Source: Ceratodon purpureus
Taxonomy: Eukaryota > Streptophyta > Bryopsida > Pseudoditrichales > Ditrichaceae
NCBI GenBank assembly: GCA_014871385.1
Contig: CM026425.1
Coordinates: 6,673,243 to 6,737,242 of the forward strand
Direction of reading: 5' to 3'
Length of the DNA stretch: 64,000 nucleotides
The notes under the pieces are model-generated. The model did not search any database. It saw only the letters and a program-made list of their open reading frames with translations, and was not told where the DNA came from. The number at the start of each line of letters is the position of its first letter. Within the stretch, counting starts at the first letter, position 1. Of this stretch, positions 1 through 64,000 are shown piece after piece. The translations under genes were made by a program, and so were the position numbers.

Positions 1-2391
1 GTATCTGAACGAGGAGTCCACATGGAAATTTGTAATCATTAACAAACTGCTGAACAAATCAAATATGAAACAATGAAAAACAACCACATGGAAGCAGATA
101 AATGATTGATAAGCATCTTACTTCCTCTCGGATGATTCCTCCGTCTCGAATTTCATCTTGAAGCGAGACCCAGCTGTCAGTTTGTTTTCCTGGGACTTCA
201 AATACTTGTGATATGGAATCACAAACTCGGATGGGCTCGTCCTGTGCATGCGGGACACACAAACTTCAGTAACTTCGTTACTGACACAGCAATAATAATC
301 AAGGATGCCTAATCACAGACAGTCCTCCTCATGCATTAAGTACAAAAAATAAACTAAAAATCTCCAACACGAGGACACCAAACTAGTGTCCAGAGAGTAG
401 AGCTGCCACTATGCGTCCCGCTCCAACTAATTCCACTTCATCACTGCCTAATACTCAGGGCAGATTAAGTTTATGTGATCCACATCATAAACCTCATCAA
501 CTAACCTGGGATTGAAAATCGCGCTGAAACGCAGATAATGCTGGGCTGCATGATGCGCAGATGCCAAGACACCCAGATGCAAGTTTGTGCTGGAAAAGTG
601 TGTGGAACGTGCTTGCGGCAGTTGCTTGGTTGCTCGTCTTACTCCTACTCGCAGCTGACCATTCTCTCCACTGAAGAACGTGACACCAAGAGGTCAGAGT
701 GGGCAATCATAAATCCAGATTCAAAGTGTACCTAAAACGAAAACCATTGCTTCCAAAGGTGCACCACATCATATCCCAAGGAAGATGAGAAGCAACCTCA
801 TCGTCAGCCCTCAGCCCCACCAGAGTTCAAATATAAGCGAGCATGACGTAACCCGCAAGAGCTTACCGAAGAAATATCACCGTGTCCCCGGCAACAAGCT
901 TCTTTGCAGACACGAAGGTACTCCATCCGGTCGTCAAAAGATGCCTGCGAGGATGACCTGTGTGCACCAACAATCGACTTCATCATACAACTACTTCCTC
1001 AGCATTTAACTCCCAACGTAATCAATCAGATCTTCCCCGCTTCTGTGCACTTATGATTATCCTAAAACTCCAAAAGACGCTACCGTTCATTGAAACCCTC
1101 GCACCATAAATACCTCTGTAAATGTGCCGAAAGTTCCACTCTGTCCCATGCAAGTCCTTCGCAACCAGCTCTTGACATGGAGGATTCATGTTGTAATCCT
1201 TCATCACAAGCACACAGACGAATCAGATGTCGACATCCAAACATACCCCCTGAAATGTTGAGGGCTAGCGTCATGACCTATTGTATGTCGTGTCGCATAC
1301 TCTTGCATACAAGGAACCCAGCATGAAGTAACCAAGGGCTATTAAAAACTGCTCACATAAATCAACAAATAACCCACTCAGGGTTACAATTTACTTCATG
1401 TACAAGTATGAGGTAATTGGGACAAGCCCTTACGAGTAAAGGCAGGCAATCTTCAGCCGATCTTCTAGGTACTGAAAACCCTCCATGAGTGCTTGTGTCA
1501 CTGGCAGTCAAGGTTTTGCAAAACATCCTAACGTTCTTTTGCCTTGTTACCGCTGGAGCTTCCCTCATCTCTTTCGTCACGGTGCCCTGTCGTGCCCACC
1601 ACACACCAACCGTTACTACAGTGCAAACGTTTTTCAGGGCACTCAACATACAGTGACATGCAGCATCACTGTTTAGAAATGTAGGATGTCTAGATGCAGC
1701 TTCACATTAACAAAATTACCTCATGTTGGGGTACAAGAACCATATTAGCAAACACCTCATCTGTGTGAGGATCCGCCTGCACAATCACCAACTCAAGTCT
1801 CAGTACAAGAACAATAGTAAATGTGCCCCCATGGTGCTGAAGCTCTAGTATGATTACCAAAGACTCAAATTTCCCACTTCAATCGTCGGAATTGCCATTC
1901 TAGTGCTTTAACGAAGATGCCATCTTCCCAAGACGAAGTTCACCGTGGCACTTACTAGCAGGTCGATGTTGCCTAACTTGCAAAGCAAGTGGCTAGGCAA
2001 ACTTTTGAAATGTGTAGAAGCTTCATGAACCTCACCAGCAGCCGCTGAATCTGGCGTACAGGCAACCACCTGCATGCCGGATAGAACCCATTTAACTTTA
2101 TCAGTCAACCACAGTTAAGTGCCAACAACTCTAGGATCTTTCCCCGACCGGTTTAAATGACCAATTCCATAAAAGTAGTGCAACCCTGATGGACAGACTC
2201 ACCACGGCCGATGCGCAAAGATAGGCAGAGAAACAGACCTGTTCGATGTGACCCTGTGGCCAGTACATCACGAGGCTGCCCACTGGGGGCAGCGATGTCA
2301 GAGGCCCGGCACACGCATGCCATAGTTCGGAGTCCAACTCATCCATCCTCGAAAGATTTCCGTCCATGCCACCAGCTGAGTAATACATCAT
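1..2391 (-). CDS. Auxin response factor (ARF), 5' part, 8 complete coding exons
   Basis: Transcription factor that binds auxin response elements; it would act in the nucleus. Coding exons read on the minus strand: 2391-2239, 2069-1956, 1776-1720, 1586-1434, 1198-1114, 957-867, 670-506, 241-122, then 4-1 at the edge. All junctions are GT-AG and keep phase, giving about 314 residues. Domains seen: N-terminal dimerisation region ([12 protein letters not shown], residues ~18-29; WPQGHIEQ at the end of exon 1), the B3 DNA-binding domain from about residue 129 ([20 protein letters not shown], then [33 protein letters not shown]), and the start of the second dimerisation half ([26 protein letters not shown]). 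Start chosen: first ATG of a tandem ATG pair at 2391. A TTG further up extends the frame but is not a plausible start. The C-terminal activation or repression region and any PB1 domain lie beyond base 1, so the ARF class (A or B type) cannot be settled. Confidence 0.93.
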
Positions 2392-3641
2392 CGCTTGCCG
2401 TTTCAATCGCTTCCCTTCGAGCTCAAATCTATAGTCTAGCGTACCTCAAGCACATCTTCCGCAACTAGTGCTCTATCCCAGCGATCATACGCAGACTTCT
2501 TCACCTGCACCAAACCACACCCAAACCGACTCAGCACTTACACTATCTCGCACTGGAGTTGATATTGTTCATCCCAAGCTCTTTTGACAGCGGTGGCTTT
2601 TCAAAATCTAGCAGGCTGCTACATCAAAGCGGCCGCCGGCGAAACGACCGACCGACCTTTCTCGATCTCACAGCAACATCCACAATGTGATCTTTTGTGA
2701 AGGTGTTCTACTTTGTTGTAATTCAGCAGTTGCGTTGAAGCTCCTGTGCACACTCGCTGCGAGATCCGTGACTAAGAACAACAAACCTCGAAGAGGTGAA
2801 CAAAACAACACCCGAAGTTGGCATTCCGCCTCGCGAAGAAGACTAAAATTAAGTGAACCTCAGGAACATGAACGAATGAGAGCGGCGATGACCTGGATGG
2901 AGTCGGCGCCGATGATCTCTTCACCAACACTATCACCACACGCGCCACTTGCTGACGGCGCTCTGACCCACGATAACCAAAACGGGAGCCGTGTGCTTAG
3001 TTCCCAAGCTCAACACCTTCGTTAGCAACCTGTCCGCATTACCCAACCGCCCTGACGATGAATTCCAGACACCCCTCGCTCCTTGTGTGTCTTCCGCTCA
3101 CGACGACAACGTCTCCCCGCTTCCCTTCAACAACCGCACCTGTCTGCCTACGACTCCCCCACACTCCTACAGGTCTCCCTACACCAAGCGCTGGCTAGCG
3201 CGGTGCTCAAAGCATACGTAGCACGAGAAAGGGTCAAAAGGATCTGGACTCAAATTCCCCTCAAGGATAAAAGACGGCGCCACAGTCTTGCCCTAACAGC
3301 GTCAATCCTGAAGATAGTACTCTCTCTAGAATAGCAATTCCCTAGTCCCCGAGAACCAGGACTTCCATGCAAAAGCTTCAATGGCGTCACCACCACCTTC
3401 ACACCAAGCATGCAGCGGAACACACCACACTCCTTCCTGATCAAAGATCCTCACACCACAAGCTCCCCTCCACCAAACAACCGAGAAACACTCCACCCAC
3501 ACCAACGAAACCCCCAACCCCACTCCAAAATGATCCACTCCGAATTACCCGATCACTCACCAAACACCCCCTAGCTCTTCTCCGAACATGAAAAACGCAA
3601 CACCTCACCAAACACCCCCCAAACTACTAGCCAAACACACA

Positions 3642-3685
<44 letters not shown>

Positions 3686-3924
3686 ACCCCCAAACCCCCG
3701 GGCAACAACAACAACAACAACTCCACCTCCACTACTCTATCCTGCAGCTCCCTGCAACTGGTGTCACACAACCACCATACAGCCGACAACGGACCTTACT
3801 TCACACTTCCCTCATGTCCCTTCCCACGGAACCTCCAGGCAAGTACTACCAACACGCTACTACTACTCGTCTCCAGCTCTCCAGTCTCATCTCCAAACCG
3901 CCTTCTAGCCGGACTCCTCAATAA

Positions 3925-3956
<32 letters not shown>

Positions 3957-4980
3957 TCCCTCACGCCACCCACCTGACCTGCAACTCAGTCCCTGACTCA
4001 GTATGTATCGTCCACCAGTCGTATCCGTTTTGGACTGCAACACCGTTCGCCTCTCGCTCTCAGTACTACTACTTCCGTAAAAAAAAAAAAAAAACCACCA
4101 CCACCTCCACCACCACACCACTGGTTGGACTAGACACTAGACAACACTGAACTTCGCTCTCGATGATGTTGCTGATGTTGTTGATGTTGATGATGATGAT
4201 GCTGTTGTAGCTAGTAGCTCAGACTCGGACTCTCGGCTCCGCGTGGTCCTGTCCGTTTGCTGCTGCTGATGCGGGAGAGGTGGGGGATGGTTGCGGGTTG
4301 GCTGGAGGTCGGAGTCTACGACTAAGTTTACGATCGGAGTAAAGAGGTAATGGCAGTAGTAGTAGTAGTAGTAGTATCATAGCAGTCTAGTGTACCGCCG
4401 AGATCTAAGGCTACGACGACTGCGAGACGCATTATGCAGTGATGAGGGGCAGCCGGCTTTGCCTAATTAGTTTTGGACAATTCAATGCCCCACTTCCTCC
4501 CTCTTCGCTCCCTCCCTCCTCGGCCCAGCCCAGTGCCCAGTGCCCAGCCCTGTCATGATGGGGATGATGCCCCCTGCCATCGCATTCGCCCACAGTCCCA
4601 GTGGAAATAAAAACTCCCCTGGGAATCATTCTTTATGGTACGTTATTCTTATTCTCTCACAGTCTCGCTCTCTCTGGTTCTCCCCTTTTCTCCTTTCTTC
4701 CTTTCCTTCCCCCTTTGTTTGGCCTGGCTTTATGATTCCTTGCCCAGGCTTCCCTTGTGGGCTGGCGCTGGGAGGGTGGGGCAGCCCCCACTGCCCCAGG
4801 CCCTGTCTTGTAGCGCCTGCCAACCTCTTCATCCTTCCTTCCTTCCTTGCACATCCTTCCGTTTGGGGCACTTCACTGTGCTTGATTTGCGTTTTTTTTT
4901 CACCTTGTGTGGAAATTGACCGTCGCTGGTACGTCCTTCACTCTGCTGGCCCTAAAGCCTTATTGAAATTATCATAACCA
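2392..4980. promoter_or_regulatory. C-rich upstream/leader region of the ARF gene
   Basis: No supported coding region. This ~2.6 kb is much richer in C (plus strand) than the AT-rich DNA after 5 kb. It contains simple repeats: a (CA)n tract at about 3643-3684, five CAGGCT units at about 3928-3958, a poly-A run at 4079-4094, imperfect GATGTT/GAT triplets at 4160-4207 and (AGT)n at 4353-4377. It sits directly upstream of the minus-strand ARF start, where ARF genes often have long leaders, so it probably holds the 5' UTR and promoter. No TATA box or transcription start could be fixed. Confidence 0.4.
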
Positions 4981-5849
4981 AAACATGGAGAATTTCAGGC
5001 AGTACAAAACTTGTACATTCATTATCCTATTTTTCTTTGAGGGTGAGGCTTTCCTTCTTTTCCTTCGGTTGCGAGTTTTTTTTTTTTTTTTTTTTTGGAA
5101 AGTGGATTTTTTTTGGATTTGTGGGGAATGGGTTTTGAAGTTATTTAGGTTTTTTGTTGGATGGGGTGTAGGACTTGGTTTGGGTCAATCCAAACTTGAT
5201 TTTACTTTTTTTTTAATAATCTTTAATGAGATTTAATATGTCATTAGAGTTGTACAAAGAAAGTTGTAAAGATATATGAGAAGTTGTTTGTAAATGATCG
5301 AGTGTTATAATGTTTAATGAAAATTAATTATCAAAATGCCGTCTATGTTGTTGAATTACGTTAGGTGTGTTTAGTAATTGATTTAAAGTCATTAGTTGTA
5401 TACATCAGTATGTTGTATCAGTGTGTTTACAAAGCCCTAAAGAATGTTGATTTTTATTATTTCTAGTTATAAAACCTCTACTTCAGTAGGAATCTATATT
5501 TCTCCAACAACATGTGGAGCCAATGAAATGTTGCAAAGCAATTATGTTTGGTTCAAAAGCTCACTTATCTTTATTGTAATTGAATTTTTATGTTTGATTT
5601 AATATAGTAGTTTGAATATTTCATTTTAATTTAGTATAAATAAACTTATGTTATTTTGAAATTTTGATGCAATCAAATCAACCATAATACAAAATAAAAA
5701 ACAACGTCTATTTTTGATGTTGAAATTACAATTATTGAACTTCAGCTCTTGTATAGCCTATAAAACACAAAAGAAATGTGATGGCAAAATGATGGGGCTT
5801 AAATGTATGAATATCGTTGCAAACATTTGAATTTTGATTATAAATGAAT
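4981..5849. other. AT-rich intergenic DNA, nothing recognised
   Basis: Composition changes sharply here from C-rich to AT-rich, beginning with T-runs (5080-5097). I see no gene, tRNA or intact transposon. Confidence 0.6.
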
Positions 5850-6990
5850 AACATAGCACATAGGCAAATACATCACAAAAGTGGGTTTTTTTACATTTTT
5901 TCTTGTTTGATAAGCAATCACACTTAGAGACCCAAATATTGTAAAATCATAACTGTTAAGAATTTCATCTTTATAAAAAGATCCACATAGTGGTGAAGTT
6001 TTTTTGAAATTTTTTCTTGTTTCATATACATATTGGCAATAAAAATTTGTCCCTTGATAAATAGTCCCTTTCAGAAAGACCATCATTATAGAGTCATGAC
6101 TGTTTGGACTTACATTTTCATCATAGTATACATGCAGTGATGGACTTCTCTGGGACGTTTACTTACTTTACACACATGTTGTCTATAAATGCTTACTTCT
6201 GACGGAGTTTTCTGAGAGGTTTGCTTACTTTACGTACATGTAGTCGATAAATGTTGACCAACTATGGAGCTCTTTCAGACGCTTGCTTCCTCTACACACA
6301 TGTTGTCAATAAATGCTTGCCACCTACCCCATCACTGTAGATCATGACTACTTAAACCTACATATTCATGTTCATGTTTTTACAATAGTGAAGTTATTTG
6401 AAACATTTTTTTATTTTATACACTGTGCTAACAATCTTATCTGCCAGCTAATAAAGAGTCACTCTTAAGGACCCCACTATTATCAAGGCGTGACTATTTG
6501 GATTTGCATCTTCATAAGAATATCCTTGTAGTGATGACGTTCTTTAAAAACTTTTATTTACTTTATACAAATTTTCAACAAATATTACATGTTAGCCAAT
6601 AACATTCAGTCTGGAGGACCACACCATTATTAAATCATGACTACTTGGTTTTACATCTTCATAAGAATATCTATGCATTGATGGAAATTTTTTAAGAGAT
6701 TTACTTATTTTATACAAATTTTGTCAACAAATGCTTGCCAGTTGCTCTGTAATTAATGAATCATGATTGTTGAGAATTACATCTTCATTGATAAACATGC
6801 AATAGTGAAATTCTTTGAGACATTTGCTTATTTTACACATATATTGTCAAGAAGTTTTTGTCACCTAATAAGTTGTTTCTCTTGGAGACTCCATCACCAT
6901 AGTGTCATGACTGCTACAACGTACATCTTAATAAGAATATTCATGCAATCGTAAAGTTCATTAATACATGCATTGTCAACAAATTCTTTT
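5850..6990. repeat. Decayed ~145-bp tandem repeat array, about 7-8 copies
   Basis: A recurring block reads roughly: TCATGACT...., a 'TACATCTTCATAAGAATAT' segment, a 'TTGCTTATTTTACACA' segment, then 'TTGTCAACAAATGCTTGCCA'. The TCATGACT-like anchor occurs near 5948, 6094, 6342, 6488, 6635, 6761 and 6905. The spacings are about 146, 248 (probably two units), 146, 147, 126 and 144. Copies are strongly diverged, so the array is old. No conserved reading frame runs through it. Confidence 0.7.
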
Positions 6991-8724
6991 TAATTGAACA
7001 ATAACCATAGGCATGTTGTATGGTCTTTTTAAAATAATTAATTGAAAATATATTTTTTAATCAAATTTTTTCTTCATCAATAATTCATAATGAAAATTAT
7101 TAATTCATATTCAATCAAGAGTAAGATAAAAATATGGAAGTTATATGTACACCTATAGTATGCGTATATGGTGTTTGTAGGTACATTTATATTTGCCACC
7201 AAATGTGCAATCTCCACATAGATGAAGTTTTAAGAACTAAAATTAAAGTCACATCATGTTTTGTATAATTTTTTATTAAGATTTTGAATCCAAATAAAAA
7301 TTGTTATATAATTTTAAATTTGGCTTTAAAAATGGCATATAAAATTATATGTATTATTTGGAATGGATTGGTTTTATTTTACGCCTTCACTTCTATTTTA
7401 TTACATGCATACGTAACATTTTTCTTATAGATTATTTTAGTTTCTTTATCATTATTGGTAAGTGACTAATTCATAAAATAATATTTTTAGATTTTAGATT
7501 TTCTTAAATATATGAAATTGCAAACAATTGTGTCTTCCTTCACATGTAAGTGTTTCATTCAAATTATGCATTCATATAATACTCCATTTTGTCACTCATA
7601 GTTTAATTGAATGGTGGATTTGAAGTTGTAAATGTCAAAATTTATCATAGCTATAAAGTTCCTTAATCATATAATTAACATAAGTAAAATAGCATGTATA
7701 CAAAAAAATAAAATAAAAAATAAAATAAAAAATACAAACATAATAACATTATCACATATATAATATCATTAATTTATTTATTATTCACTCATATCAATAT
7801 TAACTTAAATACCTGTAAACATTGTTATCTAAAAAACACAACATTAAATATTAAAAATTTATGTTGTACTAAATTATTTTTTAAATTTATTGAATAAATT
7901 ATATGGTTTTGTGATTGCAAAGCCTATATATACATTTTTTTGGAAGATTAGCTTGTAAATCATAGATGAGTTGCAATTTATTAAATTCTATTAGATAATA
8001 TTTAAACTTCTTCTTGTTTTTAAGAAAAACTTGATGTGTTATTTGCAAGTGCATTTAGAACCAAAACAAGCTTTAAGATGAAAAAAAACTCCGATCTTCA
8101 AAAAAGACTAGCATGAATAAAATGTATGTTTGTTCTACTATTAAACTTTGGTCTAAGGGGGAAAGGAAACAACGTTTAATACCACATTTTAAATATTGTT
8201 ATGACTATGAAAATCTCACAAGTAAGTGTGTCAAGATCAAAAACAAAGAATAAGATTCATAATAAAAGTAATTTAAAATAACAAGATCAACTCTATAAAA
8301 CATTTTATAAAATTTCTAAAAATTTATGAAAACTTCTTAAAGACTACAAAAAGTTTTAGAATTCTATAGAAGCTCTTAGAAGCATTTACTTGTGAATCAA
8401 ATGAATATTTGATTGTATTTTGAAATATCAATTTTTTTTTTTGAAATTTATCAGAATTTATATATACATAAATTTCAAGTTGCTCAAATCATTGGTGAAA
8501 TCTTATATTAAATGCATAAATAGAACATTGAATTGCACACTTCATTCATAATATTGCCCCAAAAAAAAATCAGTTGTAATTTTTAAAGATATGCTTATTT
8601 TAAAATTAAAAATAGCTTATATTAAAATTAAAATTTAACAAATATATATTTTTTTAAAGAAGAAACTTATATTCCATCATAAGAAACATAGTTTTAATAT
8701 ATATATTATTATAATATAGAAATA
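6991..8724. other. Very AT-rich intergenic DNA, nothing recognised
   Basis: No gene or RNA supported. The last ~150 bases probably hold the 3' UTR of the minus-strand ORF that ends at 8725. Confidence 0.5.
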
Positions 8725-11700
8725 TTATTGAGCAATTGGTAATATGGGATCTGCATTCAAAGTATATTGTATCCTTTCAGCTAATTTGAGTGATTCTCTT
8801 TCATTGTTTTCAATCAATTTATGAATTTCTTCATCTGTAACAATTGCAGTTTTTAATGCACTAGTATCTATTGCTTCTAATTCTTCGCTGTAATCCAAAT
8901 TACAAAACCTACAAGTCGAACAAGTTGTGGCTTGCCTAATATTCCCATTTACAACCCCACTCAATACTCCCAATAACATTTGACGTTTGTCTTCTCGTTT
9001 GTCTTCTCGTAATCTTTTCTTGAATCCATCCGTTTGCGGCTTGGGTGATATGTCACCTCTAGTTCTTTCTGCTTTTGCCCGTATTTCTAGGCTTGTCATC
9101 TCGGCCTCCGATTTGGAAAGGAGCTCTAATATAGAAGTTTCCATACCTTCAATATCAGGATTCAAAGAACTCTCAAGTTTCTCTTCAAGTTCATCTTCGA
9201 GCTCATCTAAAAGTTTTTCTTTAATTTCAAGTTGAGCATCCTTTTGAAGTTCTTTTTGAAGAGCAATTGATTTCTTTGTTTCAAGTGCAGCTTCTTTTAT
9301 AAGTACATTTTTAAGATTAATTGATTCATAATTATCATCATTATGAGATTCAGTATTATGTTCATCATGAAAAATAATAGATCTTCTAAGTTCACTTTTA
9401 GCTTCATTTCTAAGATCATTTTGAAGAACCATTGATTTCCTAAGTTCAATTTGCTTCATAAGCACATCATGAGGATCAAGTGTTGATCTTCTATGACCGT
9501 GATCTATTGTTGACATTCTTCTACCACCTGGATGCTCAATTGTTGATCTTCTATTGTTCTCACTATTATAATCGTTACTTGATCTTGAACTATTGGTTTC
9601 AAAATTGTGATCACTATCCAATCTTCTGCTGTTATCACTAATTGATCTTCTTCTAAGTGATATTTCGTGATCATCATTGTTTGATTTTTCATTGATATTG
9701 CTACCATTATCAATAGTTGAATTACTATTATCGCAACTATAATCAGCAGTTGATCTTCTATTATTGTCACTACTTTGATCTGTTGATGAACTTCTACTAA
9801 TGTTGCCTTGATTGTTCTCCTTGTTTTCAAATTTGTTAAAGGCTCTTTCACTAAAACTTACATGTTTGCAAAAAGGATCTTCATAATTTTCATTTGAAGT
9901 TGAAGGTTCATTTGGATAATATTCAACATGTTTTCTATCATCTATAAAATCTACATTATTTTCATGATTTGGAGTTGGAAGATAATAATCCGAGTGATCA
10001 TCGCTAAGTTCGTTTGAACAATATTCATTGTTTTGTTGAATAGATTGAGGATTATATTGTGTTCTGTCTTTGGAATTGAAAAATCTTAGTTGTTTCTCCT
10101 CAATCACTTCTAGAGGATGTAAAGAAGGACAATGTTCTCTTTGACCGTCATGAATTTCTAAATTACTACGATCACCATTTTGATTATAATTGGAATGATT
10201 TTCGTTTATGTTGTAAGGGGATTCATTATATCCTTGAGACGCATCACATCTTTGATCAAATTCAATTTCATTGTTTTGTGTTGGTGAACGAACACAGTGG
10301 ACAGATTGCATAGAAAATGTGACTTTATGCTCATTATTTGGAAATGGAATATCAAACTGATTTCTATATTTTTCTTTATTCCTTTGATCCAAAAAACAAT
10401 GACCATTAACATTTGAATCTTTTGAAGAATTTACTTTAGCAACATTAACATGAGAGTTTGAAGTTTCATAAGATTGATTTATCCGTAAATTAGGAATCAT
10501 TTTTGATTGAGCACTTGATTCATTGTGATGTGATGTTTCAAAACTTTGTAAATTATTTTCATAATCAATATTTATATCAAAAGATGGGTATTTAGTTAAA
10601 GTGTTTACTTGGTGCATCTTTGTTGGGAAATTATAGTTTTCTTGCTTACAACAACTTTGTGGTTTCTGAAAATTTCTTAGGATTTGAGTTTTATCAATTT
10701 GTGACGACAAATGACAATGTTTTAAAGATCCGTTCAAATTTTCATTAAAACTTTTTTGTTGCATAATTCTTGGATCATGGGATTGTATCTTGTTACATTG
10801 ACTTGATGGATTAATTTGAACATTATTATCAATGGTCTCGAGTTGTTCAAATTCATTTGAATTTAAATTTTGTTTACTATACATGCTTTTATGTAGAGAA
10901 AACACTCCATCTTGATTTTTTCTTTTGTTTAACCAATGATTATTTTCATCAACATGTATTTGATTGATTTTGAAGTAGGGAACTTTTTGGTCATTCATTC
11001 TTTTGAAATTCAAAGAATTTTTAATTTGTTTTGCAACATTTGATTGAAAATCAAAATTATTAGCAAGGTTATCATTATATGTTGATGAGTTAGTATGATC
11101 TATTTTATTACAATGGAAGCTTTCTTGACCTAATTTGTTGTAGATGTTCCTTTGAGAAATATAACAATTGTCACTATGTGTTGAATCATTTATACTAGAT
11201 TCACTTTTATAACCATCAATATCATTATCAAGATTAATACAATTTGTTGATGGAGTTGATGACCTTATTTCAGAATGATTACTTTGTGACATAATATCAA
11301 TTTGTTCATTTTTTAACCACTCTTGTCTTTTTCTAATTTGCAAACCATTGATTGGATCTGATACAAATTTTGTATGATTATCTAATGAATCTATAGTTGA
11401 ATGTAAGGTTGATGGTATCATTGAATCATTTTCTAAATCATTATTTAATATTTCATCGTTAGATTGATTTAATAACATTTCTTTCCTAAACATTGTTGTT
11501 GGTTCAAATTTTCTCTCACATTGAAGATCAACAAAACTCACTTCATCATTTGATGGATCTAAACTTAAAATTTCTTTATCTTCTTCACATAAAACTTCAT
11601 TTTTATATTGGCTTGGATGACACTGCAACACAGAAAATGTATGGGTGGTATGTTTTATATTGCCATCAACATCAATTTGAGTATTATGAGATTCACTTTT

Positions 11701-11769
11701 GTTTCTTTCTTCTTGATTTTCGTCACATTGTGTATATTTAGAAAAAACTTCTAAATTTGAAGGAATCAT
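8725..11769 (-). CDS. Large intronless Asn/Ser-rich protein of unknown function, 1014 aa
   Basis: Not recognised. One uninterrupted frame of 1014 codons in DNA this AT-rich cannot be chance, so it has been under coding constraint until recently. The start used is the ATG at 11769; five further codons upstream begin with TTG. Residues 1 to ~650 are low-complexity, rich in Asn, Ser, His and Gln. Residues ~660-780 are Arg/Ser-rich with a recurring RRST(I/A/L) motif. A charged helical region at ~780-900 is predicted as coiled coil and looks internally duplicated (compare VLMKQIELRKSMVLQ with VLIKEAALETKKSIALQ). The last 65 residues are better ordered and start with CSTCRFC (950-956), a possible metal-binding knuckle. 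No signal peptide or membrane segment is seen. It could be a lineage-specific plant gene, a transposon-borne ORF, or an acquired foreign gene. Confidence 0.65.
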   Translation of the reverse strand: MIPSNLEVFSKYTQCDENQEERNKSESHNTQIDVDGNIKHTTHTFSVLQCHPSQYKNEVLCEEDKEILSLDPSNDEVSFVDLQCERKFEPTTMFRKEMLLNQSNDEILNNDLENDSMIPSTLHSTIDSLDNHTKFVSDPINGLQIRKRQEWLKNEQIDIMSQSNHSEIRSSTPSTNCINLDNDIDGYKSESSINDSTHSDNCYISQRNIYNKLGQESFHCNKIDHTNSSTYNDNLANNFDFQSNVAKQIKNSLNFKRMNDQKVPYFKINQIHVDENNHWLNKRKNQDGVFSLHKSMYSKQNLNSNEFEQLETIDNNVQINPSSQCNKIQSHDPRIMQQKSFNENLNGSLKHCHLSSQIDKTQILRNFQKPQSCCKQENYNFPTKMHQVNTLTKYPSFDINIDYENNLQSFETSHHNESSAQSKMIPNLRINQSYETSNSHVNVAKVNSSKDSNVNGHCFLDQRNKEKYRNQFDIPFPNNEHKVTFSMQSVHCVRSPTQNNEIEFDQRCDASQGYNESPYNINENHSNYNQNGDRSNLEIHDGQREHCPSLHPLEVIEEKQLRFFNSKDRTQYNPQSIQQNNEYCSNELSDDHSDYYLPTPNHENNVDFIDDRKHVEYYPNEPSTSNENYEDPFCKHVSFSERAFNKFENKENNQGNISRSSSTDQSSDNNRRSTADYSCDNSNSTIDNGSNINEKSNNDDHEISLRRRSISDNSRRLDSDHNFETNSSRSSNDYNSENNRRSTIEHPGGRRMSTIDHGHRRSTLDPHDVLMKQIELRKSMVLQNDLRNEAKSELRRSIIFHDEHNTESHNDDNYESINLKNVLIKEAALETKKSIALQKELQKDAQLEIKEKLLDELEDELEEKLESSLNPDIEGMETSILELLSKSEAEMTSLEIRAKAERTRGDISPKPQTDGFKKRLREDKREDKRQMLLGVLSGVVNGNIRQATTCSTCRFCNLDYSEELEAIDTSALKTAIVTDEEIHKLIENNERESLKLAERIQYTLNADPILPIAQ

Positions 11770-14700
11770 TTTTGATGTAATCAATAAAAAAAATACCTAC
11801 ATTTTACTCTAAATATTGCTTTTGGTCAATCGATGTATTTATTATTAAAAAAATATCTTGCATAACCCATTTATTTATATAAGATAAAATTACAAACTCG
11901 TGATGGATAGTCATGAATAATTCTTTTCTTCTTGAATATATTTCATTAATCCAACAAAGTTCCACTATTTATTGTGCAATTTAGTATGTTGCACCTTCTC
12001 TACAATCTACATTACATAAATTAAAAATGAAATTGATTTTAATACATCTAAACAACTTATTTTGTAATATTTCTGAAAAAATAAAATCCAATGATTTTAT
12101 AGCGTTGAAATTGTATTTGCTACTGATGACAACAACAAAAAAAATTTAAATTGTTTAGCTTGTACTTATTCAAATCAACACAATAATATAAATTTGCTAA
12201 AATGGTGTTGATTTATTTTCTCCAAGCCTTCCAAGCCACCTTAAGAAGCCAACTTAATATACTAACAGTAATAACAAATTCAATAGCATTTGTAACATCT
12301 TCTATGAACTTTAGAGGAAACTTCATTGATTCAAATCAAAAAATGTTATAGAAATCTATCATTAAATTATGACTTTGTAATTCATGGACCTCATTTTACC
12401 TCTTTATCTACATGCTTGTAGTGATATTCATGTTCTTGAGAAACCTTAAACATTCAAATTATAATCATAATACTAACTTATCAAAGGAAAATTCTAAATA
12501 TATCATTTTTATAGTCAAAATTTGTTTAAAATTTTGTCAAATTTGTATTAAAATGGAATTTTTAATTTTTAATCTAAAAAAAATAAAAAAATGAACAAAA
12601 TACAAAAATAGTTCATATTGAATATATACATAAATTTTGAAAAGTGGTTTATTTTTTTTCATTTTGTCAGTAGTATATGTTTTAAAATTTGATTTAAAAG
12701 ATGGCACTTCTAAGAAAATTTATAAGAGGCTCAAAAGATGCATCCAAACTCTACCTAAGAATTATATGCATCTAAAGAATACAATCACTTTACAACACTA
12801 TATCCTTATCTGTACAAATTTAAATTATAAATATATATCATTTTTTTCTCAATATTTTTTTCAAAACAAAATAAAATTGTGGTCACAATCCAACTATCAA
12901 AATTTTATACGTGTAATCCAATGTAATTGTCTGTCATAAATTTAGGTTTTTTAATGATCTAATAAATATAGAACATCCTTGTAATGCGTCATTCTTCTTT
13001 CAATTTTTATGAAATTATCAATCACTTGATGGTTAAAGCTTATAGAGATTATAATCATATTTGAATATATATGTTTAATTTTTTAACTCACACAACTGAA
13101 TAATTAATACAATTAATACATTTTTTTACAATTATGGATACATACTTCAAATTTAATATATGCAGTCGTTTTTATGCCTAAAATAAAAAATAAAAAACCT
13201 TTTTGTTTATCGATTTTCTCCACTTATGGTTTTATCTTTATTTTTATTTATTTAATTTATTATTTTAGACAAGTGGTGAAAATTCCATTGCATCTCATCT
13301 TATATTTTGATAGGAATACTATACCTATTAGCGTTAATTTCATAGTTTTCATTCTATATTTTTATTTAAACAAGCTACATGTTGTTTATGTTGAAAATAG
13401 TATATCATATAATTAGATGGTACATAAGTGGGGAGTGCCGTAACAAAGATGTAATAAGAAATACATTCTATAATGTGTCTTGATTAATTAATTCAAATAC
13501 TATAATTGCATGTAAAAATATATATTTCTTGAAAAAAATGAATTATTAAAATATTTATGGCTACAATGATATGATTAGTTCAATATTGAACAATTTTGGC
13601 AAAAATCTTGGACACTTACTTTGAGTCTAATCAGTACATAAAGAATTATGGCAAATTTGCAATATTTATCCATTCTAATCTTGTGAATAATAAGATGAAC
13701 CAAAATTTGAACTCATTCAAATCAAAATATGAAAAGCATTCATTCATTACACTTTAAAGTCAAAAACCAAGAAGATTAACAAAGTTTTCAGATCTATAAA
13801 TGGACAAAGTTTTGTTGAATTTTAAAATCATGGACATACTTGATCCAATAATAGATTTTGTTTTTTGAGTTCAAGATTTTCATAATGAAATTTGACCAAT
13901 TTTAGGTTGGATTTCTACACACACAAAATGAGCCATACTACGTAAACCATATATGCAGCCTCACATCTAACCAAGTAATTCCCCATGTGAATTTCTTTGA
14001 TTTCAAGTAATGATAAGCTATAGTAAACTCCAGGCACATCCTCCTAAAAATCGTCTGTGGCACGTAATCAGAGCTCCAAAGTTCCAAACCACTAGATGGG
14101 CTACCATAAAATTAATGGAAGATCATCACCCTCAAACAGTAAATTCAGGAGCCACTGAAAAACCACATTATTTTATAATCAATTTATTTTGACATTTAAA
14201 CCCTAGTTGAAAAAATACAATGAGAGTATAATTAGTGAGACATTGGCTGCTGATATTCCAGGATTCTCGCCCAACAAATTCGGGGTGGTCCTAAAACCCT
14301 AAAACTAAATACCCCACTGTACAGTGCATGCCATTGAAAAGGCCCCTCATTTTGGCACTAAATAAAAACGATGGGTAACCCAGATGGGCCTTTTCTGTGA
14401 TAATATTCGAGGTGAAATATTATTTAAAATATATTATTTTTCACCCAAGATATGATGCTCTGCCAATCCACAGGGATGGGAGGGCTGAGTCGACAGTGCA
14501 AAATTGGGATAAGCATATTAGTTAGCAGTGGAATTAATATTAATAATCTAATAATGCTTTGGAAATTGCCACTGAGGCAGGCTGAAAGGTGCATTTAAAT
14601 TTGACAAGTTATCCCCTATGAGAATAGCTTGGTTGGGTCTTCCCATTGGCCCATTCAAGCCAGAATACGGCTGCCTTGCTGGACCCCCATTTCTATTTTC

Positions 14701-15593
14701 TCTCTAACCCTAGTCTTTTCTGTTTTGACATGGGGGAACATAAAAGAGGGTTTCACTCTTTACAGGCGGCCAAGTTGTTTGTTATGGACCTGACCCCTCA
14801 TGCTCCTTGACCATGTTCTATAACCAATGTTCCAATTTTGTCATTTTTCGTACGGAGGGGAGGAATGTAATGGAAATCGGCTCTTTTTTCCTCGTCTTCA
14901 ACCTCTAGGTGTTGAAGTGGAGTATTGGAAATATGTGAGAGTCGTGAGACAATGAAGTTATACCGTAACAATGTAGCAGTTTTGTTCCCAGTCAAACGAA
15001 TATATATTTTTTGGGAAGAAATAAGGTTTGTCCCTTAAATTTTGATTTTCTTGATTTTTGTTTCTTAGAAAAAAAATCAATAAAAATAACCTTAGATGAC
15101 TTATTTTTTTGGTGGAGAATTATTTGTGAACGAACATGCTATGGTATTACGGTATGTGAATTTAATGTTGTGTTTTTTTTTTTTTAATGTAGGAAGTAGT
15201 GTTAGGTGATCGCATATTAGATATTGTTTTAATGTCATCCAATGTTTGCCCACCTACATGGTCCATCCATATAAGAGTTATTGTCATAGTCCCCTTGAGT
15301 TTTTAATAGGTACTATGAGATTTATTTAATTTAATTATTATTTTTCACTCCAAATAGTTGAGGGGCATGGAAGGTCCAAATTGTCTCATTATTTATGGTG
15401 AGTAAGAGCTTGGTGGCCTTTGGATTAATGGAAAATTAGTTTTGCATTCATTCCTTCCTTCAAAACTAATTTTCATGTATTTAGAGACCACCAAGTTCTT
15501 ACACATCTACTATGGACATTGACTAAACTTTTCTATGTTTATTGATTATTTGGAGTGAGCAAATAAGATTTGTATAATCAAAATTCATAGTGT
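11770..15593. other. AT-rich intergenic DNA with upstream region of the 1014-aa ORF
   Basis: No gene supported. The short frames here are AT-rich and unconserved in appearance. About 14.2-14.8 kb is less AT-rich. About 14590-14700 resembles 34495-34620, and about 15280-15560 resembles 33360-33610; both are reported separately. Confidence 0.5.
15280..15560. repeat. Diverged dispersed repeat, copy 1
   Basis: Aligns by eye with 33360-33610. Shared stretches include 'CTTGAGTTTTTAATAG' against 'CTTAAGTTTTTAAAAG', then 'AATAGTTGAGGGGCATG' against 'AATAGTTGAAAGGCATG', followed by 'GTCTCATTAT'. No termini or coding capacity are visible, so the class is unknown. Confidence 0.5.
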
Positions 15594-15597
15594 TTAA

Positions 15598-16405
15598 CCC
15601 TTAAAGGACGGAGGGGTATTTCCACAGTTTTTCAGTATCTAAAGTGTGATTCTTGCATTTTCCAGAGTGAGACAAATTTGAAAATCACCATAAGCAATTT
15701 AACTATAAGATCTTTGAAAGTAGTGGGCTACCGAGATCTGTACCAAATTTTGGGGTTGGAGAAGCAAGGGATTGGGAGATAATAACATGTGAAGTTTGGA
15801 AGATTAATGAATTTCTAAAATACTAAAAGTGAGTTTCCAAGTTTGATTGAAAATTTCTACTTCAGAAATTTATAAAAACTTGGCAACTAAAGCTAATTCT
15901 CTTCTCCAATATGTTAGGAACATGCACAATTTTTTTTGGATTTTTCCGAGTTACCAAGTTGGAGAAAATGAGTTTGACATAAGTGTCACTTTGAAATTTA
16001 TTTTTTTCAACATGGCACTATTTAGCAAATTCAAAGGATTTCTGAAAAATCCAAAACGATGAAGCCATAAAGTAACATTCATAGAAGCATTCAAAAAAAA
16101 ATTCTAAAAACAAATCCACAAACAGGAATCTTCATTTCAGTGCACAATGTGCTCAAAGTACAGCTGAAACACTATCACTGTAGAAACACTAACTTCACTG
16201 TAGAAACACCTCACCGACCCATGTTGTTTCTTTTTTCTAAAATCAGGGTTTCACTTTATCACTAAAATTTCAGCGTATTCTTATTGCCAACTTGATTATA
16301 AAGAGTTTAGGAACAAAAAACACTCAAATCCGACTCTTCTAGAGCATTTTACTGGGTTTTCTATTTTTGGCGTAATCCAAAATTGGTTGCTTCATCCTTT
16401 AGGGG
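15598..16405. mobile_element. piggyBac-like non-autonomous element A (TTAA target sites)
   Basis: Flanked by TTAA at 15594-15597 and 16406-16409. The outer ends are inverted: the left end reads CCCTTAAAGGACGGAGGGG and the right end, reverse-complemented, reads CCCCTAAAGGATGAAGC. TTAA target duplication with CCC(C/T)-starting inverted ends is the hallmark of piggyBac-type transposons. The ~808-bp interior has no transposase frame, so it is non-autonomous or deleted. Simple decay or a similar TTAA-targeting group is the alternative. Confidence 0.6.
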
Positions 16406-16869
16406 TTAAATTATATATTGGATGCCTTTACAGACGACTGTTTTGAAATAAAAGTGTTTTGCGTGTCTGAAGAAGGAATGCTAAATCTGCAATCTATACT
16501 ACTCCAATTTCTACTTCTACAAAAATATTGGTTGAAGATATTTATCTTTCATGTTGAGATTTGAGGATGTGATTAAAATAATAATGCCAACATGTTAGCA
16601 TAACATAGACCTTATAATAGTAGTATTGTGTTGCAACAAAGAGCCCATCACATTTAAATCAATCTACAATCTATGGCAAACAAAGCTGGTAACATTACAA
16701 AAATAAATCAATAATCTATCTTCTTTGTAAGGAGAAAAATGGCTTGATTAGAAGGATAGCAAGGGAAAACGATGACATAGTTATCAAGTCTAAAGGGATC
16801 TTTGATGTTGGACTCATTCATATTACAGATTTTTGTTCACCTGTAGACAAACAAGTACCCTTTCATATT

Positions 16870-17010
16870 GGAGAGAGAAACTTCGGTCTCCGCAAGAGAC
16901 CGACGTGAATTAAGTGTCTGTTCGATCCACTTCCAATCCAATGTCCTCAGGACAAAGGTATGGAAGTAAAGATCTACTCCCCCCTTTCGAGACTAGACAC
17001 TTTAGTCACA
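16870..17010 (-). repeat. SINE-body-like repeat fragment
   Basis: Resembles 26085-26225: both share 'GACGTGAAT', an 'AGTGT(C/T)TGTTC' block, 'CAGGACAAAGG', a 'CTACTCCC' block and a closing 'AGACACTTT/AAACACTTT'. The 26-kb copy is joined to a tRNA-like head on the minus strand; this one lacks such a head, so it looks truncated. Confidence 0.5.
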
Positions 17011-17074
17011 AGTAACCAGTAACAAAAAACCAATAAAACGGCATATAAGGTAGTTTGCAGTGGTAGTTTGAACG

Positions 17075-17296
17075 CCAAGGTACGAGCTCATTGTTGGTTG
17101 GAAGTGAGCGTTTGTCTCATGTAGCTGGTCCAGGTTCGAACCCTGATGGACTCGTTTAAGCAGATGTGGGGAATGAAGTGGCTTGGTACTGCTAAGTGAG
17201 AAATCGCAGGCAGGAAATGTGTTGTGCCAGCCAACAGCCCACCTAGTGACAAGAGACTTTGCACCCGTGCGCTAACATATTAAATAAAGTGGCTCT
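17075..17296 (+). repeat. Possible tRNA-derived SINE
   Basis: Contains a perfect polymerase III B box (GGTTCGAACCC at about 17132-17142), preceded by a weak A-box-like stretch (TGGTTGGAAGTG, about 40 bases upstream). A GC-richer non-tRNA body runs up to the edge of the retroelement at 17297. No tRNA cloverleaf closes, so it is not a working tRNA gene. Confidence 0.35.
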
Positions 17297-20200
17297 AGCT
17301 ACTAAAAATTTTTGTTTTATAATTTGGGCTAGGGCGGGTCCAATGTCTCGGTAATGGTTGGTGGTTTTCTATTTTTCTTTTGTGAAGAAGGATAGACATG
17401 GCATATTGTATGGTAATTTCATTAATATTTTTAAAGGTGTTTTTGATAGTAGGCATGGAAATTTTGAATCGATCTTCTAGTAGTTTCATTGATGGGATGT
17501 GTGTGGTGGCTCTGGCGCCAGCTGTGATAACTATGAGTGGTCAACTTTCCAACCTTTAGCAATGATGCTGGCAATTAATGGATTGTATTTGTTGGTTTTG
17601 ATTTCTATTGTTTCTAGGGAGAATCGGCCATTGCAATATGTAAATTCGATGAATTGTATGGTGAGATTGGGGTCAATTTTTGTAGGGAGGTCGCTTTGGT
17701 AAGGTAAGCCTTTGACGCAGAGAATATTTGGTCTAAATCGAGAGTTACAATGGCATCTTTGTGTGCCAGACATGCAAGGTAGTAGCCAATTAGGGTCGGT
17801 ATTTTTTGGGGATTTATCATTGAAGGTGCCAGCATTCATAAAGATAAAGCTTCGAGATTTTTCAGATGAGACAAATAGTTTTCTAATTTCCCAGACTGCT
17901 TTGTTATGTCTTTTGACTCAGAGTGACTGAATATGTTGTTGTTGGCATGTGAGTAGAACGTGTAACCATGTGTCCGGTTCAGGAGAGTTACAAATTGGGC
18001 ATGAGATAGACGGGAATCTGTCCGTGCCATAGAACATCTGTTTTCTAGCTTGGCCCATGTAAGTTCCGGTACGGAATTTGATGAGGCATGATTTTTGTTT
18101 GTCTGTAATAATTGGGTTATTCCAAAATTCATTGGAGAGTTCATTGTCTATATCTTCATTTTTTGTCCATTTGCAAATGTTAGGGGTCTGCATGGCCATT
18201 ATTTCTAAATTGTTTTCTCTATCATATTTCTTGATTTGTTTTTCTAGGGTTCGAACGGGGCCTTTGTCTGGGACAGAAATCATGGATGGCCAATCGTCTT
18301 TTTGGAAGTAGTAGGGAGTTGCATGGGGAAATTCGTGTGCGTATTCAGCCTTTCTATGAGCTTTGCGTGTCCCTAGTTTTGCTAGTTTGTCTGCTTCTTC
18401 GTTGCCATCAATATCTACGTGTGCTCTGACTTTATATATTGTAGTTGGTTGTGTTCTTTGTTGTAGTAGTTCTACGATGGAGGCAAGTGTGACTTGATCT
18501 GGATGATTGTTGTGTAATGTGGGGTGTTTTATTTGTGTGTTAAGTAAGTATAATACATTTAGACAATCGGTAAATATATATGTTGGTTCATTAGGGAATT
18601 GTGTATTGAGAATTCTTAGTGTTTTGTGAATTGCCATCATTTCAGCGCGTAGCATATTTTGGTGACCGTGTAATCTTTTGGGGATATTGAGGCCTTTGGG
18701 GCTGTAAATACCAAATCCAGCTTTTTCTCTCATCCATTCGCCAGGGCCAATTTCTCTTGGGGGTATAAAGGAGCCATAGGTGTAGTAGCTAAATTGTGGG
18801 TGGAATTTTAATGGTAAATTTGTTTGATAATTTGGAATTTGTGGAATGGATATATGGTCACTGGTGGGGGTGTTTGAATAATATAGTTTAGACCATTTTT
18901 TATTGGGTTTAACAGGGGTATTTAGGGAGGTAGGAGGGGCAATTTTTGTGTAAATTTGTGGGATTCTGAGGTTGTTTGCTATATGGTTGAGTTGGTTCAA
19001 TTATTCGTGGGAGCCAATGCTATTATTTTGGTGATGGGTGCAAAGTATTTGGAGCATAGAGAGTTCTTTTCTTTCAAGTGTTGAGTTCAGGGGGTACTGT
19101 GGGCTCTTCGTAAGTAATGGTGTCCGCTGCGAAGTGAACGACGATGTGTGGGTTAAAGTTTTTATACCAGTTGTTATTGGGGGAGATGATTATGGTTATT
19201 GTATTAGAGTCGTGTTTGGCCGCTAGTCGGGCCCAGTGAATTGTTTGTTGTAAATTTGTAGCATTGTGGGGATGGGCGTATCCAATTCCGTTCCATTTAT
19301 GGTCAAAGGCTGTCCCAAGGGAGCCAAATATTTTGTCTCTTGAAAATGGGGAATAGAATTGAGTGAATTGTGTAGGGCATGAAACTGGAGATGAGAAATA
19401 AGACTTGGTTATGTTAAATGTTGTTATTAGAAAGTCTAGTATTGGAGTTGGTATCGTGTATTGTGCGCATTTAAGTGGGTCGTTTTTGGGGATACGGTAT
19501 TTATACCGTAGATATAACCAAACAATTTCAGTTTCAAATGATTGTGTTGGTGGTTCAAGGCCATGTGGAGTGTTTCTGGCATGTTGGTATTGCTTCCAAA
19601 GCCATCTTAGTCTATTTTGTGGGATTGTGATGAGGTGTCTACTATTATCTTTGTATATATGTGCAACATCAAATTGTATTTGGATAGTATTGTTGTTTGT
19701 TTCAATGTCGTTTTCTGGATTGCATTCATTAATAGAAATATGTGCAAGTGGTATTGTTGTGGCAGGAATGACGTATCTAGTGTCTTTTGGTTGTTCGGTA
19801 GAGAAGTAAGCTTGTATTAAATTAGATAAATATTTGTGTTGATTATTAGTGTAATATTGGATGAGTATTTCTGTGTTATGGTTGCAAATGGTATCATCGC
19901 TCTAGGGAAATAAGTCTCTTTGTGGAAGCCATTTGTTGTAAGTATTGTTATCTTGTGTGATATATTCGCATAAGTATGTTGTGTCCATTCGGTTCGTTGA
20001 ATTGTCTATGTTTGTGATCAAGTATTGTATGGATAGGGAATTGTCTAAGATTTATAAGTATATTGATGGGGGGAGATGGTTGGAGTCGGATAGGTAGGTT
20101 TGGAGGGTGTATGGGAGGAATTGATTGTGGAGGTGATATGTTATGGTTTATTATTATGTAATCGTCTTTGAGGGTTTGCAGGGGGCGATGATATCGGCAA

Positions 20201-20352
20201 GGAAAACAACATCTTGGACGGCAAGGTGGATGGCAAAACAAGTGTTTGGCAATGTTTAATGCGCTAATGATGAGTTTAGAGGGTGTTGAATAGTATCTTT
20301 TAAAATCATTTGGGGTCATGAGGGTGGTGCCATTGGAAGTAATTTGTGTCAA
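17297..20352 (-). pseudogene. Decayed non-LTR-type retroelement: RNase H + zinc knuckle + R2-like (RLE) endonuclease-like domain
   Basis: Reads on the minus strand. From 19000 to 17531 a single frame is broken once, by TGA at 17918-17920 where family members have Arg. A frame shift near 17540 leads into the last ~65 codons, which end at 17297. RNase H motifs: YTYGSF (first catalytic Asp replaced by Tyr), RAEMMAIHKTL, IFTDCLNVL and RAHVDIDGNEEADKLA. It is followed by CPICN...HVLLTC, then RHNKAVW, RFRPNILCV, IQFIEFTY and KTNKYNPLI. That C-terminal order (CCHC, RHN, K/RPD, D/E strand, K..KY) is the layout of the restriction-like endonuclease of R2/CRE-type elements; here the usual PD is PN. The upstream part (20352-19070) is one frame with stops at 19902-19904 and 19074-19076, and starts with a Cys-rich CPPC-like segment. 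No reverse transcriptase core is visible, so the copy is probably 5'-truncated. It is dead, with catalytic residues lost. Confidence 0.65.
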
Positions 20353-21608
20353 TTGGAAGTAATTTGTGTCAATAGACAGAAAGGTTTATGCTTGAATTTC
20401 ACATTGTCTTGATCAATCTAGTTGTTGGCACTCCGCTCAATATGATCAATATTGCCTTGCTCAGTTAGGTCTACAACATTTGGTTGTTCTTTCCTTTGTT
20501 TTGTAATTGTATTGTATACCTTACAATAAGTCTATAATAAAAACAAAGTAAATCTTTGTATTTAAAAAGATGGTAATTTGGTAATTAAAAAGACGGTACC
20601 ATCTTTGTATACTTCACAATACTTATATCATAGAAAATATCTTTAATAATTAAAAATTAGTAGCATCTAACTATGAGTAAGGCTTTGGCATTTAAAAGCA
20701 AGCTTCAATGACTATTCAAACCAACAATTCAAAACAAATAAAGAAGATCACACAAAAGCTTGTTCTAAGGCCAAAAACTAGTCTCTGAGTTCTTTAGAGG
20801 TTAAATTAAAAGGAACAATTGTAATGAGTTTTATATGATGAATGTAATTTTTTTTGAAGTTTCGTTCATCAGAAGTATAATACTTTATAACTCTAAAGAG
20901 ATAAATAAGAGACACTATCTGAACATACATTTTTTTAAATAATATAAAATTGAACATAAATAAAAATTGAAAAAATAATCAAATAAAATTCTTCAACTGT
21001 TTTATCTATTACACCTCTTCTTTATAAAACCATAGAGTAAGATGTGTTTTAGATTTGCCAATACTAAAACATAATGTCTATAAAAACTTAATCCCGCGGT
21101 CAACCCCAGCCCCTCAGCCTTGGTTTTTTTTTTGGGAGAGAATCTTGCTCATAATTTACACTCTATTGCACCAAATGAGGTTTTCAGGATGCCAAACCAA
21201 GCACCTTAAAAGAGATTTATACTTTTTTAGAATAGAGCCAAAGCAACTTTAATATAAAATCGTGCTTTAAATGCAATTTAAAAGAGATTTTTGGGTGTGG
21301 TATCAGACAAGGCATTTTCCTTTAAGGTTTAAGCTCTAGAATCATTTTATTAAACAAATAAATAAATTTCCATAAATATATATGTATTTAGGTAGATTAA
21401 GGAAGTAAATTGTAGATCTACCATGTATTTAGTTAAGATATTGTTATTTATTCATTATTGAAGAAAATAATAATATTTTTTTTATTAAGAACAAAATTTT
21501 TCTTCATGTTTTCACAAATCAAATGGTTATGGTTAATTAAACAAGAAATTCATGCAATGGATGTTTCACATTGTATTCTTTCTAACGTCATATATGTATA
21601 TATATGTA

Positions 21609-21690
<82 letters not shown>

Positions 21691-24218
21691 ATTTTTGTAA
21701 TTCTTGCAAAATTCCTGCTGATGAGGATTTTTCTGGAGAAGTTTAAACATTGGGTAACCATTGGTGATAAGAAACTGAAGCCTTGATAATTTAGATTAAA
21801 AAATGATTATAAAATAATAAGGAATAGTGTGGAGTTGATTCATGAAAAGTGGAAAAGGGGAGGGATGATGCTTCAATGATTTCCGGATTGTTCTTGGGAT
21901 GTTTGGGGAGTTAAATGCTGATTCCGTCGCACAGTGCAATAAATAGAAAGTTTGTTGGATTGTCATATTGGGGCCAATTCATACACCTCTTTCAACTGTC
22001 TTGACATGGTGAACAGTGCAACGGTGACATGCGGAAGGTTTATTTTATGCACTGGGCTTCAGCTCCCTCCCCCTCCAATTAGCAAGATCTCAGTAGATTC
22101 AAAGGCCCCCCAACAGTGCAACTCAATAGTGTTACACTAAACATTAACAATCAGGTAAATAATCAGCCCATACCCAACCCACTTGTGGTTATTTGTACCC
22201 ACTACAATAGCTAGAAAATCATCAGTAGAACCCACCAAACTTACACCTATTCATGACCAAGTTCATTGCGATAGTGGAAATGAATTGCGACCAAGTTCAT
22301 AACAATGGTGGAAATAAGTCGCGCATGGCAATGGTGGAAATAAGGGCTAGTTTATACTTGGGGCCAAATTAAGGGCCGGCCCAAACTCTTTAAATTTCAA
22401 CCAAAAGGATCGCTTGATTCTTTCTAATCGGGCCCAAAGGCTTTATATTAAGATCGGACTAGAACTTTAATTCATATGTGGCATTGTTTTGGCACCAAAA
22501 TGTTTGGGCCTTAGAGATGCAATTGGGACAAGGTTTCTCCTAGCCCAAACTCCCAACTAGGGCCCAAACTGTGGGCCTAATGGAAAAACATTCAATCAGG
22601 CCAACCCTCCGGCAAGCCCCAAAACTGTGTGTAAAGTCGACCTAAGTTGTGCTTGTCGCAGATATTTGAGCACATAAGGTGAAGAAAGTAGTTTTAATGA
22701 AAAATAAGTTATATTTCAATCAATTTTAGAAAGAAGCCATGAAGTTGAAAGACTTATTATATAGTGTTTTTGAATGGCATCAAGGTGATTATGTATTTAT
22801 TAGAAATTGGTTATTAGTTTTTGTTTATGTAGCTAATGACTACTCCACCAGAGGTTTAGGCATTTGCATATGCACTTATTAGAAATTTATAACCAATTCA
22901 ATTTTTATCCCAAAATTATGATTTTAATTGTGTTCATCTTCAAATTTTGTTTTTTCTTTTCTTTTCATCTAGATTGTTTGATATTTTGCACATTAACTTC
23001 AGAATACTGCACTAATTATGGATTGGTTTATCTCAATATTATAGTGTTGGGGCTTACCTCCTCTCCCAAGCCTAGTTGGCCTTTGAGTGGCATATTAGTT
23101 TATGATGTATAATAATACCAAATTTTGATCCTAGTGTAAGATGCCTCATTTAAGAGTTTTAGGCCCAACAAACATAATATAATTATGAAAACTAAAGAAC
23201 TTTTTAAGCATAGCACTAAATATTAGGTGTTCAATCTAGCTACACCTAATGACTTCTTGGTAAACATAGCATTTCTTATAGTTGAAAATTTGTTGCTTAT
23301 GAAGAGTACCCCCCCCCCCCCCCCCCTCCCTCCATCTCCATTTAAAAAAAATAAAATTAAAATACAATAAAATCTTGTTAAACATATTTAAAAAATGAAA
23401 TCAAAATAGTTATCTTGTTGAATTGACTATAGAAACTTACCTAATACTAACATAAAAAGTTGTATTTATATTTCTAACATGATTTTATATTAATAGTAAT
23501 TTAGCTACCTTACAATATAAGCACGACACTATTAACACCAAAACTAAAGGCCGGTAGAAGTGTGTAATATATTCAAAGAATATCACATTTGTTGAAAGGC
23601 CAATTTTAACATTGCTTCCAAATACTTTGTTTTTTGTAAACAAAATTTATCATTAAAGTACAATAAAATTGGTGAGTAAAAGGATTGTTGTCCTTTTTAA
23701 AATACAAATATATTATGAAATTAACTTAAAATGAAATAGATTTTAAAATTCATAACATCAAATATGGTGTGAGGATTTATTTATTTTAGCTTTTACTCAA
23801 TATGTTTTGATTCATCATATTGTTGTAATGTGTATGTACATTTACATATTTTCTTCAATTCCGTAGAGTTGTAATCTAGAAGATTAGCTATTTCAAGAAT
23901 TAACCACTATAAGTGCCGAATGTCATTTATTGTCACTTTGGATGAATGAAATTTTGAAGATCCATTTCTCCATCTAAAAATTTATTAATATGGTAAGTAA
24001 ATAATCTATATAAATAAAAAGAGGTTTTCATATAATGTAGATTGTTCCAAGGAATGTGCCCTATACTAAGTAGAATTATACATATAATGTTTGTTTATTT
24101 ATCATGAAATCTTTCTTTTCATGGTTTAAATATCAACTCAATCCAAAAGATATCATGAATCCCAATCTCTACAATTTGCTATGAGCATCCCTTTTTCCAT
24201 CGCATAAGTTGACGACTA
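20353..24218. other. AT-rich intergenic DNA with simple repeats
   Basis: No gene supported. Contains the (AT)n tract at 21617-21686, an 18-base poly-C run at about 23309-23326, and a less AT-rich stretch around 21.9-22.65 kb in which I recognise nothing. Confidence 0.5.
21598..21686. repeat. (TA)n microsatellite
   Basis: Impure TATATG repeats at 21598-21616 run into pure (TA)n up to 21686. Confidence 0.95.
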
Positions 24219-24641
24219 AGGTAGAATGACCTTAAACCGGGCGGCCCCCCAGAAGCGCAGGGTAGACCGCCCCTGTACCGCCCATGGCATGGACCTTATT
24301 GCGTGCACAGCAATTTCATAAATAGTTCATGAATAGTGACTCAATATGGACACGTGTAGGGAGGTGGTTGGTTCATAGATTCATGGTTCATTAACTCTAT
24401 TTGCACGGTTTTAGCTACATGCGTGAGCGCCACAAAAGGAGAGTCTACTGATCACTTTAAGGTCATGTACACTTTTCGCTTCAAAAATTTGTAGTAAATT
24501 CAGTTTTTGCTATTTAATTCTGGAAATTTTTGCATTCACTCTCCCTCTTGTTTCCCCATCCAAGAAAAATTACAAACAGTACACACGAGGTCCACAACCA
24601 TGCTGAATCTCTTATTCGCCCGGTTTAAGGTCATTCTACCT
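24219..24641. mobile_element. mariner/Stowaway-like MITE, 423 bp
   Basis: Perfect 25-bp terminal inverted repeats beginning AGGTAGAATGACCTTAAACC, flanked by a TA dinucleotide on each side (24217-24218 and 24642-24643). A 2-bp TA target duplication points to the Tc1/mariner superfamily. The interior carries no transposase frame. The TIRs are identical, so insertion was recent or the copy is well preserved. Confidence 0.75.
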
Positions 24642-25528
24642 TATTGGCTGTAGGTTTCAAAAGGATGAGCCAATTCTAATAATAACATTATAACACTTCG
24701 CCGTGCAGGTAGATGCTGTAATAAAGGAATTGCAGAATTTTGGATGTTGTTGGGAAAGAGCTTCCCAGGACATAAAGGGTTAGAGGATGGAATTTTCCGC
24801 ATAGGATTAAAGCCCTGGCCCGAGAGAGTTGTAGAATGTTTGAGGCTTGGCACTGTACCAGGCTCTCATGTGACCATTTTTCTGGGCTGCCAGAATATCT
24901 CTGGCACAAATATTTAAAAGCCTTTCTCCGCAGCAGTGAAAGTACTACGAGTCGGGCATCTGTCCCTGCTCTGCTCACTGCTCAGGGGACACAAAGGATG
25001 TGCTTCTAGAATTTCAAAATCAAATCCTGACCTACCGGTATCTGTGTCAAAAGGAAAAAAAGAAAAGGAAACTAACTTCCGTTCTGCTCCACGAGCTTTT
25101 GCAAGCGCAGGCACGTAAGTAACTTCAGAGGCATCCTCACTTTTCCCGTGGTCGTAAACGCTTCCATCATACAAATTCCAAAGGAAGAGGTAGGGGATGT
25201 CACTGTGACACCCTCCATGTTGGTAAGTTATGTCATGTTTGCATATCTTGCAACTTATTATGGTGGGATGGAATTTATGAAGACCATACTTTGGATCCAT
25301 GTTGACCTCAAAAGTTTGATTTCTCATTTTGTTCAGCTTTAGTGTTTTCCTTGTTGTAGTTGGTTGTTGTGCAGTGAAACATTTTCAAGAAATTGAAGAT
25401 AAACTCTAAAGACAAAATTTGAAAATTTTGACATGATAGCAGTGACAATAATTGGATTAAAAAGTTAATAACAACTACATTAATATCTTGAGTATATGAA
25501 TGTATTTTCACTGAATGGTATCCTAATT

Positions 25529-25659
25529 CACTAGTAGAAATATGGTCCGAAATGACTCGTCCACAATGACACAAATGGTCCAAAATGACTCAAACTTGAG
25601 TCATTTTGGACCATTTGTGTCATTGTGGACGAGTCATTTTGGACCATTTTCTACAGGTG
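25529..25659. mobile_element. CACTA-type hairpin MITE, 131 bp
   Basis: Ends CACTAGTAGAAA and TTTTCTACAGGTG, flanked by the 3-bp direct repeat ATT (25526-25528 and 25660-25662). The interior is an almost perfect inverted repeat: about 50 bp per arm with one mismatch, meeting at ACTCAA/TTGAGT. Internally each arm also repeats a 'GGTCC(A/G)AAATGACTC' block. CACTA ends with a 3-bp target duplication fit the CACTA (EnSpm) superfamily. Confidence 0.8.
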
Positions 25660-26084
25660 ATTAGTATTCGGAAACGTGATGTAAAATTTCTTAGACATCA
25701 TTAGTTTCCTCAAATATTATTTTTTTGTATATCACATAAAAATGTCAATTATTTAAATCTTTTCATCTTAAGAAGAATCACATGAATTAAAAATAATTTG
25801 ATGTAGGTCAATTTGAAGACAATGTGAATTTTACTGTAATTTAAATAATTTTGAAATTTGAATTTTCCTTCAAAATTGAAAACTCACCCAAAATATGTTA
25901 CAGCCTAAAGTATGTTATAAATAGCTTTAGAGACTAATGTACAAGTTATTCACATGTTTCACTCAATACACTGAAAGATGCCCAAAAAAGGTTCCTATAA
26001 TTTTCTTCTTATTTAGTTGAAATCTTTCAGTTTTAAAAAGATTAATTAAAATTTAATCAAAAGCATTATCATAAAACAAAATTG

Positions 26085-26535
26085 TTACTCCGGCCCCGAT
26101 GGGACAGACGTGAATATAGTGTTTGTTCATTCTATTCACTAATCCGATGGCCACAGGACAAAGGATAATGAATCTAGAGCTACTCCCTTCTTTGGAAGGT
26201 AAACACTTTTCTACACTAAGTGCCTTGAAGACAACCGACATGTCATCCCCCCAAGGTCTTTTTGGGTACCCATACAACAAGGTCTTAAGACCCTTCATCA
26301 TAGTTGGGTGAACTATGGTAGTAGGCACCACACACTATGGGAAACTTGGTTGTGGGGGACCAGCGAGTACACCATGAGCTTGGTGGACTGGCATTTTATA
26401 CCAGCTCAGTGGTGTACTCGCTGATTCCCCACAACCAAGTTTCCCATAGTGGCATTGGCATAGGGATTTGAACTCACAACTACCTCGACGGTGTACCACG
26501 GTTCAAACCACTACACCACGGCCGAGGTGCTTGCC
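26085..26535 (-). repeat. tRNA-derived SINE, interrupted by a MITE
   Basis: On the minus strand the head (26535-26452) has a good A box (TGGTGTAGTGG) and, about 35 bases later, a B box (AGTTCAAATCC). The body resumes at 26332 after the CACTA-type insertion and runs to about 26085. The body is shared with the fragment at 16870-17010. This is the layout of a tRNA-headed SINE. The head is not a functional tRNA because the aminoacyl and anticodon stems do not form properly. Confidence 0.6.
26333..26451. mobile_element. CACTA-type hairpin MITE inserted in the SINE, 119 bp
   Basis: Ends CACTATGGGAAACTTGGTTG and its reverse complement, with long inverted arms (GCGAGTACACC against GGTGTACTCGC further in) around a short loop. 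Flanking triplets are ACA and GCA, so the target duplication is imperfect. It splits the tRNA-like head of the surrounding SINE from its body, so it is younger than the SINE. Confidence 0.7.
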
Positions 26536-29500
26536 ATGTATCCAATTTTATTCAAGAATGCATAGAATCATTGATATGTATCTTATAAAATTTAAATACA
26601 TAAGTGCATGGTGTTTAGAATTATTAAAAAATAAATAATATATTTAAATTAATTTTCTATTTTTAAAAATACTATGCATCTTTACACTAATGATTTGAAG
26701 CAAGTGATTAAAAAAGATTTTTGGCGATTTTTGACTTTAAGTTTGTTTTGTAATAATCATTATTTTCATTCAACGTAGATTAGATGTCACAACAATCAAT
26801 ACTTTCAAAGTGACAATTTTTTTGATAGAAGTTGTGAGAACAAAAGAAAACATTAATTATTATTTTTATAACTGCATGAGTTATTTCCATAAATCATTTG
26901 ATCCGTAATAACTCCAAGCTTCATCAACCTTTTGTAGAAACAAGATAATTACATAGTACCATTTGTATGCAAAACATAGGTTATAAACAAAAATCATATA
27001 TAAGTGAATTCTTCCCTTATAATTGGGTTGACTCATCCTTAAAGATGGATGTGCATTTGTTTTAAAATATTTACGGCATAAGGTAACAATATTGTAAACT
27101 TTTTAATGTCCTTTAATAGTGCAATGGATCACTATTGCAATATATGGGTCTGTAATTGTAAATGATAATTTTTAGAAAATCATATCCACCATTTGAATTT
27201 TTGGAATACGTCTATTTTGAATAGAACGGTAGATTTTTCCATTATTGGTCTATGATCAACTCTATTAAGCATTTAAGATAAATTTGAATTTTGGGTGTTA
27301 GCCAACATTGCTTGATGTTCATCTTTGGTGTACATGTACACCTTTTGTACTAGTGCCATAAGAAGATTGGATAGAAAAATTACATTAAAATATCTTTTAA
27401 AACACCTATAAGGATTAAAATTATAAAATTACTTCTACTCTTCATAGGAAAGTCAAGTCCATGATCAAACTTCCATTTCTAATAAGGTATAGACACCCAT
27501 AACCGATAACTTACCAATAACCGGTATGTTCTAATTCCTACATTGTGAAAGAACAAATGTACCTCATTTGTATATCTTAGTTATGGGTTTTGAAGTACTT
27601 TTTACTTTAAAAAATTGTACAAAATTCAATATTGGGAGATATTTCATGGAAAAATGCTCATTCTTCATGAACCTTATTTTCCTACGAACCAAAATTATCT
27701 CCTTATCAATAACCCAAGCTTTGATATGCTGAAATGCTTAAGTTATCGGTTATAGGTGTCTGTACCTTATGCAAAACTCCTTGGACTTTCACAGTTTACG
27801 GTATCTCTACTGCAGGTATTGACCACGGGGTCAAAATGGGGATGGTCATGTTAACTCCAATTCAATGTGCAGAAACGAAGGTTGCCTGGAATATAAAAAA
27901 GTGCACAAAATTAAAATAATCTCAAACTAAACCTCGAGCTTCAATTCATGTCCCCGATTTGCCTCACATGTATGCATTTGAAACATGATGGGATCACATG
28001 GGTACCTGTGCATCTAGTCAGCGCTTCCCTCTTTTCGGAAGCCTCCAAAGCCTTTTTCATGAATCTCCTCCAGTGCCATGAGATCTTACCCCACCATTAT
28101 TGTTGTCTACTATGGGGCCATGGGCTACGGCTGACCAGGCTTGCAAGGGGACTCTAGTACTCTACCACTGTGCACATACGGGAGTCCCTCGTTCATTTGC
28201 TTCCAAACAATAAACAAATGAAATATTCTTGCGGTTCATCTGCGAAGGGGAACATCTACAGTAGCTGCCTTTGAAATGCTTGTCATGGGGGTCATGTGCT
28301 TGGTGTCCTGAAATTATGTGTGATTTGCTGTCTGAAGCTGGTGGGAAAGCCCAGGATTTATGGTTTAGATGACGGCATTTGGAGGCTGCTTCAAGGCACC
28401 CTGCCTTGGAGGTCTCTGGTTACCTCAGGTGGAAACATGTCCAAGACTTGACACAAGGGTTGCTCACATGAAGGTTTTGAATCTTGGACCCCCTTGCTTG
28501 GATGCTGGCGGAATTTTAGTCATGTATACTGTACCCTTAAAACTCAACCGGGTTATTTGTATTTGTACACTCACCCGCTTTTTATCCGGACACCCCTACA
28601 TACCTCACCTTCTTCTGCACCTTACTTAATACTATCCCCCAGAAGACCGAGGGTATTCAACTAAAGTAGATGCACAATATTATTGATGAATTTTTTATTT
28701 GAATAAAAAAACATGTGAAACGTGATGAATGGACCTTCACCATAAGGTTAAAGTTCAAAAAACAATATGCAACCTTTGTCAAATAATTTAGAGTGATTTA
28801 TTTTTGAAAACATATTTAACTTCCAAGCTCTTTCTTTAATACTTTAAATTTTTAATGATTGATTAAAACCATGAGTTGCATCCATGCACAAATGAAACAC
28901 ACTAAACATGACATTCTCTGAACATCAATATACTTTTGAAATAATAAGTCTTATGACACTACAATAATTTTGGCTAATTTTTTGATTTGCATATGATTAA
29001 TTCTTTAATATATTGATCTTATTTTGAAATAATTCAATATTGAGATATTCACTTTAACAATACATTTTTCAGTAGAATCGGGAAAAAAATCCATCCCTGA
29101 ATGTCGTCCAAATAGCATTGCAAAACATTTTGATCATTGAGCTTTAAGAATTATAATTGAAGCTCGTATTTCAAGATCGTGTATTACTCTTCATCACCTT
29201 ACTTAGCATCTAAAAATAAAAATAAATCTTAGGTGATAAAATGCATGAGTTTTCAAATAGAAAGAAGCCTCTTTAGGTGAATAGTCAAATGATCAACATT
29301 AGTGTTGACACGACATTGATAAAAAAATCAAAATTAGTGCCATTTCACAAAGAGATAGGCATTGCAACCACATAACAATTAAAATACAACATTTTGAAAT
29401 AAAATGGTTTTTATTTTTTAAATATGAATCCTGTAAGAGTTTTATCACCAAGCCATGATTTCAAATATGTTGATTTGAATGAAGAAGTCTCATAAAATTG

Positions 29501-31842
29501 GTCCTTGTTAGTCTGAGTAAACACATGTAGATGATTGAGACTCAAAGACCCGGTTAGCCAAATTGACACGTAGATCAAAGGAGCGGTAGGGGTCTTCAAT
29601 GGGTCGATGTGGTGTAGAGGGGTAGATTAATAAAGAGAGTAGCCACGTAGGTAATTCTGAACCTGGTGCGAATTGCCTCGAAGTAGTTGGTGCACTGTTT
29701 TAAAGAGAATGATTAAAATAGATAGTCATTTCAAGACTACCGTGGAATTCCAAGGTGGAGGTTACTTAGGAAGCAGAGAGGTTGAGGAAGCACTAATGTA
29801 TGGGCACAATTAGAGATAGAGATAGAAGAAGAGACCAAGAGAGATGGAGAAGAAGAGGCTTTCCTTGGAGTCCAAGACTGCGAGACCATGGCAAACACAC
29901 ATATGTACACTTAGTCGGATTTAACAAAAGAGTCAAAGCTTTACTCCTAATAGCCGTGGTGTCCAAATTCAAAGTAGAGAGTGTCAAGGATGTGACGAGG
30001 TGGTCTATAGGGTGAGCGGTGCTACCACAATACTCTACGCCTCTAAAGCCAATAAGTGATTTCTACTACTAGCCTCTATCCTTTTATACTATCATGATTT
30101 CTTCTAACTGCGGTTAACTACCAGTGTCGCCGCCTGAAGTCTTTGGTCGCCGTGGCTGCCGTGTTGTCCTTGGCATGGTAACAATCCCTGTTTAAACTCC
30201 CATGGTCTAGTTAAGGAATTTTTTGAAACACATTGATTTAACCTTCATGGCAAGAAATCAAAGGACAAAAAATGAACCAGTCAACATGGCTTATAACCCT
30301 CTAAAGCTAACAATATTACTAGATTGTGGTTCCAACCATTTGAATAGCATTATGGTTCCATATTTTTTATTAAACACAAAAAATTTCTTGCTTTAAATAG
30401 CTAATGTATAGAAGAGTTTTGTCGTCTTTCTATATTAGATGTATAAAGGATTTGGTGGTCTTCAAACTCAAGGAATGTTAATTTTCATAAACGGAACGAT
30501 GATATAATTAATTTTTCTTGAGTTTGGACCAAGGACTTTCATGCTAATCGACTAACTCAACCAATAAATAAATGATAGAATAAAATCAAACTCAAGGTAA
30601 CTTCATGAATGATTGTAATATGTGATACAATAAAAATATTGTTATAAAATATCTCATTCGGTCAATCAATAAATTGGTGACATTAGAACAAGTAACACAA
30701 ATCATCATTTTTAGCGTCCTTTCAAGGTCCACTCGCAACAATAATTACATGAAACACAATTATCATCAATTTGGATTCAAATGTGAATGATGCTCATCCG
30801 CCGAAAATTGGTTTCCTTGGCCACTTAGTCATTGAGGACTGGATTTATCTACTTCAAACAAATGAAGGATTTCCATTGATAGAGGAAAAAATACATTGAA
30901 CCCTGGGAAGCAAGTTCCAGTGCAGTCTATTTCATCAGACAAGCTTCTGGTAATTGCTGCAACAATTGATACTAACACGCAGATTATCTGCATGCGGATG
31001 ATCATGCTGCTGCTTTGCATTTCTCAGGTGTCATAAGAACCAGCCACTTGTTTGGCCACCTCTTTGTTGTTGCAGAATACCTCACAAGAATGAGAAGGAC
31101 GGGATGCAGGATTTGTAAATGCTGGCCTGTGCTCAGCTGAGGTTTTGTTTCCATTCTCTTGGAGTGGTTCCAAAAGTCCAAATACAAAGCCGACCACTTT
31201 GTTATATTCCAATGATTTCTTCTGCATCATCTTGTTTTAAAAATAAAAAGTTTCTTTTCCTTGCCGTCAATGTTTTTACAAAATACTTCCATCATAAGCT
31301 GCTTGGAATGCAAAGTGACTAAGCCAGTGGGAACATCCAAACTGGGTTTGGAAAAACATGTGAGGCCTTGTTACTTTGACATCCTTCCTTCTAAGTGATT
31401 GTTATTTTTATTGAAGAACTCGCATTGGTTTAAATGCCTTGCTACAAAACACCTAATCTACATGTTTGGGAGTGGGTATGAAAAGACATGACAAGGGGTG
31501 ATTTCCTTTCACGACTCAAAGACTTGAGGCATAGACTTTCACTATACTCTTTGATTGTTAAGTGAAAAGACCCCTAATAAATCATTCCATATGTTTAGGT
31601 GTTTATCTAATTTTCTACCTTTATTTAATAACCAAATTTATAAAAAAAAATCACATCATACAATAATCATCTACATAAAGTCACACTAAAATCAATGATG
31701 ACAATGACATAAGTCCAAAAAAATATGTGTATACTTACATAGATGGAAGTGAAAAAAGAGATAAAGTAGCTAATTTGGATCTAATTTATTCTCACAAAAT
31801 AATCATTCTACTACTATCATTATAAATACTACTGATACTTAA
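26536..31842. other. Intergenic DNA without recognised genes
   Basis: Apart from the half-MITE at 27281-27355, I find no coding region, RNA gene or intact element. The 27.7-28.65 kb stretch has balanced composition but no recognisable protein. Confidence 0.5.
27281..27355. mobile_element. Half of a CACTA-type MITE related to the 37.6-kb copy
   Basis: Matches the right half of the 37593-37733 element (AATTTGAA..., GATGTTCATCTTTGGTGTA, ...TACTAGTG end). The left arm is missing or has decayed beyond recognition. Confidence 0.5.
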
Positions 31843-32705
31843 CCCCTAAAGGACAATAATCCACATTTGGGCTTTTTTGGAATTTGGGCATGTACCTATG
31901 AATGCAATTTACATCCGGATTTTTTGAATTTTTTATTGAAGGTGGGCCGTTTGGAGATCTTCGTGTGGGTATTTTAATTTTTCAATTCCGACATCGGGAT
32001 CAAAAGTTATGGAGGTTTAAGTGTCAAACGCTGCTCGTTGGGCAGCTGCTGAAATTTTCTAAGCCACTGTGAATGCAGCAAATTATGCCCAAAACTGCCC
32101 AAAACTGCCCAAATCTGCCCAAATCTGCCCAAAGACGAAACTTTGAAATTCCACCAAAAATTGAGATTTTGATATTTTTCAAAAATAAAAATTTCTATGT
32201 ATAGAGAAAGCAGTAAAGCATGTTCCCATCGTTCAGATTTTCAATCCAATTTTTTTTTCATATGCTAATTTTATTGCCAAAAAACAGCCTTTGTTTGTGA
32301 ATTTCAGTATACCCCCTAGCGGAAAATAATTTTTTTGGCAACCTTCCACAAATTTTTTGAATAAAATTTTCTTATTAAAATTAGCTAACTCAGTCTTCTT
32401 TGACGTGCATCAAAACCCCCAAAATCCATAATGCAAGAAAATGGTTTTTTGGGCCTTCAAAACTCTGTTGATCCCTTTTTGCGCAGGGAAAAAAAACTTG
32501 TTTTTCAACTTTGAACATTATGATCTTGCAATTGGTGAGGAATGAGTGTGTAAGATTTGGTGGACATGTAGACATAGAAGTTTAACTACAAGACCTTATG
32601 GTTAGATGTACTAATTAAAAACCCAACTTTGCAAAATCCACCTTGCTTTTAAGAGGGGCTGTTTTGAGGCAGTTTTGATGAAAAATACCCTCAGAACTTT
32701 AGGGG
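31843..32705. mobile_element. piggyBac-like non-autonomous element B (TTAA target sites)
   Basis: Flanked by TTAA at 31839-31842 and 32706-32709. The left end reads CCCCTAAAGGACAATAATCC; the right end, reverse-complemented, reads CCCCTAAAGTTCTGAGGG. The ~863-bp interior has no transposase frame but carries a short tandem array of TGCCCAAAAC/TGCCCAAATC units at about 32090-32140. Ends match element A at 15.6 kb, while the interiors look unrelated. Confidence 0.6.
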
Positions 32706-32892
32706 TTAAAGGCCATATTTGTGAAGCCATGAGAAGGGATGTCCGAAGAAAAATGAAGTAGCAAGTAGTTCTTTCCACATGGCACAAAAAATGCTTTAGA
32801 TAGTTGTTACCAAAAATTTGCATCCAGTCCATTTCATCGATGTGGATTGGATGCAAATTATAGAAAAATATTCTTTCAAATAGTTGAAAATA

Positions 32893-37592
<4,700 letters not shown>

Positions 37593-37733
37593 CACTAGTG
37601 GAAAGGGTGTACAACTACACCAAAGATGAACACCAAGCAGTGACGAATTACACCAAAAATTTGAAATTTTTGGTGTAATTGGTCAGTGCTTGGTGTTCAT
37701 CTTTGGTGTAGTTGTACACCCCTTCCACTAGTG
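37593..37733. mobile_element. CACTA-type hairpin MITE, 141 bp
   Basis: Ends CACTAGTGGAAAGGGTGTAC and the near-identical inverted copy, flanked by the 3-bp direct repeat CAA (37590-37592 and 37734-37736). The arms pair along almost the whole length (GATGAACACCAAGCA against TGCTTGGTGTTCATC) around a centre of AAATTTGAAATTT. Confidence 0.8.
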
Positions 37734-40409
37734 CAAGTCCGCTCTCGTCGTGTTACTAAATGTTTGGGAACCTCTTGGGATTTTTGATGGAATAATTTCC
37801 TCCACGCTCAAAAGCCTTTCACGTAGGAAAACCTGGGTAGATGGGCAACATGGTAGCATGGTGTGAGCACGGGTGTTATGAAAGAAAAAGATTGAAATTT
37901 TTGTCCTCGTCCTTCCGCTTGGGCGCCCTTCCAACCTGTGAGCCCCTCCGAGTAGGGGCTCTTCCTTTACAAAAAGAAGATGTGTTTCTTTTCCATTGTA
38001 TTTGAAATATGAATGTGGTTGTCTAGAGATGGTGAATTTGGCAATGGATGATGAAGTAAATTTGTGGTGCCTCTTTGAATAGTGTTTCTCATCTATGAAT
38101 ATTTACGTTTCAGTATCTAAACTCTACAGATTTGAAATAAAATAGACTACAGATATATTAGTATAGGGCACCCTAAATTCCTTAAAGGATGCAGAGAGCC
38201 TTGTTAAAATCCAAGAGAAAAGAACGAGTGAGGGGGAGGCCATGTTGTCCAGTACACAAAATGGGATGGGGTTGACTCCCAGAGAACACTTTCATTGCAA
38301 TGGAAAAGGAAAAACTGGACTTCGGTCCGTTGAGGGTTGGTTGTTACTTTCTTTCATGCAATGAAATTCGTTCATTTGCTTCAAAAAAAAAAAAAAAAAA
38401 AAAAGGAAAAGCCAATCAACATGCGCCACATCAAACTGCCAAGCCGGAGTTGAGAATGATGTCTCTTGGATGGGAAGCCAGTGCCAAAGGAGAAGAAGGA
38501 GGTTGGGTTGGAGAGGAGGGAGCAAAAGTGGGCATGTGGCATTGTGGCCAGTTGCGGAGGCTGGCCTCTTTTGTCACTAAGTCATGTGTGTCCATAAAGA
38601 GGCAAGATGAGTTTAGTGCTGCCATAACTTAACCCCTGAATGTTCTGGGGCGTCTTTACACCCAGGGTCCCAGAATAAAAGCACTCCCTACTTTGGTGGT
38701 AAATACCAAACAAAAGAACTTCAGAATGTAGTTTCACATTCATTACTTTTGCAGTACTTAGCTCAAATTCAACAATCAAACGATTCATCTCGTACATTTC
38801 TTCAAGATCTACCTATGGACACTAAAATTAAGCTCCTCATCTGGACCATTTGCAAGTTGGGAACACATCTAGGTCGATTTTTGCTTTAATTGCAGTTAAT
38901 AATACTCCATCGCAATAAACAAATCACGTAGAAAAAAATTACGTTCATGACAATCTTTATTTCAATACAATGTGAAGAAGACGAACATGTAAATTCTCCA
39001 CGGTTGGGAATTCATGGTCATAGTGGGTCAGAAAATGCAAAAACCAAGCCTTGGTTTGCCGTTTGGGGGTAAAGGAGCGGAACGAGGGGTTTGCGAGATA
39101 TTCTTCGTTGGTTCTGCCTTTTTGTATACCAAGGCATGCAGGTCATGGCAACCAAGGGTTCATACCTTTGTTGGTTCATACTCTGTACCATGCAATCATG
39201 TTATATTTTTATCGAAAAGCAAATATGAATAAAGAAGTGTTGCATATATTTGAGGAGGGCTCTGTCCCCAGAATTCCTAGAAGAGCATACATACATCATG
39301 CACCAAATGAGATATTGCTGGTGCATGACATGGTAGACAACTCAAACATGCAGAGTATTTCATTTGTCTAATCATCTGTCATCGGGTTGGGGGACCCATA
39401 ACTGTGAGGTGCCCAAAACCCTTGTCATTGACGCACAACAATACAAAAGGGCCTATTGAGATGGAATTGGTCTTGTACACATTGGCGTTAATTTGTGAAT
39501 TTGACCCTTTTCCCACCAGAAGACTTGTCCATGATCTCATATCTATCATTTTTCACTTCATTTGTATTTACGTTTAGGACATGTATTTCCACATTATGTC
39601 ATTTTGAATCCATATCAACAAGTTTCATTCAAATTTAGAATTATTATTTTTAAATATTTATGATAAGATATTGAAGATGTTTTTGAAATACTTAATTATG
39701 CAAATTGAAAATTAAATATCAAAATCAAAAGCTTCATTTTCCTTGTCAAATCCACACAAAAATCCCAAATATTCCCCTATTAGTGTTTAAATTAAAACTA
39801 AAACTCAAATTCTAATCTACTAATATACGAGAAATAAGCCTTTGTGCTTATATGAAATTTCAACAATACTTCATATGGATTTAAAGAATAGAGGTAGATA
39901 ATGGCAGTTTAGAGATTATGTAGAGATTATGGCATATTATAGATAATCAATATAAAATGAATTTAGATTTAATAATTTTGACACACGTGAAAACGAATTT
40001 AGTTGTAATGAAAGAACATATTTTTTTATTGAACAGAAGCTAAGCAGTAGTATTACACAACATAGAAGACTCCGAATCAAGTAAAGAGGTTTATTAGAAT
40101 TGACATAAGAAATTTAGACTCAATTCTATTATATTTTTTGCAAACAAAGTTTTGTATGAAGAAAATTTGTAGCCAATTTCTACCTTTTTAAAATTTGAAA
40201 GTCTTCAAACTTTCATAGTATTGCACTTATTTTATTATTTATAATATGAGAAAAGCGTCCATAAATATTCAATGTATATGGATGATAAGACAAACATGAT
40301 AATAACATTATTCAGATTAGAAGGTGTTTGAATAAATTCAAATCATGAGTAATAAGTCAAAATGAACTTAAGTGGCAAGTCACATTGCAGCTAAATGCTA
40401 GTTACTAGT
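37734..40409. other. Intergenic DNA without recognised genes
   Basis: Holds a ~22-base poly-A run at about 38383-38404, which could be the tail of a decayed retroposed sequence. No coding region or RNA gene can be supported. Confidence 0.4.
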
Positions 40410-41350
40410 TTGGCTTACACATGGCTTACTAGTTTCAAGTCACTAATCTATGACCATTTGATCTAGGTCGTCAACCTTCATCTAAGGGTCATAGATGATT
40501 GGATTTGCGAGGCTGTTCATTTATACAGGCTGTTCATTTCACAAAATGTCCATATAAATTTATACATGTTGTTGATTTACACAGACTATCCATATAACAA
40601 ACAAGTGAATCTCTACAGATTTCTTTGAGGGTATAAAACCATGGGAGTTTCTTTGCCATATGCATCTCTTTACTTGTCTGCTTTGAAAGTAATTCTAGTT
40701 TGCTACATATGTGTGAGAGATTTTTAGAGCTTGTGAAGTTTTGGTGTATGGTGGTGTAGAGCTAAAGCAAAGTGCAACATGGCTGAGTCTGGTGGAACTA
40801 CTAGTGAGGTTTTCTAATTTATGTTTGCAATCAGACTCTTTCATCTCTCCTTTTGATTTGTATGTTTGGTGTAGGGTTTGATTTTTCTTGTGACTGCAAT
40901 AACAAGCTGTAAAGGGCTGTTGACACCTTGTCTACAAACATAATCCTAATTGTGGTTTTGGTTGTCTTTATGAGGACATATGAGGTCCTTTACCTTTGGA
41001 TTTTTCTTATTTTACTACACCAGCATTTATGGGATGAGAAGATTTCTGGAGATTCAAACTATTTTGTGTTTGATCTTGTATTGTCAGTTTTAAGACAAAC
41101 TTTTCTCTACTACTGGGATTGTTTTATCATACACTACTATATTGTAAGTAGTGAGTTGATTGAGAATTCTCTGGTGAAAAGCACTATGTGTCTAAACTGG
41201 TAATTTGGAATTACAAGAGAGTGTATAGATTTGATTAAGTTTGAATTGAGAATGGGTTGATTTAGAATGAAACTTGGTGAGGAAGGTGATAAAAACTGCT
41301 CTGTAAAGGGATGTCCGCCTACCCACGCTTAGGGGTAGGGAAGTTTTTTT
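40410..41350 (+). repeat. Left arm of an inverted pair of ~1-kb repeats
   Basis: Matches 44266-45390 in reverse complement from 'CTTACACATGGCTTAC' to 'AGGGGTAGGGAAGTTTTT'. Each copy has a TATA-like GGGTATAAAACCATGGG (left arm) and, ~150 bp later, the start ATGGCTGAGTCTGGTGGAAC. A later stretch encodes EKISGDSNYFVFDL, loosely like the SGDNYxxW region of Copia-type Gag. No target duplication, LTR end or primer-binding site was found, so class is undecided: a Copia-derived miniature element or a duplicated gene promoter. Confidence 0.7.
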
Positions 41351-42748
41351 TGGGTTCTTCTTCATGGTCATATAGTTCATCATATCATAGTACATCGTCT
41401 TCAAAGTAGTTTTTAAGTTGATGCATATGCACACAATAATCATTGAGAGACAACTGAAGCTCACAATCTTCCCAAAAGCAAACAAAATTCCAACATATGA
41501 AATTTTTGAAATACATCAGAAATTGAACATTGAAATGGTTAATTAAATAAATTTATATGATTTTTCATCCAAAAGTGTATCTTCTTCCTCCCTTCAGTAC
41601 TTAATCTATTATATTAAACCAAAGACTCTTAGAATTTAGTGTAAATTGAGATGCAAGGTGATTTTGCACACTTTTAGTACTTCAAACTTTGCAAAGAGCT
41701 TTTGGCCAAACTTTGGATTCAAATAAGTAACAAGTAGGATTGCCATGTGAACATCCTTTCAAAATTTTGGCATTTTCCACATTGCCTAGATTGTGATAGT
41801 AAACAAACCATACGAACAGACACTGTATTCACGCCGGCCCTATATTGGGTCCGGAGTTTTATCTATCTATCTATCATCTATCTATCTGATAGTAAACAAC
41901 CCTCACTCTTTCCTGCCATTAAACAATATACAAATTGCGACATTTTCATGTTCCATTTTTTGTTTTTGTATTTACTTATATGAAACAAAAGGCAGAAGTC
42001 GCTGTGGATTGACGGCAACACGGACCTAGGAAGGAGCACAAGGTGCACAGTACCGGTAGTAGCAAAATCATGCAACATTTGATAATCTAACATCTGAAAT
42101 AGCAACTAATCTGAGACAGTAAATTTCAGGAAATAACATTGGGATTGGGAGTATCTGGATCATAAAACTTCCGCGCAAAGAGTAGAGGTACATGCTAAAA
42201 TTCTGCTGAATGTGCATAAAGTGAAAAATATTAGAATTCAGATTACACCTATTCCAACACGCACATCTCCTGATCACTACAGTGTATCTCTTCCTTCCCA
42301 AATAAGAGCAACATGTCTATAATGCATGAACTCAGTACACACATGATTCAATTGGGTCTCATTGCTGGACGTGCATCTCATTGCTTGACATGTAGAGTAG
42401 CATTGGTTTCACAAAGAAATGATCTACATCAAGTTTCAGGCTCAGTGAATGATAGCCATGGTCACAAATATTCAGCTGGTGGTATGAATCGACTGTATTC
42501 TACGGCAGATCTGTGCAAGTTTCTACACATAACTGCGAGTCTAGGAAGTACGTACATACTGCACCATTTATTCTCATTGTTTTTGAGAATTAAGCTTGTC
42601 TAGTACGGCCAAGTAAGATCGATGTATACAGTGAAGTGGAATCGGCAACAGAGGAGTGATTCTTACTGTAGCATTAGATATGTATGAAGGTTGAGTTTAG
42701 TTGAAACAGTACTTGGTAACTCTCATCCTTGGGTGCCTGAGTCTGAAC
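41351..42748. other. Intergenic DNA with probable 3' region of the STIG1-like gene
   Basis: A TCTA/ATCT microsatellite lies at about 41862-41887. The last few hundred bases are probably the 3' UTR of the minus-strand gene that stops at 42749. No other gene is seen. Confidence 0.45.
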
Positions 42749-43234
42749 TCATGGAATAATGCGACCACTGCTGTACCCACACATACCGAACAGACAAGGC
42801 ACACCGTCAGCACAAACATTCCCACAAGCTCCGCAGTTGAAGGGATCTGAAGCGTGAGCGTCCACGCAAACACCGCCGCAGCATTCCTTGTTATATGCGC
42901 ACTGGACGTTGCACGCACCGCAGCTCTGGGAGCTCCGGGAGACGTCCACACACTTCCTGTTGCAGCAGACTCGGTCACTGCTCTCGCCGCACCCTCTGTG
43001 GTGATCACAATCCGAGTATAACTCATCCGCAATAGACCTGCCCCCCGGAGCAGCTTGCAGGCTGAAATCCGACATCATCGACGCACGGCTGAACCTTCGG
43101 ACGCCAACTCTCAACTTCGAATCCTGCTCTTCCGACGATCGCGAGTGCACTGTCGAAGCTGCACACATCGTCACGAACATCACAGCCATGATGCAGGTTC
43201 TTCCTCCATGTCCTCTCACACTCCAACTCGCCAT
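42749..43234 (-). CDS. Secreted Cys-rich STIG1-like protein, 161 aa
   Basis: Single-exon gene starting at the ATG at 43234. The N-terminus has a hydrophobic stretch (CIMAVMFVTMCAASTV, ~14-29) consistent with a signal peptide, then a variable linker. The C-terminal half carries the STIG1 cysteine pattern: CCNRKCVDVSRSSQSCGAC, then CCGGVCVDAHASDPFNCGAC and a final CLFGMCGY. STIG1 proteins (Pfam PF04885 family) are small apoplastic proteins; in flowering plants one modulates exudate and pollen-tube growth, but outside flowers the role is unknown. Length fits the family. The gene is GC-richer than its surroundings and lies between two inverted copies of a ~1-kb repeat. Confidence 0.88.
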   Translation of the reverse strand: MASWSVRGHGGRTCIMAVMFVTMCAASTVHSRSSEEQDSKLRVGVRRFSRASMMSDFSLQAAPGGRSIADELYSDCDHHRGCGESSDRVCCNRKCVDVSRSSQSCGACNVQCAYNKECCGGVCVDAHASDPFNCGACGNVCADGVPCLFGMCGYSSGRIIP

Positions 43235-43833
43235 CTAATCTCTCAACTGGGCCTCTGTCTTCGATCTGCTGTAGAGATACCACTCCTCACCGGATCACCC
43301 AATTGACCAGCGACAACCCAATCGAATTCCTCAACGTTTTCCAAAGCCTAGATCAACTTAGAAACCGAGTGACAGTCTAGAGATCACGATCATCGACATT
43401 ACTGAGTTAGGACTAGGTTGCTAGAGGTGCACATGAGTTGAGCTGCCACACGAACTGCAATGATTTCCATGTGATTTATACATCTTGCCAATGCAACCTA
43501 CACTAGAGCTGGAGTTGATGTTCGTACCTGCGATCGTTAGATTTCTCCGAACTTGAAATCATCATCATGATGATGCATACCTACAATCATGAACTGAGCT
43601 GCAGCTAGCTAGCTAGCATTGCAAGAAGTTACTGGATCAAGCGATCGTGAGCTATGGCACGCTTGACAGGAAACGAAGTTCTTGCGAGTGACGATCGATG
43701 ATCTGTTGCTGCAGCGATGAGTCTGGGATTCTTGGCCATGGCTGATTTATTGCTGTTCTTGTCACAGCTTCATTATGGGACTTGGTTGTTGCGGAAGAAC
43801 TGTTCCATTTGAATATGCGATTATATTCTGGAG

Positions 43834-43931
<98 letters not shown>

Positions 43932-44265
43932 GGGATATTCATAACTATAGGCAGTTTTACAACTGCCGAAATGAGGGTCCGAATATTGAATCAAAATTGT
44001 AAAGAGCTGCCAATATAATGAACATCTCGATGTATTTGCAAAGTAGGTCAAACGGAATTCACAATTGCTTTATAAAGGTTGGCATTAAGAGAAGTTTTTA
44101 TAAGTTACATTTCGTGAACTAGAATTCATAATTTTAATTGCAATTAATATATGTAATTTATAATTTATATTGGTATCAACTTTCTAAAACAATCGATCAT
44201 TTTAAATCTTATCTTATATTTTTTTATACAAATAACTAATTTTACTAAATAGTGCAAAAACTTCC
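43235..44265. promoter_or_regulatory. Upstream region of the STIG1-like gene, with (AT)n tract
   Basis: About 600 bases of balanced composition directly upstream of the minus-strand start probably include 5' UTR and promoter. Beyond it lies a pure (AT)n microsatellite at 43837-43928. No binding site is individually supportable. Confidence 0.35.
43837..43928. repeat. (AT)n microsatellite, ~92 bp
   Basis: Uninterrupted AT dinucleotides. Confidence 0.95.
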
Positions 44266-45390
44266 CTACCCCTAAGGGTAGGTGGGCAGGACATCCCTTT
44301 ACGGGGCAGCTTTTATCACCTTCCTCACCAAGTTTCATTCTAAATCAATCCATTCTCAATTTAAACCTAATAAAATCTGTGCACTCTCTTGTAATTCCAA
44401 ATTACCAGTTTAGACACATAGTGCTTTTCACCAGAGAATTCTCAATCAACACACTACTTACAATATAGTACTATATGACAAAATAATCTAATGTAGTTCC
44501 AAATTACCAATTTAGTCACATAGTACTTTTCACCAAAGAATTCTCAATCAACTCACTACTTACAAATAGTAGTATATGATAAAACAATCCCAATATTAGA
44601 CAAAAGTTTGTCTTAAAACTGACAATACATGATCAAATACAAAATAGTTTGAATCTCCAGAAATTTTCTCATCCATTGAATGTTGGTGTAGTAAAGTAAG
44701 GAAAATTGAGAGATAAAGGACCTCACCTGTCCCTATAAACACAACCAAAACCAGAGTTAGGATTATGTTTGTAGACAAGGTGTCAACAGCCCTTTACAGC
44801 TTGTTATTGCAGTCACAAGAAAAATCAAACCCTACACCAAACATACAAATCAAAGGGAGAGATAAAAAAGTCTAATTGCAAACATAAATTAGAAAACCTG
44901 ACTAGTAGTTCCACCAGACTCAGCCATGTTGCACTTTGCTTTAGCTCCATACCACCATACACCAAAACTTCACAAGCTCTAAAAATCTCTCACACATATG
45001 TAGTAAACTAGAATTACTTTAAAAGTAGACAAGTAAATAGATGCATATGGCAAAGAAACTCCCATGGTTTTATATCCTCAAAGAAGAATGTGGAGATTCA
45101 CTTGTTTGTTATATGGATAGTCTGTGTAAATCAACAACATGTATAAATTTATATGGACAATCTGTGAAATGAACAGATTGTATAAATTTATATGGACAGT
45201 CTGTGTAAATGAACAGCCTCGCAAATCCAATCATCTATGACCCTTAGATGAAGGTTGACGACCTAGATCAAATGGTCATAGATTAGTGGCTTGCTAGAGT
45301 AAAGTTCAAGCTTGTAGTAAGCCCCACGTAAAGTAAGCTCCAAGTAAAGTAAGCTTCAAGTTTGGAGTAACTACCAGTAAGCCATGTGTA
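44266..45390 (-). repeat. Right arm of the inverted pair of ~1-kb repeats
   Basis: Reverse-complement partner of 40410-41350. It is longer because a ~102-bp segment is tandemly duplicated (units starting at about 44395 and 44497, each beginning TTCCAAATTACCA). It also carries extra AAGCTTACTTTAC-like units near its outer end (about 45290-45370). Both copies have drifted independently. Confidence 0.7.
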
Positions 45391-45992
45391 AGGGAGGTGG
45401 GTGGGTTTCACTAATTTACACCTTGATCAGCATATCATGCTAGAATGAAGTGACTATGTAATTGCTTGCAAAATTTTACAAGTAATGTGCAAATTTATTT
45501 TGCAAGCCTACATACCTGAAGAATGCAACTTCTGTCTGAATCATTGTAATAAAAACCTTATTTATTAGCCAAAAAATAAATTCTAAATTAAATATGAGTA
45601 TAAGAGCTTCCTAATATTTTTTTTTAAAAAAAAGGAAAAAGAAAAACCAAAACTTATTCATCATTTTGTCACATGTCTAACTTACATCTAAACAACCATT
45701 AGAAGGATTACTTTTGAAACCTGATTTTTCTCTTACTAAGAGCATCTCCAATAGAGACTCGTCATATCCACCCTCCAAACAGCCTTTGGAGTCACCGTAT
45801 AAAATTGTGCAAATTTTGATGTGTGCTTTTCTCGATGGACACTAACTACGGGGTCCTGAGATCAAACCCAGGCTCCAACGTGTCAATCCGGGAAAAGTCA
45901 CACAAATTGTGGTCGTTCATACAAATTGTGGTCGTGCAATTAGAATTCGGGCCCCACTGCATGCAACAGAGTAGCCTACTTGTTGCATGATA

Positions 45993-46530
45993 GATGGCCG
46001 GTTGACAGACTCCCTGGTAGATGGCTTGTTGTCAGACCCGCTGGTAGAAGGCTTGTTGACAGACCCGTTGGTAGATGGTAGATGGCCGGTTGACAGACTC
46101 CCTGGTAGATGACTTGTTGTCAGACCCGGTGGTAGAAGGCTTGTTGACAGACCCGCTGGTAGATGGTAGATGGCCGGTTGACAGACTCCCTGGTAGATGG
46201 CTTGTTGTCAGACCCGCTGGTAGAAGGCTTGTTGACAGACCCGCTGGTAGATGGTAAATGGCTTGTTGACAGACCCGCTGGTAGATGGCTTTGTTGACAG
46301 ACCCACTAGTTGACAAACTCGCTGGTAGATGCCTGGTAGATGGCTTGTTGACAGACAAACCCCAGTGGTTGATAGATGGCTTGTTGACAGATCCACTGGT
46401 AGCCCCACTCGTTGACAGATGGCTTGTTGACAGATCCACTAATAGCCCCATTGGTTTGGCTTGTTGACAGGTTGACAGACTCGCTGGTACTGGTTGACAG
46501 ACTCGTTGGTAGATGGCTTGTTGACAGACC
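45993..46530. repeat. Minisatellite: 27-bp units and an 88-bp higher-order repeat
   Basis: The basic 27-bp unit reads TTGTTGACAGACCCGCTGGT followed by AGATGGC. From 45993 three higher-order units of exactly 88 bp (starts 45993, 46081, 46169) each contain three 27-mers plus 7 bp. After 46256 the array continues as simple and shortened 27-mers. Because 27 is a multiple of three, long open frames appear on both strands, but they are a by-product of the repeat. Confidence 0.9.
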
Positions 46531-46539
46531 CGCTTAACT

Positions 46540-46567
46540 AGCCTTAGCAGAGAGGTCTGCTAAGGCT
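46540..46567. other. Perfect 12-bp inverted repeat (hairpin)
   Basis: AGCCTTAGCAGA, a GAGG loop, then TCTGCTAAGGCT. It lies between the minisatellite and the right end of the Harbinger-like element, so it is probably part of that element rather than a terminator. Confidence 0.7.
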
Positions 46568-46609
46568 CGTTGACATGTTTAGTTGGAGTGTACATCGGGG
46601 ATGCTCTAA

Positions 46610-49238
46610 GAGGTCTAAAATGGTTGTCCGTGTGTTAAATACACTTGCCATAGATTATTTGGCATCTAGTTAATTGACATCACAATTCTCAAGGCAAAAA
46701 GTCTTTATACTCGTCATAGCTACTTGCCAAAGTTGAAATAGTTGGTTCTTGAGTTTCTTCAATTATATTTGAAATTTGTAAGTCTCCAATTTTCAGATCA
46801 TCTTAATTTGCTCAACTCTCTCAAGGTCGCGGCCCTCATAGGTGACTTTAAAGGCTCATAAACATCTCTTCATTGAACATCATGATATTAGTGGAAAAAA
46901 TGGAATAAAACCAATTATTGTTTTATTAATTATTGGAAATCATAAAGTGAAGAAACAAAATGAAATAAGGCCCCATGTTATTTTCTTCTTCTTCAATAAC
47001 CTCATATTTGTTTACTTAGACTATTCCTAAAATTTGGACTTCTTTAGTTTTTTTACATGCATTCTTTGTCGCATGTCTAAGGTTACATCTAACTTGGTTA
47101 GTTGAAGGTTTCCAATTTAAAATCTAATTTTTCTCTTATGAGAAGGTGCAAAATGGTTGTCATTGTATTTTTTATATCCATAGATCGTTAGACATCTAGA
47201 TAGTTTGCATGACAAGTTCAAAGACAAAAAGTCTTAAAGTTATTTAGGGATCCTTGCCAAAGTTGATCATTGAGTTTATTCAACTATGCTTCAAATATGT
47301 AAGTCTTTAGCTTCAAGATCATCTCAAATTGCTTGATTCTTTCAAAGTCACGATCTCAAAAACCACTCTAAAGGCTCTCAATCATCTTTTCATTGGACAT
47401 TCATGATATTAGTCGTCCTTAAAAACATATTTAATTGCTTACAGACCTCATCTATCATGCTTGGAATCTCATTACCAAGAACAATACCTTCTCAATACAA
47501 TAGCTTGGAACCTCTAACTCATGCACGTATAGAAGGCTATATTGAATGTAATATCATGCTCAAACCACTTTACCATTTCTTGGATCTTCTTCAACTTCAT
47601 TTTCACATTGCATTCCAATGAGAAGTTGTTTAGTAAAAAATTGTCCATAGATTTGAGGGTCACTCAATACATTATAGATATAAAAGTATATCTATATTTT
47701 TATATAATCATTGTGCATCTTTATTTATTTATAAAATCATGGTTAAGTGATTACTATGCTAGTTCAACAAAAGGATTGCTTTCTATAGATAAATGGTTTT
47801 ACATATCTACTTGGTTAGAGAATTTTAGATATGATTAATTTGGAGGTTAAATTACTAAGAGAGTTTCAAATGCAAGTGCCTTATATATTCTATGTATTAT
47901 ATTTTATTCTATACTCTTTACTCCAATAGTGCACTTGAATAAAAGACAATTCTATATGCAATTTACATGGAATTTATATTCAAGACAATTGTAAATAAAA
48001 CCAAAAATTTTAAGTAGAATCTTTTACTATTTCACCTTTTAAATTTTCAGCTTCCGTTTTTACAGATTTTCAAAAATGAACCTTCATAGCAATGCGTTGT
48101 AAATTTTCATTCGTAGAAAAATTCTAAGTTATAGAGACAATCAAAATATTTGCTTTGTTTTTCCTCAAAATTGATTGTTCACTTGAACCTTCTTTCCCAA
48201 ATGGAAATGATACATTTTCTACACAAAACTATGATGGGTGTCCTTGAACAATTTGAAACCTGGATTCAAAGAAATATTTTCCAAAATTTCACTCGTTGGA
48301 ATGTTGACTTGTTGCACCTACTTCTTTTTGAGCCCATCTCTAAAAATTGCCCTCAGTATGGACATTAAAGAGTGTGAACCGCCAAGCACATGAATTCAGG
48401 CACATGTACCAAGCTGTCACCGAGACATGGCATGTATTTTTACCGTAGTCCAGGATTTGCATCTGTCTATTATCTACATCAATAAATGTGGTGTACAATA
48501 TGTATTCATTGTCCTGTCCCTATGCAGTAACTCAAGCACCATTTTTACTGCACTTCTGTGGAGCATGTTCCGGTGGGCCTCATCCTTAAGTTGATGGATT
48601 GTAGCAGAAATAGAGGTTGTTTGGGGTCAGGCAGTTTTGAAGAAAGGTGAAAGAGTAAAGTGATCTTCACCTTACATGTTTCAGGTTATTTTCTCTCTTG
48701 AAACTTACAACTAAGTTGGAGTGCAACGAGGGATTTTCCCCTGCGGCCACACGCTTTGAGATGCTCATGCCTGATGTACAAGGAAAAGAAAACAATAATT
48801 TCCGTATTCTGATATCACCGTTTCTCATGGATTAAGTCCTTTTGTAGAAGAGCTTCGTCCATCCATTCACTGGAAATATCACCCTGCTTTTCTCTGGAGT
48901 CGTTCAGACTGCACACAATCGGACGGTACTACATCCTGAAATGCTTCTCGATGATCTTCCTTCCTCCAAAAGATTTCGTGACGTGGTAAAAAAAAAATAC
49001 TTGACATCTATTTTGCTGCACTCTGTGCATTCCATGATGACCAGGAATTGGAGCTTGAAACACGGTAGTGTGTTTCAACCCAAGAGATGACAATGGGTAG
49101 CCCACAAGACAACTCGTGTGAGAAACCTTAAGCGTATCTTAGTACACACTTGATGAGTCGATACAGTACAAATCCATGTAAAATCTGTGGCCATGATGCT
49201 GAGGTTGACACGAAGCTCTAGGAAAGACTGGCTGCAGT
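46610..49238. other. Intergenic DNA; right end probably the 3' UTR of the lipase gene
   Basis: No gene supported between 46.6 and 48.4 kb. From about 48.4 kb the composition becomes balanced, like the neighbouring gene, and may hold its 3' UTR. Confidence 0.4.
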
Positions 49239-52200
49239 CTATTTCAGTCTTCTTGCCATCTTCCGCTCCACACGCTGAACGATCAAGAGAACAGGCTTTC
49301 GTAAGTTACACCGTATTTCAGAAACTTCACTTAGGACGAGGAAGAAGGCATCTGGAGATTATACATAACAGATCTTACTCGTGCTCACGGCATACAGGTT
49401 AAGAACATTAAGCATAGTTCCAACTCGACTGATAAATCTAGATAAATTATGAAATCATGGATTGGTAGAAAGAGAAAGGATGGCTTCTCAACTGCAAGTT
49501 TCTGGTATCATGTACGTCTTCATTATGTTAGCTAGAATACTCAAAAAAGATCTGGGAAGAATGAGGGTGAGGCACTAACCTCTAATAAAGCGATATAGTA
49601 GAAATCCTCCATATGTTGCATCAGAGCACTCCCATCTCGAATGGCACGTAGCATTGCAATCTCTGTTTGCAGAAGCCTTTCGAGCATTTTCCTTTCCCCT
49701 TTCATCTGCAATACAAGATGTCGACTTGAATATCAAGGTTGGCCAACCCACACCTACCTGGAAAAACCTGTAAATGCATACTTCACCTCAAAATCAAGAG
49801 CTGATATGCAACGGAATCATTGCAAAGGAAGTTGTTCACTTACAACATTTTCAAATACGAAGTCTGGCGTCACTTCGCCAATGACATCTCCGTGATACCC
49901 ATCTTCTCGGAGACCACGTTCAATCTGATCACAAGAAACGTTTAGGATAATGCAATTCCGAAAAAGGTGAACAATGGCCGTCAAATCCAAGTTTTCATGA
50001 ACGATTGCGCTTGCAATGGAGTATGGAATTACTACACCGCACCATTGTGCAATATGGAATGCTCAAGTTCCATATACCATTGCAGCATTATCTCAATACA
50101 TCAAAGGGATCCAGAGACAGAAGCTACATACAGAGTAGGATGATCGCACAACTCTGACCTATCAAATTAGCAAGAACAGGTCAAAGTGGGGAATAAGACC
50201 TACAATTGCATCGGATAGACCTCCAGCTGAGAGATAGATGGGGTGAGCAACATGACAGTAGCCCATTAGCCTGGGCACAGTCGGTATGATGTCGCGATGA
50301 TTCACCACCCGCCAGCTATCCTTGATTGCCTGAAGTTAAAAGCATATAATTCCATTGTTCAGAGGGCATTGTAAACAGGAGTGGGCGATTGACTACATAC
50401 GATTGAAATTGATATATACCATGGACACTGTTCAACACAATTACCTGGTTATACATATCTGCAAATCGCTTATTTCCAACCCGTGGCGAACCAAAATTGT
50501 ACATAGTGACCCGTATATGCCCTTTCCTACAATGTTTTCAACATTGCAAAAAAAAAAAAAAAAAACCACAAAGTCATGTGAGAAGATGGCTAAAAACAGA
50601 ATTTCGAAATGTAAAATCTCATAACAAAGGAAAATATTGAGCCCCACAGGAAGCTCTTAGAATCTGGAAACGAGAGCGCAGTAGCAGAAAATTGACAATG
50701 AGCTCTTACTTGGCGAGCTTAGACGAGGAGAGCTCAAGAGCAAAGAGTGTGGCCAATGCACCACCAAGGCTGTGACCTGTTGAATAGACTTGCCAGCTCT
50801 GAGCGGGATCATTGTCGATGTCACTGCCATCAAGAGGGTAATATAGAGCACTATAGGTCAGGAAATTGCGTTTACTTCATAGGAATCAAGGTGATTCAAC
50901 AGAAATTTGTAGCACGCTAAAGTCAGTCCCAATGTCAGTTTAAGTGCGAGCTGTCCATTGTCTATAGAAGCGAACAAGGTTTTACGTATCAACCTGACAC
51001 CTATTGAGGCTTGTAACAAAGTCAATAATCGCCGTCTCACAGAATCATAAGCATTCAAGAAACCGCCATGAACCTGCACAATAAATTTAGGAGATGAAAT
51101 GCCATAGAACACAATGCGATCAATGAAAAGTTTTCGACAGATGCAGGTTATAGCAGACTAAAACCAAGTCTGTTAGAGGTCATACCATAACTTCCTCCTT
51201 GAAGTCACCACCTATGCGCTCTGGATTGAATCTGGTAAAAAAATGTACGTAAGGCCTTGAAACATCAAATACTTGAACGTGTATGATTGGTGGATATTTC
51301 TTAAATAAAAATTGTGCAAAATACGCACAATGATGGGAAGAAAAACCCGTTTGCTCTGCACAAATCTTCCTTGTAGAAGCTCAAACAAGGTTTTTGAGAA
51401 GGAACTTGACTGATAAAAGATGTGCAACATGGTGTTGTTTATACCCGACAGGGATAACGTTCATATCCGTAGACAAATCTTTCCATTTGGTCTGCACAGA
51501 TAGCACTAATACTGTAAGCATGACAAATTCAATTCAAGAGTACGTGCAAATTTGTCATCCAGTTCTAGCAAAGCAGAGTACTCTTAACAGAAATGTTAAC
51601 ATCATATGTAATCGCATCAAATGAAAAGTGATAGATATTTCCAAAACCCAATGTGGTCGAGAGTGGCATTCACAGATGTCCATTTAAATCGAAGAGGAGC
51701 ATGCAGAATATCTTAAGTATACCTGTTCTGTTCCACGAAATGCAAAAACCAATCTGCGTCGCTTCACATCACGCCAAATAGCCACCTGGTCAACAAATGA
51801 AAATTCATTATAAAGATACAACAAACAATATTAAATTAGTGGAAAAGATCACAGACGCATAAAAATTACTCATACTTTTATCCACTTTTACAAATATTAA
51901 TGACCACAAATAAGACTGCATATTAATCTATGTTATCTCAGGTCACCGGCATCGACACAGCTGCAGAAGTAAAGACTATTTTCAGGATTAGCAGGTGTAT
52001 GAACGTGAATTGCATCGTGCGTTCTCGTACGCATAAATTTGGGTGACTAAGCCAACCTCTGTGTCCGTCCTCCGATTCTCTAAAAAGCAGATCTTCTCAA
52101 ACTCCGATTTAACAAAACTCTGGCCGCCCAAGGACGTAGCCAACATAGCCCACGCTTCAACTGCACTCTCAGCAGACTGAAACATTTGTCGCTTCGCCTC

Positions 52201-55200
52201 CTTCTCTAGACCATCCTCACATTCCTCTTCAAGGACTTTGGTTTCGTTATTACTAACATCAAATTCTCCTGTTTTAGCGAGTGCCTGAGTTGAAGTTTTG
52301 AGAGGAGCATCCTTATCTTCCTCATTCTGAGCTCCAGGAAATGATCGGGAAACAACAGCCCACATACCGAGAAAATTTTCCGTATTCTGAAGCAAACTTT
52401 TCGAGGCCTGCTGCAATTGCTCAGACATTGGTTGCAGGTCCTGCATAGACATGCTATCGACATTGGTTAGTGGCTGGAAATTACTCAACATATCAATTCA
52501 GAATTTTCTGTTAAGATCAATTGTAGCAGCTGCTATCAAACCTGTGAATCATTTTTGGGAGATGTTTCCTCAACTTTCCCGCTTGACATGGCTAACCCAC
52601 TTTCAACATAGTCTGCTTCAGCCTTGGTCTGGAACTCTGAACCGAGTTTTTTGATGGCATTCTTATCAGCCTCCAAGGTCTTCCTATCCGAAAATGGAAG
52701 ACTTCCAACGTCCACTCCAAGTGATGACAATGTTTGACCTACAGCCTGAACAACGATGCTTACATAATCACCGTCACTATCCTGCTCAAGGTCCACGTTT
52801 TCCATGTTGATGACCTTCTGCTCATTCTTCCCAAAGCCAAACCAGTTGAATAGTTCCGCATTTAGTGCACCCGAATTTATATTATCAATCTTTGAATCAC
52901 TTGTCTTCAACGTTGTGCCCGCTGTCATCTCATTTTTATCTTCGGTGATATTTTCGCCTGCTTCTGAAGCAAGTCGCTTCAGAGATTCTGCTTTTTCTTC
53001 AGAAGTATTATCTTCATTATCCTCGATCAAAAATGGTAAAGAGCCCAAAGTAGATCTCACAAATTCACCCGCCTTGATGCCATCCTGTCCAAATACTTTA
53101 TTATAAACGCCTTCCACTCCTCCCATCTGAAGAAGATCACTCAGAGAAGGTAGAGACCACCAACTCTTTTCCGAGTCTAGATCACTGAAACTCTTATATT
53201 GAACCTGCAATTACGGAGGCATATGTTAAAGTTTGATCTACTCACGATAACAACACAACAAAAATTTGACCCCTAAGAATCCTGTCGAGCTTGACAACAC
53301 AATTTAAGAGAATGAAAAGAGGTCTGCTGGACTTCACTCTTAGTCAGTATGCTGAAGTTGAATGAGGTCTCTCAACAACTTCAGGTAGAGTAAGATCTCT
53401 CAATAGCTTCACTCTTTTTCGTGAAAACTCTCAACAATCTAATGATAGATTCTCTCAACAACTTCAAGTGGAGTGAGATCTCTCAATAACTTCACTCTTT
53501 TTTGTGAAATCTCTCAACAATCTAATGATAGATAAGTGTGAATCTAGCCCTACGTTAAAGATCGTCCTTTTCACTCATGCATATCCTGTCGGATCTGCAC
53601 TGAGCAGTCTAGTCTCCAAGAAATTACCTCAAGCCGAACAGAGCCGCCTCCACCCATGCCCCCTAGGTCCAATTCCACTTCGTGCTTCTTGCCTGTGATA
53701 GCCACAATATAGAATAACCAGCTGGACGAGCAACTCGAACCGGAAATCATTTAGGTAACACTACATGCAGGTTTACAAACTCTCAAACCTTCTGAAGGTA
53801 ATGCAAAATCTCTACACTGGGCTTACCATCCGACAAATCTTTCAGACTCAATCCTGCATTTCCCATCCTACGATGAGCGGTGATTATGTTGGCATCCCAC
53901 GCCGCAATCTGCATACACAGCACCAGCTATTAGGACAAACAGTATTTAAAACTGCAGTTGAAGACCTTCAATGCAACTTTATTTCTCAGAATCACTCAGG
54001 CTAGCTCCGTATCCGGGATGCTTCGGTACTCCGGTGCCTCCACATGCATAAAATAAAATGCAAACCAGGCTAGGGCATATCGATTACAGAGAATACTACT
54101 GGGATCCATTTTAGAGCTACAAACAACAACTAACACAATGTACAGACCTGCAAAAATTGCGACGCCGGATCCTTGACGTTGAGTTCGAATTCCTCATTCC
54201 AAACAGGATCTCTTGTTCTGGAGTTCAAAGAGAAATTGTCAGCCAATGCATCAAAGACGTTCCTAGGATCGACTCCCAACATCTGCACCAGGAGGCAATC
54301 ACGCTAAAAGGTAAACAGCCACCAACTAGTTCAGAACCACACCAGGTTCTTAATTCACCCTTATACAAGCCAAAAACTCACACAATAAACCAAGGTGACA
54401 GCAATTAACAGCAGAAAGAATCTAAAGTCACTTACGCCCAGATGACTTTACTTTGTGCTTCACAATCTCCACACCGCATTATGACATAGGGATCACTTGT
54501 TCCCTGCAGCATTCCACAGAAGCAATTCACTACTGCCTCAGCTTGACGAGATATAATATAGGATACTGCCTCAGTTTACAATCACTTCAAATCGCAGTAC
54601 ATAGAGAACAAAGCCTAGGATCTTCTGCTGAACTCACCCACAAATCCAGCCCAGGAAAATGCATGCCCTCCTTCAATTTCACGAGTATTTGTCCATCGTA
54701 GACCTCACGTAAGAAGTGCCTGCACAATGTATTGAAGATGTGAAACGCTGTCCAATAAAATAGGCATAGTAGCACTTAGTCGACAGCCCTAATTGGGACC
54801 ATCTGAGGCGGAGTGTGATGGCATGGAAGACGGAGATTAAGTTGAGTCTCATACAGAGCCAAGTAGTTGGTCTCACAGTCACCCGCATCCCTTTCTTGCA
54901 CACCCACATTCTCCTGCACGAGCACACGAGCAAACATCCCACGAGCTTCAATTCAATTAACGATCCTTGGTGCACAGCACGACTATGCTTTCGATCATTC
55001 ACTTTGAGAATCCCTGTCAATATAAGCAAACATTGGCAGAATGAATATGTTTATCATGTGTTCACGATGTCAAAATCCAAAAGCAACTGAAAAACATTGC
55101 AATCCTGCACCATTGCTCCCATTTCGCAAGTAATAAGCTCGTGATCCATGTACAAACACTTCCGGCTAGTAACCTCGGAATACTCCTGGTAATCCATGTA

Positions 55201-55777
55201 GCCAGCTCCGTTGAGTAATCTACGAAAGGAATTGCAGACAATAGATTAAGGATCAGCTAGAAAACAGAGTAAAACGGGAGGGCGGATCACGCACCGGGGG
55301 GGTGTTGTAGGCCTCGAATGCGAAACCGGCGAGGACAACAGCCAGGTCAAGATCGAAAGGAGGGCGTTCTCCATCCTCGAAGTTGGTCGCATTTCCGTCG
55401 CTGCAATTCCTGTCACCATGTTCAAAATGGACAATTCCGGACCTGCTTCGCCCCAGCAGCTTCCCACTTCTAATACCCACGCTATGACTGCGCCCAAAGC
55501 CTCTCCATTCACAGTTCAAATTCTCCGAGAGAATCCGAGTGGCGGGGTCTCTCTGAACAAATCTTCTACTCCCTTGAATGCCACTTCTACTACAACAATT
55601 CCCAATCCTATGAAATTCTCTTGCCCTAACAGAAACAAAACCTCCACAAAGCTCTAAACTCGAACAGCGACGTCTGCTCAACAACTGGCTAATCCGCGAA
55701 CCACCCCATTCGGAAAGCGAACGCGGCCTGCACGACTGCAACGGCAAATCCATCGGATGTGGCAAATCCAAAAGCAT
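49239..55777 (-). CDS. C2-domain plus class 3 lipase (alpha/beta hydrolase), 19 exons, 938 aa
   Basis: Predicted to hydrolyse acyl esters of membrane or storage lipids; substrate unknown. Exons (minus strand): 55777-55295, 54913-54855, 54719-54638, 54503-54436, 54217-54148, 53908-53827, 53692-53628, 53204-52542, 52473-52057, 51785-51723, 51491-51445, 51231-51186, 51073-50994, 50850-50710, 50526-50445, 50329-50204, 49924-49844, 49705-49580, 49274-49239. All are GT-AG and in phase. Residues 1-140 are Ser/Arg-rich, possibly a plastid transit peptide. A C2 domain spans ~180-300 (VYDGQILVKLKEG, GTSDPYVIM, RDPVWNEEFELNV, AAWDAN). A charged linker of ~360 residues precedes the lipase domain (664-860), with nucleophile Ser769 in GHSLGG, Asp829 in NHRDIIP and candidate His842 or His845. 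The catalytic triad looks complete. The exon 13 donor (50994) is the only junction I chose between two options. It is not EDS1/PAD4, which lack a C2 domain. Confidence 0.88.
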
Positions 55778-57284
55778 GCGACTTCTACAACCCTGCCTCT
55801 GACATTACAACACCACACCTTCGGAATTGGTGCGCAAACAAAAACCAACCTCAGTTCTCGATGGCAAAACCCAACATGGGCCGCAATTCTACCGGTAACT
55901 CATCACACGGCCCGACCCAAGTGGAAAATTCTATTGACACAGGATTCTTCAATATCCTACTCTGCAGAAAGTGGGTTCAAATCATGTGAAGACATCCTCT
56001 AGTTCCAGAATCCAGGCCCAATTGGAGATGAGAGAAAAGTGCCCCCACTTAAGGTCGAGGACATCATAACCTTATCAAGTAGTATACTTTCAGCTGCACT
56101 ACATTTGTGCAGTTTGTGAGTAGGATTGCATCGCTGAGCTGTGCGATTCAGAAGCGTGTTGTCTCCGAATTTCTATCAATTAGCTAATCTCGGCGGAGTC
56201 TGGTAGTTTGTACTAGAATGGAGTCGTCGTGTTCCGTGAAAGCGGTGATCATCTTGACGTGGGATTTCGTATAATCCTCGTGACTGGTTGATGGTACTGT
56301 AGCTTTTTCGGGAGGGAAGAGGGCGATTCTGTGGCAGGTTGAGGTGGTTGAATCAATCTGGGGGTTAACCCTAAAGGGAGCAGACCTTGGAGACAGACTC
56401 CTGGGAAATCGGTAATGGCTGGAGATCATGAGACGTGAGAAGCGATGTTGGTTTTATGTTGTTCAAGCTGGTACAAAACGAATGACCACCTGCAGTGGCA
56501 TTCTTGCTGGCCGCACTTACTGTGAATTGCGAAGTCAATTAAGGACGTGATGTTGCATTCGTGAAGCTTTCAGTGCCATGATCGACCACAAGTATGGAGA
56601 CGGCCATAAGAACACCAGTGCCGGCAGTTTGGTCGCTGCAGTAATCTACACACACCTCCGAATTAGTTTAAGGGCTCTGCGAAATCGAAACCGAAAGAAC
56701 GAATTCGCTAATCTTGCAAGCGATCTAATAACAATTTTAAGAACCACACCTGAGAGATTTTGGTGCAGAACATGTCACGACAGGAGTGGAGGGGGTGATA
56801 GTCGAATGAGCAGTTTAACAGATTTCGTTGATTGTTGATGATGTACGTTGTTGGCTGTTGTTGTTTAACTATATATCCTGGTTGAGGGAGCTGGAGGACG
56901 AGTCGGCAGGAGCTTCGCAAAAGCCGATAATGATGAATTAAATTTAAATAGGCGTTATTCGGTTTCTCTTGGCTGAATCACATTAGCAGGATTTTAGAGC
57001 TGGATCAAAAATAATCCAGGAAGAATCAGTCAGAAATTTTGGATTCAAGGACAGAGCCTCCAGACGAGATCTCCTTTTTATTTGCTTCAGACTCAAATGC
57101 ATCAGCAGGCTAGACAACATCGAGTGCCGAAGATCAGACATGTGAAATTAGGACTTTCGTACACAATTCTTTACTGTGAACCTCCTCCCTTACTGTGTTG
57201 AAAATCCAGATTCCACTTGCTATGTTGCACTTCATGCCTGTAAAGAGTTCCTAGGAGTGCACTGGATGCATTGTGCTACTTCAT
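55778..57284. promoter_or_regulatory. Intergenic region between the lipase start and the NLR-WD40 stop
   Basis: Balanced composition and no recognisable protein. It should hold the lipase promoter and 5' UTR (left part) and the 3' UTR of the upstream minus-strand gene (right part). No individual element is supported. Confidence 0.35.
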
Positions 57285-60200
57285 TTATTGATTTTTACGC
57301 TGAGTCGCTTCAAATGCCTCTGGGTCGTCGCATACTTGTGTTAGCCACGTCGCAAACATGAAACATCCAGCACGGCAATATCTCACGAGGAAGGATTTCA
57401 GACCATACTGAATATAATCAAAGCAGCCATAACGTGCCATCATGCCTTGTTCTTCTATTCTTCGGTTGTCTTCCATCTCGTCATTGATCACCACCTCTTC
57501 GTCACTCTCAGATATCTCTCCGCGCCCAGTTCCTTCGCCAGTTTCTACCACTAGAACGTCTCCATCACTCCATCCCAATGCAAATTCGTTACGCCTTCGA
57601 GGATTCGCAGCAATCGTAGTAGGATAAGTTGTCCTGCATGAGGAAAGACTCAATTATCAAAACTCAATGTGTACGTGTTTCGAGTGACGGCCAAGAGTAC
57701 AGCATCTAAAGATTAAACACCTCGGTATAAATGCCTTTACGTAATTCGTGGTGATGATGATGAATGACTTGCATGTTAGTGGAAAAGATTTCTTTAGAGA
57801 ATGTATTATGGTGCAGATTACATACCCGCTCACTCCTTGAGATCTGTGTAAAGGCGGGGCAAGTCGGCACCGCAGCCAGAAGCTCTCGGCATCAAAAATA
57901 CCGACAGAGCCATCAGCAAAGCCGGCATAAACAAGTTGGCTGTCACATGAGTAAGTGGCATCTGAAATTGCAGCTGTGAAGGGACTTTGAAGGTCCCACT
58001 GCATACAACCGACCAGAATTGTTCAAGGATGTCAGGTTCAATCAAACAAGCCCGCAACTGATGATTAAGATTTCATAATTACCGTAAAAGCAATCTATGT
58101 CGATATATTATGACCTGCTTTTGAAACATGTGGGTCAGCTGTTTGGTTAGCAGCCAGCTTGACCTATTAAAATTATATTATCCTGCAATGGGCTTAGCAG
58201 TAGTACTACAAGGGAATTGGTGGGAAGAAAGTAGAAGAGAATTATATACCTGACAGAGATGATCCAGCTCTCTTGCATCTTCCTGTTCACGAATTTTGTA
58301 AACAACCAACTGAGATTTGCTGACAGCCAGAAGGCGAACTTGGTCGTGGTGAAATTGAACACGGATGCCCTCTCGGCATGGTACCCTCCCATCAGGTTGA
58401 TATTGCACAAAGTTTAACTGTCGTCTTACCCACTGATCTGTTCTCCAAGCGCACAACTGCAGATGAGAGAAACAACGTTATTTTGTCTTAGAAACGACAT
58501 TATTTGGTGATCTTAGTTGCAATCTGCGATTAGTACATAACTGTGAATTTACGCTTAAACATGGAAATTGATAGAATTAGGCTTCAATTCAAGTACGCAG
58601 GTATGCACCTGATCATCTGCCCCCAGCGATACAAGCACTCTTAAGAACTTGGAGAATGCCAAACCAGTGATTCTGTTTTGATGGCCCTTCAACGTGCACA
58701 CCACCTGCAAGAGAGGGTATGTTTGTTTTTGGATTTTAGAGAAATGCTAAAGTGGTGACACAACATGGCATGTTGTAGCCTATCATTTTCATATTCGTCC
58801 ATGTTTTTCATATGCACAAACAAACCTGTTTCTCCCAATCATTTATAATTGCAATTGTTGAATCCTCCAGTCCTATTACAAGGACATCATCGTCGTGAGG
58901 ATAGTATGCAAGAAATGTGGCTCTTGAAGGTAAATATTGAAGTATTGTTTCTTGATTGACCTAGGAAACACAACATTCTTCATTAGTAGACTTTTGACAA
59001 AAGATGTTGTAAAAGTTAACATTGATTCCAACCTTCTTGTAGAACCATATATCATGTAAAATTGTGAGATTTACCTTATCGGTCATCATTGTGTAGAAAG
59101 AAACTTGTCCTCCTGAGGCAGATAATAGATGATCGTTATCATTGCAAAGCGCCATAGAACATGGTTGACCTTCTTCATGTGTTGTGAGATTGATGTCATT
59201 GATCATCAGCACACTGCCAATTGGTTGCCAGAATTGTGGAACAACAACTACTCTGGCCTGCCAAAATAATTGAATTAAAAATAAATGCATAGTTAAGTAA
59301 ATATATTTTCATCAGCTCATTGAAGTTGTCATTCCAAAAGGTTGATGTGATCATATTGTAAACAAAGTTTCCTTTATCAAACACCTAACAAATCTAAAAT
59401 AACATACAATAAAAAAAAGCCAAATCTACATCACACTTCATATTTATAATTACCTGATTTTTCCAATCCCAACGCTTGTGCATGCCGCTGGATGTGAGTG
59501 CCAACAAATTCATCTCACCTCTTGTCTGAAGCCGTGATCCATTGTTGGAGTAAATAAGTTTTGTAATCTGCGGCCAACAAAATATAATTACTCAATAATC
59601 AATCTCAAAAATACTCCTATTGGTTCTTATTTAATTGGTTTTCAAATGTAACTTGCACTACACATGTATGTATAAAAAAATCCAGCTATGAATGTGATCA
59701 ACTAAAAAAACATGGGATAGTAAATCAAACCTTCTCACGTGGCATAGGGTCCCATAATCTTCTTGACCGAAATTGATGTTGTACATCAATGTCTATGTCT
59801 AGACGAGACTGAGTGAGGTTAGTGGGCTCGCCATGATAATTGTCACCATACTTAGATTGATCGGAGCTATGAAACACCACAAGTTTCTCACATGATGCTT
59901 TAAGTTTCATCTCCTCCTCTTCACTTATGATTATTCCACTCTTTTGAAGGCGAAGCACCTCAAGATCTATAGAGCAGCTTAGTTGCTCGGGTAGCTCACT
60001 CAACTTCTTACATCCTTCCAAATCGAGAACCCTCAATGAAGGTATGGGTGCACGACTAGATAAGGTCAACAAGTGTGCACAACCTTGAAGGATAAGTTTT
60101 TGTAAGTTTGGGAAGTGACTCAAATCTGGTAGTCCTTCAAGACTTAGACAAAGGGTAAGGTCTATGATTGTCAATTTAGACAAGTATTTTGAGCAAGTCA

Positions 60201-63200
60201 CCATCTTTAAGGCAGTCAACCAACTAAATGTTCCCTCTTGTAATTGGGGAAATTCATCAAGATCCAGGGAATCAATTCTTGACAAATCTGTACACCTCAA
60301 AACTTCCAATTGAGTTACTTTCTGCATAGAAGGCAAATGACCAAGTCCGTAACAACCATTGGCTTGAAGCACCTTCAATGTGGTTGAATCACTAAGCCCT
60401 GGCACTTCTTTCAGCAATATGCATTCAGAAATGTTCAAATGGCTCAACTTTGTCAACCTTTGTAAGGACGGCAAACTTTTGAGCTTGTTACACCCCCACA
60501 TGTCAAGCTCCTCCAAATCATGTAATTCATCCAAACCAGGGCACTCTTGCAGTTTTGAACATCTGCTTATACACAAGGACTTTAAGTTGAACAAGTTTGA
60601 GCTCAAACCTGTTATAGTCACCACATTGTCACAATGTGCAAAGCAAACCACTTGCAACGCTTTTAGCTTGCCAATATTTGGGAGTGTATCACCATCAAAG
60701 CCCTTTATCTCCAAAACTTGGAGCTTTGTTAGACTCCCAATTTCTTCAATGCATGATGAAGTGGCTTTGTCAGCCCACCATTTGAGAATAACAAGGTTCT
60801 TCAATGATCCAAATCCGTCACAAGTGATTAGGAATTTGTTGGCCTTCAATTCCAAGCTCTTGAGATGTTTTAATCCTTTGAAATCCAAAGTTATCTTTGA
60901 TGGTTCTACAAACCATTGGATGTTCACCTTCAACACTGATACATTCACACACTCATCAAAATTCACTTCTTTCAAACCTTTCCATCCTTCATTTAAGAAG
61001 CGCATTCTCTTCATGTCTTTCCAGGAACAATTAAGTTCACCACTTTCTTCCTCCAAGAACATCCAACGTTGATATCCATACTTCTTGGCTTTTGCTTCGG
61101 CAACACAAAACTCACGCCAAAGATCGTGCATACCAATTTTGGTCCACCCATCACCTAGGTCTTCTAAAAGTGACTTCTGCTTCAGCTGAAGAAAAAAAAT
61201 CCATAAAGGAATAAACCTTTTGTACGTCGAGCCACATGAACTTAGCACAAATAAACCTTCATATAATCATACTTCAAGTACTTAGGAGTACATAGTGATG
61301 TAGTGATATACAAATCAAGAAAATTATATAATTATGCATCCTTAAAAAGAAAAACAAAGTCTACAACAATGCAAATCTTTACCTGGTTCAACATTTCTTT
61401 GACTTTTGATCCATGCACCATGCTTAACCAGTCATATAAGTTGCACTTCAAAAAACATCCCCAATGCCAACTTTGATATTGTACACATGGTAAAAATAGA
61501 GCAACATCCATAAACAACATTTTGGCTTCATCGTCTAAGCTTTCATAGCTTGTCCTCAAGATAGAGAAGATGGGATGCTTCTTTTGTGATAACGCCTTTT
61601 CAAATGTATCAATCTTCTTCAAACGCACATCCCATTTCCTTGGATCATATCCAACACTTGCAAGCTCCTCACCCAACACTTCTAATGCCAAAGGAATGTA
61701 GTGACAAACTTGGTTTGCTCCTTTAGAAAAACAACATCTCTCAACACAACGATTGAGAAGTTGTTCATCTATTTTAATTGTAGCATCTGCAGACTTCACA
61801 TGATTTTGAAATAACGCCATTGCATCATCTTTTGTCAATTCTGGTACTCCCATACAATCACTCTCATTGATGTGTGGCTTCAAATACGTTAAGTCATTTA
61901 AAGAACGTGCAGTCACCATGACCACACTTCCTTCAATCCATCTTGTTCCAAGATAAGTCTTTGCCTGCTTGAGGTTTTCTCGATCATCTGATACAACATT
62001 ATCAATAGCAAGAAATATAGGCTGATTTACAACGCCTTTATTTAGTTGGTTGTGACACTGCAATTTCAACAATAATTGTATATGTCAATAAAATATTTAA
62101 TCATCAAAGTGCTTTGAATATATATTTTTTTAAAACTTCATAATTAAAGTAATTTCTTCAAACAAAAAATTCTTTCAAAGCAAATATTATACAATATATA
62201 TGTGATTATAAATGAAAAAATAGGAAAAAGACATGATTTTAGTAATTCATACCTCATCAATGTTGTATCGATCCACAATATCATGTTTTAATTTTGTAAG
62301 CCTCTTCAAAAGTTCCCGTAGTAATTGAACAGCTTCTGTTGAACTTTTTAGTTCAATATGACATACTTTTCCATGGAATTCCTTAGACATCTCATTGCAC
62401 ATAGCCTTGCAAATGGTGGTTTTCCCAATACCACCTATTCCATGCAAACCAATTACACGAACTCCATTTTGTTGCATTTGTTGATTGATTTTTTCACGTA
62501 CAACCTAAAAATACATCATTTGAAAATAATCAGTAATTAATGTTTAATATGATATTACCACTGAAATTGTTTATAATCAACATCTATTAGTTTTCATACA
62601 ATTACCATTATAATTTTATGTCTTCCAAGCATGACATCTTAGAAAAACTATAATTTATCATTTTTTCTTCTACTCAAACTTGTGATGAATAAGGATATCT
62701 CATTAAATTTCTACAAGTTATTGTTTTAATTACCTTACACAATCGCGACTTTCCTTGTACATGAGAATCATTTAGTTTTGTCTCTGGATCAACCAAGGCA
62801 CAAACCGCATCCACAATTTTTTCTCGAAGGTCAACTTCTCCACTCGTATTGATGATACTATTGATTGTCTTCAATATCTCCAATGCTTCCTTCCATTCAT
62901 CGATATTTATTCTTGTATCATTACTTGCCCATTCATTCCATCTCAAAATCCACGCCGTACGGTTTTCAATATCCAACCAATCTTCTCGTGAAATACAACA
63001 AAATACAGGAATGATTTTTATGGTCAAATTGGGCTTCAAATTGGGCTTCTTCAGTTCCTTCACCATTGCCACTAATTCCACCATTGGCCATCTAGCATTT
63101 GTAAAGAACTCCTTTGACAATACCAACACACCAACTTGACATTGTTGTATAGCATTGAAAATAAGTTGTGGATATGCCTCCCCAATTGGTAAACTGCTTT

Positions 63201-63631
63201 TCCGCTTTGCATAGAAGGGGTATCGATCACATCTTTCCAAATCCACACATAGCTGCTCCACAAAATCTTTTTGAGCACCGCTGTAGCTTAAAAACACCTT
63301 GTGTTTAGCTTGGAGCTGGATATCACTGTGCCATCACAAACATGCAAAATCATTAAGGAAAAAATTACACTTAAAAACAATTTCATAATTTATTTCTCAG
63401 GAGTACAAAAAAATCAAGGGGATAGTTATTTTGAAATCATGCAACATTCCACTGCTTATATCACTATAGCCAATCATATTAAATAACTCGCCTGTCTGTG
63501 TGCACCAGATTCCTCTGATGCAATCCATCCTCATGTATCTCGCCATGACCTGTTTCACTGGATCCCTCACCCTTGTTTGTCTCGCAGGTTGAGAGACCCA
63601 GTGCACAATCATCTTCTGAACTTGGCTCCAT
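57285..63631 (-). CDS. TIR-NB-ARC-LRR immune receptor with C-terminal TOPLESS-type WD40 domain, 1456 aa
   Basis: Predicted intracellular immune receptor. Exons (minus strand): 63631-63492, 63325-62734, 62504-62253, 62057-61383, 61185-59731, 59567-59454, 59257-59075, 58960-58826, 58704-58609, 58456-58250, 57998-57826, 57633-57285; every junction is in phase. Intron 1 has a GC donor (CAG|GCGAGT). TIR (~57-190): VFLSYSGAQKDF, with Glu130 in RWPMVEL at the NADase catalytic position. NB-ARC: P-loop GIGGIGKTT (266-274), kinase 2 IFLAIDNV, RNBS-B GSVVMVTAR, GLPL-like YIPLALEVLG, MHD at 572-574. LRRs fill ~600-1000 (LEELDMWGCNKLKSLP and similar). From residue 1039 the match is to the second WD40 propeller of TOPLESS/TPR: IYSNNG, HKRWDWKNQ, PQFWQP, LLSASGGQVSFY, LKGHQNRITGLAFS, VQFHHDQVRLLAV, ATYSCDSQLVYAGFADGSVG. 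An acidic tail follows. The TOPLESS N-terminal LisH/CTLH half is absent. Alternative: two adjacent genes, with the LRR exon read into WD40 exons. The WD40 part has no own start codon context, which favours fusion. Confidence 0.85.
59454..59731 (-). other. Exon junction joining LRR to WD40 coding sequence
   Basis: The LRR exon ends MPREK followed by donor GTTTGATT (intron starts 59730). The next exon begins after CCGCAG at 59567 with ITKLIYSNNG. Both are phase 0, and the intron is about 163 bp, similar to the others in this gene. No stop codon closes the LRR frame before the donor; reading through would add one Val and stop inside the intron. 'RRLWDPMPREKITKLIY' itself resembles the linker that precedes the second propeller in TOPLESS, so the TOPLESS-derived part may begin in the last codons of the LRR exon. 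Confidence 0.75.
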
Positions 63632-64000
63632 CAAAGCCGTATTAGACTTTGCATATGGATTCTTCTGGTTCCTTGCTATCGACAGACATCAGTCCCACTT
63701 CAAGCGGCAAAAGAAAATCAGCTCCTGGGTGAGTACTGTTCGACTGAAATTCGAACAGATATGTAACGTGTCAAGTGACAGTACCTCGGCTGTTAACCTC
63801 CAAGATCAGAATGAAACGCTTCCAAACCAGACTGAGTGATGTGCAAGATATAATTGCATCTTTACAGTAGTACATCAAGGGCCAGACAGAGAACTTTTCC
63901 GAAGCTCAACTTTGTAGGATTCACAGCTATGCACTGTGGTCGACGTCCTTATTACTTAAGTATCAGAAACAAGGGGTCACTCCCCACCTGCGATCGATCA
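63632..64000 (-). promoter_or_regulatory. Upstream region of the NLR-WD40 gene
   Basis: An in-frame TGA lies about 25-30 codons upstream of the chosen ATG at 63631 with no earlier in-frame ATG, which supports the start. The rest should be 5' UTR and promoter; no motif could be fixed. Confidence 0.45.

Follow-up and report, generated by a model that had tools for sequence, protein, structure and literature searches.

The gene described here raises the question of why a receptor with TIR, NB-ARC and LRR domains should continue into a WD40 propeller, from which protein that propeller was derived, and what it might do in its present place. The gene lies in a stretch of 64,000 nucleotides of the genome of the moss Ceratodon purpureus (C5:6673243-6737242), which is referred to as the window throughout. 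A first-pass annotation had joined twelve exons in phase into one frame with TIR, NB-ARC, LRR and WD40 sequence, and our analysis bears this out: the exons, which are located on the minus strand from 63631 to 57285, splice in phase into a protein of 1456 amino acids with no internal stops, and the same design recurs at seven other loci of the genome.

Gene model of the receptor

Ten of the eleven introns have GT-AG borders. Intron 1 is read with a GC donor (AG/GCGAGT, 63491), and exon 1 (63492-63631), which provides the start codon and an N-terminal leader of 46 amino acids plus 2 nt up to this donor, is the least certain exon of the model. A GT donor at 63487 together with an exon start at 63315 also keeps the frame; however, we prefer the GC-donor form because the first exons of the paralogues A1 and D1, which were chosen by eye, likewise end in phase 2. 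Exon 2 (62734-63325) encodes the TIR domain, exon 3 (62253-62504) the start of the NB-ARC domain with the P-loop GIGGIGKTT (residue 266), and exon 4 (61383-62057) the remaining NB-ARC domain (FLAIDN at 343, VVMVTAR at 373 and IPLALEVLG at 449). The long exon 5 (59731-61185) contains the MHD motif (residue 572) and the LRRs, and its 3' end encodes about 20 residues of a linker derived from TOPLESS (TPL), so that the fusion point is situated inside this exon.

The propeller begins at residue 1039, exactly where it had first been placed. Its seven blades, the limits of which were drawn by eye, are distributed over the last seven exons: blade 1 is encoded by exon 6 (59454-59567), blade 2 by exon 7 (59075-59257), blade 3 by exon 8 (58826-58960), the first part of blade 4 by exon 9 (58609-58704), the remainder of blade 4 and most of blade 5 by exon 10 (58250-58456), and the end of blade 5 and blade 6 by exon 11 (57826-57998), which is 75% identical to TPL. 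Exon 12 (57285-57633) encodes blade 7, after which come an acidic stretch and a tail rich in cysteine and aromatic residues that is lacking from the two TPL genes of this genome. An additional exon at 58163-58115 was considered and rejected, as it breaks the frame and introduces 11 stops, and its omission restores the TPL wording HLCQ/WDLQSP. The tail itself (57285-57460, ARYGCFDYIQYGLKSFLVRYCRAGCFMF) has a counterpart in D1 and in the adjoining D1b propeller, in which a similar GCLDY/GCLDH tail is found; the other array models are without it. Retention of intron 5 (59725-59731) would lead to a stop one codon past the junction (PREKV-stop) and hence to a TNL without the propeller, and it is possible that such a short form of the receptor is produced by regulated splicing.

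In Pfam searches the receptor half matched NB-ARC (E 3.2e-17), TIR_2 (8.4e-11), TIR (1.5e-9) and LRR_4 (3.4e-13), with the TIR, NB-ARC and LRR regions following each other in TNL order within one protein. The P-loop and the MHD motif are both kept. Glutamate 130 of the TIR domain (WPMVEL) aligns with a glutamate of the bacterial TIR chains 7uwg_A (E 0.0024) and 3h16_A (E 0.0043); we take these chains to be NADase TIRs, and our view of which glutamate is catalytic is likewise an assumption. A single-sequence AlphaFold2 structure of the TIR domain had a mean pLDDT of 44.7 and was left unused. Within 5 kb upstream of the gene, where frames were judged by eye, no partner NLR was seen; frames on the opposite strand (L059, 2757-4570) resemble a 2-oxoglutarate-dependent oxygenase.

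Elsewhere in the window, adjacent minus-strand frames at 17918-19901, in which RNase H (E 8e-11) and PCIF1_WW (E 1.5e-11) domains were recognised, possibly belong to a mobile element. A STIG1-like cysteine-rich protein (PF04885, E 1.5e-17) is encoded at 42749-43234. A single open frame of 1023 amino acids at 8725-11796 is Asn- and Ser-rich, has only a sub-threshold Pfam match and is located in an island rich in A+T, with a GC content of 0.23-0.28 over 6-14 kb.

Origin of the propeller and position of the junction

Domain searches gave the propeller no family name. Pfam returned generic WD40 models only (best E 6.2e-14, under the cut-off of that model; PF00400, 1.1e-9), a PDB search found generic propellers only, and NCBIfam had no match for it. 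A generic WD40 identity was nevertheless overturned by the genome's own TOPLESS genes. Full-length TOPLESS genes are present at two loci, one on C11 (TPL11) and one on C8 (TPL8), and their minus-strand frames contain regions that we take to be, in the customary nomenclature, LisH, CTLH, a proline-rich region and two WD40 regions. These genes contain the wordings PSLWQP, SASGGKVSL, LKGHQKRITGLAFS and SCDSALVYTGFVDGSVG, which match those on which the first-pass annotation had based its assignment of the propeller to the TOPLESS C-terminus. The assignment stands in this respect, but has to be narrowed, as the integrated part, with seven blades by eye, corresponds only to the second of the two TPL propellers (WD40-2). 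A profile search with residues 1039-1456 had been proposed as one of the checks; while Pfam remained generic, a search of the genome itself with these residues (E up to 0.001) led to TOPLESS, with all 48 of the matches listed falling in the window gene, the two TPL genes or an array of related loci on C11. In the reverse direction, the TPL8 propeller finds the fusion loci, and 72 of its 73 matches are in the window gene, TPL or the array, the sole outlier being a WD40 sequence at C5:11082087 with 29% identity. A lone fragment resembling exon 6 is located at C2:23135287.

The exon structure leads to the same source. Exons 6 to 12 of the window gene correspond one-to-one to the seven final coding exons of TPL. 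Since the phase agreement seen at first had partly been imposed by the modelling, the junctions were tested again with the phase left free, and 70 of the 72 junctions between these exons in ten paralogous propellers and the two TPL genes take the phase of the window gene; the two discordant ones (exons 10/11 in C1 and exons 6/7 in TPL11) differ by 4 and 5 score points. The end of exon 8 is probably four codons short in both TPL models (GT after RVDE), which does not affect the phase. The retention of these introns indicates that the source was TPL genomic DNA and not a processed copy.

The LisH/CTLH half of TOPLESS had been described as missing from the receptor, and this is indeed the case: all eight matches to the TPL N-terminus are in the two TPL genes and none was found elsewhere in the genome. 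Similarly, in a search covering the window and seven regions, all 17 matches to the first TPL propeller fell in the two TPL loci, and none in the window or in five C11 fusion regions.

The boundary of the fusion had to be corrected. It had been put at the splice between 59731 and 59567, but the junction lies upstream of that splice, inside exon 5. The TPL8 exon preceding the first propeller exon ends in EINEQNQCRSTRLPDTLPPNK, and the LRR exons of the fusion genes end in similar words, namely VINAQNGCRSRRLPDTLPREK in A4 and DIDVQHQFRSRRLWDPMPREK in the window gene (59731-59793). Compared with the TPL8 linker, the tail of the window gene obtains a score of 44, a value attained by 4 of 2000 shuffles, while for the tails of A1, A4, C2, D1 and E1 the score against this linker was reached by none of 2000 shuffles each. 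The sequences thus place the recombination within exons, joining an LRR exon to the TPL linker exon. Because exon 5 ends in the TPL linker, LRR and TPL sequence are encoded by a single exon, and on this ground we reject two separate genes, a TNL beside a WD40 gene; together with the recurrence of the fusion in the paralogues it also makes an independent start of the WD40 exons very unlikely.

The same observations bear on the broader concern that there is no single functional gene here, but a TNL next to a TPL fragment, an artefact of gene model or assembly, or a pseudogene. Such decay does occur among the relatives, as the LRR exon of C1 is interrupted by one stop and partial copies exist (B2, which lacks the TIR domain and most of the NB domain in the stretch examined, as well as A2p and the pieces near 10.289, 10.614 and 14.582 Mb of C11). 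However, with LRR and linker in one exon, an arrangement repeated at seven loci and a window frame open over 1456 codons, we consider this explanation highly improbable.

The fusion family and the evolution of its propeller

The seven further loci (A1, A4, C1, C2, C3, D1 and E1) have TIR, NB, LRR and propeller exons in equal order and on the same strand, and all seven are on C11. Including the window gene, the family has at least eight loci, and since the fused design recurs in other genes of the genome, we regard it as a real receptor family. Propellers or parts of propellers without a TIR domain, some of the pieces with stops, are found in A2p, D1b and the three C11 pieces mentioned above. 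Another locus on C11 (10666560; 10.666 Mb) has a TIR part and an NB part interrupted by stops, with no propeller match nearby. No nearby propeller match was found either for the TNL loci listed on contigs besides C5 and C11, the genome-wide list comprising 79 scored candidates out of 673. At D1 (C11:12632495-12642663), exon 12 runs in frame via the tail into a second TPL-type linker, which runs up to a possible donor (GTCTGA) like that of TPL8 and is followed by the D1b propeller. From its sequence, D1 probably encodes a TNL whose TOPLESS propeller is doubled in tandem.

Trees were built separately for the propeller, with TPL as outgroup, and for the TIR-NB part, with one TNL from C12 that has no propeller match as outgroup. 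Both have the window gene branching first, then D1 and then the others, with support of 85-89 only at the deep forks. Their agreement is explained by one fusion and subsequent duplication. As TPL11 and seven of the eight fusions are on C11, with D1 about 130 kb from TPL11, it is plausible that the fusion arose on this chromosome.

The integrated propeller has changed much faster than its source. Between the two TPL genes, dN/dS of the propeller is 0.022 (bootstrap 0.007-0.046), whereas in six close fusion pairs, which are non-independent and whose values are blurred by gene conversion, it is 0.54-0.65 and thus about 25 to 30 times higher. The corresponding values in these pairs are 0.50-0.72 for the LRR and 0.20-0.28 for the TIR-NB part, and some upper bounds for propeller and LRR reach 1.03-1.04. 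Deep pairs, in which the window gene is compared with the array and synonymous sites are near saturation, gave 0.15-0.24 for TIR-NB, 0.28-0.38 for the LRR and 0.37-0.48 for the propeller. The propeller therefore evolves in the manner of the LRR, with which the receptor recognises its targets, and unlike the engine of the receptor or TPL itself. Relaxed constraint on a TPL copy would likewise raise its dN/dS. The value is below 1 in all six pairs and so gives no sign of positive selection, and the ten modelled paralogous propellers are free of stops, of which about 7.6 would be expected under neutrality for the pair E1-C2, although the models were built to avoid stops and could hide a frameshift. 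The pattern is one of rapid change with the frame kept. Gene conversion is apparent from identical encoded sequence in A1 and A4 (exons 9-12) and in A4 and A2p (exons 6-8, 100% protein identity). Variation in the array is greatest directly behind ASG of blade 2 and SCxG of blade 6, at sites that are probably loops.

These rates also speak to a structural role, in which the propeller would be a generic scaffold or an autoinhibitory cap, a function that WD40 repeats may have in other STAND proteins, and derivation from TPL would be incidental. NB-WD40 proteins are indeed known from other organisms, accounting for 58 of 61 NB genes in the red alga Chondrus crispus and about 35% (11/31) of the bacterial ones (PMC7145615), and all seven blades have been kept in the moss receptor, as far as can be judged by eye. 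On the other hand, the LRR is still there, and a cap that touches only its own receptor should not vary like an LRR. We therefore consider a purely structural role improbable.

Possible roles of the propeller

In maize, WD40-2 of TPL is bound by Jsi1, an effector of Ustilago maydis, which uses a DLNxxP motif for this purpose; interactions with TPL/TPRs are also reported for effectors of M. oryzae, S. scitamineum and S. reilianum (PMC8126959). A different part of the protein is used by Fusarium SIX8, which binds WD40-1 of TPR1 (PMC10754003), the propeller that is absent from the moss fusion. The first-pass annotation had offered two roles for the TOPLESS-derived domain, a decoy or a built-in link to transcriptional repression, and had regarded recognition of a bait or partner through the propeller as the likelier one. 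The rate contrasts and the binding of Jsi1 to TPL WD40-2 support this preference. A link to transcription through the propeller is the main rival to the bait. In this case the propeller would tether the active receptor to DLNxxP-type repressors or other nuclear TPL partners and alter their target genes, and it is in its favour that the host factor ZmERF4 is also bound by TPL WD40-2 (PMC8126959). The interaction of SNC1 with TPR1 had been cited as a precedent; in that case, it is the TIR domain of SNC1 to which TPR1 and TPR2 bind (PMC7935258), a finding that connects a TNL with TOPLESS proteins but makes the analogy a loose one. Against such a link, LisH/CTLH and the first propeller are absent from the fusion, and a surface to which conserved host partners dock would be expected to be under constraint, which is at odds with the raised dN/dS of the integrated copy. 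It thus seems unlikely to us, though less so than a structural role.

We favour, with reasonable though not strong confidence, a TNL sensor receptor that carries the TPL WD40-2 propeller with the end of its linker as an effector bait, fused in frame at the end of the LRR exon. The receptor would watch the WD40-2 docking surface of TPL, and effectors that bind this surface, for which DLNxxP-type EAR motifs are the documented route, would also bind the integrated copy. Binding to the propeller may then release the NB-ARC domain and allow the receptors to assemble, and the assembled TIR domains, with their glutamate kept, would produce an NADase signal. As the integrated copy lacks LisH/CTLH, it should not act as a corepressor, and effector capture would cost the plant little. 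To our knowledge, no moss effector that binds TPL has been described. A more far-reaching proposal, to which we give somewhat less than even weight, is that the TOPLESS propellers form an array of baits that has been diversifying in the moss lineage. In this view, TPL WD40-2 would have been captured by one TNL, copies would have spread on the chromosome carrying a TPL gene, and the propellers would have been reshuffled by gene conversion and, at D1, doubled in tandem. Together they would monitor the DLNxxP docking surface, a point of convergence for effectors of several fungi.

The architecture resembles that of known NLRs with integrated domains (NLR-IDs). Rice Pik-1 carries an HMA domain and Arabidopsis RRS1 a WRKY domain, and in these receptors, too, a complete NLR is combined with an extra domain copied from a pathogen-targeted host protein, the domain changes fast and the family is clustered. 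In contrast to Pik-1 and RRS1, the receptors described here form a moss TNL family, the domain is the WD40-2 propeller of TOPLESS, and recognition is a prediction. The extra domain is in the same frame as the receptor and derives from a stand-alone host protein, TPL, and it is homologous to the part of TPL that an effector binds in maize (PMC8126959); integrated domains serve NLRs as bait (PMC11218826). With the TOPLESS/TPR corepressors the fusion has in common the second propeller, its exon joins and the linker end, but it differs in the absence of LisH/CTLH and of the first propeller, in its rate of change and in being fused to a receptor. The NB-WD40 STAND proteins of a red alga and of bacteria, some of which have a TIR domain, likewise combine NB, partly TIR, and WD40; however, the WD40 is there paired with the NB domain and the LRR goes unmentioned in the sections drawn on (PMC7145615), whereas the moss WD40 is placed after an LRR and has its source in a known nuclear protein.

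Neither integrated domains nor WD40 domains among them are new. The gene AT1G15750 is, we assume, TPL itself. It is listed in a table of effector targets as the WD40-containing target of HARXL21, in the same article that reports WD40 among the NLR-IDs of six angiosperms (PMC4759884). These angiosperm receptors have a WD40 domain in an NLR as the moss receptors do, but the origin of the domain is not given in the sections drawn on here, and the word TOPLESS is absent from the main text. An expansion of NLR-IDs has already been reported in Ceratodon and Sphagnum (PMC11218826), and the terms WD40 and TOPLESS do not occur in PMC12787737 and PMC9528084. We found no TOPLESS-derived integrated domain of an NLR in the literature searched, although an entry in a supplementary table may exist.

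TOPLESS is a hub hit by unrelated effectors, and the piece of it that was taken into the receptor, WD40-2, is also the one to which Jsi1 docks with its DLNxxP motif (PMC8126959). The fusion makes it possible to ask directly whether plants guard the TOPLESS hub by mimicry and, if this is true, these receptors would represent a clear integrated-decoy family outside the flowering plants.
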